Shown here in pieces: positions 1 to 64,000 of a DNA stretch of 64,000 nucleotides. The stretch's first letter is position 1. Each line of letters begins with the position of its first letter. The stretch comes from Flavobacterium hercynium (GTDB lineage Bacteria > Bacteroidota > Bacteroidia > Flavobacteriales > Flavobacteriaceae): the NCBI RefSeq assembly GCF_002217285.1, contig NZ_MUGW01000004.1, positions 1 to 64,000 of the forward strand, written 5' to 3'. Both the position numbers and the translations under genes were made by a program. The notes beneath the pieces are model-generated. The model searched no databases and was not told the origin of the DNA. It saw only the letters and a list, made by a program, of their open reading frames with translations.

Positions 1-129
1 ATTTTTGACGTACACAATTGTACGAAAAATTTCTTTTAGTAAATAGAATAAGAGTATGGTAATTAAAATATTTATGTGAATCAATATTTTTATTAAGTTC
101 AATAAAAATTTCCTAATACAAAATAAAAA

Positions 130-573
130 ATGGAAAATGTAATAAAAAGAATTGAAGAACTTGGCTACAAAACTGAAGGGCTTGACAATGAAAAAATAAA
201 AGAAATTGAAAACTACTATAAAATCTCTTTACCTCTTGAGTATAAATTATTTTTAGCGAAAATTGGGAAAACAGGAGATAAGTTCTTAAGAGGTGAAGAT
301 TGTTTTTATGATAGAATCTTTGAATTGAGAGAATATGCGAATGAGTTGCTAAAAGATGATAATAGTGAATTCAAATTGAAAAAAGAACATTTTGTTTTTT
401 ATTCTCATCAAGGCTATATTTTTGCTTTTTTTGACACTTCGTTAAAAGAAAATTGTCCAATATATTATTACTTTGAGGGAGATTTAGAACCAAAAATAAA
501 ATACGATTCGTTATCAAGTTTTTTTGAAGAGCAATTAGAAAACCATATTCTATATTTAAAAACGAGAGGTTAG
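130..573 (+). CDS. SMI1/KNR4 (SUKH) family protein
   Basis: A 147-residue cytosolic protein with no signal peptide or membrane segment. The N-terminal helix followed by 'ENYYKISLPLEYKLFLAKIG' is the characteristic opening of the SUKH/SMI1-KNR4 fold, in which an acidic start and an LPxxYKxFL segment are conserved. In bacteria this superfamily mostly supplies immunity proteins against polymorphic toxins, though some members have other binding roles. The gene is AT-rich and sits next to another small unrecognised gene. Any partner toxin would lie to the left of the window and cannot be seen. The family call is fairly firm; the immunity role is inference. Confidence 0.75.
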   Translation: MENVIKRIEELGYKTEGLDNEKIKEIENYYKISLPLEYKLFLAKIGKTGDKFLRGEDCFYDRIFELREYANELLKDDNSEFKLKKEHFVFYSHQGYIFAFFDTSLKENCPIYYYFEGDLEPKIKYDSLSSFFEEQLENHILYLKTRG

Positions 574-596
574 AAATCTTCTGTCAATAGTCAAAA

Positions 597-609
597 GCGA
601 GACGCTCGC
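597..609. repeat. short perfect palindrome between two accessory genes
   Basis: GCGAG-ACG-CTCGC forms a 5-bp GC-rich stem with a 3-nt loop, conspicuous in this AT-rich DNA. It lies in the 64-bp gap after the SUKH gene. It has no T tract, so it is not a standard terminator. It may be a fragment of a dispersed repeat. Confidence 0.35.
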
Positions 610-670
610 GTTAGCCACGGGAATATTTCCTAAGATAATGCTAGCTAAGGAAAATAAAAAAAAACGAATT

Positions 671-1096
671 ATGTTATCGAAAATATTATTTAAAAATATA
701 GTAATTTTTGACTTGCCCGAATTTAGTTTCACAATAAAATTCCCAGAATCATTATGGATTTATAGAAGAGTTAGTAAAAATCAATTTTGGTTTGTTAACA
801 AGAAAAATAATCAAGCATTAATTTTAGAATATTTTAATGACAAGATTTATAATGAAGAAATTATTAAAGATGAACTCAATTATATTTTTTCATCTACAAA
901 AATTGGTCATTTTAATTCATTTTTAAAATGTATAAAATTTGTTGAAGATTCTATTTCGCAATATGAATGGATAATAATAGATTCAGATAAAAAGTTTTTA
1001 TTTTCATATTCAATTTTAGATAAGAAAAGTGAAGAAGAAAAAGATAAAGAATATGAGGAGGCTTTTTCAATTTTAAATACTCTAAAAATTAAATAA
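671..1096 (+). CDS. hypothetical protein, possible orphan immunity protein
   Basis: I do not recognise the family. The ATG at 671 is preferred (141 residues) because an A-rich leader precedes it; an in-frame ATG at 638 would give 152 residues but starts next to a palindromic repeat. The product is a small soluble alpha/beta-looking protein, rich in Ile, Lys, Phe and Glu, with several aromatic residues and a charged EEEKDKEYEE stretch near the C-terminus. There is no signal peptide. Its size, its AT richness and its position beside a SUKH gene would suit a second immunity gene, but that rests on context alone. Confidence 0.55.
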   Translation: MLSKILFKNIVIFDLPEFSFTIKFPESLWIYRRVSKNQFWFVNKKNNQALILEYFNDKIYNEEIIKDELNYIFSSTKIGHFNSFLKCIKFVEDSISQYEWIIIDSDKKFLFSYSILDKKSEEEKDKEYEEAFSILNTLKIK

Positions 1097-1143
1097 AATT
1101 TTAATTATTTATTTTCCTCGCTTTCTTTCACTTCTTATTTTTA

Positions 1144-1404
1144 TTAGTTTTTTTTACCCTTTTCCTTTTTTTTTATTTCTACAATTCGTCCAAATTTAAT
1201 GTCGTTTTTAACAGTAAGTGAATCTATTCTTTCGTTAAGTGAATCAAGCCCTTTTAAAGTCTCTTCGGAAAGAACTACTTCTTTTGCTTTTTGATCGTTT
1301 TTAAAATCATCATTATCTTTTTTCATATTTCTAATAAATGTAAAACATAAAAAAAATAACACTAACACTAAGATAAAGCAAATGTATTTTATGTGTTTTT
1401 TCAT
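1144..1404 (-). CDS. small single-pass membrane protein, unknown function
   Basis: An 86-residue protein. Residues 6-25 form one hydrophobic membrane segment, flanked by Lys residues on both sides. The rest is highly charged, with a predicted helical stretch (SEETLKGLDSLNERIDSL) and a Lys-rich tail. It looks like an inner-membrane anchor with a short coiled region. No family is recognised. It faces away from the two genes to its left and is the only gene between them and the inverted-repeat element at 1502-1662. It may be expressed alone. The start ATG follows an A/T-rich leader. Confidence 0.5.
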   Translation of the reverse strand: MKKHIKYICFILVLVLFFLCFTFIRNMKKDNDDFKNDQKAKEVVLSEETLKGLDSLNERIDSLTVKNDIKFGRIVEIKKKEKGKKN

Positions 1405-1501
1405 AATTACTCCTTAAACCTGCTTTCAAATATAATTAATACTTTTCATTCAAACCATTATTTCCCATTCTAAGCGCCATCGCCACGAAAGATGTTGTAC
1501 A

Positions 1502-1662
1502 CCTACAAGGTTTTGAAAACCTTGCAGGAGTGCTAACTAAAACATTTGGTTGAATCGTAATTACGATATACTACTTTTTTTATTTCTAGAGTTCATTACT
1601 AAATTATAACCTGATTTACCATTTCTATTTCGTTTCCTGCAAGGTTTTCAAAACCTTGTAGG
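1502..1662. repeat. 161-bp element with 27-bp perfect inverted ends
   Basis: The segment 1502-1528 is an exact reverse complement of 1636-1662. Each end is itself nearly palindromic (CCTRCAAGGTTTT / AAAACCTTGYAGG), so each end can fold alone or the two ends can pair with one another. The 107 bp between them has no open reading frame of note. A third palindrome of similar design lies at 35378-35410. It looks like a paired REP/BIME-type or miniature element. No transposase is present in the window. Confidence 0.7.
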
Positions 1663-1696
1663 TATTTCAGATAATTTCTTAAGAACCTGCCTTCAA

Positions 1697-1948
1697 TCAA
1701 ATAGTATCACTTTCAAAATAAGGATCTAAAACTTCGGCTAATTCGTTCAGCCAAAAATAACCGTCTTCTACGTTTTCTATCTCGAGCTGAAGCGTTTCGT
1801 CTTCTCGCATAATGCCCAAAGCAACTATAAAGTTTAGTTTTCGGATCATCTTCGCCATTACTTTGGCTTCTATTTTTTTATTAAAAAATTCTATCAATCT
1901 TGTTTCTTCTTGTGTTGAAAGAATACTTACTGCATCTTCTAATTTCAT
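1697..1948 (-). CDS. hypothetical protein, 83 aa
   Basis: No family recognised. It is a small acidic, helix-rich cytosolic protein without signal peptide or membrane segment; the C-terminal half (ENVEDGYFWLNELAEVLDPY) is acidic and aromatic. It follows another small gene (2006-2344) on the same strand with a 57-bp gap that contains a small hairpin (1981-1997), so the two are probably co-transcribed. The leftward T-rich sequence may end transcription, but no clear terminator is seen. Confidence 0.55.
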   Translation of the reverse strand: MKLEDAVSILSTQEETRLIEFFNKKIEAKVMAKMIRKLNFIVALGIMREDETLQLEIENVEDGYFWLNELAEVLDPYFESDTI

Positions 1949-2005
1949 TTTTGAGTTTTATTTTTTTTATTAATTGATTTCTTCATTCCGAATGAAGATG
2001 TAACT

Positions 2006-2344
2006 TTAATTAGTATCATTCTGCAAATGAATCGCATGCAAATTATCTAATAATTGCATCTCTTCTCCTGGTAAAAGTTGTAATGCGATTTCTAGTAAAG
2101 TCAATACGTTAATATCTGAATCAGCTGTAAAAGGCGATAAACTTTTAGCCTCATTATTAAGCAAAATAATACTTGCTTTAAGCAAATCAGAAACCATCAT
2201 ATTCAACTCATTATAGCAAGAAACTTTTATCGGTATTTTAAACGTATTTCCCCTTTTATTTTCTGATTTTAGCTTTGTGAAAAAGTTTAAATTTTTCATT
2301 GATTCTAATAATTCAGCAACTTGATGTGTATGTTGTGTTTCCAT
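2006..2344 (-). CDS. hypothetical protein, 112 aa
   Basis: No family recognised. It is a soluble helical protein starting METQHTHQVAELLESMKNL, with Leu-rich helices in its second half (TLLEIALQLLPGEEMQLLDN). It is the first gene of a probable two-gene unit with 1697-1948. A good -7 box (2393-2400) and a 20-bp palindrome (2428-2447) lie upstream of its start, suggesting regulated expression. The function is unknown. Confidence 0.55.
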   Translation of the reverse strand: METQHTHQVAELLESMKNLNFFTKLKSENKRGNTFKIPIKVSCYNELNMMVSDLLKASIILLNNEAKSLSPFTADSDINVLTLLEIALQLLPGEEMQLLDNLHAIHLQNDTN

Positions 2345-2392
2345 TATAAATTTCAGTTTATTGTAATGTTTTGTATTAGTTTTTCATCAAAA

Positions 2393-2400
2393 CAAAATTA
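2393..2400 (-). promoter_or_regulatory. promoter -7 box for the 2344-to-1697 gene pair
   Basis: Read on the minus strand this is TAATTTTG, a full match to the Bacteroidota TAnnTTTG -7 element, about 50 bp before the ATG at 2344. No clear -33 TTG was found at the usual spacing; the palindrome at 2428-2447 lies just beyond where it would be. Confidence 0.45.
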
Positions 2401-2427
2401 CAAGCAATAACTTTCTTTTATGTGATC

Positions 2428-2447
2428 GTATACAATCCATTGTATAC
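2428..2447. promoter_or_regulatory. perfect 8-bp-arm palindrome, possible operator
   Basis: GTATACAA-tcca-TTGTATAC is a perfect inverted repeat with a 4-nt spacer. It lies just upstream of the promoter region of the minus-strand gene at 2344. The size and symmetry suit a dimeric repressor or activator site, but no cognate regulator is adjacent. Confidence 0.4.
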
Positions 2448-2504
2448 AACCGAAATTTATAATGCTTTTGATTTCATTTTACAGGGATTAACCACAATCT
2501 TGTC

Positions 2505-2597
2505 TTTTCGACGTCAGGAGAAATCTTCGTTAGCAACTCGCCAAAGATTGGAATTACTTTATGGAGCTACTTGCGAAGATTTCTCCTTCGTCGAAAA
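2505..2597. repeat. imperfect long hairpin repeat
   Basis: GGAGAAATCTTCG (2517-2529) pairs perfectly with CGAAGATTTCTCC (2574-2586), and outer TTTTCGACG/CGTCGAAAA segments extend the pairing. An open frame across it (2422-2604) is only a by-product. A related fragment in the opposite orientation is at 46640-46706. Confidence 0.55.
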
Positions 2598-2717
2598 TAC
2601 ATAAAATGCTTGGATCACTTTGATGTTGTGAGCAACTTGCTCGAAAAGAAATAAAATGTGTGGATAACTTTGATAGAGTGAGTAACTTGCTCGAAAAGAC
2701 AAAAAGAAACTCATAAA

Positions 2718-2933
2718 GAGCCAGAGGCTCGGCCGATATTGTAGAGCCGGATTTTAATCCGGTTTTACAAGTAACAGAAAGAAAAAAAGATCCATAGGAT
2801 CGGCCGATATTACATTAATTGCAAAAAAAAGCTAATCGAAATCGGTCGTTCCTATGGAACTTTGTGTTACGATCGCTGCATAATCAACGGATTAAAATCC
2901 GTTGCTACAAAATGTACCGTTCCTACGGAACTT
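2718..2933. repeat. hairpin-rich repeat, copy 1 of 6
   Basis: A unit of about 216 bp built from a series of mini-hairpins: GAGCC-aga-GGCTC, a longer stem with AGCCGGATT/AATCCGGTT inside TTGTA/TACAA, GATCC-ata-GGATC, a CGAAATCGG segment, GTTCC-tat-GGAAC, CAACGGATT/AATCCGTTG, and GTTCC-tac-GGAAC. It has no credible coding content. The same linker follows this copy and copy 4. Confidence 0.8.
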
Positions 2934-3012
2934 CATAGCAAAATATCTACGTTCCTATAACTAAAGAATAAATAAGTCTGTATTTTTAAAACAAGAAAAA
3001 GAAACTCATAAA

Positions 3013-3228
3013 GAGCCAGAGGCTCGGCCGATATTGTAGAGCCGGATTTTAATCCGGTTTTACAAGTAAGAGAAAGAAAAAAAGATCCATAGGATCGGCC
3101 GATATTGTACAATTTGCAAAAAAAAGCTGATCGAAATCGGTCGTTCGTACAGAACTTTTTTTACGATCGTCACATAATCAGCGGATTAAAATCCGTTGCT
3201 ACAAAATGTACCGTTCCTACAAACTTTA
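3013..3228. repeat. hairpin-rich repeat, copy 2 of 6
   Basis: The same unit as copy 1, with more divergence: the last GTTCC stem has lost its partner (CCTACAAACTT) and the middle one is altered to GTTCGTACAGAAC. It ends about 140 bp before the PhzF gene. The remaining 3229-3366 shows no further gene or repeat. Confidence 0.75.
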
Positions 3229-3366
3229 AATAATTTACCGAATCTCTTTGTATCTTTATTGCATAAATCTCTGATCATTACTGAACACCAGCTTTATAAA
3301 AAATGTTGAGGTTTTATTGTGTTCAAAAAACGATACATACAATTCTAAACTTATATAAAATAAAAA

Positions 3367-4164
3367 ATGAAGACCTATTTTGTAGACTCTTTTACAAGTG
3401 AAAAATTTAAAGGAAATCCGGCTGCGGTTTGTTTACCTGACACAGAACTAGACAGCAAAACGATGCAAAGTATTGCTACAGAAATTGGTTTTTCTGAAAC
3501 GGCATTTATCAAACAAATCTCTGACAACATTTACAGGATTAGATTTTTTTCGCCAAAGACTGAGATTCCGTTATGCGGTCATGCTACATTGGCTTCGTCG
3601 AAAGTGCTTTTTGATACGACTACATTGGAGAATATAAAATTTATAAACTTTGATAATGTCGAATTGTATATTGAGAAAGTAGGCAACAAAATCAAAATGC
3701 AATTTCCTGTTTACGATACTGAAGAAACTGAAGTACCTCAAAAATTGATCGATGCGCTTGGCATTTCTGAAGTTTTGAATAAGAGATACGGTCCGAAAAA
3801 TAAAATAATCTTACTTGAAATTAAAAGTGCATCTGAATTAGCCAGTTTAAAACCTGATTTTACTGCTTTGATCAATTCGCATACGGGAATAAGCGGTGTT
3901 TTGGTCACGGCTGTCTCAGACAATGCAACTTTTGATTTTGAGTACCGCTATTTTTGGCCGTGGTCAGGCAGTAATGAGGATCCTGTAACGGGTGGTGTTC
4001 AGACTTTTTTGACTAAATATTGGGTCGAAAAACTAAACAAAACAAAATTGAATGCTTTTCAATCTTCGTTAAGAACCGGGACAATGAGTGTAGAACTTGT
4101 AGATGATAAGGTTTTTATTTTAGGTGAAGCTGTTAAGGTATTAGAAGGTCAATTTGTTTTATAA
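3367..4164 (+). CDS. PhzF family isomerase/epimerase-like protein
   Basis: A 265-residue cytosolic protein of the PhzF/diaminopimelate-epimerase fold. Visible family marks are the N-terminal FVDSF..GNPAAV segment (residues 5-21), the catalytic-type Glu44 in IGFSETAF, the CGHATLAS loop, and the second-half loop SGSNEDPVTGG. PhzF itself isomerises a phenazine precursor; most homologues, like this one, have unknown substrates and lie outside any phenazine cluster. The gene stands alone, with two copies of the hairpin-rich repeat before it and four after it. A second, more distant PhzF gene is at 49268-50131. Confidence 0.88.
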   Translation: MKTYFVDSFTSEKFKGNPAAVCLPDTELDSKTMQSIATEIGFSETAFIKQISDNIYRIRFFSPKTEIPLCGHATLASSKVLFDTTTLENIKFINFDNVELYIEKVGNKIKMQFPVYDTEETEVPQKLIDALGISEVLNKRYGPKNKIILLEIKSASELASLKPDFTALINSHTGISGVLVTAVSDNATFDFEYRYFWPWSGSNEDPVTGGVQTFLTKYWVEKLNKTKLNAFQSSLRTGTMSVELVDDKVFILGEAVKVLEGQFVL

Positions 4165-4173
4165 GTTATTAAA

Positions 4174-4388
4174 GAGCCAGAGGCTCGGCCGATATTGTAG
4201 AGCCGGATTTTAATCCGGTTTTACAAGTAATAGAAAGTAAAAAAGATCCATAGGATCGGCCGATATTACATTAATTGCAAAAAAAACGGATCGAAATCGG
4301 TCGTTCCTATGGAACTTTGTGTTACGATCGTTACATAATCAACGGATTAAAATCCGTTGCTACAAAATATATCGTTCCTACGGAACTT
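4174..4388. repeat. hairpin-rich repeat, copy 3 of 6
   Basis: Starts 9 bp after the stop codon of the PhzF gene, so it may serve as part of that transcript's 3' end. It has the same series of mini-hairpins. The linker after it (4389-4420) matches that after copy 5. Confidence 0.8.
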
Positions 4389-4420
4389 TAAAACGCAAAT
4401 ATCATTAAACACAAAACAAA

Positions 4421-4635
4421 GAGCCAGCGGCTCGGACGATATTGTAGAGCCGGATTTTAATCCGGTTTTACAAGTAACAGAAAGAAAAAAGATCCATAGG
4501 ATCGGCCGATATTACATTAATTGCAAAAAAAAGCTAATCGAAATCGGTCGTTCCTATGGAACTTTGTGTTACGATCGCTGCATAATCAACGGATTAAAAT
4601 CCGTTGCTACAAAATGTACCGTTCCTACGGAACTT
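4421..4635. repeat. hairpin-rich repeat, copy 4 of 6
   Basis: Same unit; the first hairpin is GAGCC-agc-GGCTC, with a loop change shared by copy 6. The linker after it is the same as that after copy 1. Copies 3-4 and copies 5-6 are offset by about 541 bp, showing a tandem duplication of a two-copy block. An open frame at 4357-4662 is a by-product of the repeat. Confidence 0.8.
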
Positions 4636-4714
4636 CATAGCAAAATATCTACGTTCCTATAACTAAAGAATAAATAAGTCTGTATTTTTAAAACAAGAAA
4701 AAGAAACTCATAAA

Positions 4715-4930
4715 GAGCCAGAGGCTCGGCCGATATTGTAGAGCCGGATTTTAATCCGGTTTTACAAGTAACAGAAAGAAAAAAAGATCCATAGGATCGG
4801 CCGATATTACATTAATTGCAAAAAAAAGCTAATCGAAATCGGTCGTTCCTATGGAACTTTGTGTTACGATCGCTACATAATCAACGGATTAAAATCCGTT
4901 GCTACAAAATATATCGTTCCTACGGAACTT
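4715..4930. repeat. hairpin-rich repeat, copy 5 of 6
   Basis: Nearly identical to copies 1 and 3, with the full set of mini-hairpins. The linker after it (4931-4962) equals the one after copy 3, consistent with recent duplication. Confidence 0.8.
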
Positions 4931-4962
4931 TAAAACGCAAATATCATTAAACACAAAACAAA

Positions 4963-5178
4963 GAGCCAGCGGCTCGGACGATATTGTAGAGCCGGATTTT
5001 AATCCGGTTTTACAAGTAATAGAAAGTAAAAAAGATCCATAGGATCGGCCGATATTGTATTAATTGCAAAAAAAACGGATCGAAATCGGTCGTTCCTATG
5101 GAACTTTTTGTTACGATCATTACATAATCAACGGATTAAAATCCGTTGCTACAATATAAATCGTTCCTACGGAACTTT
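4963..5178. repeat. hairpin-rich repeat, copy 6 of 6
   Basis: The last copy; GAGCC-agc-GGCTC opens it as in copy 4. It ends about 20 bp before a different structured element (5199-5302). The open frame 5108-5296 spans the junction and is not a gene. Confidence 0.8.
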
Positions 5179-5198
5179 ACATAAATTATCTCATCTCC

Positions 5199-5302
5199 AA
5201 TGCTTTTGCGAGCATTTGAGTCCTAGCCCTGATGGTAGCGGCATCCTTTTTCTTGCTTCTTTAGCAAGGAAAAGATATAGCGGACAGCAGGATTAGCTCC
5301 TA
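5199..5302 (+). ncRNA. possible structured RNA element upstream of the AraC/monooxygenase genes
   Basis: A small hairpin (AATGCT/AGCATT, 5199-5216) is followed by an arrangement with flanking segments CCTAGCCCTGATGG and GCGGACAGCAGGATTAGC around a strong 12-bp terminal stem, CTTTTTCTTGCT/AGCAAGGAAAAG, that closes a TCTT loop (one G-U pair). The flanks can partly pair (TCCT with AGGA). From memory, similar flanks with a variable inner hairpin recur between genes in Flavobacteriia; I know of no assigned function. The strand is uncertain. It ends 10 bp before the -33 box of the next promoter. Confidence 0.45.
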
Positions 5303-5312
5303 AAACTTAAAC

Positions 5313-5340
5313 TTGAAAGGCTAACATCTTCGTACCTTAG
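5313..5340 (+). promoter_or_regulatory. promoter of the AraC-type regulator gene
   Basis: TTG at 5313-5315, a 17-bp spacer, then TACCTTAG at 5333-5340 (consensus TAnnTTTG). The ATG is at 5359, so the leader would be only about 10-15 nt. Confidence 0.55.
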
Positions 5341-5358
5341 CAGCACAAATCTTTTATT

Positions 5359-6114
5359 ATGAACCATGATTTCTACTACAAAGCTATTGAGCCGGACAAA
5401 TTACTTCTTGACTTTGTAGAAAATATTGGTATGTTTCATAACAAATCAGACCATGACATGGAAGTTGTTTTGATGCCGGATGGAAGAATTGATTTGTTTT
5501 TTATGCAATCGGAATCGGGTTTGCTTGAGACTACGCTTATTGGGTTGGAGAATGTTCCGGAACAACAAATTATTCGGGCGAATACGCTGGCTTATAAAAT
5601 TAGTTTTAAGCCTTTGGGAGCTGAATATCTTTTGCAGACTTCTATTGCGGGTATTTTGAACAGTGCCACCATTTTACCTCAAGGTTTTTGGAACATCAAT
5701 CCGGGAGATTTAAAAGATTTTGATGCTTTTAAGGAAGTAATTATTCCGAAACTACACCAACTTTTACCTACTGCGATTGACGAGCGAAAACGCCAGCTTT
5801 TTGATTTGGTTTATGCTTCCAACGGTGAAATTAAGGTTCAGGAACTTGCGGAAAAAATAGCGTGGAGCAGCCGCGAAATCAATCGGTATTTTAATAAACA
5901 ATTCGGACTTTCTTTGAATGCTTTTTGTAAAATTCTACGCTTTAAGGTTTCTTTGGAACATATTGCAAAAGGCAGACTTTTTCCGGAATTAAACTTTACG
6001 GATCAAACGCATTTTATTAAGGAGATTAAAAAATTCTCGGGCGTGGTTCCCAGCGAATTGCTAAAAAATAAGAATGACCGATTTATACTATTATCTGTTC
6101 TAAAACAGCAATAA
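5359..6114 (+). CDS. AraC family transcriptional regulator
   Basis: A 251-residue DNA-binding protein. Residues 1-150 form an N-terminal sensing region resembling the DUF6597-type domain of Bacteroidota AraC regulators (DKLLLDFVENI... VLMPDGRIDLFF). Residues 160-245 form the AraC helix-turn-helix region: 'VQELAEKIAWSSREINRYFN' is the first HTH and FTDQTHFIKEIKKFSGVVPSEL is the hallmark second HTH with the FxxxxGxxPSxL ending. It lies 61 bp upstream of, and reads into, the TetX-like monooxygenase gene, so it probably controls it in response to a small molecule. The inducer is unknown. Confidence 0.85.
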   Translation: MNHDFYYKAIEPDKLLLDFVENIGMFHNKSDHDMEVVLMPDGRIDLFFMQSESGLLETTLIGLENVPEQQIIRANTLAYKISFKPLGAEYLLQTSIAGILNSATILPQGFWNINPGDLKDFDAFKEVIIPKLHQLLPTAIDERKRQLFDLVYASNGEIKVQELAEKIAWSSREINRYFNKQFGLSLNAFCKILRFKVSLEHIAKGRLFPELNFTDQTHFIKEIKKFSGVVPSELLKNKNDRFILLSVLKQQ

Positions 6115-6175
6115 TTTTGTCCCAACGAAAGGCTTAAAAGCTGAAAGGGATACAATTAATATAAAATTTAGACAC

Positions 6176-7330
6176 ATGTTATTAGAGAATAAAAAGGTGG
6201 CAATTATTGGCGGTGGTCCTGGCGGACTGACTTTAGCCAGACTTCTGCAATTGCAAAATGTAGCTGTAACGGTTTACGAAAGAGATCTTAACAAAAATGC
6301 CCGTGTTCAGGGTTCGACACTGGATTTGCACGAAACCTCGGGATTGGCGGCAATTCGAAAAGCCAATTTACTTGCGGAGTTTAAAAGTAATTTTCTGCCA
6401 ATGGCGGATAAAACGGTAATTACGGACGATCAGGCAACGGTATTTTTTAGCGATCATGACACGGATCATCAGGAAGATTTTGGTGATGCGCATTATCGTC
6501 CCGAGATAGACCGCGGTGCGCTTAGAAAGATTTTATTGGAATCTTTGCAATCTGAAACGGTGGTTTGGGACAGTCAATTTTTGAGTATGGAACCACAAAA
6601 CGAAGGTTGGTTGCTAAACTTTAAAAACGGACAATCTGCTTATGCTGATATCGTAATCGCTTCTGATGGTGCTAATTCTAAAATCAGACCTTACTTAACG
6701 GATACTAAAGCCTTGTATTCGGGCATAACGATGCTGGAAGGAAATATTACGGAATCTACTAAAACAACGCCAAATATTGCTGCTTTGATTAAGGGTGGAA
6801 AAGTAATGGCTTTTGGGAATACGAAAAACATATTACTAGGACAAAAAGGGAATGACAACCTTGGTTTCTACGCCAGTTTTAAAACGGATGAAAAATGGGC
6901 ATCGACTAACGGACTTGATTACAGCAATATTCCGCAAGTAACAGAATGGTTTACAACTGAATATCCTGAATGGAGCACGGTTTGGCAGGAATTGTTTGAG
7001 AATGCTTCTTCGCCTTTTATTCCACGTCCGATTTATTACATGCCTTTGGACCAAAACTGGAAAACGCTTCCTAATCTTACCATGATTGGCGATGCGGCTC
7101 ACGTTATGCCTCCGTTTGCGGGTGAAGGTGCTAATATGGCGATGCTGGACGCTTTAGAATTAAGTGAATATCTAACTTCTGATGATTTCAATACGCTTGA
7201 AGAAGCTATCTCTTCCTTCGAAACCAACATGCGCCAAAGAGCAGCAGAAGCAACGCAGGAATCTCTTGAAAATGGCGAGAAAATGCACGCACCAGATGCT
7301 TTACAGACGATGTTAGCATTTTTTTCTTAG
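6176..7330 (+). CDS. FAD-dependent monooxygenase, TetX-like
   Basis: A 384-residue flavoprotein hydroxylase of the class A group. The N-terminal dinucleotide site is VAIIGGGPGGLT (Gly12, Gly14, Gly17), followed by VYERD; the DG segment is VIASDGANSKIR; the second FAD motif is TMIGDAAHVMPPFAGEGANMAM (Gly305-Asp306). Length and layout, including GSTLDLH near residue 45 and RPEIDRGALRKILL, follow the tetracycline-inactivating TetX family closely. The substrate-pocket region around residues 200-240 differs from my recollection of TetX, so tetracycline need not be the substrate. It is probably co-transcribed with the AraC gene upstream. An inverted intergenic array follows. Confidence 0.85.
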   Translation: MLLENKKVAIIGGGPGGLTLARLLQLQNVAVTVYERDLNKNARVQGSTLDLHETSGLAAIRKANLLAEFKSNFLPMADKTVITDDQATVFFSDHDTDHQEDFGDAHYRPEIDRGALRKILLESLQSETVVWDSQFLSMEPQNEGWLLNFKNGQSAYADIVIASDGANSKIRPYLTDTKALYSGITMLEGNITESTKTTPNIAALIKGGKVMAFGNTKNILLGQKGNDNLGFYASFKTDEKWASTNGLDYSNIPQVTEWFTTEYPEWSTVWQELFENASSPFIPRPIYYMPLDQNWKTLPNLTMIGDAAHVMPPFAGEGANMAMLDALELSEYLTSDDFNTLEEAISSFETNMRQRAAEATQESLENGEKMHAPDALQTMLAFFS

Positions 7331-7340
7331 TTTTTTTTAA

Positions 7341-7505
7341 GGGACAAAGGTTCAGAGGTACTGAGGTTTTTTTATTGGGATTGAAAGATTGAAGAATTGA
7401 AAGATTTAAAAATTGAAAAAACTTAGCTTCTTAGAAACTTAGTACCTCAGCCACTCAAAAACTAAAAAACCTTTGTCCCTTTGCTCCTCTGAGCCTTTGT
7501 CCCTC
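7341..7505. repeat. inverted oligonucleotide array
   Basis: GGGACAAAGG (7341-7350) and GAGGTAC on the left are answered by GTACCTC (7442-7448) and two copies of CCTTTGTCCC (7470-7479, 7494-7503) on the right, giving a long imperfect hairpin. It separates the monooxygenase gene from topB. The upstream in-frame ATG of topB (7473) lies inside it, which speaks against that start. Confidence 0.6.
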
Positions 7506-7547
7506 AAAAAAAAAAGACTAATTTCGCTCTTTAATTTGAAGGAGAAA

Positions 7548-9863
7548 ATGAAGGTCTGTATTGCTGAAAAACCAAGTGTAGCGCGAGAAATAGCATCCGT
7601 TTTAGGAGCCAACACCAAACATGATGGCTACTTTGAAGGAAATGGTTATGCGGTAACGTATACTTTTGGGCATTTGTGTACCTTAAAAGAACCTAATGAT
7701 TATAAACCGCACTGGAAAAGCTGGGATTTGAACAATCTGCCCATGCTTCCGGAGAAGTTTGAAACCAAGGTGGTGGAGAATTCCGGGATTCAGAAGCAAT
7801 TTAAAATTGTAAAAAGTTTGTTCGACCGCGCCGATGTTGTCATAAACTGCGGGGATGCCGGGCAAGAGGGAGAACTGATTCAGCGTTGGGTAATGAATGA
7901 AGCACACTACAAAGGCGAAGTACAACGCTTGTGGATTTCGTCTCTTACGACAGAAGCCATAAAAGAAGGTTTTGATAACTTAAAACCATCTGCCAATTAC
8001 GACAATTTATTCTACGCGGGCTTTTCGCGTGCGATTGGCGATTGGTTATTGGGAATGAATGCTACCCGATTGTACACGGTAAAACATGGCGGATACAAAC
8101 AGGTTTTGTCTATTGGTCGTGTGCAAACGCCAACTTTGGCAATGGTTGTGGATCGGTTTAAGGAGATTGAGAATTTTAAACCTCAACCGTATTGGGAGTT
8201 GCAAACGTTATACAGAGAAACGCTTTTTAGCTACGAAGAAGGTCGGTTTTTGAATAAAGAAGACGGACAAGCGTTGGCCAATAAGGTTAAAGAAAGTGAA
8301 TTCGAAATTGTTTCGGTAGAGAAAAAGAACGGAAACGAATATGCTCCAAAACTGTTTGATTTAACGGGCTTGCAGGTGTATTGCAATACAAAATTTGGTT
8401 TTTCGGCAGATGAAACACTCAAAATTGTGCAGACGCTCTATGAGCAAAAAGTAGTTACCTATCCCAGAGTCGATACGACGTTTTTACCCAATGATATTTA
8501 TCCGAAAGTACCGGGGATTCTGCAAAAGCTAACAAATTACGCAACTTTGACGGAACCGCTTTTGGGGAAAAAAATTAAAAAATCGCCTAAGGTTTTTAAC
8601 GATAAAAAAGTAACGGATCACCACGCTATTATTCCAACCGGAATACAATCGAACTTGCAATACAATCAGCAACAGGTTTACGACATCATTACAAGACGTT
8701 TTATTGCTGTTTTTTATGATGATTGTTTGGTTGCTAATACGACTGTTATTGGTAAAGCTGCTGATGTCACGTTTAAAACTACGGGAAAAGAAATCTTAAA
8801 AAAAGGTTTTCGTATTGTATTTGAAGATCCGAACGCTAAAGAAAAAGAAGCAGATATATTACCAAGTTTTGTGGTAGGAGAAAAAGGACCACACGAACCT
8901 TCGTTTTTAGAAAAAGAAACCAAACCACCCAATCAGTTTACGGAAGCAACGCTACTGCGAGCAATGGAAACGGCTGGAAAACAGGTTGATGATGAGGATT
9001 TACGCGAATTGATGAAAGAAAACGGCATTGGTCGTCCGTCTACTCGTGCGAATATCATTGAAACGCTTTTTAAGCGTCAATATATTGTTAGAAATAAAAA
9101 ACAGGTCTTGCCTACTCCAACCGGAATTCAGCTTATTGATACGATTCAAAATGAATTGATTAAGTCAGCTGAGCTTACTGGTTCCTGGGAGAAGCAGTTA
9201 AAGGATATCGAAAAAGGAACGTTTACCGCGGGTGCTTTTATCAAAAACATGAAGCGCATGGTCGAAGCTTTGGTTACGGAAGTACGAAGCGAAACCAGAC
9301 ACGCTAATATTTCGCATGCTCAAAGTGTTCAAAAAGAGGTGGTAAAGGTGGAGAAGAAAAAAGCTGCCGGAATTTTAGCCGAAACCTGCCCAAAATGCCA
9401 GAAAGCGACTTTGATTAAAGGAAAATCTGCTTTTGGATGTGGGAATTATAAAGCGGGTTGCGATTTCTTATTACCATATACTTTTGCTGATAAAAAAATA
9501 TCTGAAAATCAGTATTTAAGATTGGTTCAAAAAGGATCTACTGTAAACATAAAAGGTTTTAAAACCGAAGCGGGAACCGTAGAAGGTTTAATTCGCTTTG
9601 AGGAAAACTACAAACTTAAACTGGAAGTTAAAAAAACGGCTGCCAAAGCAAAACCGGAAACAAAAACAGAAACCGCATCTGATGCTCTGACCTGCCCTAA
9701 ATGTAAAAAAGGCACGATCATGAAAGGCAAAACGGCTTATGGCTGTGGCGATTATAAATTGGGTTGCGATTTTAAAGTCTCTTTTGATGATGTTAGAGCT
9801 CAACTAAAAGACCAGAAACCAACAAAAGAACTGGTGTATGCGATTTTAAAAGACAACGCTTAG
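7548..9863 (+). CDS. topB: DNA topoisomerase III (type IA)
   Basis: Relaxes and decatenates DNA by a single-strand cut. The protein opens with the TOPRIM domain (MKVCIAEKPSVAREIASVLG) containing INCGDAGQEGE; the active-site tyrosine is Tyr305 in VVTYPRVDTTFLP. Conserved IGRVQTPTLAM and GIGRPSTRA segments follow. The C-terminus carries two C4 zinc ribbons of parallel design (CPKCQKATLIKGKSAFGCG and CPKCKKGTIMKGKTAYGCG). The start at 7548 gives 771 residues and is preceded by an AAGGAG-type ribosome binding site, unusual for this phylum; a 25-residue upstream extension would lie in repeat DNA. Such TopB enzymes are often found on accessory DNA as well as chromosomes. Confidence 0.93.
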   Translation: MKVCIAEKPSVAREIASVLGANTKHDGYFEGNGYAVTYTFGHLCTLKEPNDYKPHWKSWDLNNLPMLPEKFETKVVENSGIQKQFKIVKSLFDRADVVINCGDAGQEGELIQRWVMNEAHYKGEVQRLWISSLTTEAIKEGFDNLKPSANYDNLFYAGFSRAIGDWLLGMNATRLYTVKHGGYKQVLSIGRVQTPTLAMVVDRFKEIENFKPQPYWELQTLYRETLFSYEEGRFLNKEDGQALANKVKESEFEIVSVEKKNGNEYAPKLFDLTGLQVYCNTKFGFSADETLKIVQTLYEQKVVTYPRVDTTFLPNDIYPKVPGILQKLTNYATLTEPLLGKKIKKSPKVFNDKKVTDHHAIIPTGIQSNLQYNQQQVYDIITRRFIAVFYDDCLVANTTVIGKAADVTFKTTGKEILKKGFRIVFEDPNAKEKEADILPSFVVGEKGPHEPSFLEKETKPPNQFTEATLLRAMETAGKQVDDEDLRELMKENGIGRPSTRANIIETLFKRQYIVRNKKQVLPTPTGIQLIDTIQNELIKSAELTGSWEKQLKDIEKGTFTAGAFIKNMKRMVEALVTEVRSETRHANISHAQSVQKEVVKVEKKKAAGILAETCPKCQKATLIKGKSAFGCGNYKAGCDFLLPYTFADKKISENQYLRLVQKGSTVNIKGFKTEAGTVEGLIRFEENYKLKLEVKKTAAKAKPETKTETASDALTCPKCKKGTIMKGKTAYGCGDYKLGCDFKVSFDDVRAQLKDQKPTKELVYAILKDNA

Positions 9864-9939
9864 TGTAAAAACTAAAACTGTTATCTAAGTTTTTTTTTCC
9901 TAAATTAGTGGTTATAATTAACACCAAAACCCTAACCTT

Positions 9940-10431
9940 ATGAACCAAAAATTTACTCTTAAAATAACTTGTGCTGTTTTACTGGCTACTATTGCTTCCT
10001 GTCAAAAAAAGGAAACAATCAAAATAAATAAAATCAAAACGGCTGAATGGCTTATCGGCAACTGGGAAACCAAAACACCAGATGGTACTCTTACCGAAAG
10101 CTGGCAAAAGGTAGACGACAGTACTTTTAGTGCTACTTCTTATTTTATAAAAGGAAAAGACACTTTGCATAACGAACGTATCATTCTTTCTCAAAAAGGA
10201 GAAAATCTTACCTACAGCGCTACTGTAAACGGTCAGAACAATGACAAGGCTATTGATTTTCCTTCTACAAGCGAAACAGATACTAAATTGGTTTTCGAAA
10301 ATCCACAACATGACTTCCCTCAAAAAATAACGTATACTAAAACTGCTAATAATACCGTAACAGCTCAAATTACAGGGAAACTTCAAGGAAAAATAACGAC
10401 GGATACGTTTTTAATGGCTAAGAGCCGGTAA
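9940..10431 (+). CDS. lipoprotein, DUF6265-like
   Basis: A 163-residue protein with a lipoprotein signal peptide: hydrophobic residues 9-19 and a lipobox ending ASC at about Cys21, followed by QKKE. The mature part (AEWLIGNWETKTPDG...ESWQKVDDSTFSATSYF) resembles the DUF6265 family, a small beta-rich lipocalin-like fold with an xxLIGxW opening, found in many Bacteroidota. The function is unknown. It starts 76 bp after topB, with a weak TAAATTAG -7-like box at 9901, so it probably has its own promoter. It is convergent with the MFS gene, the two being separated by a long inverted array. Confidence 0.7.
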   Translation: MNQKFTLKITCAVLLATIASCQKKETIKINKIKTAEWLIGNWETKTPDGTLTESWQKVDDSTFSATSYFIKGKDTLHNERIILSQKGENLTYSATVNGQNNDKAIDFPSTSETDTKLVFENPQHDFPQKITYTKTANNTVTAQITGKLQGKITTDTFLMAKSR

Positions 10432-10703
10432 ATCGTTTATTTGTTGATTTGTTTAATCGGTTATTTGTTGAACTGTTGATTTGTTGGAACGCTAATTTGT
10501 TAAACCGTTAAACTGTTGAATCGTTAAATTGTTAGGCCGGTTATTTGTTGGAACGTTTATTTATTTATTTGGAATATTTTTAAAATTTAAAGATTGAATG
10601 ATTTAAAGATTAAAAAAGATAAACATTGAACAATCAAACAAATCAACAATCAAACGACGAACCAAATTAACGATTTCAACGATTAAACAAATAACCGATT
10701 AAA
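10432..10703. repeat. inverted oligonucleotide array between convergent genes
   Basis: The left half (10432-10560) is built of variants of GTTGATTTGTT/GTTAAACCGTT; the right half (10620-10703) holds their reverse complements (AACAAATCAAC, AACGATTAAAC). The whole can fold into a long imperfect hairpin at the 3' ends of both genes and may act as a two-way terminator. Confidence 0.65.
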
Positions 10704-11864
10704 CTACTCATCTTCTCCTATCTTATTCACCATTAGAATCATAATTGCTCCCAGAAGCGACATGACTAAGAATGCCCATTTCATACTTAAAAATTCAGAG
10801 ATGAATCCTACCATTGGCGGTACGATTAGAAATCCTAAATAACCAATAGTTGAAATAGAAGTTAAGGCTGATCCGCTGCTGAGACTTTTTGAATTTCCTG
10901 CTATGCTAAATACAAGCGGAACGACACAGGAAACACCTATTCCGATTAAAACATAACCAAAGATGGTTGGATAGATATAAGGCAACACGAAGCAAATTAA
11001 GAATCCTAGTGTGATAAAGATTCCGCTATAGAAAAGAATGTTTTTGATTCCGAATCTGGTTACGGCGTAATCGCCTAAAAAGCGTCCGGCTGTAACTGCG
11101 GTCATAAAAAATACGAATGCCGCTGTAGTAAGCTTAGGTGAAGCGTGCAGTATGTTTTGAAAATAGATTCCGCTCCAGTCGTACATTGTATTTTCGCATG
11201 CCATAGAAACAAAACAAATTAAGGCAAACTTGACAAGGTTTTTATCCGGCATAGAAAAGAATTTCTTTTGCTGAGGTACGGGTTCGGTATATTTGGTAAG
11301 CGGATAAAAACAGGCTGTAACGGCCATTAAAAAAATACTAATTCCTAATAAGTGATACGATGGGGCAATATGCTGGGTTACCATGACATATCCTAATCCG
11401 GCTCCTGCGAATCCAGCCAAACTCCAAACAGCATGAAACCTCGTCATAATCGATTTTGAATATAATTTCTGTACTTCGAGCGCCTGAGCATTCATCGAGA
11501 GATTCAGTATATTTCTGGAAGCACCAAAAATCAATAAAATAAGGACCAATTGCCACACAAATGCGCTAAAACCCGGTAATGACAAAACAATGTTGAACAT
11601 AATAGCGCCCAAAAGCATGCAGGATCTACTGCTGTATTTGTTTAGTAACTTACCTGTAAAGGGCATTGTTAACATCAAACCAATGGGAAAAGCAAATAAT
11701 ACGGCACCAAACTCGGCTTCGCTTAAATGCAATTGCGCTTTTATATGTGGAATACGGGAAGCCCAAGAGGAATATCCAAAACCGGAAAGGAAAAAAAATA
11801 CGGTGTTGGCTAATCTAAATCCTTTTGGCGAACCTTGTATCTTTTTAAAAAAAGGAATAATCAT
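10704..11864 (-). CDS. MFS transporter
   Basis: A 386-residue inner-membrane transporter with about twelve hydrophobic segments. The N-terminal half has the MFS signature region (GFGYSSWASRIPHIKAQL, then GLMLTMPFTGKLLNKYSSR between helices 2 and 3), and the second half starts near residue 200 (NLVKFALICFVSMACENTMYDWSG). It resembles the YbjJ/FucP-like branch of the superfamily; the substrate cannot be read from sequence. It is a single gene, divergent from 12022-12747 and convergent with the lipoprotein gene. An ATG at 11864 after an AT-rich leader is the natural start. Confidence 0.85.
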   Translation of the reverse strand: MIIPFFKKIQGSPKGFRLANTVFFFLSGFGYSSWASRIPHIKAQLHLSEAEFGAVLFAFPIGLMLTMPFTGKLLNKYSSRSCMLLGAIMFNIVLSLPGFSAFVWQLVLILLIFGASRNILNLSMNAQALEVQKLYSKSIMTRFHAVWSLAGFAGAGLGYVMVTQHIAPSYHLLGISIFLMAVTACFYPLTKYTEPVPQQKKFFSMPDKNLVKFALICFVSMACENTMYDWSGIYFQNILHASPKLTTAAFVFFMTAVTAGRFLGDYAVTRFGIKNILFYSGIFITLGFLICFVLPYIYPTIFGYVLIGIGVSCVVPLVFSIAGNSKSLSSGSALTSISTIGYLGFLIVPPMVGFISEFLSMKWAFLVMSLLGAIMILMVNKIGEDE

Positions 11865-11974
11865 GTAATTGTTTCAATAGAATTGACTGCAAATTTAGAT
11901 CATTTAATAAAAAACCGTAACGTTAAAAAGTAATATTTCTTATTGTTTAATTTTTAATTGTTCTAAATAAGGCT

Positions 11975-11982
11975 TAAGTTTG
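11975..11982 (+). promoter_or_regulatory. promoter -7 box for the DUF4198-like gene
   Basis: TAAGTTTG, a full match to TAnnTTTG, 39 bp before the ATG at 12022. A TTG at 11958-11960 is only 14 bp upstream, shorter than usual. Confidence 0.45.
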
Positions 11983-12021
11983 TGAAAAATATCAAATTAA
12001 TAATTTTTTAAACCTGATCTT

Positions 12022-12747
12022 ATGAAATCAAATACTCTTAAAGGGATACTCGTTTTACTTTTAATGCTTGTTGCAACTCCTCAATTATTTGCTCACGCAC
12101 TTTGGATAGAAACTAAAGCAACCGGTACAAAAGGAAAAGCACAAGAAATTTCAATTTACTTTGGCGAATTTTCAGATAACGATATTACAGAAGCTGCTAA
12201 GTGGTTCTCTGACCTTAAAGATTTTTCTTTGGTAGTAATCAGTCCATCAAAAAAAGAAATTAAACTTACCGCTACTGCTTTACAAAACAAATATCAGGCA
12301 TTTTTTACTCCTGACGAAGATGGTGTGTATACTATTGCGATGCACCACACTGTAAAAGATGTTTACGGAACAATGAAATTAGATTACAACTCAAGCGCTA
12401 ACGTTACAGTTGGTAACAATACAAAAGGAAATGAAGCTACTGCTAACACCAATGCTATTAGTGTATTTTCTAAAGATGTAACTACTGCAAAACAAAAAAC
12501 TAAAATCAACGTAAATGCTTTGTACCAGGGTGCCATAGCAAAAGAGCAAAAAATAAAAGTAATTGCTCCTAATGGATGGGAAAAAGAATTATGGACTAAC
12601 GATAAGGGAGAAATCTCTTTTACACCACTTTGGTCTGGAAACTACATGGTTGAATTTGCTTATACTGAAAAAGCTCCGGGAGAACTTAACGGAAAAAAAT
12701 ACGATGAGGTATGGAAAATGGCAACGTACCTAATTGCCGTTAAATAA
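12022..12747 (+). CDS. DUF4198-like periplasmic protein
   Basis: A 241-residue exported protein. Residues 1-24 are a signal peptide ending at ...LFA, so that the mature chain would begin HALWIE. An N-terminal His after cleavage followed by a beta-sandwich and a carboxypeptidase-regulatory-like second domain (IKVIAPNGWEKELWTNDKGEISFTPLWSGNYMVE) is typical of DUF4198/NikM-like proteins, several of which are linked to metal (Ni, Co or Cu) handling. No metal transporter lies beside it here. It is a single gene, with a clear terminator at 12782-12809 and a good -7 box upstream. Family call moderate; metal role is inference. Confidence 0.75.
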   Translation: MKSNTLKGILVLLLMLVATPQLFAHALWIETKATGTKGKAQEISIYFGEFSDNDITEAAKWFSDLKDFSLVVISPSKKEIKLTATALQNKYQAFFTPDEDGVYTIAMHHTVKDVYGTMKLDYNSSANVTVGNNTKGNEATANTNAISVFSKDVTTAKQKTKINVNALYQGAIAKEQKIKVIAPNGWEKELWTNDKGEISFTPLWSGNYMVEFAYTEKAPGELNGKKYDEVWKMATYLIAVK

Positions 12748-12781
12748 GTTTTCTCCAAAAACATATTAAATTAGACTTCTA

Positions 12782-12809
12782 AACCTTGCTCGCTGAGCAA
12801 GGTTTTTTT
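12782..12809 (+). terminator. intrinsic terminator
   Basis: AACCTTGCTC-gct-GAGCAAGGTT, a perfect 10-bp stem followed by a T run, 35 bp after the stop of the DUF4198-like gene. Confidence 0.85.
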
Positions 12810-12842
12810 CTTTTAATGAAGAAAATAATTTAATTTATAATT

Positions 12843-12850
12843 ACTTTTGT
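12843..12850 (+). promoter_or_regulatory. promoter -7 box for the APC permease gene
   Basis: TACTTTTG matches TAnnTTTG fully, 42 bp before the ATG at 12893. No convincing -33 box was found. Confidence 0.45.
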
Positions 12851-12892
12851 TTTCAGTAAGCTTAAATTACAAGCTAATAAAAACGTCAACAC

Positions 12893-14209
12893 ATGAGCGA
12901 TACCAAAAGAAACCAATTAAAAAAGAGTTTAGGATTAAGTTTTAATATCGCGGTATTAATTGGAGGAACAATTGGAGTTGGAATTTTACGCACACCGGGT
13001 ACGATTGCATCAATGCTCGATAATTACTGGCTTATTATTGCTTCGTGGATCATTGGAGGTTTATATGTTTTAATTGGTGCTAATTCTTATGCAGAGCTTG
13101 CCACCATGCTTCCTAAAGCGGGAGGTTCGTACAACTACATCAAAAGAGCTTTTGGCGATTATGCCGGTTTTCTCTCAGGCTGGTTTGATTATATTACGAA
13201 TGTAATTCCACCTGCTTTTTACTGCATCGTTATTAGTGAATATACTATTATTTTGTTTCCAGGTCTGGCAAATTACGCTACTCCTATTGCAATTGGTTTA
13301 TTAGTAGCTTTTGTTCTACTACATTTAAGCGGCGTAAAAAACGGCAGTGTTATTCAGCAAATAACCAGCTTGCTAAAAGTGGTTTGTTTCGTAGCCTTGG
13401 TGGTAGCGTGCTTTATGTATACCGGCGTAACTTTAGCTCCGGTTCCTAAGGATAATTCTTTCTTTCACATTGGTTTATTGTTTGGCTTTTTCAAAACATT
13501 ACAGCTTATCATCGGAACGTATAATGGCTGGAACAGCGTTTGCTTTTTTGCAGAAGAAAACGAGAATCCAAACAAAAACATTCCACGATCGTTGTATAGC
13601 GGTGTCTTGTTAGTTGTGGCTATTTACGTTTTGGTAAATGTGGCCTTTTTTCATGTTTTATCTGTTGAAACACTTTCTAAGTCTAGCTTGGCTGCAGCCG
13701 ATGTTGCCAAAATTATCTTCGGAAAAAACGGCGCTATGATCGTTACTGTTATTTCTATTTTTTCACTCATTAGTATCCTAAATGCTTTTATGATGATTCC
13801 GCCAAGAATCTTATTCGGCTTAAGCAGAGATGGCTTTTTTATCGAAAAAGGAACATCTGTAAACAAAGGCGGAACTCCTATTGTTGCCTTGCTCGTTTCT
13901 TCTTTATTCAGTTTATTTTTAATTTGTATTGGCTCTTTTGAAGCCCTGTTTTCATTTGCTGCCTTTACTTCTATTATCGTTTGGGGATTGTCTTATTGTT
14001 CACTGCTTAAACTTCGAAGCTCAGAACCGGACTTGCCAAGACCTTACAAATCTTTGTGGTATCCGTGGACAACGATTATAGCAATTGTTTCTTCCTTAAT
14101 CCTGCTTGGTGGCTTTATTTACAGCGATCCCAAAAGCTTTATCATCATTGTGGGTATTACACTTATTTCTTATCCTTTGTTTTTGTTTTTGAAAAGATTT
14201 AGTATTTAG
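12893..14209 (+). CDS. APC family amino acid permease
   Basis: A 438-residue inner-membrane transporter with about twelve membrane segments. The first helix contains the family's unwound substrate-binding motif GGTIGVGILRTPGTI (residues 24-38), followed by ANSYAELATMLPKAGGSYNYIKRAFGDYAGFLSGW, a standard APC signature. It resembles the LAT-like/GabP-like amino acid exchangers; the substrate is not determined. It is a single gene between a terminator and a long repeat-rich gap. The short C-terminal tail ends in a basic FLKRF segment. Confidence 0.88.
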   Translation: MSDTKRNQLKKSLGLSFNIAVLIGGTIGVGILRTPGTIASMLDNYWLIIASWIIGGLYVLIGANSYAELATMLPKAGGSYNYIKRAFGDYAGFLSGWFDYITNVIPPAFYCIVISEYTIILFPGLANYATPIAIGLLVAFVLLHLSGVKNGSVIQQITSLLKVVCFVALVVACFMYTGVTLAPVPKDNSFFHIGLLFGFFKTLQLIIGTYNGWNSVCFFAEENENPNKNIPRSLYSGVLLVVAIYVLVNVAFFHVLSVETLSKSSLAAADVAKIIFGKNGAMIVTVISIFSLISILNAFMMIPPRILFGLSRDGFFIEKGTSVNKGGTPIVALLVSSLFSLFLICIGSFEALFSFAAFTSIIVWGLSYCSLLKLRSSEPDLPRPYKSLWYPWTTIIAIVSSLILLGGFIYSDPKSFIIIVGITLISYPLFLFLKRFSI

Positions 14210-14570
14210 TACTTAGTACCTAGTTTTTAGTGCTTAGTTTTTTTAGTACCTAGTTCTTAGTACTTGGCTTTTTAGTTTAATCATGCCTTAAAAAGATTAC
14301 ACTTACTTTGCACTTTTATGTTACGCGGATGATGCTGATTCGCTTTGCGAAAACGCGGATTTATACTGATTTTATACTTAGTACCTAGTCTTCGATTTTA
14401 GTATGTATTCTATAGTGCTTAGTAGTTAAAACTTCGCGCTCAAAAATTTATGCCTAATACTGAAACTTTATACTTAGCAATCAACACTAAAAAACTAAAT
14501 ACTAAGAACTACACACTTATAACTAAGTACTAGGTACTAAAAACTAAGTACTAAGTACTAAAATTACAAT
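14205..14570. repeat. inverted array of TTAGTACTTAG-type words
   Basis: The left part (14205-14278) is built from TTAGTACTTAGTACCTAGTT variants; the right part (14456-14570) carries the complementary ACTAAGTACTAGGTACTAA series. The rest of the 14210-14847 gap holds a dispersed repeat (14323-14370) and AT-rich DNA. A 29-codon open frame at 14731-14820 is not supported as a gene. Confidence 0.65.
14323..14370 (+). repeat. dispersed intergenic repeat, copy A
   Basis: A segment reading ACGCGGATGATGCTGATTCG..., with an internal TTCGC-ttt-GCGAA hairpin and a second CGCGGAT. A related copy lies in the opposite orientation at 46547-46602. Confidence 0.5.
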
Positions 14571-14847
14571 TAATTAAAAATCAGGTATTTATACGCTTTT
14601 TATTCTCATTTACTTTAATGAGCTTTGTTTAATGCAAAGTAATTTCATACAAAACATACCTTCTTTGTAAATAAAATTGACAGATTAATTTTTTCAGAAG
14701 TATTCTATATTAACCTTTAATATTTAAATTATGAAAATGAAAATCAATTTGCTGCATGCTTTTTTTGGAGTCATCAGCGACAGAAGTCCTCCGCATTTGA
14801 TATTGATACAATCACGTTAATTATTACCCCATAAAAATCAAAATCAT

Positions 14848-17763
14848 ATGAAAAATATCTACAAAATTATTTTATTTTGTGTGAGCGGAATGATGTATTC
14901 CCAAACACAAGATGACATTGAAACGATTAAATCAAATACCAATGTCACAGAACTTGAGTCTTTAAGCAAAAGGTATGAAGCCGAAGCAATTACAAAGAAG
15001 CAAAGGGCTATTAGTCTCGCCCGAGTAAACGGCTGGCCACTGACATTTATTAATAAAGATGGTACGCAAAGCGAACTTATGGATGTTTCGCCAGACGAAA
15101 AATCTCCAGTGTATTTTACTCCTGACAATGTTGATGCCGCCAAATCAACACGTGCTAATTATCTTAATTCCGGTGGTGGTTTGGGTCTTGCTCTCAACGG
15201 ACAAAATATGACCGCTTATGTTTGGGACGGAGGTGCTACACTTCCTACACACAACGAATTTGGAGGAAGAGTTACTATTGCAGATGGTGTTACAACTATT
15301 GTTCCCACAAGCAATAACAGCCAGCATGCCAATCATGTCACGGGAACTATTGTAGCTGCAGGTGCAGTTCCGCAGGCAAAAGGAATGGCTTTTCAGGGAA
15401 ATGCCAGAACTCATGACTGGAATACTGATTTATCTGAAGCTACAACTGCTGCAACAAATGGAATGTTGCTCTCCAATCACTCGTACGGATGGGGAATAAG
15501 AAATGCTTCAGGAGCCGTTGTTATAGCACCATGGAGATTTGGAGCTTACGAAACAATTGCAAGACAGTGGGATGAATTAATGTTTAATGCTCCTTATTAT
15601 TTGATGGTAAAATCCGCTGGAAATGATGGTACTGACAATACTGCCAATACAAGTCCACTAGGAGGATTTACAAGCTACGATAAGCTTACCGGAAATGCCA
15701 CTGCAAAAAACAATCTTGTTATTGCTAATGCTCAGGATGCTGTCATAAGCAGTACAGGAGCGTTATCAAGTGTTCTTATTCATAGTTCAAGCAGTCAGGG
15801 ACCTACAGACGATTTAAGAATCAAACCTGATCTTACCGGAAACGGAAGCGGTCTTTATTCTACGGCTACACTTACAGCAGCAATTACACCCTTGACCAAT
15901 AGCAGTTACGGATCTGCAACTGGAACGTCTATGGCTGCTCCAAATGTTACCGGAACATTACTTTTGCTGCAACAGCATTATAAAAACAAAACAGGATTTT
16001 TTATGCGTGCTGCAACCTTAAAAGGATTAGCCTTGCATACCGCAGATGATGCGGGTGCAGTTGGTCCCGATGCTATATTTGGCTGGGGTTTACTGAATGC
16101 CAAATTTGCAGCAGAAACGATTACAAAAAAAGGAACGCTTGCTATTATAGATGAAAACACCTTAAATAGCGGCTCTACATATAGTTTTACTGTAACATCT
16201 GATGGTGTTAATCCGCTAATTGCTTCTATCTCATGGACAGATCCTGCCGGTGCAGCTTACTCAGGAAGTACTCCGAATGTTGCTACGGCCAAATTAGTTA
16301 ACGATCTTGATATTCGGGTAACGAATTCAGCAGGAATTAATTTCCCATACCGATTATTATCTGCTACTACAAACGGATTAGGTGACAATACTAAAGATCC
16401 TTACGAGAAAATTAGAATTGTTGGAGCTGCCGGTAATTACACCATAACAGTTACACACAAAGGAACTTTAGTTACTGGTAATCAAAAATATTCTTTGATT
16501 GTTACCGGAATAACGGCGCCGTTAGTTGACCTTTACATCAAAGACAGACCTTACGATACAGGAGTGGAACCAAATTCTGATACGGGTCCAATGTGGATAA
16601 GCGATGATATCTGGGTGAGACAAAACGCAGATGGAGGTCTAGTACATGAAAACCCTGAATACAAAACAAGTTCACCAAATTCAGTATACGTGAGAGTTTA
16701 TAACAGAGGAGCAGCTACAAGCACTGCTGCCAAAGTAAAACTTTATTTTGCAAAGGCTTCTTCGGGACTTATGTGGCCAACTAATTTTGTAAATTTCTTT
16801 GTTGGACCTGTTGAACATGGTAATTTTATTGGCGAAGCACATATTCCGGCTATAACAGCAGGCAGCAGCTCCATTGTACGAATTCCGTGGTATCCGCCAA
16901 ATCCGGCTAGTTATACGTATGATCAGCACCATTTTTGTTTAGCGGCAAGAATCGAAGCTTTTGGTGATCCTATGTTCAATGAAGGAATCAATACTAGTAT
17001 TGCTCCAAATGCACAAAACAATAATAATATTGCCTGGAAAAATCTAAGTGTTTATAATTTAAATACCACTGATGTAATTTCTCCAACGGCTGTTTTTATT
17101 AGAGGAGTGCGATCTAAACTTATAAATGTGAGATTTGCAGATAAAGGTTTTAATGAAGATTTAAAATACAATTTCTTCGAATTGGGCGGTACCATAGAAG
17201 CTACACTAGACGAGCGTTTATTTGAAAAAGCGCAGGCAAACGGAAGCTTAAAGGGAGTAAAAATAATTGATAAAAATAAAATTCTTATCACTTCGAACGA
17301 GGCTGCCATTACTAATCTGCCTATCGATATTGGCGAAACCTTCGGAATAACATTTGATTTTAGAATAGCAAAAGAATTGCCGGAAGGAGAGCAAATTACG
17401 TTAGATTTCATTCAGGAAGATGCGCGTAAAGGCGAGCTGGAAGGTGGTGAACGTTTTGCCCTTGTACGAGCAGGAAAACCAAACACTAAAACAAATGAGA
17501 TACTGCTTGCAGAGACAGAAGAATCCCGAGTGTTTACTATTTATCCAAATCCTACAGATGGAATTTTTAAAATAAGTGTAAACAGTAAAGAGCAGGGAAC
17601 TTTAAAAATCACAAGTATCTATAACGGAGTTGTTTTTGAACAAAAAACAAATAAAGAAAAAGAATTCAATGTAAACATAGCCAAACAAAATGCTGGAATT
17701 TATATTGTTCAGTTTATTTCTGATAAGGGAATTGTAACCACCAGAAAGATTATCAAGAACTAA
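14848..17763 (+). CDS. secreted S8 family serine protease with type A T9SS sorting domain
   Basis: A 971-residue subtilase exported by Sec and then across the outer membrane by the T9SS. Residues 1-18 are a signal peptide. The catalytic triad can be placed: Asp127 in AYVWDGG, His160 in QHANHVTGT, and Ser361 in GTSMAAPNVTG. After the protease domain come a pro-protein-convertase-like beta domain (about 420-555) and a further beta-rich region (560-880). The last 75 residues (TIYPNPTDGIFKIS ... GIYIVQFIS ... TRKIIKN) are a type A C-terminal sorting domain, removed on secretion. The gene is monocistronic and shares a two-way terminator with valS. Confidence 0.93.
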   Translation: MKNIYKIILFCVSGMMYSQTQDDIETIKSNTNVTELESLSKRYEAEAITKKQRAISLARVNGWPLTFINKDGTQSELMDVSPDEKSPVYFTPDNVDAAKSTRANYLNSGGGLGLALNGQNMTAYVWDGGATLPTHNEFGGRVTIADGVTTIVPTSNNSQHANHVTGTIVAAGAVPQAKGMAFQGNARTHDWNTDLSEATTAATNGMLLSNHSYGWGIRNASGAVVIAPWRFGAYETIARQWDELMFNAPYYLMVKSAGNDGTDNTANTSPLGGFTSYDKLTGNATAKNNLVIANAQDAVISSTGALSSVLIHSSSSQGPTDDLRIKPDLTGNGSGLYSTATLTAAITPLTNSSYGSATGTSMAAPNVTGTLLLLQQHYKNKTGFFMRAATLKGLALHTADDAGAVGPDAIFGWGLLNAKFAAETITKKGTLAIIDENTLNSGSTYSFTVTSDGVNPLIASISWTDPAGAAYSGSTPNVATAKLVNDLDIRVTNSAGINFPYRLLSATTNGLGDNTKDPYEKIRIVGAAGNYTITVTHKGTLVTGNQKYSLIVTGITAPLVDLYIKDRPYDTGVEPNSDTGPMWISDDIWVRQNADGGLVHENPEYKTSSPNSVYVRVYNRGAATSTAAKVKLYFAKASSGLMWPTNFVNFFVGPVEHGNFIGEAHIPAITAGSSSIVRIPWYPPNPASYTYDQHHFCLAARIEAFGDPMFNEGINTSIAPNAQNNNNIAWKNLSVYNLNTTDVISPTAVFIRGVRSKLINVRFADKGFNEDLKYNFFELGGTIEATLDERLFEKAQANGSLKGVKIIDKNKILITSNEAAITNLPIDIGETFGITFDFRIAKELPEGEQITLDFIQEDARKGELEGGERFALVRAGKPNTKTNEILLAETEESRVFTIYPNPTDGIFKISVNSKEQGTLKITSIYNGVVFEQKTNKEKEFNVNIAKQNAGIYIVQFISDKGIVTTRKIIKN

Positions 17764-17841
17764 TTTCTGACTTACAATTTTATTAATTTGAATCGAAAAG
17801 AAACATCTTTTTTGCCCCAGCATTCAAATCACTATTAAAGA

Positions 17842-17877
17842 AAAAGCCCAATACTAAAAAAATAGTATTGGGCTTTT
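17842..17877. terminator. bidirectional terminator between the subtilase gene and valS
   Basis: AAAAGCCCAATACTA and its exact complement TAGTATTGGGCTTTT form a 15-bp stem with a 6-nt A loop. Flanking A and T runs let it work on both strands for the convergent genes. Confidence 0.88.
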
Positions 17878-17900
17878 GTATTAAAATGCTAAACTGTTTT

Positions 17901-20534
17901 TTATTTCAGTCCGGCTAAGCTTTGCTCGATTGTAGCAATTTTTGCCAGAGCATCTGCTTCTTTTTGTCTTTCGTTTGCTAAAACTTTTTCAGGTGCTCCA
18001 CCAACAAATTTTTCATTTGATAATTTTGCCTGAACAGATTTTAAGAAACCTTGCGTGTAAACTAACTCTGCTGTTAGTTTTGCAATTTCTTCCTCAACAT
18101 TTATATTTCCTGAAATCGGAATGAAATATTCATTTGATTTTACACGGAAAGATAACGCACCATCTACTTTATCTGAAACGTATTCGAAAGCTGAAATATT
18201 TCCAAGTTTCACTACAACTGAATCAAAGTAAGTGGTAAGCTTTTCATTATTGATTGCTTTTAATTCTAAGCTATCTTTAGAAGCAATGTTTTTCTCTTTT
18301 CTAATCGTTCTAATTCCTGAAATTACGTCAGTTGTACTTTCGAAATCAGCAATTAAGTCGGCATTAAATGGTTTCAATTCCGGCCATGTCGAAACGATTA
18401 AAGCTTCTTCCGGAGTTCTGTCTGCAATTAAATGCCAAATTTCTTCGGTAAGGAAAGGCATAAACGGATGCAACAATTTCAAGTTGCTTTCTAACATTTC
18501 GATTGCTTTGTCAAACGTTGTTTTATCAATTGGTTGTTGATATGCCGGTTTAATCATTTCCAGGAACCAAGAACAGAAATCATCCCAAACTAATTTGTAG
18601 ATCGCCATCAATGAATCTGAAATTCTGTATTTCTCAAAATTGTCTTCGATATCAACTAAGGTTTGCTGTAACTTCGCTTCGTACCATTCGATGGCTACTT
18701 TAGATGATTCCGGCTGCGGAATAGTTTCAGAAACTTCCCATCCCTTAATCAATTTAAAAGCATTCCATATCTTATTAGAAAATGCTTTTCCCTGATTACA
18801 TAATTCTTCATCAAACATAATATCGTTTCCTGCAGAAGCACTTAAAAGCAATCCTACACGAACACCATCTGCACCAAAAGTATCAATTAAATCTAAAGGA
18901 TCAGGAGAGTTACCTAATGATTTAGACATTTTTCTACGTTGTTTATCACGTACCAAACCTGTTAAGTATACGTTGGTAAATGGTTTTTCACCTGCATACT
19001 CGTAACCTGCAATGATCATTCTGGCAACCCAGAAAAATAAAATATCCGGACCTGTTACCAAGTCATTTGTTGGATAATAATATTTATAATCTTCGCTTTC
19101 CGGATCCATAATACCTCCAAAAACAGACATTGGCCATAACCAAGATGAAAACCAAGTATCTAAGGCATCAACGTCTTGTTTAAGGTCGTTGGTTGTTAGT
19201 TGTTGGTTGTTGGTTCTTTCTTTAGCTAAAGCTAATGCATCTTCGATGTTTTCAGCAACAACAAAATCTTCTTTTCCGTCACCGTAATAGTAAGCCGGGA
19301 TTTGTTGTCCCCACCATAATTGACGCGAGATATTCCAATCACGAATATTGTTTAACCAATGTGCGTAAGTGTTTTCAAAACGTTTTGGGTGCAATTTAAT
19401 ATCTCCATCTTCTAAAACCGATTTGATCGCCGGTTTTACTAAATCTTCCATCTTCAAAAACCATTGATCAGATAATCTTGGTTCGATTACCGCCTTAGTT
19501 CTTTCTGATGTTCCTACTTTATTCAAATGGATTTCGGTTTTAGCCAAAGCTCCAATTTCTTCTAATTCTTTTGCAATTTCAGTACGAACTACAAAACGGT
19601 CTTTTCCCTGATAGTGTAATCCGAAGCTATTAAGTGTAGCATCTTCATTAAAGATATCAACGATTTCAAGATTGTGCTTCTCTCCTAACGTTTTGTCATT
19701 CATATCGTGAGCCGGAGTTACTTTCAAACATCCGGTTCCGAATTCTACATCTACGTATTCGTCTTCAATAATCGGAATTACTCTGCCACAAATAGGAACG
19801 ATTGCTTTTTTACCTTTTAGATGTGTAAAACGCTCATCATTTGGGTTAATACAGATTGCTGTATCTCCAAAGATAGTCTCAGGACGTGTTGTTGCAATAG
19901 TCAGAAAATCTTCTGATCCTTCTATTTTATATTTTAAGAAAAATAATTTTCCTTGTTGCTCTTCATAGATAACTTCCTCATCAGACAAAGTTGTCTTAGC
20001 CTCAGGATCCCAGTTTACCATTCGGTATCCTCTGTAAATCAACCCTTTGTTGTACAAATCAACAAATGACTTAATTACAGATGCTGACATATCCGGATCC
20101 ATAGTAAATTTGGTACGTTCCCAATCGCAGGAAGCACCTAATTTTTTAAGCTGATCTAAGATTACACCACCATATTTATCTGTCCATTCCCAAGCATGCG
20201 CTAAAAACTCTTCGCGTGTCAGGTCATTTTTATTAATTCCTTCTGCTTTTAATTTTGCTACTACTTTTGCTTCAGTTGCAATAGAAGCGTGATCCGTTCC
20301 CGGAACCCAGCAAGCATTAAAACCTTTAAGACGCGCTCTACGAATTAAGACATCCTGAATTGTATTATTCAACATGTGCCCCATGTGCAAGACTCCAGTG
20401 ACATTTGGTGGCGGAATTACAATTGTATAAGGCGTTCTATGATCTGGCTCCGAATGAAAATAATTGTTTTTCATCCAGTAATCATACCATTTATTCTCGA
20501 TCGTTTTAGCGTCAAATTTTGCTGGAATTGTCAT
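17901..20534 (-). CDS. valS: valine--tRNA ligase
   Basis: An 877-residue class I aminoacyl-tRNA synthetase that charges tRNA-Val and edits threonine. The HIGH-type motif is PPNVTGVLHMGHM (residues 42-54) and the KMSKS loop is at 535-539. The editing (CP1) domain is marked by TTRPETIFGDTA and the C-terminal coiled coil by ELVYTQGFLKSVQAKLSNEKF, as in bacterial ValRS. Length is normal for the family. The gene is monocistronic. No T-box is seen in the repeat-rich leader, as expected for this phylum. Confidence 0.97.
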   Translation of the reverse strand: MTIPAKFDAKTIENKWYDYWMKNNYFHSEPDHRTPYTIVIPPPNVTGVLHMGHMLNNTIQDVLIRRARLKGFNACWVPGTDHASIATEAKVVAKLKAEGINKNDLTREEFLAHAWEWTDKYGGVILDQLKKLGASCDWERTKFTMDPDMSASVIKSFVDLYNKGLIYRGYRMVNWDPEAKTTLSDEEVIYEEQQGKLFFLKYKIEGSEDFLTIATTRPETIFGDTAICINPNDERFTHLKGKKAIVPICGRVIPIIEDEYVDVEFGTGCLKVTPAHDMNDKTLGEKHNLEIVDIFNEDATLNSFGLHYQGKDRFVVRTEIAKELEEIGALAKTEIHLNKVGTSERTKAVIEPRLSDQWFLKMEDLVKPAIKSVLEDGDIKLHPKRFENTYAHWLNNIRDWNISRQLWWGQQIPAYYYGDGKEDFVVAENIEDALALAKERTNNQQLTTNDLKQDVDALDTWFSSWLWPMSVFGGIMDPESEDYKYYYPTNDLVTGPDILFFWVARMIIAGYEYAGEKPFTNVYLTGLVRDKQRRKMSKSLGNSPDPLDLIDTFGADGVRVGLLLSASAGNDIMFDEELCNQGKAFSNKIWNAFKLIKGWEVSETIPQPESSKVAIEWYEAKLQQTLVDIEDNFEKYRISDSLMAIYKLVWDDFCSWFLEMIKPAYQQPIDKTTFDKAIEMLESNLKLLHPFMPFLTEEIWHLIADRTPEEALIVSTWPELKPFNADLIADFESTTDVISGIRTIRKEKNIASKDSLELKAINNEKLTTYFDSVVVKLGNISAFEYVSDKVDGALSFRVKSNEYFIPISGNINVEEEIAKLTAELVYTQGFLKSVQAKLSNEKFVGGAPEKVLANERQKEADALAKIATIEQSLAGLK

Positions 20535-20537
20535 TTA

Positions 20538-21165
20538 ATTTATTGTTTATTATATTGTTGAACCGTTAATTTGTTTAATTGTCAATTTGTTGATCTTTCT
20601 GACTGTTAATTCGTTTATTGTATTATTTGCCAATTGTCTGTGTAATGGATACCTAATCCAGTAACTTTTACACAAATAAACAAAATTATCCGCTATTGAA
20701 TAAAATCGATTTAACGATTAAACAAATTAACGGTTAAACAAATTGTTGATCTTTCTTACTGTTTATTCGTTTACTGTATTGTTTGTATTTGCTTATTATC
20801 TGTATTCTGTATATTCATACTTAATCGAGTAACTTTTATACAAATAAACAAAATATCCGCTATTGAATACAATCGATTTAACGATTAAACAAATCAACGG
20901 TTAAACAAAATTGTTGATCTTTCTGACTGTTTAATCGTTTATTATATTGTTAAACCGTTAATTTGTTGATTTACGTTAATGTATAATCGATAACTGCTGA
21001 GTAACTTTTACACAAATAAACAAAATTATCCGCTATTGAATAAATCGATTTATCGATTAAACAAATCAACAGTTAAACAGATAGCCAAAATATCCGCTAT
21101 TGAATACAATCGATTTAACGATTAAACAAATAAACAGTTAAACAAATTAAAGAATAAACAAATCA
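20538..21165. repeat. degenerate tandem repeat block upstream of valS
   Basis: Three long units and a partial fourth, each opening with TTGTTGATCTTTCT and ending with AACAAAATATCCGCTATTGA, then ATCGATTTAACGATTAAACA. The units start near 20588, 20740 and 20910, with a partial unit from about 21089. Within each unit the TTAATTTGTTGA-type words at the start are complementary to the GATTAAACAAAT-type words at the end. It fills most of the 770-bp gap between the divergent valS and DUF1573 genes. No gene is seen there. Confidence 0.65.
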
Positions 21166-21248
21166 ACCCAAATTATTGGTTCAGTTTTTGTTATTATATC
21201 TTAAGCAAAAGTAAATAATAAAGTACACTATAAAAAGCGAAATAATAA

Positions 21249-21279
21249 TTTGTGTATTAATTAAAACAAAGTATATTTA
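21249..21279 (+). promoter_or_regulatory. promoter of the DUF1573 gene
   Basis: TTTG at 21249-21252, a 19-bp spacer, TATATTTA at 21272-21279; the ATG is at 21306. Confidence 0.55.
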
Positions 21280-21305
21280 CTTACAACTTATAAATATTTG
21301 CAAAA

Positions 21306-21686
21306 ATGAAAAATGTTGCCTCTTTTATTGTAATTCTATTATTCAGTGTAGTAGGTTACTCACAAAACGGCCCAAAGATTGAATTTGCTGCCCCAGACAA
21401 TACAATTGATTATGGAAAAATCTCGAAAAGCGATAATGGTGTTCGCTCTTTTGATTTTAAAAATACGGGAAATGCTCCATTATTGATCACATCGGCAGAA
21501 TCTACGTTAAGTTCAATAGTCGTTACAAAACCGGCTGCAGCTATTATGCCCGGACAACAAGGAAAAATTGACGTAAAATACAATATGGCCGCAGGACCAA
21601 TTCGTAAAACAATTACAGTTGAAACCAATGCAGTAAACTATCCGGAAGGACGTGTTGCTCTAAAAATTAAAGGCGAAGTACTGTAA
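21306..21686 (+). CDS. DUF1573 domain-containing exported protein
   Basis: A 126-residue protein with a signal peptide (about residues 1-19, ending ...VGYSQ). The mature part is one DUF1573 beta-sandwich (an ASPM/MSP-like Ig fold), marked by DYGKISKSDNGVRSFDFKNTGNAPLLI and PGQQGKIDVKYN. Such proteins are very common in Bacteroidota and are presumed periplasmic; the role is unknown. It is monocistronic, with its own promoter and a strong terminator shared with the convergent lipoprotein gene. Confidence 0.88.
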   Translation: MKNVASFIVILLFSVVGYSQNGPKIEFAAPDNTIDYGKISKSDNGVRSFDFKNTGNAPLLITSAESTLSSIVVTKPAAAIMPGQQGKIDVKYNMAAGPIRKTITVETNAVNYPEGRVALKIKGEVL

Positions 21687-21709
21687 CAACTTTACTTTCT
21701 AAAAAATGC

Positions 21710-21745
21710 AAAGCCGTTTCTAAAACTAGAAACGGCTTTTTTTAT
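21710..21745. terminator. bidirectional terminator
   Basis: AAAGCCGTTTCT and AGAAACGGCTTT pair as a 12-bp perfect stem with a T run on the plus strand and an A run on the other side. It lies between convergent genes. Confidence 0.85.
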
Positions 21746-21761
21746 GCTCTTCATTTGATGC

Positions 21762-22247
21762 TTATTTTGATCCTTCAGGACAATCGGCAGCCGAAAACTT
21801 ATATTTTACACGATCAAAATCGATAGGCTGGTCTTTAACTAAGTACGAAACGCCCATTGTAGTTTGTATTGTTCCGTTACCCACGATAAGCTGTTTGTCT
21901 TTTTTCAAAAGTGCCATCGGATTTTTAAACGTGTTTTTACCTTCTTTTCCTTCAACGAAAGTGTAATCTACAAACAAGGTATCTCCGTGAAATTCTCCTT
22001 TAACAGTACCCATTTTCTCTTGTGCATTGGCTACTTTCATTACCATGTCGCCACTTACTTTTCCGCTTTCTAAAGTATTTAATTTTAAATCGAGAGTGTC
22101 TTTTTCATAAATGGCTTTATAGCATTCCACATTTACTATTTTCTCTGTAACAGTCTGTGCCGCGTCCTCTTTTTTGGTTTCTTCTTTTTTACAGCTTTGA
22201 AGTCCAACGCAAGCCAAAAGCAAGCATGGTATAATTACATTTTTCAT
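21762..22247 (-). CDS. lipoprotein, unknown function
   Basis: A 161-residue lipoprotein. The signal peptide has hydrophobic residues 4-15 and a lipobox LQSC with Cys19, followed by a Lys/Glu-rich linker. The mature part is a beta-rich repeat of residues (TLDLKLNTLESGKVSGDMVMKVANAQEKMGTVKGEFHGDTLFVDYTF) that reads like a small lipocalin-type barrel. Two Cys (in VECYK and the terminal DCPEG) might form a disulfide. No named family is certain. It is monocistronic. Confidence 0.7.
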   Translation of the reverse strand: MKNVIIPCLLLACVGLQSCKKEETKKEDAAQTVTEKIVNVECYKAIYEKDTLDLKLNTLESGKVSGDMVMKVANAQEKMGTVKGEFHGDTLFVDYTFVEGKEGKNTFKNPMALLKKDKQLIVGNGTIQTTMGVSYLVKDQPIDFDRVKYKFSAADCPEGSK

Positions 22248-22291
22248 AAGTACAGTTTTAGTTTGATTTATTATGTGTTATAAAATTAAAT

Positions 22292-22320
22292 AAAAAAGAA
22301 GCTAAAAAAAAGCTTCTTAA
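22292..22320 (-). terminator. terminator of the SprF/PorE-like operon
   Basis: On the minus strand AAGAAGCT, a T-rich loop, AGCTTCTT and a run of T follow the stop at 22354 by about 35 bp. Confidence 0.7.
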
Positions 22321-22353
22321 TTAAAATTGGGTTTACTATTGTCTAAAATGTAT

Positions 22354-24537
22354 TTACAAACCTGTAATTACAAATTCGCTTCTACGGTTTAATTCGTGTT
22401 CTTCTTCTGAGCAGGCATCATCTGTTACACATTTGATAATAGGTACAGATTCTCCGTAGCCTTTAGCAGTAACTCTCTTCTGATCGATTCCTGATTCTAT
22501 TACAAAATCTCTACTCGATGAAGCTCTTTTTTGTGATAAGTTTTCGTTGAACTTATTGTTTCCTCTACAATCGGTATGCGATCCTATTTCAATTTTCATA
22601 TTAGGATACTTTTTCATCAAGGCTACCACTTTCCCCAGAACTACTTTAGATTCCCTACGAATGTACCACATGTTGTAATCAAAATAAATTGGTTCTGTTC
22701 TAATAAGCAACCTGCCTTTGTCGTCTTTGTAAATATCTTTTTCGTCTATTAAAATCTGTTTTTCTTTTTCTTTTTTCTTAACTGCTTCTTCCGCTATTTC
22801 TCTCGCTTTTTCTTTTTTCTTAGCCTCAACAGCAGCAATCTGATCTGCTTTCTTTTTTATAATGGCTTCTTTTAGAGCAAGCGCATCTAAGATTTCTTTT
22901 TCTTTTTTCTCTTTCTCTAATTGCTCTTCTTCTTTCTTTTTATTTTCACTAATTAACTTTTCTTCTAATTTGATAACTTCTAAAGATTTCAATGTCATAG
23001 AACCATCATTGACAGCGTCTCTTACTTTCCCTGACGATACATCTCTGGAATTACTAGTATAATTATCTTTTGAAGCCAAAACCGTAAACGAATTTTCGCA
23101 TAATACCTGAAAACTAAATTTCCCATCAGCCGCTGTTGTGGCCGAACCAATATTATTTTTCTCAGAATCCTGCAATTGTACTGTAGCATTTTCTAGTGGT
23201 AATTTCGTATCTACATCCGTAATAATTCCTGCAATAAGCTGTTTGCAATCTTCTACAACTAAATCTTTTATTTCTTTTAATTGATAGATATCATCGCTTC
23301 CCTTTCCTCCTTCTCTATTCGATGCAAAATAACCTTCTTTGGTATTAGAATCTATATTGAAAGCAAAATCGTCTGCATTTGAATTTAATGGTAAACCGAT
23401 ATTAACCGGCTTACTATATTCTTTTCCATTAATTTCAGATACAAAAACATCTAATGATCCGTATCCTAAATGCCCTTCTGAAGAAAAATAAAGTTTATTA
23501 TCGTCTGAAACAAAAGGAAATTGTTCTCTTTTATCGGTATTGATCGTTGGTCCTAAGTTTTTAGGCGTATCAAAAGCTCCTTTATTAATGTTTACGGAAT
23601 AAATATCAAACGATCCTAAAGAGCCTGGCATGTCTGAAGCAAAATAAAGAACCGTTTCATCTGCGTTCAATGCCGGATGCTCTACGGAATAATTTGAACT
23701 ATTAAACGGAAGTGAGGTTACATTTTTCCATTTTCCGTTTATAAACTCGGCTTTAAAAATTTGAAGATTTGAAATCTTATCGTCATTCTTTCTCTTGCTT
23801 CCATTTTTAGAATTGTTTCTTGTAAAATACATGGTTTTACCATCTTTGGTAAAAACAGCATTTGACTCGTGCATTCCGGTTTTCAGCTCTTTGGCAAAAT
23901 AATGCGCAATAGAATCAGCTGAATTGATATTCTTTAATGGTACAGCAACCAAATTCAAATAGGTTTCATTATCCCATTTAAATTTCTTGTCAAACAATCC
24001 GGGTTTCAATTTTACTCCGGCAAAAATCAGACTATCATTGTGCTTTACAGCTCCAAACTCTGAATTTTTGGTATTCAATGCCAAATTTGTAATTACAAAA
24101 CGGTTACCAATTGCAGAAACATTTTCGAGTTCTTTTAGTGCTTTTTCAAAATATACAGAATCCTGAGGATTACCTGACTTCGTATAATAGGTTCTTAGTG
24201 CCGCATTGGCATCGTCATTACTATTGGTTGCTTTTAAGGTGTGTGCATATCTAAAATAGTAATTTCTATCCAGATCTTTGTTATAGCTCTGAACCAAAAG
24301 TCGGTAGTAACGTTGCGCCTTTATTAGTTTATTAGTATAATAGTAAGAATCAGCCAGATTTTTAATTACTTCCTGTGAAGGTTTACTCTCCGCTAATTTC
24401 TCATATAATATAATGGATTCTGCGTAATATGTTTTATCAAAAAATCGTTTGGCTCTCAGCAAATCCTGATCTTGTGCATTTATAAACTGTATCGAAAATA
24501 CGAATATAATAACGAGTAGTTTTTTCATATTTTTCAT
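22354..24537 (-). CDS. OmpA family protein, PorE-like T9SS accessory
   Basis: A 727-residue exported protein with four parts: TPR-like repeats (about 20-130), a beta-propeller of PD40-type blades (HPALNADETVLYFASDMPGS, QFPFVSDDNKLYFSSEGHLG), a carboxypeptidase-regulatory-like domain near 440-530, a charged helical region rich in Lys/Glu (540-620), and a C-terminal OmpA peptidoglycan-binding domain (EIGSHTDCRGNNKFNENLSQ). That order matches PorE, the peptidoglycan anchor of the T9SS. The ATG at 24537 is chosen because it lies one base after the stop of the SprF-like gene; an ATG nine codons earlier would overlap it. Confidence 0.85.
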   Translation of the reverse strand: MKNMKKLLVIIFVFSIQFINAQDQDLLRAKRFFDKTYYAESIILYEKLAESKPSQEVIKNLADSYYYTNKLIKAQRYYRLLVQSYNKDLDRNYYFRYAHTLKATNSNDDANAALRTYYTKSGNPQDSVYFEKALKELENVSAIGNRFVITNLALNTKNSEFGAVKHNDSLIFAGVKLKPGLFDKKFKWDNETYLNLVAVPLKNINSADSIAHYFAKELKTGMHESNAVFTKDGKTMYFTRNNSKNGSKRKNDDKISNLQIFKAEFINGKWKNVTSLPFNSSNYSVEHPALNADETVLYFASDMPGSLGSFDIYSVNINKGAFDTPKNLGPTINTDKREQFPFVSDDNKLYFSSEGHLGYGSLDVFVSEINGKEYSKPVNIGLPLNSNADDFAFNIDSNTKEGYFASNREGGKGSDDIYQLKEIKDLVVEDCKQLIAGIITDVDTKLPLENATVQLQDSEKNNIGSATTAADGKFSFQVLCENSFTVLASKDNYTSNSRDVSSGKVRDAVNDGSMTLKSLEVIKLEEKLISENKKKEEEQLEKEKKEKEILDALALKEAIIKKKADQIAAVEAKKKEKAREIAEEAVKKKEKEKQILIDEKDIYKDDKGRLLIRTEPIYFDYNMWYIRRESKVVLGKVVALMKKYPNMKIEIGSHTDCRGNNKFNENLSQKRASSSRDFVIESGIDQKRVTAKGYGESVPIIKCVTDDACSEEEHELNRRSEFVITGL

Positions 24538-24538
24538 C

Positions 24539-25474
24539 TTAAAAAAATCTTGGTGATTTATCAAATCCTTTACCCAACAAATCTAAATTGAATAACAGCA
24601 TAATTTCGTGTGTACCGGAATTAAACTGTCCTAAATTCGAAAGCGTATGATCGTATGCGTAACCTACACGCATTGATGGTGTAACGTTTATACTCATTAG
24701 GCCACTGAAAGCATCACTTACACGATATGCTACTCCTAACTCAAACTTGTCATTGTACAAAACATTCGCCGTTACATCAACAGAAACTGCTGATCCGGGA
24801 ACAATTTTAGACATGAATGCAGGTTTTACTTTAAACATATCATTCACCTTGAAGACATATCCTGCGGTCAGGAACGCATGTATTGCCTCGGATCCATAAG
24901 CATTGATTCCTGATTTTTCTTCAATATGTTTTGAGCTCAAAAGATTAGGCGCTGATAATCCAACGTAGAAATTATCTCTAAAATAGTAGGCTCCTACACC
25001 AATATTAGGTCTGGTTACATTTATATTTTCGGCGAAAGCCAAATCTGTAGCAACATTTCCGCTTTGTAAAACAAATCCATTAAAATTGGTCTGCAAAGAA
25101 GTAAATCCTGCTTTTATTCCGAACGAAAGTTTGTTTTGCCCGCCTAAATCTACGATATAAGCGAAATCAGCATAGACATTATTTTCTTTTTTGGCTCCGT
25201 CACCAATATCATCTGAGATTAATGACAAACCAACTTCTATTTTATCGCTTAATGAGGTGTGTCCAAAAAAAGTAAATGTTTTGGGTGCACCTACAGCTCC
25301 CGCCCATTGTGTTCTGTACAATCCGCCTAAATTTAGCATTGCCGGTGTTCCGGTTGCATAGGCTGGATTTACAACACTCATATTATACATATAATGTGTG
25401 TACTCCGGATCCTGCTGTGCAGAAACAGAAACGGTAAGAAGGAGAAAAGATATAAAAAGTATTATTTTTTTCAT
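24539..25474 (-). CDS. PorP/SprF family T9SS outer-membrane protein
   Basis: A 311-residue outer-membrane beta-barrel with a signal peptide (1-19, ...VSAQ). The opening QDPEYTHYMYNMSVVNPAYAT and the following GGLYRTQW are the hallmarks of the PorP/SprF family. In Flavobacterium such proteins are needed for secretion or surface attachment of cargo with type B sorting domains. It lies between the type B cargo gene (25506-28136) and the PorE-like gene, with gaps of 31 bp and 1 bp, so the three are one operon and probably one functional unit. Confidence 0.92.
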   Translation of the reverse strand: MKKIILFISFLLLTVSVSAQQDPEYTHYMYNMSVVNPAYATGTPAMLNLGGLYRTQWAGAVGAPKTFTFFGHTSLSDKIEVGLSLISDDIGDGAKKENNVYADFAYIVDLGGQNKLSFGIKAGFTSLQTNFNGFVLQSGNVATDLAFAENINVTRPNIGVGAYYFRDNFYVGLSAPNLLSSKHIEEKSGINAYGSEAIHAFLTAGYVFKVNDMFKVKPAFMSKIVPGSAVSVDVTANVLYNDKFELGVAYRVSDAFSGLMSINVTPSMRVGYAYDHTLSNLGQFNSGTHEIMLLFNLDLLGKGFDKSPRFF

Positions 25475-25505
25475 TTGAAAATTATATTAAATAATGAGTA
25501 ACCTA

Positions 25506-28136
25506 CTATCGATTTAAATAAAGGCGCCCCTGTTGAGGTCGTCTATTATCTTTATTAAAATTGACAATATAAAAATAGACTCCGTTTGGTGCTATTCCGT
25601 CACCAATCGCCACTGATTCGGAGTTTTTTCCGTCCCAATCCGGTTTGTTTCTATTTCCTTTAAACATTACATTTCCATATCTGTTGAAAATTTCAAGGGT
25701 ATAATCCGGATATAAAAAATTAATATCTGGAATCGTGAAGGTATCGTTTACTCCGTCTCCATTTGGCGAAAATCCGTCAGGAATAAAAAAGGCATATTGC
25801 GAAGTATCACAATCATACAATGAAACTGTTACTTCTAAAATATTATCCGAAATACAACTGGTTACAGTCGAGAAATCGACTCCATAATACGTTGTTTTAT
25901 CTGTAAGCAATGTAGTCGATGTCAGTAAATTTCCGTTGTTTGGAGCATCATACCATACTACACTGGCGAAGGCATTGGTTCTGCTGGATAAATCGGCTAT
26001 TCTGGGTGTTTCTAATCCACAAAAGTTTTGCCCATCTGAGTTCAGTGTTGGAGCAGGCGTATCATTTACTGTTACCATAACCGTTGCAGCACTGGAAGTA
26101 CATCCTAATACTGAAATTTCTCTTAAATAATAATTCTCTGATTGCAATACATACGTATCTTCCAATGGTGTTGTAGCTGTTGTACTGTTATACCATTTAT
26201 ATTGAGTTCCTTGTGGTTCTAAATCTGCAATAGTGGCGCCTTCAACCTTACAAAAAACGCGACTACCGTTTACTGTAGGTGCAACAGGAATTCTACTAAC
26301 TAAAAACTGATCTGATATACTGGGCAAAATAACATTACAATTGGTGGTGTTATTGACCAGATTGCTTAACGAAATTTGGGTATTTCCACTTTGTGAAACT
26401 AACGCTGGAGGAATAATAAAATCAGCACTGCCGTTTGAAACCGTTAACACAACGGATTGCAATCCTGAAGTATTACTATCTGATAACGTATAGAAAAGTG
26501 TTGCACTTGTCAAAGTTCCTAAACCGGAAATGGTAGCCACAACCGGTTCTGTTATACAAACATCAGTTACCGATACCAGAACTGTTGAAGCATTTGGTAA
26601 AGGATAGATAATTAAGTCTCCACTCACATTTGCAGCATTAGAACAATTTGTTGTGTTATTTACAATTCGGGTAATTCGTATTGTTGAGGTTCCACTATTA
26701 GAATTAAAAATTCCCGGAACGGTAAAACTCGAATTTCCGCCAATTACACTAATTGTTGCCGATTGTCCTGATACATTATTAGCGCCGCCGATAGTATAAT
26801 AAACAGTATAGTTACCATTTGTTAATTGTGAAGCATTCGTAAGTTGTGCAACTGCATCTTTGCTCTGGCAAACCGGACTTAATCTTAATACCGCGCCATC
26901 TAATTTTGGCAATGCATAAATCGTAATATCATCTGATAAGTTATTGACCACATTTGTACAAGATTTTTTACTTGCAACGGCTACAATTCTGGTAATATTT
27001 ATAATAAAATTACCCACTTGCCTAAAATAAATTGAGGAAACCGGAAAATTAACAACCCCGTTTACAAAATTTGCCGTTACAGTTTGTGAACCTGAATTAG
27101 GTCCGGAAACAGCATACGTAATCTCATATTGACCATTAGGAATAGCTTCTGCTCCTTGGGTTAGTCTTGCAGCATAAGTTGCTGTTGGAATTTCGTTTTC
27201 GCATATATCAGAATCAACCACAAGTGTTGCGCCTGTAAAATCAAGTTTTTTCTCAAGGGTAATAACTAAACTTTTCATGTCATCAGGACAAATATTATTA
27301 CCTGGAACAGAAAAAGCTGTATAGGTATAAACGTAATCTCCCGGACCTTTTGTATTGAATATATCCTGAAGATCGACATTGTGGTCGTTGCCTGAAGTTA
27401 TTCCATCACCACTCCATTCACCTGTAGGGTCTTGCCCTGAAATTAAATTATTTAAATCATAATTGGTATATCCTGTCAAACCATCACTTCCGCACAGCAC
27501 CAAATCGGTTGTAGTTCCTGCATCCGGTGCTTCAAAAACACTTAAAGTTATTGATATGGTTGCTGGATTTGTTGGACAAGCCGCTATAGTAGGTACAGTA
27601 TAGGTATAAACAAAATCACCTTTCATTCCGGTAATAGGAAGCGATGACGAAACTATTCCTCCAGCACTATCTCTCCATATACCATTATTATGGGGCCCCA
27701 TTACAGTACTATTAAAAGCAGTAAAAAGATTAAAAACAACATCTTTATCACATGCAGTAGCAAAAGGAGCCGGAACTCCCGGATATGCTCCAATAGTAAC
27801 GGTTACCGTTGCCGTATTATTTACACAGCCTGGAACGCTTGTTACGGTATAAGTATATTGGTAAGTTCCTCCTTGTCGGATTGCTTGTGCATCCAGTATT
27901 CCAGTTGCAGGATCAAGGCCTCTGGAATTATTAGTATCAGTCCAGGTTCCTCCCGCTGTTGGTGTACCAGTTAAATAAGAAAACAACGACACTGATCGGT
28001 TTACCGGATCTGAAATGTTACATATTACGACGCTTCCATTATTACCTGCACATTGTGCAAAGGCTTTTGAAGGTAAAATTGATAAAAAAATAAAAAACAA
28101 TACAAAATGTAAGAAATTAATGTATTTTTTGACCAT
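25506..28136 (-). CDS. large surface protein with type B T9SS sorting domain
   Basis: An 876-residue exported protein: signal peptide about 1-28 (...KAFAQ), then a series of Ig/PKD-like beta modules, with recurring openings such as YTYTV and pairs of Cys. The last 95 residues (FIPDGFSPNGDGVNDTF ... LEIFNRYGNVMFKG ... WDGK ... GVYFYIVNF) are a gliding-motility-associated type B C-terminal domain. No enzymatic domain is seen, so an adhesin or stalk role is likely but inferred. First gene of the operon with the SprF-like and PorE-like genes. Confidence 0.88.
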   Translation of the reverse strand: MVKKYINFLHFVLFFIFLSILPSKAFAQCAGNNGSVVICNISDPVNRSVSLFSYLTGTPTAGGTWTDTNNSRGLDPATGILDAQAIRQGGTYQYTYTVTSVPGCVNNTATVTVTIGAYPGVPAPFATACDKDVVFNLFTAFNSTVMGPHNNGIWRDSAGGIVSSSLPITGMKGDFVYTYTVPTIAACPTNPATISITLSVFEAPDAGTTTDLVLCGSDGLTGYTNYDLNNLISGQDPTGEWSGDGITSGNDHNVDLQDIFNTKGPGDYVYTYTAFSVPGNNICPDDMKSLVITLEKKLDFTGATLVVDSDICENEIPTATYAARLTQGAEAIPNGQYEITYAVSGPNSGSQTVTANFVNGVVNFPVSSIYFRQVGNFIINITRIVAVASKKSCTNVVNNLSDDITIYALPKLDGAVLRLSPVCQSKDAVAQLTNASQLTNGNYTVYYTIGGANNVSGQSATISVIGGNSSFTVPGIFNSNSGTSTIRITRIVNNTTNCSNAANVSGDLIIYPLPNASTVLVSVTDVCITEPVVATISGLGTLTSATLFYTLSDSNTSGLQSVVLTVSNGSADFIIPPALVSQSGNTQISLSNLVNNTTNCNVILPSISDQFLVSRIPVAPTVNGSRVFCKVEGATIADLEPQGTQYKWYNSTTATTPLEDTYVLQSENYYLREISVLGCTSSAATVMVTVNDTPAPTLNSDGQNFCGLETPRIADLSSRTNAFASVVWYDAPNNGNLLTSTTLLTDKTTYYGVDFSTVTSCISDNILEVTVSLYDCDTSQYAFFIPDGFSPNGDGVNDTFTIPDINFLYPDYTLEIFNRYGNVMFKGNRNKPDWDGKNSESVAIGDGIAPNGVYFYIVNFNKDNRRPQQGRLYLNR

Positions 28137-28151
28137 GGATTAAATTTTCGT

Positions 28152-28184
28152 TAAACATAGTAAAAAATAATGTCACTAATCAAA
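28152..28184 (-). promoter_or_regulatory. promoter of the T9SS cargo operon
   Basis: Minus strand: TTTG (28184-28181), 21-bp spacer, TATGTTTA (28159-28152), about 15 bp before the ATG at 28136. Confidence 0.5.
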
Positions 28185-28276
28185 AAAACTTAATTTTCTT
28201 ATTAATTAAAGCTTATTTTGATAATCAAAAAAAATTTATAAGAAACTGTAAATCTGTAATTTGCAATTAAAACATA

Positions 28277-29602
28277 CTACAATTCGTCTTCTAATTTAAG
28301 CCTAAACTTAAGTAATAAGCTTTTTCTCTCGATTTCAAGGGTGATCCAAGGGTGATCGTCGGACTTTAAAATGGCATTAATTTGCTGGAGCGAATATTTG
28401 TAAGGCAATATTTTATTGACACTAACAATGATATCTCCTCTTTGCAAACCGCATTTTTCAGCAGCAGAGTTTTTTCGGATGTTTACAATTTCATATACTG
28501 GCTTTAGTGAAAACTTGTATCTAAAATTATCATCTTTTTTACTGTCGGGGTTTACATCATTCATGGTCGTTGCAACCTTCACCGTTTGCAGACGAACGGT
28601 TTCTTGTACCCACTGCAATCCTTTGTGCTGAACTGTAATTCCGCTTTTATTATAGGTAAAAGGTTCTGAAAATTTACTGTTCTTTTTCAGGTACATTTTA
28701 CGGTCTGCGTAATCTAAAACTAGTGTAAAGCGTTTTAGAATTTCTCCACCAACTGAGCCTATACGGTCTGGAACCATCTTTACATTTCGAATAGAAGTAG
28801 AATCCGGAAAAGACACAATTGAATTTTTAAACTCAAAATTAGCAATTGAGAATTTTGCAATTTTGGCCCGATGTCCTTCGATATCACCACTAAAGCCTTT
28901 GCCTAAAAAATCCGGAAAATTCTTTTTCGGCAATTTTATTTTATCATTTTCGAAAACCCAAAAGGCATCGCTATTACCAATATCAATTAGCAATTTAGCT
29001 GGTATAGCAACATTATCTACTATTGCAGTGGTATACACATACGGTTTTGATCTTTCTATTGTGATAGGAACTGATGTAAATTTTTTACTGATCTTACTTC
29101 TGGTTTTTTCATTATTCGCATGTACAACAAGCTTTTTTCTCTGGTAATTGATTTCTACCAGATTATTTTTAAAAAACCGATGTCCGATAATACCGTTAAC
29201 CGGAATTCCAATTTGAGAGGACAGATTGAAACTTTGATCCAGAATAATGTACAGCAAATGACTTGTTGATTTAAGGCCATGACTTTCTAATACATTGTTT
29301 GTCGATTTTAGTCCTTCTATTTCTTCCTCACTTCCTAAACCACGCAGTTTTATTTTTTCTACATTATTAAAACTTACCTCCTGCTTGTCTTCCATACTAA
29401 ATAGTATTGTTTCCTCTACACCGGAATCCAGTAAGAAGTTTAATTCGACACCATTTACTTTTATCGGGATAAATACAAGATTGTTTATCAGTTTAAAAGG
29501 AATTGTAACCTTCGATTTTTGATTTTCAAGCAAAAAGTCGCTTTGGGCTTGAAGTGAAAAAGATATCAAAAGCCCAAAAAACAACACAATATATTTTTTC
29601 AT
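28277..29602 (-). CDS. retropepsin-like aspartyl protease with PDZ domain
   Basis: A 441-residue exported protein with a signal peptide (1-20, ...SLQAQ). It has two retropepsin-like domains: the first with LLDSGVEETILF (Asp59-Ser-Gly) and the second with LLIDIGNSDAFWVF (Asp-Ile-Gly near residue 206). A PDZ domain follows (about 355-435; NSAAEKCGLQRGDIIVSVNK). This layout is the usual one for Bacteroidota clan AA proteases of the periplasm or surface. Both motifs differ from the classical DTG, but DSG and variant second sites are common. It is a single gene upstream of the type B operon on the same strand. Confidence 0.85.
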   Translation of the reverse strand: MKKYIVLFFGLLISFSLQAQSDFLLENQKSKVTIPFKLINNLVFIPIKVNGVELNFLLDSGVEETILFSMEDKQEVSFNNVEKIKLRGLGSEEEIEGLKSTNNVLESHGLKSTSHLLYIILDQSFNLSSQIGIPVNGIIGHRFFKNNLVEINYQRKKLVVHANNEKTRSKISKKFTSVPITIERSKPYVYTTAIVDNVAIPAKLLIDIGNSDAFWVFENDKIKLPKKNFPDFLGKGFSGDIEGHRAKIAKFSIANFEFKNSIVSFPDSTSIRNVKMVPDRIGSVGGEILKRFTLVLDYADRKMYLKKNSKFSEPFTYNKSGITVQHKGLQWVQETVRLQTVKVATTMNDVNPDSKKDDNFRYKFSLKPVYEIVNIRKNSAAEKCGLQRGDIIVSVNKILPYKYSLQQINAILKSDDHPWITLEIERKSLLLKFRLKLEDEL

Positions 29603-29724
29603 TGCTATTATTTTAATATAAAATTAATAAAAATACTGATAATTGTTAGATTTTTACAAGTCACTGCATTGTTTACGTTAAATTCGAAAAAAAAATGCAA
29701 ATTTGCACTTCAATAATTAAGATT

Positions 29725-30924
29725 ATGCCAACAATTTCAAGCAAAGGCAGAAACATGCCCGAATCACCGATACGTAAACTTGCTCCTTTTGCAGATGCTG
29801 CAAAGCAAAAAGGAACCAAAGTGTATCACTTAAACATTGGTCAACCGGATATCAAGACACCCGAAGTGGCCATCGAGGCGGTAAAAAATATTGATTTAAC
29901 TATTATTGAATACAGTCCGTCTGCCGGATATGAAAGTTATAGAAAAAAATTAGCTAAGTTTTACCAGCGTCAAAATGTAAATGTAAACCCAGAAGACATC
30001 ATCGTAACAACTGGTGGCTCTGAAGCCTTACTGTTTGCGCTGGCCACAATTACGGATCCGGGAGATGAAATCATTATTCCTGAACCATTTTATGCTAATT
30101 ACCATGCTTTTGCTTCTTCTACAAGTGCAACTGTTGTTCCTGTGATTTCGACTCTCGAAACGGGATTTGCTTTACCTAGTATAGATACTGTCAAAAAATT
30201 GATTACGCCAAAAACTAAAGCTATTCTAATCTGTAATCCAGGTAATCCAACAGGATATTTATACTCTGAAGCCGAAATTAAACAATTGGCAGGATTAATT
30301 AAAAAACATGATTTATACCTGATTGCAGATGAGGTGTATCGTGAATTTTTATATGATTCTGATGATGTTCATTTTTCTGTAATGAATCTTGACGATGTAC
30401 AACAGAATGTTATTATGGTAGATTCTGTTTCTAAACGTTATAGCATGTGTGGTGCACGAATTGGCTGTTTGGTTACTAAAAACAAAGATGTTCTGTCTAC
30501 TGTAATGAAATTTGCCCAAGCACGTCTGAGTCCGCCAACAATTGACCAAATTGCGTGTGAAGCTGCTATAGATACGCCTCAAAGTTATTTTGATGAGGTT
30601 ATTACAGAATACAAAAGCCGACGCGATACGCTCATAACCGAATTAAATAAAATTGATGGTGTAATTGTTACCAAACCTAAAGGTGCTTTTTATTGTATCG
30701 CACAATTACCGATAGACAATGCCGATTATTTTGCACAATGGCTTTTAGAAAGCTACGATCTAAATGGAGAAACGGTTATGATTGCTCCTGCAGCAGGATT
30801 TTATTCTACTCCGGGAATGGGTTTAAATCAGGTTCGAATTGCGTATGTACTCAACCAAAAAGACCTTGTCAAAGCTGTAAATGTTTTAAAAGAAGCATTA
30901 AAAGTTTACAATACAAAAAAATAA
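29725..30924 (+). CDS. PLP-dependent aminotransferase (class I/II, AspC-like)
   Basis: A 399-residue cytosolic aminotransferase of fold type I. Marks are YHLNIGQPDIKTP near the start, GGSEALLFAL, NPGNPTGYLYS, the Asp/Tyr segment LIADEVYREFLYD, and the PLP-lysine region VDSVSKRYSMCGARIG. It fits the aspartate/aromatic-type subgroup, but the donor cannot be fixed from sequence. The ATG at 29725 is preferred over one at 29695: the extra ten residues lie in a region resembling a promoter/leader and do not look conserved. A terminator follows, so it is transcribed alone. Confidence 0.9.
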   Translation: MPTISSKGRNMPESPIRKLAPFADAAKQKGTKVYHLNIGQPDIKTPEVAIEAVKNIDLTIIEYSPSAGYESYRKKLAKFYQRQNVNVNPEDIIVTTGGSEALLFALATITDPGDEIIIPEPFYANYHAFASSTSATVVPVISTLETGFALPSIDTVKKLITPKTKAILICNPGNPTGYLYSEAEIKQLAGLIKKHDLYLIADEVYREFLYDSDDVHFSVMNLDDVQQNVIMVDSVSKRYSMCGARIGCLVTKNKDVLSTVMKFAQARLSPPTIDQIACEAAIDTPQSYFDEVITEYKSRRDTLITELNKIDGVIVTKPKGAFYCIAQLPIDNADYFAQWLLESYDLNGETVMIAPAAGFYSTPGMGLNQVRIAYVLNQKDLVKAVNVLKEALKVYNTKK

Positions 30925-30952
30925 TAAACCAAGAATAATAGAAAACCTGCAG

Positions 30953-30982
30953 AGGCAATAACCAAAAGGTTATTGCCTTTTG
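30953..30982 (+). terminator. intrinsic terminator after the aminotransferase gene
   Basis: AGGCAATAACC-aaaa-GGTTATTGCCT, an 11-bp perfect stem followed by TTTTG. Confidence 0.85.
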
Positions 30983-31129
30983 TATTTAAAAAAACAGGCA
31001 TTATTGTTTGAATTTAAATTATATCTAAAAAGTAGCGATTAAATAGTAAAAACGATAGAAAAGGTTTCCTATTTATTAATTATCTTTACCGCCTTAAAAA
31101 GATTATACCCATATTAATAGTAGTTTTTA

Positions 31130-31801
31130 ATGATAAATAACGAAGATTTTTTAGACGAGATAGGTGACAATCATTTCAGCAGCAATGCGAAAAACCCTGT
31201 AAGAGAGGACGCTTTTGATTTGAGTGATGAAGAAAAAATTGAAAAAATAAAAAAAGATGTCGAAAGCATTCTGCAAACTCTTGGAATGGATTTGACTGAC
31301 GACAGCATAAAAGGTACTCCAAACAGAGTAGCAAAAATGTTTGTTAAAGAAATTTTTGGAGGTCTTAATCCTGCAAAACAGCCAAAAGCTTCTACTTTTG
31401 ACAACAATTACAAATACGGTGAAATGTTAGTTGAAAAAAACATTACCGTTTATTCTACCTGCGAACATCATTTATTGCCAATTATAGGAAGAGCACATGT
31501 TGCTTACATTTCCAGCGGAAGAGTAATTGGTCTTTCTAAAATGAACCGAATTGTAGAGTACTATGCAAAAAGACCTCAGGTTCAAGAGCGTCTAACCATG
31601 CAAATTGTTCAAGAATTACAAAAAGCTCTAGGAACGGAAGACGTAGCCTGCGTAATCGATGCAAAACACCTTTGTGTAAACTCAAGAGGAATTAAAGATA
31701 TCGAAAGCAGCACTGTAACTTCTGAATTTGGTGGAAAATTCAAAGACCCTCAAACAAAAAGAGAGTTTTTAGATTATATTAAATTGGAAACGCAGTTCTA
31801 G
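31130..31801 (+). CDS. folE: GTP cyclohydrolase I
   Basis: A 223-residue enzyme that opens the GTP ring to give 7,8-dihydroneopterin triphosphate, the first step towards tetrahydrofolate. Zinc ligands are visible as Cys111 and His114 in YSTCEHHLLP and Cys182 in KHLCVNSRG. The QVQERLT stretch and the IGLSKMNRIVEYYAKRPQ segment are standard. The 45-residue N-terminal extension is acidic and variable. A TATCTTTA -7-like box (31081-31088) is about 40 bp upstream. Followed by an inverted array and a four-helix-bundle gene. Confidence 0.96.
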   Translation: MINNEDFLDEIGDNHFSSNAKNPVREDAFDLSDEEKIEKIKKDVESILQTLGMDLTDDSIKGTPNRVAKMFVKEIFGGLNPAKQPKASTFDNNYKYGEMLVEKNITVYSTCEHHLLPIIGRAHVAYISSGRVIGLSKMNRIVEYYAKRPQVQERLTMQIVQELQKALGTEDVACVIDAKHLCVNSRGIKDIESSTVTSEFGGKFKDPQTKREFLDYIKLETQF

Positions 31802-31893
31802 TTTAATCGGTAAATCGTTAATTTGTTTAATCGGTTGATCGCTACTTTTAATTTTCGGTTAAGCGATTAAACAAATCAACAATTAAATAAAAA
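31802..31893. repeat. inverted array before the four-helix-bundle gene
   Basis: TTTAATCGGTAAATCGTTAATTTG words are followed by the complementary GCGATTAAACAAATCAACAATTAAA series, giving a long hairpin just after folE. Confidence 0.6.
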
Positions 31894-31897
31894 AAGA

Positions 31898-32263
31898 ATG
31901 TACACCTTTTCATTTGAAAAGTTAGAGGTTTGGCAAAACTCCAGAATTTTTATTTTGGAAATTTATAAATTAACTAGTAAATTTCCATCAAATGAATTGT
32001 TCGGTCTGACCTCTCAAATAAAAAGAAGTTCTGTATCAATTGCTACCAATATTGCAGAAGGAACTTCGAGAAACACAAAGAACGATAGAGCTCATTTTTT
32101 AACAATATCGTATTCATCGGCAATGGAAACTTTAAATCATTTAATTATTTCAAAAGATTTAAATTACATCTCTGATGTTGATTACAAAGAATCTCGTGAG
32201 AAAATTGAAAAGATTTGCAATCAGATAAATAGTCTAAAAAAATTCTATCTTTCACAACAATAA
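31898..32263 (+). CDS. four helix bundle protein (23S rRNA IVS-type, S23 family)
   Basis: A 121-residue helical protein of the IVP/S23 family (PF05635-type). The opening FEKLEVWQNSRIFILEIYKLTSKFP, with its conserved W-x-x-(A/S)-x region, and the central 'SQIKRSSVSIATNIAEGTSR' are diagnostic. Members were first seen inside 23S rRNA intervening sequences of Leptospira and Coxiella; in Bacteroidota they stand between unrelated genes. The function is unknown. Here the gene sits between folE and cysS with short inverted-word arrays on both sides (31802-31893, 32268-32340), which gives it the look of an inserted cassette. Confidence 0.9.
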   Translation: MYTFSFEKLEVWQNSRIFILEIYKLTSKFPSNELFGLTSQIKRSSVSIATNIAEGTSRNTKNDRAHFLTISYSSAMETLNHLIISKDLNYISDVDYKESREKIEKICNQINSLKKFYLSQQ

Positions 32264-32267
32264 AATA

Positions 32268-32340
32268 ATTAGTTTAAAAATCATAAAACGTTTAAACAAT
32301 TCAACGATTAAACAATTTAACGATTAAACAGCAAAAAATA
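32268..32340. repeat. array of AACGATTAAACAA words after the four-helix-bundle gene
   Basis: Repeats such as TTTAAACAATTCAACGATTAAA occur in one orientation only, matching the right-hand half of the array at 31802-31893. Confidence 0.55.
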
Positions 32341-32343
32341 AAT

Positions 32344-33825
<1,482 letters not shown>

Positions 33826-34032
33826 GCTTTGCTTAAGTGATCAGTGAGCTTCGCTTAGTGATCAGTGTTCAGTTTAACTGTGCGCTTAGTATTTAGTAAT
33901 CAGTTTTTACTATTATGATTTTCAAACAATTAAAAACTAATTAATTATCGCAACTGAGTACTAAAAATCTGAACACTGATCACTAAAAAATGACTGACCA
34001 CTAAAAATCTGAACACTGAACACTTAAAATAA
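33826..34032. repeat. inverted array of GATCAGTGTTCAG-type words
   Basis: The left part has AGTGATCAGTGAGC and AGTGATCAGTGTTCAG; the right part has CTGAACACTGATCACT twice or more. Although cysS and yidD are on the same strand, a large hairpin can form between them. Confidence 0.65.
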
Positions 34033-34033
34033 C

Positions 34034-34273
34034 ATGAAACCAATTACGCCATTTGTTTTATTAGTTCGTTTTTATCAATCTGCGATATCTCCTTTTACAC
34101 CGGCGAGTTGCAGGTTTGAGCCAACGTGTTCTACCTATATGATTCAGGCGTTACAAACACATGGTTTATTTTATGGTAGCTATTTAGGAATAAAGCGAAT
34201 TCTGAGCTGTAATCCTTGGGGCAGAACGGGCTATGATCCTGTACCTGAAAAAAAATGTGAGCACAAACATTAA
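34034..34273 (+). CDS. yidD: membrane protein insertion efficiency factor YidD
   Basis: A 79-residue protein of the YidD family, which helps YidC insert inner-membrane proteins. The conserved core is complete: [43 protein letters not shown] and GYDPVP. The three conserved Cys are present. It ends in a His/Lys-rich tail (KKCEHKH). The gene precedes lgt by 64 bp on the same strand, giving a small membrane-biogenesis pair. Confidence 0.94.
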
Positions 34274-34337
34274 CTTTAAATAAAGATACTCTTTGTTATA
34301 AATATTTATTTTTACAACACACAAAAACAATTCAAAT

Positions 34338-35270
34338 ATGACACACGCCTTAAATATCATTTGGAATCCTTCAGAAGGAATCAACCTGGGATTTTTTATG
34401 ATTCGCTTTTACAGTTTAATGTTCGTAATCGCCTTTGGATTAGGATGGTTTATAATGAAAAAGATTTTTGAACGTGAAGGTGAATCACTGGAAAAATTAG
34501 ATTCATTATTTGTATGGACTGTTTTAGCAACTTTAATTGGCGCTCGATTAGGTCATGTTTTGTTTTATGATTGGGAATATTTCAGAAATCATTTACTTGA
34601 AATATTTTTACCATTTAGATTCTCACCAGAATTTGAATTCACAGGTTTTCAAGGCTTAGCAAGTCATGGTGCGGCAATATCAATCATCGTTGCGATGTAT
34701 TACTACAGCAAAAAAATCTTAAAACGTTCTTTATTATGGATTTTAGACCGTGTCGTAATTCCGGTTGCGAGTGGCGCTATATTTGTTCGTTTAGGAAATT
34801 TTTTCAATTCTGAGATTATTGGTCACGAAACAACTTCTCCTTTTGGTATTCGTTTTTTACACGATCAGTTTAGCAAAAATGAAGCTGTGAATGCAACACA
34901 AATCCCGAATCCAAAAGATGCTTATACAGCAATTGCTACAGATCCTAAATTTGCCGATTTACTGGCTCAGGTTCCTGCTAAACACCCAACTCAATTGTAT
35001 GAAGGGTTCAGCTATATTTTTGTATTTGCTATTTTGTTTTTTCTATACTGGAAAACAAATGCGAGACTTAAATCTGGTTATTTATTCGGATTGTTTTTAG
35101 TCCTTTTATTCATGGTTCGTTTTGTAGTAGAGTTTGTAAAAGAAAGCCAAGGTGGTTTTGAAAGCGAATTAGGCTTATTCTCGACAGGACAATGGTTAAG
35201 CATACCATTTGTTATTATTGGTCTTTTCTTTATCATTAGAGCCCAAAGAAATCCATTAGCAGTATCTTAA
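34338..35270 (+). CDS. lgt: prolipoprotein diacylglyceryl transferase
   Basis: A 310-residue integral membrane enzyme that attaches diacylglycerol to the lipobox Cys of lipoproteins, several of which are encoded nearby. About seven membrane segments. Conserved features include IGARLGHVLFYDWEYF, the SHGAAISI segment, the Lgt signature around 'RLGNFFNSEIIG' and HPTQLYEG. An internal stretch between 180 and 215 (NEAVNATQIPNPKDAYTAIA) is longer than in E. coli, as often in Bacteroidota. Terminator directly after. Confidence 0.94.
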   Translation: MTHALNIIWNPSEGINLGFFMIRFYSLMFVIAFGLGWFIMKKIFEREGESLEKLDSLFVWTVLATLIGARLGHVLFYDWEYFRNHLLEIFLPFRFSPEFEFTGFQGLASHGAAISIIVAMYYYSKKILKRSLLWILDRVVIPVASGAIFVRLGNFFNSEIIGHETTSPFGIRFLHDQFSKNEAVNATQIPNPKDAYTAIATDPKFADLLAQVPAKHPTQLYEGFSYIFVFAILFFLYWKTNARLKSGYLFGLFLVLLFMVRFVVEFVKESQGGFESELGLFSTGQWLSIPFVIIGLFFIIRAQRNPLAVS

Positions 35271-35290
35271 ACAAAAGGTTTCAATATACC

Positions 35291-35328
35291 AATGCCCGAT
35301 ATTTTAGCGATATCGGGCATTTTTTTTA
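35291..35328 (+). terminator. intrinsic terminator after lgt
   Basis: AATGCCCGATAT, a 7-nt loop, ATATCGGGCATT and eight T residues. Confidence 0.88.
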
Positions 35329-35377
35329 TAATGAATTTAAGTTGTCAGTTAAATTGATAGCTCTTTACAACTTTTTC

Positions 35378-35410
35378 AGACCTAACAGGTTTTAAAAACC
35401 TGTTAGGTCT
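35378..35410. repeat. near-perfect palindrome
   Basis: AGACCTAACAGGTTTT and its complement AAAACCTGTTAGGTCT are separated by one base. The design matches the ends of the element at 1502-1662 (CCT..CAAGGTTTT), with different outer bases. Confidence 0.65.
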
Positions 35411-35421
35411 TTAAAAATGTC

Positions 35422-35447
35422 AAAAAAAAAAAAAAAAAAAAAAAAAC
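35422..35447. repeat. 26-base adenine tract
   Basis: An uninterrupted run of about 26 A between the palindrome and the 3' end of the PagL-like gene. Such a run may vary in length between cells or may be miscounted in sequencing or assembly. Confidence 0.8.
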
Positions 35448-35480
35448 AGCATTTAATCTTCGAAAGGAATCAAGAAATAA

Positions 35481-36092
35481 TTACAACGAATACAGAACAC
35501 CAAACTCGATATTTCTTGTATTATAACCTGCGTTAGCACTTCCCAGTCCCGCATTAGAAACATGGCGTATACTGGGACGAACATCTAACTGCAATTTTTG
35601 TACTTTAAAAGAAAGTCCCAACGCTGCAACATCTGCAAATGCAAATCCTTCTGATATTCTTTCAGTTTCTGTATCATTAATCATTGGACCAACACTTACT
35701 AAAACATACACCGACAATACTTGGTTTATCGGTTTTCTAAAGAGAAAACCTAGATTTAAGACATATTCATGTACTTCCTTCAGTTGTGTATACTCAGCTC
35801 TTTTTTCTTCGAAATTAGGTGTGTCAGGCTTAACAAAATAAAAATTCAATAACTGATGTTTTCCAAAATTCACTTCCGGCTGAACTAAAATTTCATATTG
35901 AAAATGCTTTGTCTTCTTTAATAAATACTGAATTTGAGCCTTGTAAAAGTGATTCTCAAAAGTATAATTTCTATTATTGAATTCACTTCCAAAACCATAA
36001 TTAAGACCAACAGCGAATCTATTTTGTTTTTCTTGTGCTGTCATACTCCAACACAATACTACTAAAAAAATAATCCATATTTTTTTATACAT
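35481..36092 (-). CDS. PagL-like acyloxyacyl hydrolase (lipid A deacylase family)
   Basis: A 203-residue outer-membrane beta-barrel protein with a signal peptide (1-19, ...MTAQ). The C-terminal 'RHVSNAGLGSANAGYNTRN' aligns with the PagL active-site strand, whose catalytic residues are His, Ser and Glu in an HxS...E arrangement. Here His177 and Ser179 are present, but the position twelve residues after the Ser, where PagL has Glu, is Asn191. The family assignment is good; deacylation of lipid A is therefore uncertain. It is monocistronic, with the secDF terminator just upstream of its start. Confidence 0.75.
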   Translation of the reverse strand: MYKKIWIIFLVVLCWSMTAQEKQNRFAVGLNYGFGSEFNNRNYTFENHFYKAQIQYLLKKTKHFQYEILVQPEVNFGKHQLLNFYFVKPDTPNFEEKRAEYTQLKEVHEYVLNLGFLFRKPINQVLSVYVLVSVGPMINDTETERISEGFAFADVAALGLSFKVQKLQLDVRPSIRHVSNAGLGSANAGYNTRNIEFGVLYSL

Positions 36093-36126
36093 AACCTATT
36101 ACTTTACATTACTTAAATATAGAACA

Positions 36127-36160
36127 AAAAAAAGATCCAACTTTCGTTGGATCTTTTTTT
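36127..36160 (-). terminator. intrinsic terminator of secDF
   Basis: A-run GATCCAAC-tttc-GTTGGATC T-run; symmetric, so it may work both ways. On the minus strand it follows the secDF stop by about 33 bp. Confidence 0.85.
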
Positions 36161-36192
36161 ATATAACCTCTGCAATAAATACTTGTGTATTA

Positions 36193-39165
36193 TTATGCGT
36201 TGTGTTTTTCTTCAATTGTATGTTTCTCTTCATTTGAGATCGTATCAACCAATACTGGTGTTGCGATAAATAATGAAGAATATGTTCCTACAACGATACC
36301 AATTAACATAGCAAAGATAAATCCTCTAATAGATTCTCCACCAAAGATGAACATTGTTAACAATACAATGATCATCATTAAAGATGTATTCAATGTTCTT
36401 GATAATGTTGTATTAATAGAAGCATTTACTACATCTTCGAAACTACCTTTACGGTTTCCGATGATAAACTCTCTAACCCTGTCAAATACAATTACGGTAT
36501 CATTCATTGAGTATCCAATTACGGTAAGAATCGCAGCAATAAAGTGCTGATCCATTTCCATGTGGAAAGGCATGAATTTATAACATAAAGAGTAGATTCC
36601 TAATACGAACACAACGTCATGCGCTACTGCTGCAATCGCACCTAATGAATATTGCCATTTACGGAAAGAAACCATTAAGTATAAGAAAATTGCTGCCATT
36701 GCACCTAAAACTGCCCAATATGAGTTAGTTTTAATATCCTCAGAAATAGAAGCTCCTACTTTTGATTGTTGTAAAACTCCAACTTTTTTACCGTTGTACG
36801 AGTTGATAAATTTATCGTAAGTCGTATTTGGGTAATATTTTTGTAATGCATTGTATAACTTTTGATTCACTTCTTCATCAATCGCAATACCATCTTCTTT
36901 AATTTTATATTTAGTCGTGATTTTCAACTGATCATCATCTCCTAAAATTTTTGCTTCAACCGGAGTTCCGAAAGCTGTAGATAATTCATCAGAAACTACA
37001 CTTGCATCAACTGGTTTTTCAAATTTAATCTGGAATGTTCTTCCTCCAACAAAATCAACACCTTCGTCTAATCCATTAATGAAGAAGATAGAAGTTAAAC
37101 TTACTACTGTTACAATAGAAGAGAAGATATAAGTGAATTTCTTAACTTTAATAAAGTCATAGTGGAAATTAGTAAACCAGTTTTTAGTAATATTTGTAGA
37201 GAAAGTTAAATCTGCTTTTCCTGCAATATTTCTATCAATAAAAATTCTAGCGATAAAGATAGACGTAAACATAGACGTTACGATACCAATAAGTAATGTT
37301 AAAGCAAAACCTTTAATTGGTCCTGTTCCAAAAATAAATAAGATCGCTCCAGTTAAAACGTGTGTTACGTTGGCATCAATGATAGAACGCATTGCTCCGT
37401 GCCATCCGTAAGATGCAGCAACTGCTTCAGATAATGTTTTACCTTCACGCAATTCTTCTTTTGCTCTCTCAAATATAATGATGTTCGCATCTACCGCTGT
37501 ACCTAATGTAAGTACGATACCTGCAATACCTGGTAATGTTAATACAAAACCAAAACTTGCCATAATTCCGAATAAGAAAAGTAAGTTTAATAACAAAGCT
37601 AAGTTAGCATACCAACCTGCTTTACCATAATAGAATACCATCCATAAACAAACTAATAAAAATCCTAATACAGAAGAGATTGTTCCTGCATCAATCGCAG
37701 CCTGACCTAAAGATGGTCCTACAACTGTTGATTGAATAATATCTGCTGATGCCGGTAATTTACCTGCATTTAAGATGTTAGCTAAATCTTTAGTTTCTGC
37801 TACGTCAAAAGAACCTGTAATTTCAGATCTTCCTCCAGCAATTGGTCCACTAGTAACACCAGGAGCAGAATAAACGATATTATCTAAAACAATAGCGATA
37901 TAACTTTTTTGATTAAAAGCTCTTCCTGTTAATTCTTCCCAAACTTTAGCACCTTGACTGTTCATTTGCATAGAAACAGCTGGTTTACCCATTTGGTCAA
38001 AAGTATCTTTTGCATCAGTAACAAGACCACCATTCATAGCCGGTACATTGTCTCTGTTTCCTTTTATAGCATATAATTCAACTGCTTCAATTTCTTTTCC
38101 TTTAGCATCTTTCAATGTTGTTGGTTTACTCCAAAGGAATTTTGCATTGTGTTGGTCAGCAGCTAATAAAATTCTGATTTCCGGTCTTTTTAAGTATCCA
38201 TTGATAACAGCTGTATCTTTTGGAGCAAAATAACCTAAAACCGGTCCACCACCTTGACTTAAAATTTTGTCAAATAATGGGTTGTTTCCTTTTTTAGCTT
38301 CAGTAGAATCTTTAGTAGCATCAGTTAATAAAGCATTCAATGAATCTTTAGCAACTGTTTTAGTCTCAGGTGCTTTGATTTCAGTTTTCTTTAAAGCCTC
38401 ATTTGCAGCAACTAAAAAGTTTCCAACTTCTTCAATTTTATAAGTTTCCCAAAACTCTAATTGAGCTTTTCCACCTAATAATTTTTTAATTCTATCAACA
38501 TCTTTTGCACCTGGAAGCTCCACTAAGATTCTTCCTGTAGTACCTAATTTTTGAATATTTGGTTGTGTTACACCAAATTTATCGATACGCTCTCTTAATA
38601 CTTTATAAGCACTTTCGATAGACTCATCAACTTTCTTTCTAATTACTTTTTGTGCTTGTGCATCACTCATTTCGAAAGCAATACCACCTTCTCCCTGTAA
38701 ATTTCTGTTTGCAAAAATTTCAGGAGATGCTAATTTTACTGTTCCGTTTGAGTTTGCGTCAAAAGCTTCAAAAAATTTATCAAGATATGTTTTATTTCCT
38801 TCTAAATTTGCATTCGCATCAGCTAATGATTTATTAAAAATCGGGTTTTTAGAATTGTTTGCTAATCCTTTTAAAACGTCTTTGATAGAAATTTGAAGAA
38901 TAACGTTGATTCCTCCTTCTAAGTCAAGACCTTTGTTGATTTGCTTATTTTTTACTTCGTTATAAGTAAAATTCGTAAATCCAAGATTCAGCACTTTTTC
39001 TTTACCAATAGAATCTAAATATTTTAATTCTTTGTCAGGATTATCTCCTGCAAAAGCTTTAGCTTCACTTTTGACATTGCTTGCCACGTAAGTGAACGAA
39101 AGTTGGTAAATACTTACCAATGCAAATAGAATTGCGAAAAATTTAATAAGTCCTTTATTCTGCAT
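36193..39165 (-). CDS. secDF: protein translocase subunit SecDF (fused)
   Basis: A 990-residue fusion of SecD and SecF, the membrane pair that uses the proton gradient to draw secreted proteins across the inner membrane. The SecD half shows KGLDLEGGINVILQ near residue 80, a large periplasmic region (about 100-490) and then TM 2-6 with 'GTAVDANIIIFERAKEELRE'. The SecF half begins near residue 660 with LDEGVDFVGGRTFQ and has SMNDTVIVFDRVRE. Twelve membrane segments in all. The fusion is usual in Bacteroidota. A promoter with a perfect -7 box lies about 130 bp upstream. Confidence 0.96.
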   Translation of the reverse strand: MQNKGLIKFFAILFALVSIYQLSFTYVASNVKSEAKAFAGDNPDKELKYLDSIGKEKVLNLGFTNFTYNEVKNKQINKGLDLEGGINVILQISIKDVLKGLANNSKNPIFNKSLADANANLEGNKTYLDKFFEAFDANSNGTVKLASPEIFANRNLQGEGGIAFEMSDAQAQKVIRKKVDESIESAYKVLRERIDKFGVTQPNIQKLGTTGRILVELPGAKDVDRIKKLLGGKAQLEFWETYKIEEVGNFLVAANEALKKTEIKAPETKTVAKDSLNALLTDATKDSTEAKKGNNPLFDKILSQGGGPVLGYFAPKDTAVINGYLKRPEIRILLAADQHNAKFLWSKPTTLKDAKGKEIEAVELYAIKGNRDNVPAMNGGLVTDAKDTFDQMGKPAVSMQMNSQGAKVWEELTGRAFNQKSYIAIVLDNIVYSAPGVTSGPIAGGRSEITGSFDVAETKDLANILNAGKLPASADIIQSTVVGPSLGQAAIDAGTISSVLGFLLVCLWMVFYYGKAGWYANLALLLNLLFLFGIMASFGFVLTLPGIAGIVLTLGTAVDANIIIFERAKEELREGKTLSEAVAASYGWHGAMRSIIDANVTHVLTGAILFIFGTGPIKGFALTLLIGIVTSMFTSIFIARIFIDRNIAGKADLTFSTNITKNWFTNFHYDFIKVKKFTYIFSSIVTVVSLTSIFFINGLDEGVDFVGGRTFQIKFEKPVDASVVSDELSTAFGTPVEAKILGDDDQLKITTKYKIKEDGIAIDEEVNQKLYNALQKYYPNTTYDKFINSYNGKKVGVLQQSKVGASISEDIKTNSYWAVLGAMAAIFLYLMVSFRKWQYSLGAIAAVAHDVVFVLGIYSLCYKFMPFHMEMDQHFIAAILTVIGYSMNDTVIVFDRVREFIIGNRKGSFEDVVNASINTTLSRTLNTSLMMIIVLLTMFIFGGESIRGFIFAMLIGIVVGTYSSLFIATPVLVDTISNEEKHTIEEKHNA

Positions 39166-39291
39166 TATTACTAAAAATTAATTAAGTTTTATTATTTGTT
39201 TTTGTTTTAAAGTCCGATAAAATAAGCCCTGACATGATTTTTTTAAAACAAAAAACTAGATCACGAATTACTGGATTTTTTTTAAATCGAG

Positions 39292-39322
39292 CAAATATAT
39301 AATTAACGAAAAGATTAACCAA
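39292..39322 (-). promoter_or_regulatory. promoter of secDF
   Basis: Minus strand: TTG (39322-39320), 20-bp spacer, TATATTTG (39299-39292), an exact TAnnTTTG box. The leader to the ATG at 39165 would be about 120 nt. Confidence 0.6.
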
Positions 39323-39391
39323 TTTATTTATTAATTAATCTCAAAAAAAAGACTAAAAAAGTACAGTCTTTTCCTTTTTTTCCGAAGATCT

Positions 39392-40327
39392 TTATACTAA
39401 AATTGATTTTAGAGCATCATTCATACCTCTAACCGCATCTGCACTTTTAGCAAATAACGCCTTTTCCTGGTCGTTTAACTGAATATCTAAAATTTCTTCT
39501 ACTCCATTTTTACCTATAATACAAGGCACTCCTATACAGATATCCTGCTGACCATATTCTCCTTCAACAAAAACAGAACAAGCAATCATTTTCTTTTGAT
39601 CATTTAAGATACTGTCTACTAAATAAGCAACAGAAGCTCCCGGTGCATACCAAGCTGAAGTTCCTAAAAGACCTGTAAGAGTTGCTCCACCTACCATAGT
39701 ATCTGCAGCTACTTTTTGCAACACTTCTTCTGAAAGAAATTCTGTTACCGGAATTCCGTTGTAAGACGCTAAACGTGTTAGTGGAATCATTGTAGTATCA
39801 CCATGACCTCCAATTACCATTGCAGAGATATCATTTGCAGGTTTATCTAAAGCTAAAGACAAATAAGTTCTGAAACGAGAACTGTCTAACGCTCCACCCA
39901 TACCAATAATTCTGTTTTTAGGCAATCCTGTAGATTTCAATGCTAAGTAAGTCATGGTATCCATTGGATTTGAAACCACAACAATAATAGTGTCCGGAGA
40001 ATATTTTAATACGTTTTCTGCAACTGTTTTTACAATTCCTGCATTAATACCGATTAACTCTTCACGAGTCATTCCCGGTTTTCTTGGAATACCTGATGTA
40101 ATAACAACAACATCACTTCCTGCAGTTTTAGAATAATCATTGGTTACGCCTGATACTTTTGTATTAAAACCAGTATTTGTAGCACATTGCATGATGTCCA
40201 ATGCTTTTCCTTCTGCAAAACCTTCTTTAATATCTAACAATACTACTTCACTTGCAATTCCTCTATAAGAAATAACATCCGCGCATGTAGCTCCAACATT
40301 TCCTGCTCCTACAATAGTAACTTTCAT
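39392..40327 (-). CDS. mdh: malate dehydrogenase
   Basis: A 311-residue NAD-dependent dehydrogenase of the LDH-like MDH group, converting malate and oxaloacetate in the TCA cycle. The NAD site is TIVGAGNVGATCAD; the substrate-binding arginine loop is GIPRKPGMTREEL, with Arg rather than Gln giving preference for malate; the catalytic His is in MVIGGHGDTTMIP; VVSNPMDTMTYLA is also conserved. Monocistronic, lying downstream of gyrB on the same strand. Confidence 0.96.
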   Translation of the reverse strand: MKVTIVGAGNVGATCADVISYRGIASEVVLLDIKEGFAEGKALDIMQCATNTGFNTKVSGVTNDYSKTAGSDVVVITSGIPRKPGMTREELIGINAGIVKTVAENVLKYSPDTIIVVVSNPMDTMTYLALKSTGLPKNRIIGMGGALDSSRFRTYLSLALDKPANDISAMVIGGHGDTTMIPLTRLASYNGIPVTEFLSEEVLQKVAADTMVGGATLTGLLGTSAWYAPGASVAYLVDSILNDQKKMIACSVFVEGEYGQQDICIGVPCIIGKNGVEEILDIQLNDQEKALFAKSADAVRGMNDALKSILV

Positions 40328-40380
40328 ATTTTTTACTTTTATTCGGTTATTAGTTAATTTTGTTTGTTTGATAAACGAAC

Positions 40381-40420
40381 AATTCGTTTAATTGTATAAA
40401 TTTAAACAATTAAACGAATT
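40381..40420. terminator. perfect 15-bp hairpin after gyrB
   Basis: AATTCGTTTAATTGT and ACAATTAAACGAATT are exact complements with a 10-nt AT-rich loop. It lies between the stop of gyrB and the start of mdh and resembles the inverted-word arrays elsewhere. It could end gyrB transcription, though its T tract is weak. Confidence 0.5.
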
Positions 40421-40432
40421 GGTTTTATTTTT

Positions 40433-42403
<1,971 letters not shown>

Positions 42404-42411
42404 CTAACACG

Positions 42412-42419
42412 CAAATATA
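42412..42419 (-). promoter_or_regulatory. promoter -7 box of gyrB
   Basis: TATATTTG on the minus strand, an exact match to TAnnTTTG, 39 bp before the gyrB ATG. No clear -33 box. Confidence 0.45.
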
Positions 42420-42574
42420 TAAAAACGCAAATTATATATCCGTTAAAATCCAATTTAAAGCAGGTAAGTTATTAACATATTATCAAAAAAAGTCAATTAA
42501 AAAGGCAAATTCCAGCTACAATTTCAATTTCCATTTATCAAATAAATTTTAATGTTAAATTCTTAATCTGATTT

Positions 42575-42621
42575 TAAAAACAAAATCCGAAATGAACTTC
42601 TAAAAAAGCTCATTTCGGATT
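42575..42621 (-). terminator. terminator of the asparagine synthase-like gene
   Basis: On the minus strand AATCCGAAATGA, a 14-nt loop, TCATTTCGGATT, then TTGTTTTTAAAA. A 12-bp perfect stem, 34 bp after the stop at 42655. Confidence 0.75.
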
Positions 42622-42654
42622 GGGTGATTATAGTAAAACTGTGTTTCTAAAAAA

Positions 42655-44271
42655 CTACGCTATTACTCCGGATTTTACATTTTCGATCCCTCCTTTTACG
42701 TGGGCCGCATTTGCTCTTCCACTTGGATCCAGGTTTTCCTGCCATTTTGGAATCCATTTACGAACGGTTTGTGCCGCGCTGACCTGTGGATAGTATTTAT
42801 GAAAAATAGAGCGATACAAGTACGCTTCTTTTGTTGTTGGTGAATTATACGGAAATTCTGCTGCTGCTCCTTCTAACTGCTCATCAGACACCTGAGAAGC
42901 GCAATACTCGATCAGTTCATCAATCCAGCTGTAACCAACTCCATCAGAAAACTGTTCTTTCTGACGCCATAAAATATCGTCCGGTAAATACGGCTGTTCA
43001 GGTGTATCGAATGCTTTTCTTAAAATGTATTTTTCAACCCCATTGTACGTTTTAGGCTGTTTTTCTTCTGCTTTGATACGAATCGTTGCATCAAGGAAAT
43101 CTTTGTCTAAAAACGGCACCCTTGTTTCGATACCATTTGCCATTGTCGATTTATCAGCACGCAATAAATCTGCGGTAAATAATTTCTGAACTCTTTCGAT
43201 GGTTTCTTTTTGAAATTCTTCTGTAGATGGTGCATTTCTAAAATACAAATGACCTCCAAAAATTTCATCAGCTCCTTCTCCTGAAAGAATTACTTTTACG
43301 CCCTTTTCTGCGATTGCTTTAGACATCAAATACATTGGCACACTAGCTCTTACTGAGATAATGTCATAGGTTTCAATATATAAAATTATTTTTTCTAAAA
43401 CTTCTATTCCTTCTTTTACAGAAAAATGAATTTCATGGTGTTCTGTTCCTAAAAATGCTGCTGCTTTTCTGGCTGCTTGTGCATCTGGAGCATCTGCATT
43501 TAATGCTACTGAAAAAGAATGCAGTTTTTCTCCGCTATCTGCTAATAATCGAGCTGCAATTGCAGACGTTAAAGAAGAATCTAATCCTCCTGAAAGCAAT
43601 ACTCCAACAGGAACTTCGCTCATTAAACGCTTGCGAACAGCCTCTGTTAGTTTTTCTCTTATAACACTTAAATTTAAGTCTTTGTTTGCTTTTTCATAAT
43701 CCTCATATTCAGGATTATAATACTTCACAAATCCTTTTTTTGCGGTGTAATAATGTCCCGGTGGAAACGTAGAAAATGTTTTACACTGATCTGCAATAGG
43801 TTTCATTTCTGAAGAGAAATAAATTCTTCCTCTTTCATCTAAACCATAATACAACGGCTTTACTCCCATTGGATCACGACCGGCCATATAATCATCTCCA
43901 TCGACAATTACGAAAGCCCAGTCTCCATCTAATTTATTACAAAAATCGTATCCAAATTCTTCATATAAATGAACAATAACTTCTGAATCTGATTTTGTTC
44001 TAAATGTATGTTCTTTTAAGATACCTTCTTTTAACTGCTGATAATTATAGATCTCCCCATCATGAACCATCCAGGCATCTTTTGTTCCCTGAATAGGCTG
44101 CTTACCTGAATTCAACCCAATAATCGACAAACTCTCGTGACAAATTATACTACCATTTTTCAAAATTTGAAAATCACTTTCATCAGGACCCCGGTGCGAC
44201 ATTCTTTTAGAAAGCTCTTTTACCAGTTGCGGGTCTTTTCCCTTACCAATAACGGCTAATATTCCAGACAT
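42655..44271 (-). CDS. asparagine synthase B-like protein lacking glutaminase residues
   Basis: A 538-residue paralogue of AsnB. The synthetase half is intact: GVLLSGGLDSSLTSA (PP-loop), VILSGEGADEIFGG and QWRQKEQFSDGVGYSWID-like sequence. The N-terminal half keeps the glutaminase fold but has lost its chemistry: the initiator Met is followed by Ser2 (codon TCT) where AsnB has the nucleophile Cys; Arg of HERLAI is Ser47 (HESLSI); Asn of NGEIYN is Asp71 (DGEIYN). It probably uses ammonia, or another nitrogen donor, rather than glutamine. It lies 256 bp downstream of the canonical AsnB gene on the same strand, each with its own terminator and this one with its own -7 box. Confidence 0.9.
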   Translation of the reverse strand: MSGILAVIGKGKDPQLVKELSKRMSHRGPDESDFQILKNGSIICHESLSIIGLNSGKQPIQGTKDAWMVHDGEIYNYQQLKEGILKEHTFRTKSDSEVIVHLYEEFGYDFCNKLDGDWAFVIVDGDDYMAGRDPMGVKPLYYGLDERGRIYFSSEMKPIADQCKTFSTFPPGHYYTAKKGFVKYYNPEYEDYEKANKDLNLSVIREKLTEAVRKRLMSEVPVGVLLSGGLDSSLTSAIAARLLADSGEKLHSFSVALNADAPDAQAARKAAAFLGTEHHEIHFSVKEGIEVLEKIILYIETYDIISVRASVPMYLMSKAIAEKGVKVILSGEGADEIFGGHLYFRNAPSTEEFQKETIERVQKLFTADLLRADKSTMANGIETRVPFLDKDFLDATIRIKAEEKQPKTYNGVEKYILRKAFDTPEQPYLPDDILWRQKEQFSDGVGYSWIDELIEYCASQVSDEQLEGAAAEFPYNSPTTKEAYLYRSIFHKYYPQVSAAQTVRKWIPKWQENLDPSGRANAAHVKGGIENVKSGVIA

Positions 44272-44387
44272 ACGATTCTATTTTTATTTCTTAATTTAAT
44301 ATAAAATTTTAAAGGCGGCAACAAATAAGCATTAGCTGAAATGCATCATAAACTAATCTAACTTTTATTCATCTATTTGGGGTTTGT

Positions 44388-44395
44388 CAAATATA
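44388..44395 (-). promoter_or_regulatory. promoter -7 box of the asparagine synthase-like gene
   Basis: TATATTTG on the minus strand, an exact TAnnTTTG box, about 115 bp before the ATG at 44271. It means the two paralogues can be transcribed separately. Confidence 0.45.
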
Positions 44396-44469
44396 AAAAT
44401 TAAAGTTAAATAATTGCTAATAATTCCGTTCAAGTAATTGAAATATTACAAATTAATATTATACACAAG

Positions 44470-44500
44470 AAAAACGTCCCCATAAATGAGAACGTCTTTC
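44470..44500 (-). terminator. terminator of asnB
   Basis: Minus strand AGACGTTCTC, loop ATTTAT, GGGGACGTTTTTC; a 10-bp stem with three G-U pairs and a short T run, about 30 bp after the asnB stop. Confidence 0.55.
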
Positions 44501-44527
44501 CAATAACTAAAATATTAAGTAAGTTTT

Positions 44528-46204
44528 TTATGCTTTTACATAGGCGTCGTCATGTACACTTGCCACAGCTCTACCAGAAGGATCATTCATATTTTTGAAA
44601 GCTTCATCCCACTCTAAAGCAATTTTTGTACTACACGCTACACTTGCTTCCTGAGGCACACATAAGGCTGCTGCGTCGCTTGGGAAGTGTTCTGCAAAGA
44701 TCGAACGGTAATAGTATTCTTCTTTAGATGTTGGTGTTTGCAATGGAAATTTATATTTCGCATTTGCCAATTGTTCATCTGAAACTTCTTTTCCAACAAC
44801 TTCTTTAAGCGTATCGATCCAGCTGTATCCTACTCCGTCAGAGAATTGTTCTTTTTGTCTCCATGCTACACTTTCCGGCAACATATCTTCAAAAGCTTTA
44901 CGAACAACCCATTTTTCCATTGGGTGCTCTTTGTTAATCATTTTATCTTGTGGATTGATGCGCATTGCAACATCCATAAATTCTTTATCTAAGAAAGGAA
45001 CACGACCTTCTATTCCCCACGCTGCCAAACTTTTGTTGGCACGTAAACAATCGTACATGTGCAGTTTACCTAATTTACGAACGTTTTCTTCGTGAAATTC
45101 CTGTGCATTTGGCGCTTTGTGAAAATACAGGTAACCTCCAAATAATTCATCTGCTCCTTCACCAGACAATACCATTTTGATTCCCATTGATTTAATAACA
45201 CGTGCCATTAACCACATTGGTGTCGATGCTCTAACCGTTGTTACGTCATAGGTTTCTAAATTGTAAATTACATCGCGAACAGCATCTAAACCTTCCTGAA
45301 TTGTAAATTTAATTTCATGGTGAATCGTTCCGATATGTTTGGCTACAACCTGAGCAGCAGCTAAATCAGGAGAACCATCAAGTCCTACTGAAAAAGAGTG
45401 CAATTGTGGGTACCAGGCATCTGTTGTATCATCTGACTCAATACGTTTTTGTGCAAATTTTTTGGCTACAGCCGAAGTAATAGACGAATCTAAACCTCCT
45501 GAAAGTAAAACTCCGTAAGGAACATCACTCATTAATTGTCTGTGAACAGCCGCTTCAAGTGCTTCTTTAATTGCAGGAATACTTGTTTCGTTGTCTTTTA
45601 CTGCATCATATTCTGTCCAGTCTCTTTTGTACCATTGTACAAATTCACCGTCTTTACTTGTCATGTAGTGTCCCGGAGGAAACAATTGAATTTTTGTACA
45701 GTATCCTTCTAAAGCTTTTAATTCAGATGCTACGTAAAAAGTTCCGTGTTGATCCCAACCAATGTATAATGGAATAATTCCCATGTGATCACGAGCAATA
45801 AAATACTCGTCTTTTTCTACATCATAAATAGCAAATCCAAATATTCCGTTCATTTCATCAACGAAATGTGGCCCTTTTGCCTGATAAAGTGCTAAGATAA
45901 CTTCGCAATCACTTTCAGTCTGAAAGTTATATTTTCCTTCAAATTGTTTGCGTAATTCTCTGTGGTTGTAAATTTCACCATTAGCAGCTAAAACTAATTT
46001 TTTGTCTTCTGTAAACAAAGGCTGTTTTCCTGAAGCCGGATCTACAATTGCCAAACGTTCGTGAGACAAAATCGCTTTATCATTGCTGTAAATTCCGCTC
46101 CAGTCTGGTCCACGGTGGCGAATGATTTTAGACATTTCTAATACTTGAGGTCTTAAGGCTTCCGCTTTTTGCTTTAAATCAAAGGCACATACAATTCCAC
46201 ACAT
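44528..46204 (-). CDS. asnB: asparagine synthase B (glutamine-hydrolysing)
   Basis: A 558-residue enzyme closely like E. coli AsnB: it makes asparagine from aspartate, ATP and glutamine. The nucleophile Cys2 follows Met (MCGIVCAF), and the other glutaminase residues are present: Arg50 in HERLAIV, Asn75-Gly-Glu in ANGEIYN and Asp in SDCEVIL. The synthetase domain has GVLLSGGLDSSITSA and MVLSGEGADELFGGYLYF. It is the first of two tandem paralogues; the downstream one (42655-44271) lacks the glutaminase residues. Confidence 0.96.
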   Translation of the reverse strand: MCGIVCAFDLKQKAEALRPQVLEMSKIIRHRGPDWSGIYSNDKAILSHERLAIVDPASGKQPLFTEDKKLVLAANGEIYNHRELRKQFEGKYNFQTESDCEVILALYQAKGPHFVDEMNGIFGFAIYDVEKDEYFIARDHMGIIPLYIGWDQHGTFYVASELKALEGYCTKIQLFPPGHYMTSKDGEFVQWYKRDWTEYDAVKDNETSIPAIKEALEAAVHRQLMSDVPYGVLLSGGLDSSITSAVAKKFAQKRIESDDTTDAWYPQLHSFSVGLDGSPDLAAAQVVAKHIGTIHHEIKFTIQEGLDAVRDVIYNLETYDVTTVRASTPMWLMARVIKSMGIKMVLSGEGADELFGGYLYFHKAPNAQEFHEENVRKLGKLHMYDCLRANKSLAAWGIEGRVPFLDKEFMDVAMRINPQDKMINKEHPMEKWVVRKAFEDMLPESVAWRQKEQFSDGVGYSWIDTLKEVVGKEVSDEQLANAKYKFPLQTPTSKEEYYYRSIFAEHFPSDAAALCVPQEASVACSTKIALEWDEAFKNMNDPSGRAVASVHDDAYVKA

Positions 46205-46351
46205 AATTCTATATTTTTTTTATTATAATTTTTATTTTGATAAGGCAAAGATGCATTATAGGTTACAATTGAAAAACACAAAAGACTATTTCAGTTATAA
46301 TTTTAAACCAATAATTTGTTTTTACACTTAAAATGTAAAATTTAGACCTAA

Positions 46352-46393
46352 AAAAAAGCCCTCAACTTGAAAATTTCAATTTTGGGCTTTTTC
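46352..46393. terminator. terminator-like hairpin upstream of asnB
   Basis: AAAAAAGCCC and GGGCTTTTT close a stem of about 10 bp, with inner pairing TTGAAA/TTTCAA. It lies in the gap between the convergent-facing repeats and asnB, about 150 bp upstream of the asnB start, and may end transcription from the GreA-like gene on the minus strand. Confidence 0.55.
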
Positions 46394-46429
46394 ATTGTCA
46401 TTTTATAAAGAAAACATTGTATCGAAAAC

Positions 46430-46725
46430 TATAGAAAGATTGAATTTTCGTTGTGGAGTTCCTTACGAAAATTTCCCCTTCGAAAAGGACAAAAAATGAG
46501 CTGAATATAAGGAGTGTAAAAAATAAGCCTACTATAAACAGTATAAAAAATCCGCTTCAATCCGTGTCTTCGCATAGCGAATCGGTATCATCTGCGTCAT
46601 AAACAAGACAAAGTAGCCATAATCTTTGTCGAGTTTCTCGCAAAGATTTACTTCGTCCGTTCGCTGTCGCTTGGGTCTCCTTCGTCGAAACGACAAGATT
46701 GAGCACTACTAATACCTACGTTACT
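46430..46725. repeat. repeat-fragment region between the GreA-like gene and asnB
   Basis: No gene is supported in 46205-46725. Apart from the hairpin at 46352-46393, two fragments of dispersed repeats are seen: 46547-46602, an inverted relative of 14323-14370, and 46640-46706, an inverted relative of the left part of 2505-2597 (shared CAATCTTGTC and TTTCGACG). Confidence 0.5.
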
Positions 46726-47175
46726 TTATTCTACACTTTCTATAGTGTAATGCGTTTTATTAATTTCAAAAGTAAAACCTACTTTATTACCCATTAGATG
46801 AGATCCTAAAGGTGATTGTGGCGAAAGTGCGATAACATTAATTCCTTCTATCGAAATTTTAGGAAGTGCTACGCTTAGGTATAAATAAATCCCATTGGCT
46901 TTGACCAGACTTCCTGAAATAATATTCTCTGTGGTTTTCGAAGCATCAATTTTATCTAAAATCGCTTTTTGGGTGATTGCTTCTTTGAGTTTATTAGTCA
47001 ATTTTTCCTGCTCGATATGCATCATCGACAAAGCTGTTTCGTGCTTATCGCCAGCAGAACCTTTGGCATCGTTTTTTGAATCTTCTGTCAAAGCCGAAAT
47101 CATGTCTCTAAAAACATCTATGCGGTCCTGAACCATTTGTTGGTAATGTGAATATATTTTTTGTTTGAATTCCAT
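46726..47175 (-). CDS. GreA/GreB-like protein
   Basis: A 149-residue cytosolic protein. Residues 1-75 form a long helical hairpin (VFRDMISALTEDSK ... DKHETALSMMHIEQEKL), and residues 85-149 look like the GreA C-terminal FKBP-like domain, with SPLGSHLMGNKVGFTFEI where GreA has SPxGxALLGKKVGDxxxV. It probably binds the RNA polymerase secondary channel or is a Gre relative. The acidic loop between the helices (EDSKNDAKGSAGDKHE) carries Asp/Glu residues as in Gre factors, but the spacing differs. Database names for such proteins may be misleading. It is monocistronic. Confidence 0.65.
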   Translation of the reverse strand: MEFKQKIYSHYQQMVQDRIDVFRDMISALTEDSKNDAKGSAGDKHETALSMMHIEQEKLTNKLKEAITQKAILDKIDASKTTENIISGSLVKANGIYLYLSVALPKISIEGINVIALSPQSPLGSHLMGNKVGFTFEINKTHYTIESVE

Positions 47176-47263
47176 TGTTTTTTGAGGTACTGAGGTTCTT
47201 TTTTAAAGGTACTAAGGTTCTAAGTTACAAAGATGCAAAGGTTTTGTGCAGTCTCAAAAAAAA

Positions 47264-47318
47264 TTAGCCACGAATTCACGAATGTTTTTTTTAAACTAAT
47301 TCGTGAATTCGTGGCTAA
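47264..47318 (-). terminator. strong hairpin terminator after the outer-membrane barrel gene
   Basis: TTAGCCACGAATTCACGAAT and its exact 20-base complement (47299-47318), with a 15-nt loop. On the minus strand it is followed by eight T residues. The same segment next to it (47180-47230) carries AGGTACTGAGGTTC-type words. Confidence 0.8.
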
Positions 47319-47354
47319 AAAATAAGGCATTATTGCCTTTATAGCTAATATATC

Positions 47355-49109
47355 TTAGAAATCGAATTTATAATTTCCTCCTGCTAAAACCTGGAATCCT
47401 TGCACAGGATAGTTTAGCCATTTTTCATAACGCTGATTTCCAATGTTATTTAATTTTAAGAAGAAAGTTAAACGATCGCTGTATTTGTATCCTAAATGCG
47501 CATTGGCATCGAAGTAGCTTTTTAAGGTAATTGGAGCCGCATTTGTCATGAAATTTAAGTTGGTCTGCATGTCTTTACGTTCTCCTACATAAAAAACATT
47601 TAAACCTGCATACCATTGTTTCGTAAAATTAACATCCAGATTTGAGCTCAATTTCATCGATGGTAAATTCCACGCTTCTACGGGACCATCTGTTTTGTAA
47701 CTATTAAAAGTTCCGTTGATACCAAATGTTACATTCTCTGAAAAATCAGCTTTTAATTCTCCATAAAAACGAAACGTTCTGATGTCTTCATAATCTACTC
47801 CAAAAGAATTTCCATAGGCGTAATTCTCATTTGTAAAATCCTCGGTATAACTGTTGCTTCTAAACAATGCTTTATTTTTTTCGTTTAAATAAGAACCTGT
47901 TAGATTATAGTTTACATTGTTGGCTAATTTCCCTTTTAAACCTGCAAATACCGTATACTGATTGCTCGTAGGTCTCATATTTAATGTTGGTGACAAAAAT
48001 GGATTTTCAGTCACAAAATCTGCATACGAATTTTGATTTAAGCTACCATTTGCACCTGTGTAAAAAATCATTAAATCTCCCACCAGTTTATAAGAAGCAT
48101 TTACTTTTGGGTAAACGTAAAATTTGTTTCCGCTGTTTTCAGAATCTAAACCATAGAACAATCCCGCTCCTACTTCTAATGTCCATTCGTTTTCGAGAAC
48201 AACAAAACTTGGTTCTATTCCAAAGTTAGTTAAACTGTATTTTAAAGGATCCGTATTGGTTTTAAAATAATTGTTATCGAAGCTTCCGCTAACGTGGTCT
48301 ACAATAATATTGGTATTAATTGACTCATCCATAATATCTACTTTAAAACTTGGTTTAAAGTAAAATCGATTTTCTGACGATGAAAAATTATCTGAAAAGT
48401 GAATAAATCTTGTATCTATTTTATCAAAAACACTTTCGTTAAATTCTATATTTCCTCCAACTGAAATTGTATTATAAGAATGGTTTGGGTTAATGCTTCT
48501 AATTAAATCACCCGCTTGTCCCATTGGTAAAGTAGCACCAAATTCCGCAGGCAAACCATACCAATTGTATATTTGATTTTGATATCCTAAATCAACGCTC
48601 CATGACATATCGCGATTGTTTGCGCCATATCCAACATTTAAAGCGGTGTCGTAAAATTCATCATTCAACAAAGCTTCTTTTATTCCGCCTTGTGATGAAT
48701 GATGGCGAAACATTCCTGCCAGATAATCATTATTTCCTAAATCGTGCGTCACAAACAATTCTGCATTCAGGGTTCCGTAATTCCCCAATCCAACCGTAGC
48801 ATAATTATTAAATAGTCGCTCTTTTCTTGATTTTTCAACACTGGCTGCATTTCCTTTTGAAGGCGTAAATGTCGAAGCTACCGGAACAGACAAAATACTA
48901 TATTTAATAGTTTCTTTAGGCTGATTTCCTGTATCATCAAGAGTCGGAATTTCTTTTACTTTAAAAGCATCTGAAATGGTTGGCGAATAAGGTTTTACCA
49001 CATTTACGGTTTCTGTTCCTATTGTTTCGTCTTTCTTTTGTGAAAAAGAGAGCTGAAAAACGAACAGCAAAATCAAAATGATGGTTTTATTTTGGAAATT
49101 AATTTTCAT
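47355..49109 (-). CDS. outer-membrane beta-barrel protein, TonB-dependent-receptor-like
   Basis: A 584-residue protein with a signal peptide (1-23, ...LSFSQ). The N-terminal 100 residues (ETVNVVKPYSPTISDAFKVKEIP) contain neither a carboxypeptidase-like domain nor a TonB plug that I can recognise. The rest alternates aromatic beta-strands typical of TonB-dependent receptor barrels and ends in a Phe (GGNYKFDF), the usual outer-membrane assembly signal. Length is shorter than a full receptor. It is downstream of the PhzF and TPR genes on the same strand, so a functional link to the TPR protein is plausible. The ligand is unknown. Confidence 0.75.
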   Translation of the reverse strand: MKINFQNKTIILILLFVFQLSFSQKKDETIGTETVNVVKPYSPTISDAFKVKEIPTLDDTGNQPKETIKYSILSVPVASTFTPSKGNAASVEKSRKERLFNNYATVGLGNYGTLNAELFVTHDLGNNDYLAGMFRHHSSQGGIKEALLNDEFYDTALNVGYGANNRDMSWSVDLGYQNQIYNWYGLPAEFGATLPMGQAGDLIRSINPNHSYNTISVGGNIEFNESVFDKIDTRFIHFSDNFSSSENRFYFKPSFKVDIMDESINTNIIVDHVSGSFDNNYFKTNTDPLKYSLTNFGIEPSFVVLENEWTLEVGAGLFYGLDSENSGNKFYVYPKVNASYKLVGDLMIFYTGANGSLNQNSYADFVTENPFLSPTLNMRPTSNQYTVFAGLKGKLANNVNYNLTGSYLNEKNKALFRSNSYTEDFTNENYAYGNSFGVDYEDIRTFRFYGELKADFSENVTFGINGTFNSYKTDGPVEAWNLPSMKLSSNLDVNFTKQWYAGLNVFYVGERKDMQTNLNFMTNAAPITLKSYFDANAHLGYKYSDRLTFFLKLNNIGNQRYEKWLNYPVQGFQVLAGGNYKFDF

Positions 49110-49124
49110 ATATCTTTTTTGCTT

Positions 49125-49265
49125 TATGCTGTAAGCCTTAGGCTTTAAGCTATTTTTTATTCTGCTGTAGGCTCTAAGCTCTAGGCTTTAAGCTTTTTTG
49201 CTTTATCTTTAATTATCTATTTGATGATTTTTAAAAATCTAAAATCTACATTCTAAAATCTAAAA
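49125..49265. repeat. word array between the barrel and PhzF genes
   Basis: GTAAGCCTTAGGCTTTAAGC and TAGGCTCTAAGCTCTAGGC words, then several TCTAAAATCTA words. The AGCCTTAGGCTTTAAGCT part is self-complementary. Confidence 0.5.
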
Positions 49266-49267
49266 TC

Positions 49268-50131
49268 TCAAGCTTCCCATTCGCCTTTTGCTACAAATTG
49301 GGCTTTTCCTCCTATTTTAATATCAAAGTGATCGTTTGTTAACTTTCCTTTGAAATGAATCTGCGAAGGCCTTTTCATGTAATCTCCCTGATAATTGATC
49401 AGATCGATTTCCGGAGCCTTGTATTTTAAAAGTGATGCTTGTAAGCAGGTACTTGCGCTTCCTGTTGCGGCATCTTCCAATAATTGATTGTGTTCTATGT
49501 AAAACAATCTGCTTTTTATACTTGAATCTTCCAGACAATAGAAATACAATCCGTGATGACTTGTTCTGCAATTGGCGTGCAGCCAGGTATTCATTTTATC
49601 TCTGTCTAATACTAGATTTTCTAAAGCTGCTGCAGATTTTAACGGAACCATTACAAAAGCACTTCCTGTGGTTACTTCCTGAATTGGAAACTGATCATTA
49701 AAATCTCCGCTTTGTAAATTGGAAAAGGCTAAAAAATCTTCTTTTGCAAAAACATCCCAAAACTCAGGCTGAGCCGCTGTAAGCCAAATTAATTCATCCG
49801 TTTTGTGAATTGGAATTGCTCCAATTGGAACTTGTAATGTTATATTATCCGGTATATTTTTATAGATCTTATGGATCAAAACCCATGAAGTTCCAATAAG
49901 CGGGTGACCTGCAAATTTCATTTCCTGCCCAGGTGTGAAAATTTTAATCTCGGCACTATTATTTTCTAAATCAAGTTTAGTAACAAAGGTACTTTCAGCA
50001 AAATTAATCTCACGCGCAATGGTTTGCATTTCAGCCGAACTTAAATTTTCAGCATCCAAAAAAACAGCCAGCTGATTACCAGCATATTTTTTTTCTGCAA
50101 AAACATCAACTATATAAAAAGGTAAACTCAT
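49268..50131 (-). CDS. PhzF family isomerase/epimerase-like protein, second copy
   Basis: A 287-residue cytosolic PhzF-fold protein. Family marks: IVDVFAEKKYAGNQLAV near the start, catalytic-type Glu46 in INFAESTFV, FAGHPLIGTSWVL, and the EDAATGSASTCLQ loop near the C-terminus. It is only distantly similar to the PhzF gene at 3367-4164, so the two are not recent duplicates. It is 7 bp downstream of the TPR gene and is probably transcribed with it. The substrate is unknown. Confidence 0.88.
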   Translation of the reverse strand: MSLPFYIVDVFAEKKYAGNQLAVFLDAENLSSAEMQTIAREINFAESTFVTKLDLENNSAEIKIFTPGQEMKFAGHPLIGTSWVLIHKIYKNIPDNITLQVPIGAIPIHKTDELIWLTAAQPEFWDVFAKEDFLAFSNLQSGDFNDQFPIQEVTTGSAFVMVPLKSAAALENLVLDRDKMNTWLHANCRTSHHGLYFYCLEDSSIKSRLFYIEHNQLLEDAATGSASTCLQASLLKYKAPEIDLINYQGDYMKRPSQIHFKGKLTNDHFDIKIGGKAQFVAKGEWEA

Positions 50132-50138
50132 TTATTTC

Positions 50139-53100
50139 TTATTTCGTGATAGATGAATTCGTTTTTGATTCTTCTAATTTAATTGCACTTAATTCTTGTT
50201 TAGCTTCTTCTACAACATCCGGATAATCTGTAAAATTATTGATTACGTTATCTAAGATGTACGTTGCCTGATAACTGTCTTTTAATCCATAGAAGTTTTT
50301 CGCCATCAAAACCAAACTTTTTGCGCCATAATATTTGTAAGCTGAATAATTCTTTGCCAGTTTTTGAACGGATGTATTCGAAGCTTCGAACTTACCTTCT
50401 TTGGTTTTAAAATACGCATCGTAATACAACGCTTCTGCTGCCAACTCTCCTTTTGATGTTACAGATAATTTTGCATAAGCTGCTTTCGCTTTCGTTTCAT
50501 CTCCTGTTTGCATTGCTGCACGGGCTACGATAATTTGAGCATCGGCTTTTACGTTGGCATCAGCTTTTACATTTTGCAATACTTTATCAGCGTAAACAAC
50601 TGAATTATCATAATCTTTTTTGTCGTAGTAACATTTCATCAAATTGGCCTGAGCAAAGCTTTTGTTTTGTGGAAAATCGGCTTCGTTTTCTAAACGTACT
50701 AAAACCGGAATCGATTTGTCACACTCTTTTGCTTTAAGGAAAATCTGCGCTAATCTTGTTAAAGATTGTTCTGTAAATTCACTCCTTGGCTGTGCAATTA
50801 CAAAATCATAATTTGGTACCGATTTTACTTCTGAACCTTCTGCATAATACAATTGTCCTAAGTAAAAATTAGCTTCAAGCGAATGCATTCCTTTTGAGAA
50901 CTTGCTTATGTAACCTTCAAATCCTGTGATAGCTTGTTTGCTGTTATTCTGACTATATTGTTTGAATGCGGCATCATACGTATCGTTGTCTAATTCTGCG
51001 TCTGTTACGGCAACGAAATCTAATGTTCGTACCCAAGTTGCGTATTCATCAACTTTTCCTGAATCTACATAAATCAATCTCGCTGTAGAAACGGCTTCTA
51101 AAGCTTCCGGTGTTTTTGGAAATTCTGCTGCTACTTTTTTGAATTTTACCAATGCCTGATCTTCACGATCTGAATTGTAATACACCAATCCTTGTCTTAA
51201 AATAGCTTTTGAAGTAAATGATCCCGTTTTGTATTCAGAGATTAACTGATCGTACGTTTTAATCGCCAGATCATTCTTTTTATCTGTTACATACGTATTC
51301 GCCAATTCGTATAAGGCATCATCACGGTACGATGACTTCTTGTACATTTGAAGAAAATTATTCAGTTCCGCGATTTTCTTATCGTTTTTAGACATGAAAC
51401 CGTAAGACATTGCTTTTTGAAATTGTGCATAATCTGCATCAACTCCTTTTGCTGCCATTGCTTTTGTATAAGCTTCGTTTGCCTGAGTGTATTTTGTGGC
51501 TACAAATCGGGAATCTCCTAAACGTAAATACGAATCATTCAAACGTACTTTATCTTCCTTAGCATTGTCAATCTGTGCCTGAAATGAAGTTGCAGCCTGA
51601 TCGTAATCTTTTAATTTAAAGTAAGTGTAACCGATATTATAATTGATGTTTTTATACTCGTCTGTTGTTTTAGCTCCCGCCAAACCAGCAAATTGCTTGT
51701 AGCTTAATAAGGCAGCCTGAAAATCATCTGATAAATATTCTGATTCTGCTTTCCAGAATGTAGCACGTGCCGTAAACTCAGGATTTTTTTGTTCTTTGAC
51801 AGCTCCATTAAACATTTTTAATGCTTCGCTGTAATTCGATTCTGTATACAATTCTAAACCTCTGTAAAAAAGAACTTTCTGATAAGCTGTTTTATTTTCC
51901 GGCGTTCTGTTTTTTTCTAATAAAATCAAGGCTTCTTTGTAGTTCTTAGATGAAATATAAGAATCAACTAATAATTTTTCTACTTCCGATCTGCTTGAAT
52001 TATTTGGATATTTTTTAAGGAAATCTAATAAAATTCCCGGAACTGTTTGGTACTGATTTCCAACTTCATAACTTACTTTAGCATAATTTAAAGCAGCATC
52101 TTCCTGAATCTGAGCATTAAATTCCATTTCAGAAGCATTTTTGAAAGCATTCAAAGCTTCTTGTTTTTTGCCTGTATTCAAATAACTTAACCCTAAATGG
52201 TAGTACGCATTTTGAGCAACGAAATCTTTTCCTTCGATGATTTTATTGAACTGAGAAATTGCTTTTTCGTATTCTTTTTGCTCGTAATACGCATAACCCA
52301 ACTGATAAAAATCGGTGTTGTTCCATTTTCCTTTTTTCCCCGCGTATTGCTCCAAAAACGGAATCGCCTTGCCGTATTGTTTTAAATTGAAATAACTTTC
52401 ACCAATAATTTTATTCAATTCCGATTTTTCCATCGCATTTGATTTGCTCATAGCTTGTTGCCCTAAATCAATCGCTTTCTGAAAATTTCCGAGTTTAAAG
52501 TTCATGTCTGCCTGATAATAAGACAGTTTTTCTTTGTATTTTTCTTCACCTGAAACTTCATCAAAATATTTGGTAGCTTCTTTATAATCATCACCTTCAT
52601 ACGCCATAAAACCTAAGTAATATTTTGCCTGAGAACCAAATTCCGGAGAATTGACTACTTTATTAAAATAGTTTGTTGCTTCTTTTTTGTTTTTTGCATT
52701 GAAGTAACTGTATCCTTTTTGGAAATTAAATTTATCCAATTCTGATTTGCTCATGTAGCTTTCGTCTACTTTATCAAACCATTGCAATGCTTTTGGAAAA
52801 TTACCTTGTTCGAAGAAAAAATGTGCGACTTCAATATAAGCCTGATTTTGTTTTGTACTTGTTGGATAATCTGTAACAAATTTTTCCATCAATGCGTCTG
52901 CATTTGCCTTATTGGTGCGAATGGCACAATTGGCAATATAGTACGCACAATCCGACTTTACTTCTTCAGTAACAGCCTGTCTTTTTACAGATTCAAAAAT
53001 ATGCTGCGCCGATTCATATTGTTTATCATGATATAAAGCAACTGCTTTATCAAAATCCTTTAATTCGTAGGTATATATAGCTGATTTTTGTGCCGAAGCC

Positions 53101-53153
53101 AGAGTTGAAATTAGGATTATATGGAGAAAAAAGAGCCAGGAAAGTTTACGCAT
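50139..53153 (-). CDS. large tetratricopeptide repeat protein
   Basis: A 1004-residue exported protein with a signal peptide (1-21, ...ASAQ) followed by TPR repeats over its whole length (for example YQLGYAYYEQKEYEKAISQF and YHLGLSYLNTGKKQEALNAF). At least twenty repeats can be seen, including YbgF-like ones. It is likely to be periplasmic or attached to the outer membrane and to act as a protein-binding scaffold. It is the first gene of an operon with a PhzF gene and an outer-membrane barrel gene, an arrangement that suggests an envelope assembly role for the TPR and barrel proteins. Confidence 0.85.
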   Translation of the reverse strand: MRKLSWLFFLHIILISTLASAQKSAIYTYELKDFDKAVALYHDKQYESAQHIFESVKRQAVTEEVKSDCAYYIANCAIRTNKANADALMEKFVTDYPTSTKQNQAYIEVAHFFFEQGNFPKALQWFDKVDESYMSKSELDKFNFQKGYSYFNAKNKKEATNYFNKVVNSPEFGSQAKYYLGFMAYEGDDYKEATKYFDEVSGEEKYKEKLSYYQADMNFKLGNFQKAIDLGQQAMSKSNAMEKSELNKIIGESYFNLKQYGKAIPFLEQYAGKKGKWNNTDFYQLGYAYYEQKEYEKAISQFNKIIEGKDFVAQNAYYHLGLSYLNTGKKQEALNAFKNASEMEFNAQIQEDAALNYAKVSYEVGNQYQTVPGILLDFLKKYPNNSSRSEVEKLLVDSYISSKNYKEALILLEKNRTPENKTAYQKVLFYRGLELYTESNYSEALKMFNGAVKEQKNPEFTARATFWKAESEYLSDDFQAALLSYKQFAGLAGAKTTDEYKNINYNIGYTYFKLKDYDQAATSFQAQIDNAKEDKVRLNDSYLRLGDSRFVATKYTQANEAYTKAMAAKGVDADYAQFQKAMSYGFMSKNDKKIAELNNFLQMYKKSSYRDDALYELANTYVTDKKNDLAIKTYDQLISEYKTGSFTSKAILRQGLVYYNSDREDQALVKFKKVAAEFPKTPEALEAVSTARLIYVDSGKVDEYATWVRTLDFVAVTDAELDNDTYDAAFKQYSQNNSKQAITGFEGYISKFSKGMHSLEANFYLGQLYYAEGSEVKSVPNYDFVIAQPRSEFTEQSLTRLAQIFLKAKECDKSIPVLVRLENEADFPQNKSFAQANLMKCYYDKKDYDNSVVYADKVLQNVKADANVKADAQIIVARAAMQTGDETKAKAAYAKLSVTSKGELAAEALYYDAYFKTKEGKFEASNTSVQKLAKNYSAYKYYGAKSLVLMAKNFYGLKDSYQATYILDNVINNFTDYPDVVEEAKQELSAIKLEESKTNSSITK

Positions 53154-53341
53154 TTTAATTGTATTTAGTATTCAAATGTATCATTTTATACGGTGTATAA
53201 CGATAAATTTAAGGCATTTATTATGAACAATTTTGATAATAGTTTTTATTTAACAGCAGCCTAAACTGCAAAATATTGGTTCTCAAAGTTTCTAAAACAG
53301 CATTTTTTTACAGTCTTTCTTTTCAATTGCTTCAAATTTAT

Positions 53342-53372
53342 TTTGAATCCAACCGCTAACTTCTTACTTTTA
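53342..53372 (+). promoter_or_regulatory. promoter of ftsE
   Basis: TTTG at 53342-53345, 19-bp spacer, TACTTTTA at 53365-53372; ATG at 53393. Confidence 0.55.
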
Positions 53373-53392
53373 CCATTAAAATCAATATCATT

Positions 53393-54076
53393 ATGTCTCA
53401 AACCGTACTATCTCTTAAAGAAGTCACTATATATCAGGAAGGAAAAAAAATATTGTCTCATGTTAATTTGGATGTAAAGCATGGCGAGTTCATCTACATT
53501 ATCGGAAAAACAGGTTCAGGAAAAAGTAGTTTCATGAAAACGCTGTACGGTGATTTGCCTTTGACAGAAGGTGAAGGACAAATAGTAGAGTTTGATCTGG
53601 CTACGCTGAAAGAAAGAGATATTCCGTATTTGAGACGTAAAATCGGGATTGTATTCCAGGATTTTAAGTTGCTTCCGGATCGTTCTGTAAAAGACAATAT
53701 GCTTTTTGTATTGAAAGCTACAGGATGGGTAGACAAAGAAGGTATGGAACGCAAAATCGATGAAGTACTGGACAAGGTTGGAATGATGAATTTTCTAACT
53801 AAAATGCCACACCAACTTTCCGGTGGTGAGCAACAACGTATTGCTATCGCAAGAGCTTTGTTAAATGACCCTGAATTTATTCTTGCAGATGAACCTACAG
53901 GAAACCTTGATCCTCAAACAAGTTCAGAAGTTTTAGAAGTTTTGAAAAAAATTAATGCTAATGGTAAAACGGTAATCATGGTAACGCACGATTATGCTTT
54001 ATTATTGAAATTTCCGTCTAAAACACTTAAATGCGAGGATGAAAGAATCTTCGAAGTAGTGCAACGCAGCGTGTAA
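53393..54076 (+). CDS. ftsE: cell division ATP-binding protein FtsE
   Basis: A 227-residue ABC ATPase. Walker A is GKTGSGKSS (38-46), the Q-loop is [15 protein letters not shown], the signature is LSGGEQQR (142-149), and Walker B is [12 protein letters not shown]. The [16 protein letters not shown]-type Q-loop is characteristic of FtsE, which works with FtsX to activate cell-wall hydrolases at division. No ftsX is nearby. The stop codon overlaps the ATG of the following glycosyltransferase by one base, so the two are translationally coupled. A LolD-like role is less likely but not excluded. Confidence 0.88.
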
Positions 54077-54963
54077 TGCTTTCTATTTTAATTCCGGTTT
54101 ACAATTATAATGTAGTTTCTCTTGCAGAAAGACTGCATAATATGGCATTGGAAGCTGAAATTATATTTGAAATCATTTGTATTGATGATGCATCTGAGTT
54201 GTTTTTACAGAAAAATCAGCAAATTAATCAATTACAAAACGCCTCGTTTACTACTTTACCAAAAAATATTGGCCGAAGTGCTATTCGTAACTCATTGGCT
54301 AAAAAGGCGATATATGAAAATTTGCTTTTTTTAGATGCTGATACATTTCCTGTTCATCAAGACTTTCTTTCTAACTATATTGCGCAAATCGATAATTGTG
54401 AAAAAATAGTATATGGTGGAATTCTCTACGAAAGTATAAAACCTTCTAAAGAGGAACTTTTACGCTGGGTTTACGGCACCAAAAGAGAAGCGCTTTCTGT
54501 TTTCGAACGAAACAAAAACGCTTATCTTTCTTTTTTAACACTGAATTTTCTAATTACAAAAAGCGTTTTTTCAAAAGTCGCTTTCAATGAAAACATTGCC
54601 AATCTCAGGCATGAAGATACTTTGTTCTCTTTTGAGTTAAAACAAAATAGTATAGAAGTGCTGCACATCGAAAATCCGGTATATCATTTAGGATTAGAAA
54701 GCAGTGAAACCTTTCTCAGAAAGTCAGAAGAAGCGGTGCTGGGATTAAAAAACTTAGTCAATGCGCAACTAATTTCGACTGATTACGTGAAGCTTTCCTC
54801 CTATTTTCAAATGGTAAAAAAATATCGTTTAAGACCTCTAATTGCTTTTGGTTTTAAAATAACGAAGCCTTTATTTGTAAAGCAATTGCTAGGCACAAAA
54901 CCATCACTTTTACTTTTTGATTTGTATAGATTGGGTTATTACTGTAATTTGAAAACGAACTAA
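54076..54963 (+). CDS. family 2 glycosyltransferase
   Basis: A 295-residue GT-A fold enzyme. It opens [13 protein letters not shown] and has the ICIDDAS and LLFLDADTFP (DxD) motifs. It probably adds a sugar to a surface glycan. There is no signal peptide, and the C-terminal region is amphipathic and basic, as in membrane-associated GT2 enzymes. The ATG overlaps the ftsE stop, and the next GT gene starts at the base after its stop. Confidence 0.88.
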   Translation: MLSILIPVYNYNVVSLAERLHNMALEAEIIFEIICIDDASELFLQKNQQINQLQNASFTTLPKNIGRSAIRNSLAKKAIYENLLFLDADTFPVHQDFLSNYIAQIDNCEKIVYGGILYESIKPSKEELLRWVYGTKREALSVFERNKNAYLSFLTLNFLITKSVFSKVAFNENIANLRHEDTLFSFELKQNSIEVLHIENPVYHLGLESSETFLRKSEEAVLGLKNLVNAQLISTDYVKLSSYFQMVKKYRLRPLIAFGFKITKPLFVKQLLGTKPSLLLFDLYRLGYYCNLKTN

Positions 54964-55890
54964 ATGGCTTTTTTTTCGATCATAATTCCGCTTTACAACA
55001 AAGAACACTTTATCGAAAACACGATAAAAAGTATTCTCGATCAGACTTTTGGCGATTTTGAGATTATTGTAATCAACGATGGATCTACGGATAAAAGCGA
55101 AGAGAAAGTTTTACAATTTAAGGATGATCGCATTCAGTATTTTAGTAAAAAAAACGAAGGTGTTTCTGCTACCCGAAATCTGGGGATTACAAAAGCAAAC
55201 GCCAATTTTATCGCTTTTCTTGATGCGGATGATTATTGGTATCCTGAGTTTTTAGAAACGATGCACTATTATTGTACCTATTTTGTTAAACAAAAAGTTT
55301 TTACGGCTGCCATAGAAATCGAAACTTCAAAAAATATTTTTCCTGCTCAATATTCTATTCCAAAAACAGGTGATTTTGAGTTTGTGAATTATTTTAAAGC
55401 TAGTATAAAAGAATCTGTACTTTTAACATCGAGTACTATTTTTAATAAAAAAGTCTTTGCTAAAGCCGGTGTTTTCGATACCCAAATAAAAAGTGGTCAG
55501 GATACGGATTTATGGATTAGGATTGGTTTACTTTTTCCGATACTGTTTGTTTGGAAGGTATTAGTTCGTTATACTCACGATGAAAATAGTCTTTCTAAAA
55601 ATGCTGCTTTAATGGATTCTAAACTGAATTTTGCTAAATTTTCAGAGCAGGAAAAAACAAACGCTGATCTAAAATATTTCCTGGATTTAAACCGATTTTC
55701 TCTTGCCATAAAAAGTAAAATCCTCAATAATCAAATTCTTTTCGATAGCTATTACCAGGCAATCGATCTGCAAAAAATTGGCTTCAAGAAAAGGTTTTTA
55801 CTCCAATTGCCTCCTTTTGCCTTGAAAATATTGATTGCTTTTAAACTCAAATTAGCACAATTAGGCTTAGGTTCATCGGTTTTTAAATAA
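54964..55890 (+). CDS. family 2 glycosyltransferase
   Basis: A 308-residue GT-A fold enzyme with FSIIIPLYNKEHFIENTIKS at the start, VINDGSTDKS, and FLDADDYWYPEF as DxD motif. The substrate is unknown. It starts immediately after the stop of the preceding GT gene, and its last 18 bp overlap the end of the convergent fdtA-like gene. Confidence 0.9.
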   Translation: MAFFSIIIPLYNKEHFIENTIKSILDQTFGDFEIIVINDGSTDKSEEKVLQFKDDRIQYFSKKNEGVSATRNLGITKANANFIAFLDADDYWYPEFLETMHYYCTYFVKQKVFTAAIEIETSKNIFPAQYSIPKTGDFEFVNYFKASIKESVLLTSSTIFNKKVFAKAGVFDTQIKSGQDTDLWIRIGLLFPILFVWKVLVRYTHDENSLSKNAALMDSKLNFAKFSEQEKTNADLKYFLDLNRFSLAIKSKILNNQILFDSYYQAIDLQKIGFKKRFLLQLPPFALKILIAFKLKLAQLGLGSSVFK

Positions 55891-56280
55891 TTTGAACTCT
55901 TTGTATTCGCGGATGTAATCGTCTTCGTCGAATTCACCTGAAGCTAAGACCAGACAAACTGCTCCGGAAGAGAAGTTACGTAATTCTCTCCAGATTCCGT
56001 CTACGATCAGTAAACCAAGATTTGGTTTGTTTAGCGTTACGGTTTCGATTGTTTTTCCATCTTTTAGAATAACGTCAAAACTTCCGCTTAAAGCGATCAA
56101 AAATTCCTGCTGTTTTTTATGAGCATGTCCACCACGTTTGCTTCCGCTTGGCACATCGTACAAATAATATACTCTTTTGGAAGTAAATGGAATCGTTTCA
56201 CCTTCAATAACGGAAAGATTTCCGCGTCTGTCGTGAATTTTAGGGATCTCGATTAACTGATTATTAGAATTTTTAGTCAT
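55873..56280 (-). CDS. FdtA/QdtA-type sugar 3,4-ketoisomerase (cupin)
   Basis: A 135-residue cupin enzyme converting dTDP-4-keto-6-deoxyglucose to its 3-keto isomer, en route to dTDP-Fuc3N or dTDP-Qui3N. The active-site His pair is His52 and His54 in RGGHAHKKQQEF; other family marks are KRVYYLYDVP near residue 36 and WRELRNFSSGAVCLVLAS near residue 97. FdtA and QdtA differ only in the C4 outcome and cannot be told apart here. The aminotransferase needed next is at 60777-61877. The 3' end overlaps the convergent GT gene by 18 bp; the 5' end overlaps the upstream GT gene by 8 bp. Confidence 0.9.
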   Translation of the reverse strand: MTKNSNNQLIEIPKIHDRRGNLSVIEGETIPFTSKRVYYLYDVPSGSKRGGHAHKKQQEFLIALSGSFDVILKDGKTIETVTLNKPNLGLLIVDGIWRELRNFSSGAVCLVLASGEFDEDDYIREYKEFKLFKNR

Positions 56281-57370
56281 TTGTATCGAATAAAATAAGG
56301 GCTTTCCATTGTTTAGAAATCGTATCTAAAGATAGATGTTCTACACTTTCTGAGGCATTTTTTTTACAGAAATTATATAAATTTTCATCCTCAATCATTC
56401 TCTTCATTGCTTTAGAAAGTTCCGGCGCATTATGATTTTCAACTAATAAACCGTTGTGCTCCGGTTTTACGATTTCTTTGGGTCCGGATTTGCAATCAAC
56501 TGCGACAATAGGCGTTCCAGCTGCAAGCGATTCGACTAAAGACATCGGAAAACCTTCGTATTGACTAGTCAAAATAGTAAATTTTGCTTTTGCAATCCAT
56601 TCCTGAGGATTTTTGACAAACGGAAGTATTTTGACAAATTCGTCTAATTGCAGTTCTTTTATTTTATTTTGAATGAAAACCAAATCAGGACCTTCTCCTA
56701 ATAAATACAAGCAATATCCCGCTTTATAAATTTCAGATTTCGAAAAAGCTTCGAGCATTAAACTAAAGTTCTTTACTTTCTCATCGAATCTGCCAAAAAA
56801 CAAAATGTAGTTTTCGTTATCACTTACTTTTTCAGCAACAACAGTATCAACAACTTCATAAGGATTATAGATTGTTATGGTATTCAAAAAACCGAGTTTT
56901 TCACGGATACCTTCTTCTATCTCTTTTGATACACAGACCAATTTTGTTGCATTTCGATATAATTTTTGAGACAAAAACTGTGGGGACGGAAAATAATTTT
57001 TGAAGTTGAAACTATGAATAACAAAGATTATTCTGCGACTTCCGTAAATCAGTGTCGTCAACAGTTCTCTTATGTAATGATTGCGCGGACGATTATCAAT
57101 AACGACATCTATGTTATTATTCTTCAAATATTTACAGAGCAGATATCCTTTTTCTATTTTCTTAAAAACAGAAAACGTACTGCTTGAAGCTGTTCCTAAA
57201 TTGTACAGTTTGCCTTTGTAATCATAATCAACAGCATCGTTGATGATGATATTGTGAACGGCTATATTTTCAGCTTCAATCATTTTGCTCAATAAAGAGG
57301 CAAAACGCTCTGCTCCTCCTTTGGCTAAAGAAATTGAAATTATGGCTACGTTTACTTTTGGCTTCATCAT
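56273..57370 (-). CDS. family 4 glycosyltransferase (GT-B)
   Basis: A 365-residue GT-B enzyme. The N-terminus has ISLAKGGAERFASLL, a GT4 hallmark, and the C-terminal half has ILFFGRFDEKVKNFSLMLEAF and the EX7E-type segment SQYEGFPMSLVESLAAGTPIVAVDC. It precedes fdtA with an 8-bp overlap, and its start is 39 bp from that of the divergent GT gene at 57410. Confidence 0.92.
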   Translation of the reverse strand: MMKPKVNVAIISISLAKGGAERFASLLSKMIEAENIAVHNIIINDAVDYDYKGKLYNLGTASSSTFSVFKKIEKGYLLCKYLKNNNIDVVIDNRPRNHYIRELLTTLIYGSRRIIFVIHSFNFKNYFPSPQFLSQKLYRNATKLVCVSKEIEEGIREKLGFLNTITIYNPYEVVDTVVAEKVSDNENYILFFGRFDEKVKNFSLMLEAFSKSEIYKAGYCLYLLGEGPDLVFIQNKIKELQLDEFVKILPFVKNPQEWIAKAKFTILTSQYEGFPMSLVESLAAGTPIVAVDCKSGPKEIVKPEHNGLLVENHNAPELSKAMKRMIEDENLYNFCKKNASESVEHLSLDTISKQWKALILFDTND

Positions 57371-57386
57371 ATTGGCTAAAATATAA

Positions 57387-57394
57387 TATATTTG
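57387..57394 (+). promoter_or_regulatory. -7 box in a 39-bp divergent promoter region
   Basis: TATATTTG, an exact TAnnTTTG box, 15 bp before the ATG at 57410. It lies between the start codons of two divergent GT genes, so both promoters must be packed into or overlap the coding ends. It supports the start at 57410 over the TTG at 57392. Confidence 0.45.
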
Positions 57395-57409
57395 TTAAAT
57401 ATCCATCAA

Positions 57410-58549
57410 ATGAAAATTTTACTCGTAGGCGAATTTAGCCGTTTACATAATTCCTTAAAAGAAGGCTTAGCGCATTTAGGGCACGAGGTTGTAATTATAG
57501 GACATAACGATGGATTTAAGCAATTTCCTATTGATTTTTTAATTGAAAAAAAATGGGACACCGGAATTTTAAAAAAAATTAAAATTGCACTCTACAAAGT
57601 AACAGGTTTTGACATTAGTTCGTACTTAACGTATCTTCAATTTCTAAAGTATAAAAAGCAATGTTCGGGTTTTGATGTCGTTCAGCTTATTAACGAAAAT
57701 AGTTTTTACTGCTCGTATCCCTTCGAAAAAAAGATCATTTCGCATCTTATTCAAAATAATAAAAAATTATATCTGTTAAGCTGTGGATACGATTATCTGA
57801 ATGTGAAGTATTGCTTTGAAAACCTAAATTTTAAGTCTGTAATTCCGTTATACCTTACAGGTAAAATTGACAAAAAATCATTTGGAAATGTTTTGAAATT
57901 CAGAACGAAACCCTTTGAAAAACTGCATCATTTTATCTACCAAAATTGCAGCGGCATTATTGCTTCTGATTTAGATTATCATTTGCCTTTTATCGGAAAC
58001 TCAAAATACCTTGGATTAATTCCAAATCCTGTAAATACTGCTAAAATTGAATGCAACGAGCTGAAAATTGAAGACAAAATCATCATTTTTCATGGCATCA
58101 ACGATTTGAATTACATTAAGAAAGGAAATGATATTTTTGAAAAGGCTCTTCAAGAAATACAACAAAAATATCCCGATAAAATTGAAATCATTACGGCAAG
58201 AAGTATTCCGTACAACGAATACATTAATCTGTACAATAAAGCACATATTCTTCTGGATCAGACGTATGCGTACGATCAGGGATATAATGCTTTGGAAGCA
58301 ATGGCAAAAGGGAAAGTTGTTTTTACCGGCGCTGAAACGGAGTTCATGAATTTTTATAATTTAACTCAGAAAGTTGCGGTAAATGCAACGCCAGATGTTG
58401 ACACTTTAGTTAGTGACCTGTCATTTTTAATTGAAAATCCTGCTGAAATAATGGCGATCGGAAAACGTGCCAGAGCTTTTGTAGAAAAAGAACATGAGTA
58501 TAGTGTAATTGCTCAAAAATACCTTGATACCTGGCAATCAACTAAATAA
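57410..58549 (+). CDS. glycosyltransferase (GT-B, family 4-like)
   Basis: A 379-residue GT-B enzyme beginning MKILLVGEFSRLHNSLKEGL. The C-terminal half has IIFHGINDLNYIKKGNDIFEKAL and ILLDQTYAYDQGYNALEAMAKGKVVFTG, which corresponds to the nucleotide-sugar-binding EX7E region with changes. An upstream TTG would add six residues but is less likely. The last 8 bp overlap the end of the convergent acyltransferase gene. Substrate unknown. Confidence 0.82.
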   Translation: MKILLVGEFSRLHNSLKEGLAHLGHEVVIIGHNDGFKQFPIDFLIEKKWDTGILKKIKIALYKVTGFDISSYLTYLQFLKYKKQCSGFDVVQLINENSFYCSYPFEKKIISHLIQNNKKLYLLSCGYDYLNVKYCFENLNFKSVIPLYLTGKIDKKSFGNVLKFRTKPFEKLHHFIYQNCSGIIASDLDYHLPFIGNSKYLGLIPNPVNTAKIECNELKIEDKIIIFHGINDLNYIKKGNDIFEKALQEIQQKYPDKIEIITARSIPYNEYINLYNKAHILLDQTYAYDQGYNALEAMAKGKVVFTGAETEFMNFYNLTQKVAVNATPDVDTLVSDLSFLIENPAEIMAIGKRARAFVEKEHEYSVIAQKYLDTWQSTK

Positions 58550-59288
58550 TGACCCATTTATTTAAGAGTTCTTTTTCTGCCTCCCAATCTCTTGAAATAT
58601 TTTCTCTGATTAATTTTGCAGGAACTCCGCCAATTAAGGTATTATGACTTAGCGAAGTATAATCTTTACTGCAAACACTATTGGATGCAATTGTGCAATA
58701 ATCCGGTGTTTTAGCTCCTTTCATAAAAGTAACTCTGTTGCTGACAAAATTATAGCTTCCTATTTCTATTGGCGCGGTCATTTTGTACACTTCTCCGGTT
58801 TTGGTATCAAACATCTGATGAAAATTAGTATCAATCACCTGACATTCAGAACCCAATCTAGCATAACTTCCTAAAACTATTTTTTCTGCACAGATCAGTT
58901 TTCCGCCAGAACCTAAAGATGCCAAATGCCCGAGCTCGCAATATGCATCCTTTCTAACAATAATGAAACAGTCTTTGCCAAATTGCACATGCCCTTTGAA
59001 TACAAGTGTTCCGGTGATATTAACTTCTGCCGTGCCTTTGTGAAGCGTATTTAATTCATAAGGCTGTCCAAAACCAATCATCCCTCTTCGAATGGGTGCG
59101 TCAATGTGTACTTGCCCTGTGATCGAAGTGAGTTTTACTTTTCCATAAAAAAATACGGGAAGCTTTTTTGCTGTTTCAAAAGGGAATTTTTTAAAATTAA
59201 AATACAAAGTTGCGAACCAGTTTACCGTCCAGTAAAATTTAAGTTGGTGATACAATGTTCTGCCTTTTGAGTAACTATTTCGAATCAT
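58542..59288 (-). CDS. left-handed beta-helix acyltransferase
   Basis: A 248-residue protein of the hexapeptide-repeat acyltransferase family. Hexapeptide-like turns run from about residue 95 to 230 (CFIIVRKDAYCELGHLASLGS ... IGSYNFVSNRVTFMKGA ... LIGGVPAKLIREN); GVPAK is the family ending. The N-terminal 60 residues are basic and aromatic, suggesting membrane contact. It may O-acetylate the glycan, or it may N-acetylate the dTDP-3-amino sugar as FdtC does; the first seems likelier from the extended N-terminus. It overlaps the flippase gene by 14 bp. Confidence 0.82.
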   Translation of the reverse strand: MIRNSYSKGRTLYHQLKFYWTVNWFATLYFNFKKFPFETAKKLPVFFYGKVKLTSITGQVHIDAPIRRGMIGFGQPYELNTLHKGTAEVNITGTLVFKGHVQFGKDCFIIVRKDAYCELGHLASLGSGGKLICAEKIVLGSYARLGSECQVIDTNFHQMFDTKTGEVYKMTAPIEIGSYNFVSNRVTFMKGAKTPDYCTIASNSVCSKDYTSLSHNTLIGGVPAKLIRENISRDWEAEKELLNKWVII

Positions 59289-60777
59289 TTTGATTGTCTT
59301 TTTTTTGCGTTAATGAAGCAAGCATTTCTTTAATATTCATCTTTTTGTTGAGATGATAATAACTGAATCCTAAAGAAATGAGAATCATTACCAGCATTAA
59401 ACTGTATTTTAGAATTGGAAATTCTATATAACGAAACGCAAATGTAATAGTACAAATTAAGAAACAAACAAGATAGGTTTGATAAAAATCTTTGTCAAAA
59501 TAAAATTGGTATCTGTTTTTAGTGATGATTTTTAAACCAATAAAATGCAGTAAAAAATACAGACAGAAGCTTATTCCTAATCCTTCTAAACCATAAAAAT
59601 AATAGCCCAGCACATTCATTACTACGGACAAAATATTAAAACCAATTGCGGTTTTAATGAATATCTGAGAATCGCCTTTTGCTATTAACACAAATCCCAT
59701 TGACCAGGAAACGGCTCTGAACAGCATGCCTAAAATACCAAAACAAACCATTGAAATAATAACATCGAATTTTGGTGTGTAAAGAATTTTTATAATCAGC
59801 GAAGCAAAAGTTAAAAACACAACAATTATGGGTGTGATAATCATAATGGAGGTAAAAGCCTGCTGTACTACACTTTCTCTAATTTTTTCATTATCTGAAT
59901 TTATCGCTGCCAGTTTTGGAAAATAATCGGTGCTCATTACCGTAAATATGATGCCTACATAGGAATTCAGTAACGTAAACCCGGCATTGTAAAATCCTAC
60001 ATGATCGAGTCCTCCTGTTTTTCCAACATAAAGCTGAATCAAATAAGCACTTAAAAGTGTCAGCACACCGCTAATGGTCAGCATTATACCTAATTTGATA
60101 ATCGCTTTGCCTTCATTTAAAAGTAGTTCAGTAGAGATTTTTTCTTTTTCAATTTTAATCTTATTCGAATAATACAGCGAAAATAACAACGCTGATACTG
60201 AACTAATTATAATTGTGGGAATGATGGCATCAATATTTAAAAAATAATATAACGGAATGGAAAAAAGCAACCCAAATAAATTGCCATACAAATTTGCTTT
60301 CGCTAAAAACCGAAGCTTTCGCAATCCCTGCAAAACTACTAATTGTCCTACTGATAATTGTTTGAATAAGAGTGTAATTGATATCAAGACAAAAGCCTCA
60401 GTCTGACTTGAATTTCCGAAGGTAATCTCACTCAGCACTTTGGAAAAAAGCGCAACGAGCAACATTCCTAAAATACCGGTATAAAAAACGATTCTTTGTA
60501 CTACTCTAATGATTTTAGAAACAGTACTTATATCTTCACTCTTGTAATTTTCTGAAATGTTTTTTACAGCGCTGGTTTCTATTCCAAGTCCTGAAATTCC
60601 GCCAATAACATTCAGGGTCGAAGTTAATAACGTCATAATTCCCATTCCGGAAGGCCCTATAAAGACAGCTACCAGCTTGGTTCGGATAACCGAAATTAAG
60701 ATCGTAAAAAACTGAACTCCACCAAAAAGAGAGGTTGTTTTAAAGATTTGCCGATATACTTTTTTACTATCCGACAT
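59275..60777 (-). CDS. O-antigen/polysaccharide flippase (Wzx-like)
   Basis: A 500-residue inner-membrane protein with 12-14 membrane helices. The opening FKTTSLFGGVQFFTILISVIRTKLVAVFIGPSGMGIM, with GPSGMG, is the hallmark of the O-antigen translocase (Wzx/WzxE, MOP superfamily). It flips lipid-linked repeat units to the periplasm. It lies between the aminotransferase (1-bp overlap) and the acyltransferase (14-bp overlap), so the three are translationally coupled. Confidence 0.92.
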   Translation of the reverse strand: MSDSKKVYRQIFKTTSLFGGVQFFTILISVIRTKLVAVFIGPSGMGIMTLLTSTLNVIGGISGLGIETSAVKNISENYKSEDISTVSKIIRVVQRIVFYTGILGMLLVALFSKVLSEITFGNSSQTEAFVLISITLLFKQLSVGQLVVLQGLRKLRFLAKANLYGNLFGLLFSIPLYYFLNIDAIIPTIIISSVSALLFSLYYSNKIKIEKEKISTELLLNEGKAIIKLGIMLTISGVLTLLSAYLIQLYVGKTGGLDHVGFYNAGFTLLNSYVGIIFTVMSTDYFPKLAAINSDNEKIRESVVQQAFTSIMIITPIIVVFLTFASLIIKILYTPKFDVIISMVCFGILGMLFRAVSWSMGFVLIAKGDSQIFIKTAIGFNILSVVMNVLGYYFYGLEGLGISFCLYFLLHFIGLKIITKNRYQFYFDKDFYQTYLVCFLICTITFAFRYIEFPILKYSLMLVMILISLGFSYYHLNKKMNIKEMLASLTQKKDNQNDSK

Positions 60778-61877
60778 TAGTACGCATTGACTATTTTTAT
60801 AATAAAATCTACCTCATTTTCCGTTAAAACAGGGCTCATAGGCAAGCTTAATACTTCAGCATGAATTTGTTCTGTTATGGGAAATGACAAAGTATTCCAA
60901 TCTGAAAAGGCTTTTTGCTGATGTGGCGGAATTGGATAATGAATTACAGTCTGAATTTTATGTTCAGTTAGATATTGCTGTAAATCGTCTCGGTTTTGGG
61001 TTCTTATGACAAACAAATGAAACACATGATTGTTGGAGAAATCCCAAAAAGGAAGGGTAATTTTATCGTTTTTTATTTCTGCTAAATACCGTTTTGCAAT
61101 TGCTCTTCGCTTGTCGTTATCGGCATTTAAGTTTGGTAATTTCAGGCTTAAAAATGAGGCTTGCAATTCATCTAATCTTGAATTAATGCCAACGTAATCA
61201 TTATAATATTTTTTTTCGGAACCATAATTTCGAAGTGAGAAGACCACTTTTGCTAAATCCGACTCATTCGTAACAACGGCGCCTCCGTCTCCTAATGCAC
61301 CTAAATTTTTACCGGGATAAAAACTGTAAGCTACTGCTCGCTTTATATTTTCAGTATTAAATTTAAAGTTACCTTGAGCACCATGTGATTGGGCAGCATC
61401 TTCGACTACTAATAAATTATGTTGTTGTGCGATTTCGTTTATAGCATCCATTTCTGCCAATTGACCGTACAAATGCACCACCAAAATAGCTTTTGTTTTT
61501 GATGTAATTTTTTCCTGAATCAAATCAGGATTTATGTTGTAGGTTTCTATTTTTGGTTCTACCAAAACAGGTACTAAATCAGCCTGCAATACAGCCAAAA
61601 TACTTGCTATATAGGTATTTGCCGGAACTATAACTTCGTCTCCTTTTTGAAGTTTTCCTAATTCGATATAGCCTTTAAAAATTAAAACTAAGGCATCAAA
61701 ACCATTACCAACACCAATGCAATGTTTTGCATCGCAATATGCTGCAAATGCTTCTTCAAATGTTTCTACTTCTTTGCCTAAAATATACCAGCCATTGTCT
61801 AAAACTGTTTTCAACTTTTGCTGAAAACCAATTTCATACGGTTCGTTTATTTTTTTAAGGTCTAAAAAGGATATCAT
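60777..61877 (-). CDS. DegT/DnrJ/EryC1/StrS aminotransferase (FdtB/QdtB-type)
   Basis: A 366-residue PLP enzyme of the sugar aminotransferase family. The Schiff-base Lys190 is in [34 protein letters not shown] and [11 protein letters not shown] are conserved. It fits the FdtB group, which puts an amino group at C3 of dTDP-3-keto-6-deoxyhexose. The isomerase partner is at 55873-56280. It starts 4 bp within the end of the GNAT-like gene and ends on the start of the flippase gene. Confidence 0.93.
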
Positions 61878-62821
61878 CTTATCTCTATTTTATAAAAATC
61901 CTGATTGTAAACAGTACAGCCTAATTCTTCTTTTTGCTGTAAAAGTCCTGAATTATACTCTTCCTGATCTGAATTTACAATTCCCATATCAAAGAAAAGC
62001 TTTTTCTCGTTTTTGTATTTTTCAATTAAATTGATGAATAAAAAATCAAGTGCCCGCACTGCTTCTCCCTTTTTTGATGTTGCGCCGTATTGTGATTTTA
62101 CAACATTTCCCATTTCAAAAATGGTTATTCCTGCAATTATTTCGTCCTCCTGATAAACGGAAAACTGTTTTATATTTTGAGGGAATTTTTGCTGTAAAGC
62201 GGTAATTTCTGCCTTGGTATGAACTGGTTTCGACTTAAATTTCTCTAATAATCGAGGTTCTAGAATTTTATCCCAAAAAGAATCAAATTGGTGTTCCTCA
62301 ACGATATCTAAATCGAGATCTTCAATTCTTCTAAAGTGTTTTAATTTGCTTTTTGAAATCTGCAATGGCAATCCTAAATTGATCGCCAGATTCATTTCTT
62401 TGCGCTCTAAAACGGCTCCTCTTTTAAATAAAAAAAAATCTGTTTGCTGATTTCCTTCCGGAAAATAAAACCCTGGAATTGGTTTATAATAAAAGGTACT
62501 GATCTTATTTTCTTTAAAAAAAACAAAAACCTGATCTAAAATTAGTCCAACATTTTCTGCTTTTAGCTTGTGCGAAAACACCAAACTGCCATATGTTAAT
62601 CCTTGATGTGAATAGACGTTATTCTCTTTTTTATTGGCAGGAAGTACTGCTTTTAGTTTTTCATCTTCAAAAACTAGAAGCGAAAAATCATCAAAACGAT
62701 CCTGATGATATTCCATAAAATCGCGCTGAAACAAAAAGGTAGCATTTTTGGACTGAGCTATAAACGCATTCCAGATGGCAGCATCATTGGGATGGTATTT
62801 TTTTACGGTGTATTTTGTCAT
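61874..62821 (-). CDS. GNAT/FemAB-like acyltransferase family protein
   Basis: A 315-residue soluble protein with two GNAT-like halves, like FemAB/PF13480 proteins. [27 protein letters not shown] lies near the N-terminus, and '[20 protein letters not shown]' with [23 protein letters not shown] at the C-terminus. It could acylate the amino sugar made by the neighbouring FdtB-type enzyme or modify another surface compound. It overlaps the aminotransferase gene by 4 bp and follows the channel gene by 28 bp. Confidence 0.75.
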
Positions 62822-62849
62822 TTTTAGATCGTGGCCTTTAATTTAAATG

Positions 62850-63452
62850 CTATTTATGATCAAATGCCTTCAATGACCATTTGAATTTGACTGCCATTAA
62901 ACGTACTGTAATAATTACAATCGAAGTAACTAAATACAAAACATCATCGTTGAGATTTAATTTTTTCAGAATAAAAAATACAATTCCACCCAAAATACAG
63001 ATCGTAGCGTAGACTTCACGTCTAAAGATCGTTGGAATCTCATTGCACAAAATATCTCTGATTACGCCTCCAAAACAAGCTGTCATAGTTCCTAAAGCAA
63101 TACAAATAGCTGGATGAAGTCCGTAAATGATTCCTCTTTCTAAACCGATTAAGGTAAATACACCAAGTCCAATGGTATCAAACAAAAACAATGATGTTCT
63201 TAATTTATCAAATTTCTTTCTGAAAACAATTGCTAATGCAAAACCTAAAATAATTACATAAACATATTGCAAATCAAGCATCCATCCTACCGGAGTTTTG
63301 CCAATTAAGATGTCACGCAATGTTCCGCCTCCTACCGCTGTTACAAATGCAATAATAAAAACGCCAAACGGATCGAGCCTTTTGTGCATTGCGGTCAGTG
63401 CTCCGGACATTGCAAAAGCCATCGTACCAATTATGTCTAATAGATGAAACAT
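62850..63452 (-). CDS. TRIC-type cation channel family protein (YadS/UPF0126)
   Basis: A 200-residue inner-membrane protein with about seven helices. The repeated motif of the trimeric intracellular cation channel family is present twice: AMSGALTAMHKRLDPFGVFIIAFVTAVGGGTLRD and GLHPAICIALGTMTACFGGVIRD. It is likely to be a potassium-permeable trimer. It lies upstream of the polysaccharide operon but is probably unrelated in function. Confidence 0.92.
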   Translation of the reverse strand: MFHLLDIIGTMAFAMSGALTAMHKRLDPFGVFIIAFVTAVGGGTLRDILIGKTPVGWMLDLQYVYVIILGFALAIVFRKKFDKLRTSLFLFDTIGLGVFTLIGLERGIIYGLHPAICIALGTMTACFGGVIRDILCNEIPTIFRREVYATICILGGIVFFILKKLNLNDDVLYLVTSIVIITVRLMAVKFKWSLKAFDHK

Positions 63453-63511
63453 TCTAATTTTTTTTAAAGTAAATATTCTTGGCGTTTACCATTATATATT
63501 TTTATACGTTT

Positions 63512-64000
63512 TTACATGTTTTGTGTATAAAAGTTGTAATCTTTCAGTATAACTCTGATAAAATCATGACTATCTCCGGATTGATTTTTAATTCCGGTTA
63601 CGGTTTCAATTTTAGAGACCAACTTTTGTATGGTTTCATAATCATTCTTTTTAGCAGCTCTTTGAAATGTTTCTTTGATGATTCGCATATCGTTATCGGA
63701 TAGTTTTATCACCAAAGGATAGGTTGGCACATAAGTACTTCCTATTTCTTCAATAATGGTGTGACTTATATTGATGTTGTTTTTGAGCGTTATTACAGAT
63801 GTTCCTGCCGCCATATCGCCTAATCGCTGTCCTTTTTTACTTATAATGACAATAACAATGGCAACGATTCCATTGAAAATAGTGACATCAATAAGGCGAA
63901 AAAACCAGCGCATTAAATAATCTCCAAAGCCAGCCTGATAACCATCTATTTTTACCACTTTGATTTTCAGTACCTTTTTCCCAATAGTTTGTCCTTCTAA
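63512..64000 (-). CDS. RDD family membrane protein, C-terminal part only
   Basis: The reading frame runs open to the window edge, where it reads EGQTIGKKVLKIKVVKIDG, which is a typical RDD-domain stretch between the second and third helices. The GTG at 63958 is a Val in that frame and not the start. Visible are one membrane segment (about IDVTIFNGIVAIVIVIIS), KKGQRLGDMAAGTSVI, and a soluble C-terminal extension of about 90 residues. RDD proteins have unclear transport-related functions. The gene's 5' end is beyond the window. Confidence 0.85.
   Translation of the reverse strand, partial: LEGQTIGKKVLKIKVVKIDGYQAGFGDYLMRWFFRLIDVTIFNGIVAIVIVIISKKGQRLGDMAAGTSVITLKNNINISHTIIEEIGSTYVPTYPLVIKLSDNDMRIIKETFQRAAKKNDYETIQKLVSKIETVTGIKNQSGDSHDFIRVILKDYNFYTQNM

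Follow-up and report, generated by a model that had tools for sequence, protein, structure and literature searches.

An asparagine synthase B lineage of Flavobacterium with lost glutaminase residues and an altered synthetase half, which may work independently of glutamine

The window analysed here, a 64,000-nucleotide stretch of the Flavobacterium hercynium genome (contig NZ_MUGW01000004.1), bears two neighbouring genes for asparagine synthase B (AsnB), named copy 1 and copy 2. Copy 2 has lost the residues that handle glutamine, and belongs to a clade of 92 distinct sequences, delimited by Val311 and His341, in which the synthetase half is altered as well while its adenylation residues are intact. 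The reading we tentatively favour, at somewhat under an even chance, is that copy 2 is a synthetase that adenylates aspartate and draws on ammonia or another small amine in place of glutamine. Judged from sequence, this gene of many Flavobacterium species, which would be labelled asparagine synthase B, probably works with free ammonia or has some other role. If so, metabolic models based on gene names give many Flavobacterium two glutamine-dependent asparagine synthetases, one of which would be unable to use glutamine. No papers on this Flavobacterium gene were found in the open PMC literature.

Two AsnB genes at one locus

Both genes lie on the minus strand. Copy 1 (positions 44528–46204; ORF and NCBIfam match) encodes a complete AsnB of 558 residues starting MCGIVCAF. 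Copy 2 (42655–44271) encodes a 538-residue paralogue starting MSGILAVIGKG, recognised from its ORF, the Pfam domains GATase_7 and Asn_synthase, NCBIfam and the structure of E. coli AsnB (1CT9), its best match among solved structures (E 8.5e-141). The two scored 943 and 687 bits, respectively, against NF006949, the NCBIfam model of asparagine synthase B, both above its cut-off of 499 bits, and share 44% identity across 539 alignment columns. The AsnA profile TIGR00669 gave no match to copy 2, which matched the AsnB models. Copy 2 is located before gyrB and mdh.

Loss of the glutaminase residues across orthologues

As the preliminary description of this DNA had stated, the minus-strand ORF of copy 2 carries Ser2 (TCT, 44266–44268) instead of the N-terminal Cys nucleophile of glutamine-hydrolysing AsnB. 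Reading and aligning the ORF also placed Ser47 (in HESL; 44131–44133) at the glutamine-binding Arg (E. coli Arg49, numbered without Met) and Asp71 (in HDGEIYN; 44059–44061) at Asn (E. coli Asn74), again as described. The equivalents of Gly75, Glu76 and Asp98 are kept, and so are the motifs SGGLDSS and SGEGADE. Copy 1 was correctly taken to have its glutaminase residues: Cys, Arg and Asn were present in 113 of 113 copy-1 ORFs.

Orthologues of copy 2 were taken as ORFs of 500–580 amino acids scoring at least 450 bits. Among 219 distinct sequences, 84 were Ser/Ser/Asp and 125 were intact (Cys/Arg/Asn), while 10 had lost the glutaminase site in other ways (seven with Gly2, two with Gly2 and Asp71, one with Cys47). 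An earlier, smaller set of 222 full ORFs (161 distinct) had held 111 Ser/Ser/Asp, 103 Cys/Arg/Asn and eight Gly/Arg/Asn sequences and no fourth combination; later sequences added Gly/Arg/Asp (two) and Cys/Cys/Asn (one). This pattern of residue combinations is beyond chance. Codon 2 was TCT in 111 of 111 Ser/Ser/Asp ORFs, the three residues were invariant in all 84 distinct Ser/Ser/Asp sequences, and the nucleophile or a glutamine-binding residue was gone in 92 of 92 clade members. The suggestion that relatives keeping Cys2, Arg and Asn would point to a strain mutation held in so far as 125 of 219 are intact, but the altered state is clade-wide and not strain-specific. An acidic ammonium-binding pocket formed by Ser2, Ser47 and Asp71 was considered and dropped, because the Gly2 sublineage retains Arg47 and Asn71.

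Changes in the synthetase half

The preliminary description placed the change in the glutaminase half-site and noted that the synthetase motifs remain; in the comparison the synthetase half proved altered too. E. coli AsnB, copy 1 and the intact copy-2 orthologues share 178 conserved columns. In 24 of these the Ser/Ser/Asp group differed, and 17 of the 24 lie in the synthetase domain. Four synthetase positions are altered in all 92 clade members: Ala270 replaces Val (43462–43464, minus strand; 2 of 127 sequences outside the clade), Ile305 replaces Thr (43357–43359, minus strand; 7 of 127 outside), Val311 replaces Thr (43339–43341, minus strand; 12 of 127 outside) and His341 replaces the Tyr that follows SGEGADEIFGG (43249–43251, minus strand; 0 of 127 outside), the last two being universal in the clade by definition. 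Alignment with the human chain placed Ile305 at Thr336 of human asparagine synthetase (ASNS), equivalent to E. coli Thr321 in numbering without Met. This Thr, absent from the clade, lies at the surface of the synthetase site. The same substitution in human ASNS, T336I, is reported in PMC6748925 to almost abolish glutamine-dependent activity, the only activity measured there, and Ile305 may harm ammonia-dependent synthesis as well. A substitution of human asparagine synthetase deficiency is fixed here under purifying selection.

Adenylation and aspartate-pocket residues, as named for human ASNS in PMC6748925 and then mapped onto E. coli AsnB, did not vary in any of the 94 sequences whose glutaminase site is altered (D279, D319, S346, G347, E348, D351, E352, D384, R387, K449 and SGGLD; E. 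coli numbers). Their neighbours in the synthetase pocket (E. coli L232, S239, A325, S326, A388 and V401) were substituted at the clade's base and still differ among its members. This would suit an enzyme acting on another acid by amidation or ligation, like the AsnB relatives that handle meso-diaminopimelate or beta-lactam precursors; AsnB homologues amidating meso-diaminopimelate are described in PMC8554201. We consider such a role for copy 2 rather unlikely, since D384, R387, E348, D351 and E352 are all retained and no biosynthetic genes adjoin the gene. A predicted structure of copy 2, built on a 17-row alignment, reached a mean pLDDT of 47.8 and was set aside.

Distribution and order of events

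The idea of a recent tandem duplication with one decayed copy did not hold, copy 2 being an old lineage that is the sole AsnB found in many genomes, two other genera included. In sequences where copy 2 is the only AsnB found, it was intact in 89 of 91. Both exceptions (genomes G256 and G268) lack Cys2, are not among the AsnA genomes in the matches listed and could be asparagine auxotrophs; their copy-2 pair gave a dN/dS of 0.057, with dS saturated near 2. AsnA had no match anywhere in the window's own genome; among the matches listed, 14 of the 298 Flavobacterium genomes carried it, all of them lacking an AsnB match, and 59 of the 298 had a match to neither. In the same matches, all 53 genomes of the Asp71 type had two AsnB matches, and copy 1 also accompanied copy 2 in seven Gly2 genomes and the Cys47 genome.

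The single Cys47 sequence keeps Cys2 and Asn71, has Cys47 together with Ser45, and carries all four synthetase changes. Because this clade member combines Cys2 with the synthetase changes, these look older than the glutaminase losses. For the tree analysis, near-identical sequences were thinned beforehand, one sequence (L109) carried no copy-1 information and clade members not individually checked were entered as copy-1 carriers. The label 'Cys2 or Arg47 lost' required only two changes on the tree, so that multiple losses inside the clade are deduced from the differing residues. In the best trees, rows with Gly2 or Cys47 fall inside the Ser/Ser/Asp rows; taken literally, this would mean that residues were regained.

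These data are consistent with a scheme in which the synthetase half of the old copy-2 lineage was retuned in the window's clade (Ala270, Ile305, Val311, His341), while copy 1 was available for glutamine-dependent asparagine synthesis. The glutaminase half would have been turned off later, with substitutions that differ between sublineages; a plausible reason is that an uncoupled glutaminase merely wastes glutamine. In this scheme, copy 2 most likely still uses ATP today to adenylate aspartate or a very close analogue of it, and the reaction is then completed with free ammonia or another small amine. More broadly, though on balance doubtful, the orthologues might form a natural series in which a backup AsnB changed its synthetase pocket, left glutamine coupling and only afterwards lost its glutaminase. 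Such losses would have followed at least two routes in the clade, perhaps three, with one more where it was the sole AsnB; the outcome would be a new aspartate-using enzyme or a substrate sensor acting on copy 1. The orthologues, with and without the nucleophile and the synthetase changes, are natural intermediates for studying the uncoupling of a two-site amidotransferase.

Selective constraint

Median dN/dS was 0.079 in the clade, 0.050 in the intact copy-2 orthologues and 0.028 in copy 1. The N-terminal (glutaminase) domain gave 0.059 in the clade versus 0.051 in the intact orthologues, and the synthetase domain 0.086 versus 0.045; the N/C ratio of changes per site was 0.64 (0.46–0.87) versus 1.03 (0.80–1.31). 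The dead glutaminase domain has stayed conserved while the synthetase domain loosened, the opposite of what a plain ammonia-dependent asparagine synthetase would lead one to expect.

The dN/dS ranking could also mark a decaying duplicate, redundant beside copy 1. Outside the clade, replacements at 305 or 311 point the same way, occurring in 12 of the 35 sequences that have copy 1 and in 2 of the 91 that lack it; these are raw counts that come down to about five events in the tree, and too few pairs were available for a pairs test on a smaller set assembled earlier (L109 and L111 were without copy-1 information). Copy 2 has been lost once in the copy-1 clade of 79 rows, in genome G485, where copy 1 was kept. 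We nevertheless judge decay very improbable: all 92 clade members have full-length ORFs (ORFs of 500–580 amino acids being counted), dN/dS is far below 1, and Ser2, Ser47 and Asp71 do not vary. Invariant adenylation residues, a median dN/dS near 0.08 and a single loss in the clade mean that copy 2 is no pseudogene. The earlier view of a selected change was borne out in so far as the loss is selected or tolerated over a long time and is no strain error, given these values and its presence in 84 of 219 distinct orthologues.

Intergenic elements and a possible partnership with copy 1

A hairpin followed by a T run lies 3′ of copy 1 (44470–44496, minus strand). It is a probable terminator recognised by eye and absent from the terminator scan; the block stays conserved when 86 upstream regions are aligned. 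A box search found TATATTTG (44388–44395, minus strand), which fits the Bacteroidota -7 box TAnnTTTG and lies 124 bases ahead of the start of copy 2. The box occurred in 86 of 86 distinct clade upstream regions (about 33 in shuffles) and in 24 of 78 upstream regions of intact orthologues, close to what shuffling gave; a stricter two-box pattern was seen in 6 of 86 clade regions, equal to the shuffle level. That a new promoter arose in the clade was dropped, since the nearest intact relatives carry CATATTTG near their start and the box may be older. Near the two genes, all Rfam matches were below threshold.

Copy 2 might instead be a regulatory partner with little catalysis of its own, pairing with copy 1 in mixed dimers by way of the N-terminal domain and modulating it. 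The altered form was found only alongside copy 1 among the matches listed, except in one draft MAG (L039), and its N-terminal domain is conserved despite the lost active site; human ASNS dimerises by its N-terminal domains according to PMC11615228, although the same paper gives the bacterial dimer as head-to-tail. A pure scaffold need not retain every adenylation residue, each gene has its own promoter-like box with the hairpin between them, and genome G485 did without copy 2. In genomes with an altered copy 2, matching changes in copy 1 are nearly absent (two mild positions, 115 and 250); this near-absence is weak evidence. A partner role is accordingly unlikely, and a glutamine-independent synthetase remains our preferred reading.

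Comparison with known systems

Copy 2 shares with E. coli AsnB (1CT9) the class II amidotransferase and PP-loop synthetase domains and the adenylation residues, and differs from it in lacking Cys1, Arg49 and Asn74 and in the changes Thr321 to Ile, Thr327 to Val, Tyr357 to His and Val286 to Ala (numbers without Met). Engineered Cys1 mutants of AsnB, such as the C1A form in 1CT9, also miss the nucleophile, and retain ammonia-dependent synthesis; unlike these, the loss in copy 2 is natural, clade-wide and joined by further pocket and synthetase changes. AsnA would be a functional analogue of copy 2 if the ammonia reading is right, its fold being described as unrelated to AsnB and related to aminoacyl-tRNA synthetases. 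Beta-lactam synthetase and carbapenam synthetase (1JGT and 1Q15) have the AsnB fold and are not known to use glutamine; they matched copy 2 far more weakly (E 6.7e-11 and 6.9e-12), and copy 2 keeps E348. The AsnB enzymes of Listeria and Bacillus that amidate meso-diaminopimelate are relatives with a different acceptor. In PMC8554201, Listeria AsnB is said to be without the Asp-binding D and R; by our own mapping these are D384 and R387, both of which copy 2 retains.

Identity of the two copies and states of the glutaminase residues

Reading of the ORFs bore out the two genes of the preliminary description, both on the minus strand, a complete AsnB (copy 1; 44528-46204, 558 aa) and a downstream paralogue (copy 2; 42655-44271, 538 aa), along with the three substitutions of the latter, Ser2, Ser47 and Asp71. 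Profile and structure-database matches identified copy 2 as a full-length AsnB homologue with both the glutaminase (N) and synthetase (C) domains present; of the two copies it is the less similar to E. coli AsnB, as judged by one shared AsnB profile (687 bits, versus 943 bits for copy 1). A profile search of this genome found no AsnA, and GatB was not found in it either; asparagine, if made at all, must therefore derive from AsnB-type genes.

A genome-collection search yielded 80 loci, nearly all titled Flavobacterium; with orthologues from 60 relatives, ∼300 genomes of the genus and ∼300 of the order, the comparison set comprised 310 copy-2 ORFs, 219 of them distinct. Conservation of Ser2/Ser47/Asp71 in orthologues, a question raised in the preliminary description, held for 84 of the 219 but not for the 125 with the intact Cys/Arg/Asn; the others were Gly/Arg/Asn (7), Gly/Arg/Asp (2) and Cys/Cys/Asn (1). 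Orthologues of copy 2 from two other genera of the same family and one of another family were intact, as were the equivalent residues of copy 1 in all 113 full ORFs compared.

Origin of the altered clade

The group to which the window belongs was defined by Val311 and His341 (92 distinct sequences), so these two residues hold by definition; Ala270 and Ile305 were observed in 92/92. Outside the group (n = 127), His341 did not occur, while Ala270 was seen in 2, Ile305 in 7 and Val311 in 12 sequences. In a tree built with these columns masked, which kept 41 of the 92 members after thinning, the group formed one side of a branch (support 100/99). Loss of Cys2 or Arg47 requires only two changes on the tree, one for this clade and one for the Gly/Arg/Asp pair.

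The Cys/Cys/Asn sequence (L280, from a one-contig genome) retains Cys2 and Asn71 alongside all four synthetase changes, and is sister to the clade's Gly/Arg/Asn sequences (support 100/99). His45 is gone from both types and retained in 84/84 Ser/Ser/Asp sequences. The simplest story would be that the synthetase changes came first, separate glutaminase losses following. Against so tidy an order, one Ser/Ser/Asp sequence (L135) was placed beside the Gly/Arg/Asn and Cys/Cys/Asn group, and a single clade of all Ser/Ser/Asp sequences was rejected (P = 0.022, in a test made before the Cys/Cys/Asn sequence was known); thus Ser/Ser/Asp had two origins, or some lost residues came back, or the tree contains a small error.

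In the Gly/Arg/Asp pair (genomes G256 and G268), Glu73 is replaced by Val or Ile, and Thr305 and Tyr341 are retained. Each genome has one AsnB match (E 1e-60 or better), and neither is among the 14 AsnA genomes of the genus sample search. Between the two, dN/dS was 0.057, with dS saturated. Either these genomes belong to asparagine auxotrophs that have retained the gene, or their copy 2 would be a natural glutamine-independent AsnB.

Distribution and arrangement of the locus

Among 298 genomes of the genus, 225 had an AsnB match, 14 had AsnA (all 14 without an AsnB match) and 59 had neither, which suggests that asparagine auxotrophy is frequent in Flavobacterium. Copies 1 and 2 represent separate lineages of long standing rather than a recent tandem duplication. 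Of the distinct copy-2 sequences outside the clade, 91 were their genome's only AsnB match (89 of these being intact with Thr305/Thr311), 35 were accompanied by copy 1 and one was of unknown status.

Spacing between the copies is 218-325 bases in Ser/Ser/Asp loci and, for the clade's Gly/Arg/Asn loci, 202-220. Between the copies lie a hairpin 3′ of copy 1 and, 5′ of copy 2, a TAnnTTTG box, the consensus of the Bacteroidota -7 element; the two genes are therefore probably transcribed apart. The gap measures ∼2 kb in several intact loci, and a 541-544 aa gene stood inside it in the four looked at (L112:3932-5557, L098, L208 and L212). This gene is lipoprotein-like, and the one scanned for domains (L112) encodes an Amidohydro_3 protein; in L209 a similar gene stands before copy 1. 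In the window, a 149 aa gene (46726-47175) precedes copy 1, its match to the GreA/GreB C-terminal domain being weak and below the cut-off; other species also have a similar gene ahead of the AsnB locus.

Association with copy 1 and selection

Two AsnB matches were present in 53/53 Asp71-type genomes among the matches listed, and likewise in the seven Gly/Arg/Asn genomes of the clade and the Cys/Cys/Asn genome. Copy 1 lay within the same locus as copy 2 in 68 of the 71 loci of the first set; in L044 and L084 it lay elsewhere, and in L039 (a draft MAG) none was seen. In L044 (Flavobacterium geliluteum), whose two copies are on different contigs, an IS200-like transposase gene (Y1_Tnp; 5209-5646) immediately precedes copy 2, and a peptidase M16 gene (7828-10560) separates copy 2 from gyrB; L084 has a similar-looking one. 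In genome G138 (L323, L332 and L385), copy 1 is in separate pieces on different contigs, probably an assembly effect, and copy 2, carrying Ile305 and Val311, is intact. A copy-1 tree was built from the window, 77 genomes of the clade and 45 genomes with copy 1 only; one of these last (G485) was placed within the clade, and no copy 2 remains between its copy 1 and its gyrB.

For sequence pairs with dS 0.1-1, the median dN/dS by the NG86 method was 0.079 for copy 2 of the clade (N domain 0.059, C domain 0.086), 0.050 for intact orthologues (0.051 and 0.045) and 0.028 for copy 1 of clade genomes (0.037 and 0.023). The N/C ratio of parsimony changes per site was 0.64 (0.46-0.87) in Ser/Ser/Asp sequences and 1.03 (0.80-1.31) in intact ones. 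The synthetase domain thus loosened, and the dead glutaminase domain did not. The move of constraint towards the N domain, together with the tie of the altered copy 2 to copy 1, speaks for copy 2 as a partner of copy 1, a role that we consider rather unlikely.

The synthetase half

All 94 sequences with an altered glutaminase site kept SGGLD, D279, E316, D319, R324, S346, G347, E348, D351, E352, D384, R387, R400, D405 and K449 (E. coli AsnB numbering without Met). Several of these are synthetase-site residues according to PMC6748925, in which the E364 and D367 mutants (human ASNS numbering) are inactive with ammonium chloride. Retention of the adenylation residues would also suit action on another acceptor, which we judge improbable; since the aspartate residues are kept as well, we tentatively favour, at just short of an even chance, copy 2 as a glutamine-independent synthetase that adenylates aspartate. 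Position 305, Ile throughout the clade, aligns with Thr336 of human ASNS (Glu-364 of that chain served as a check on the alignment), in which T336I almost abolishes glutamine-dependent activity (PMC6748925).
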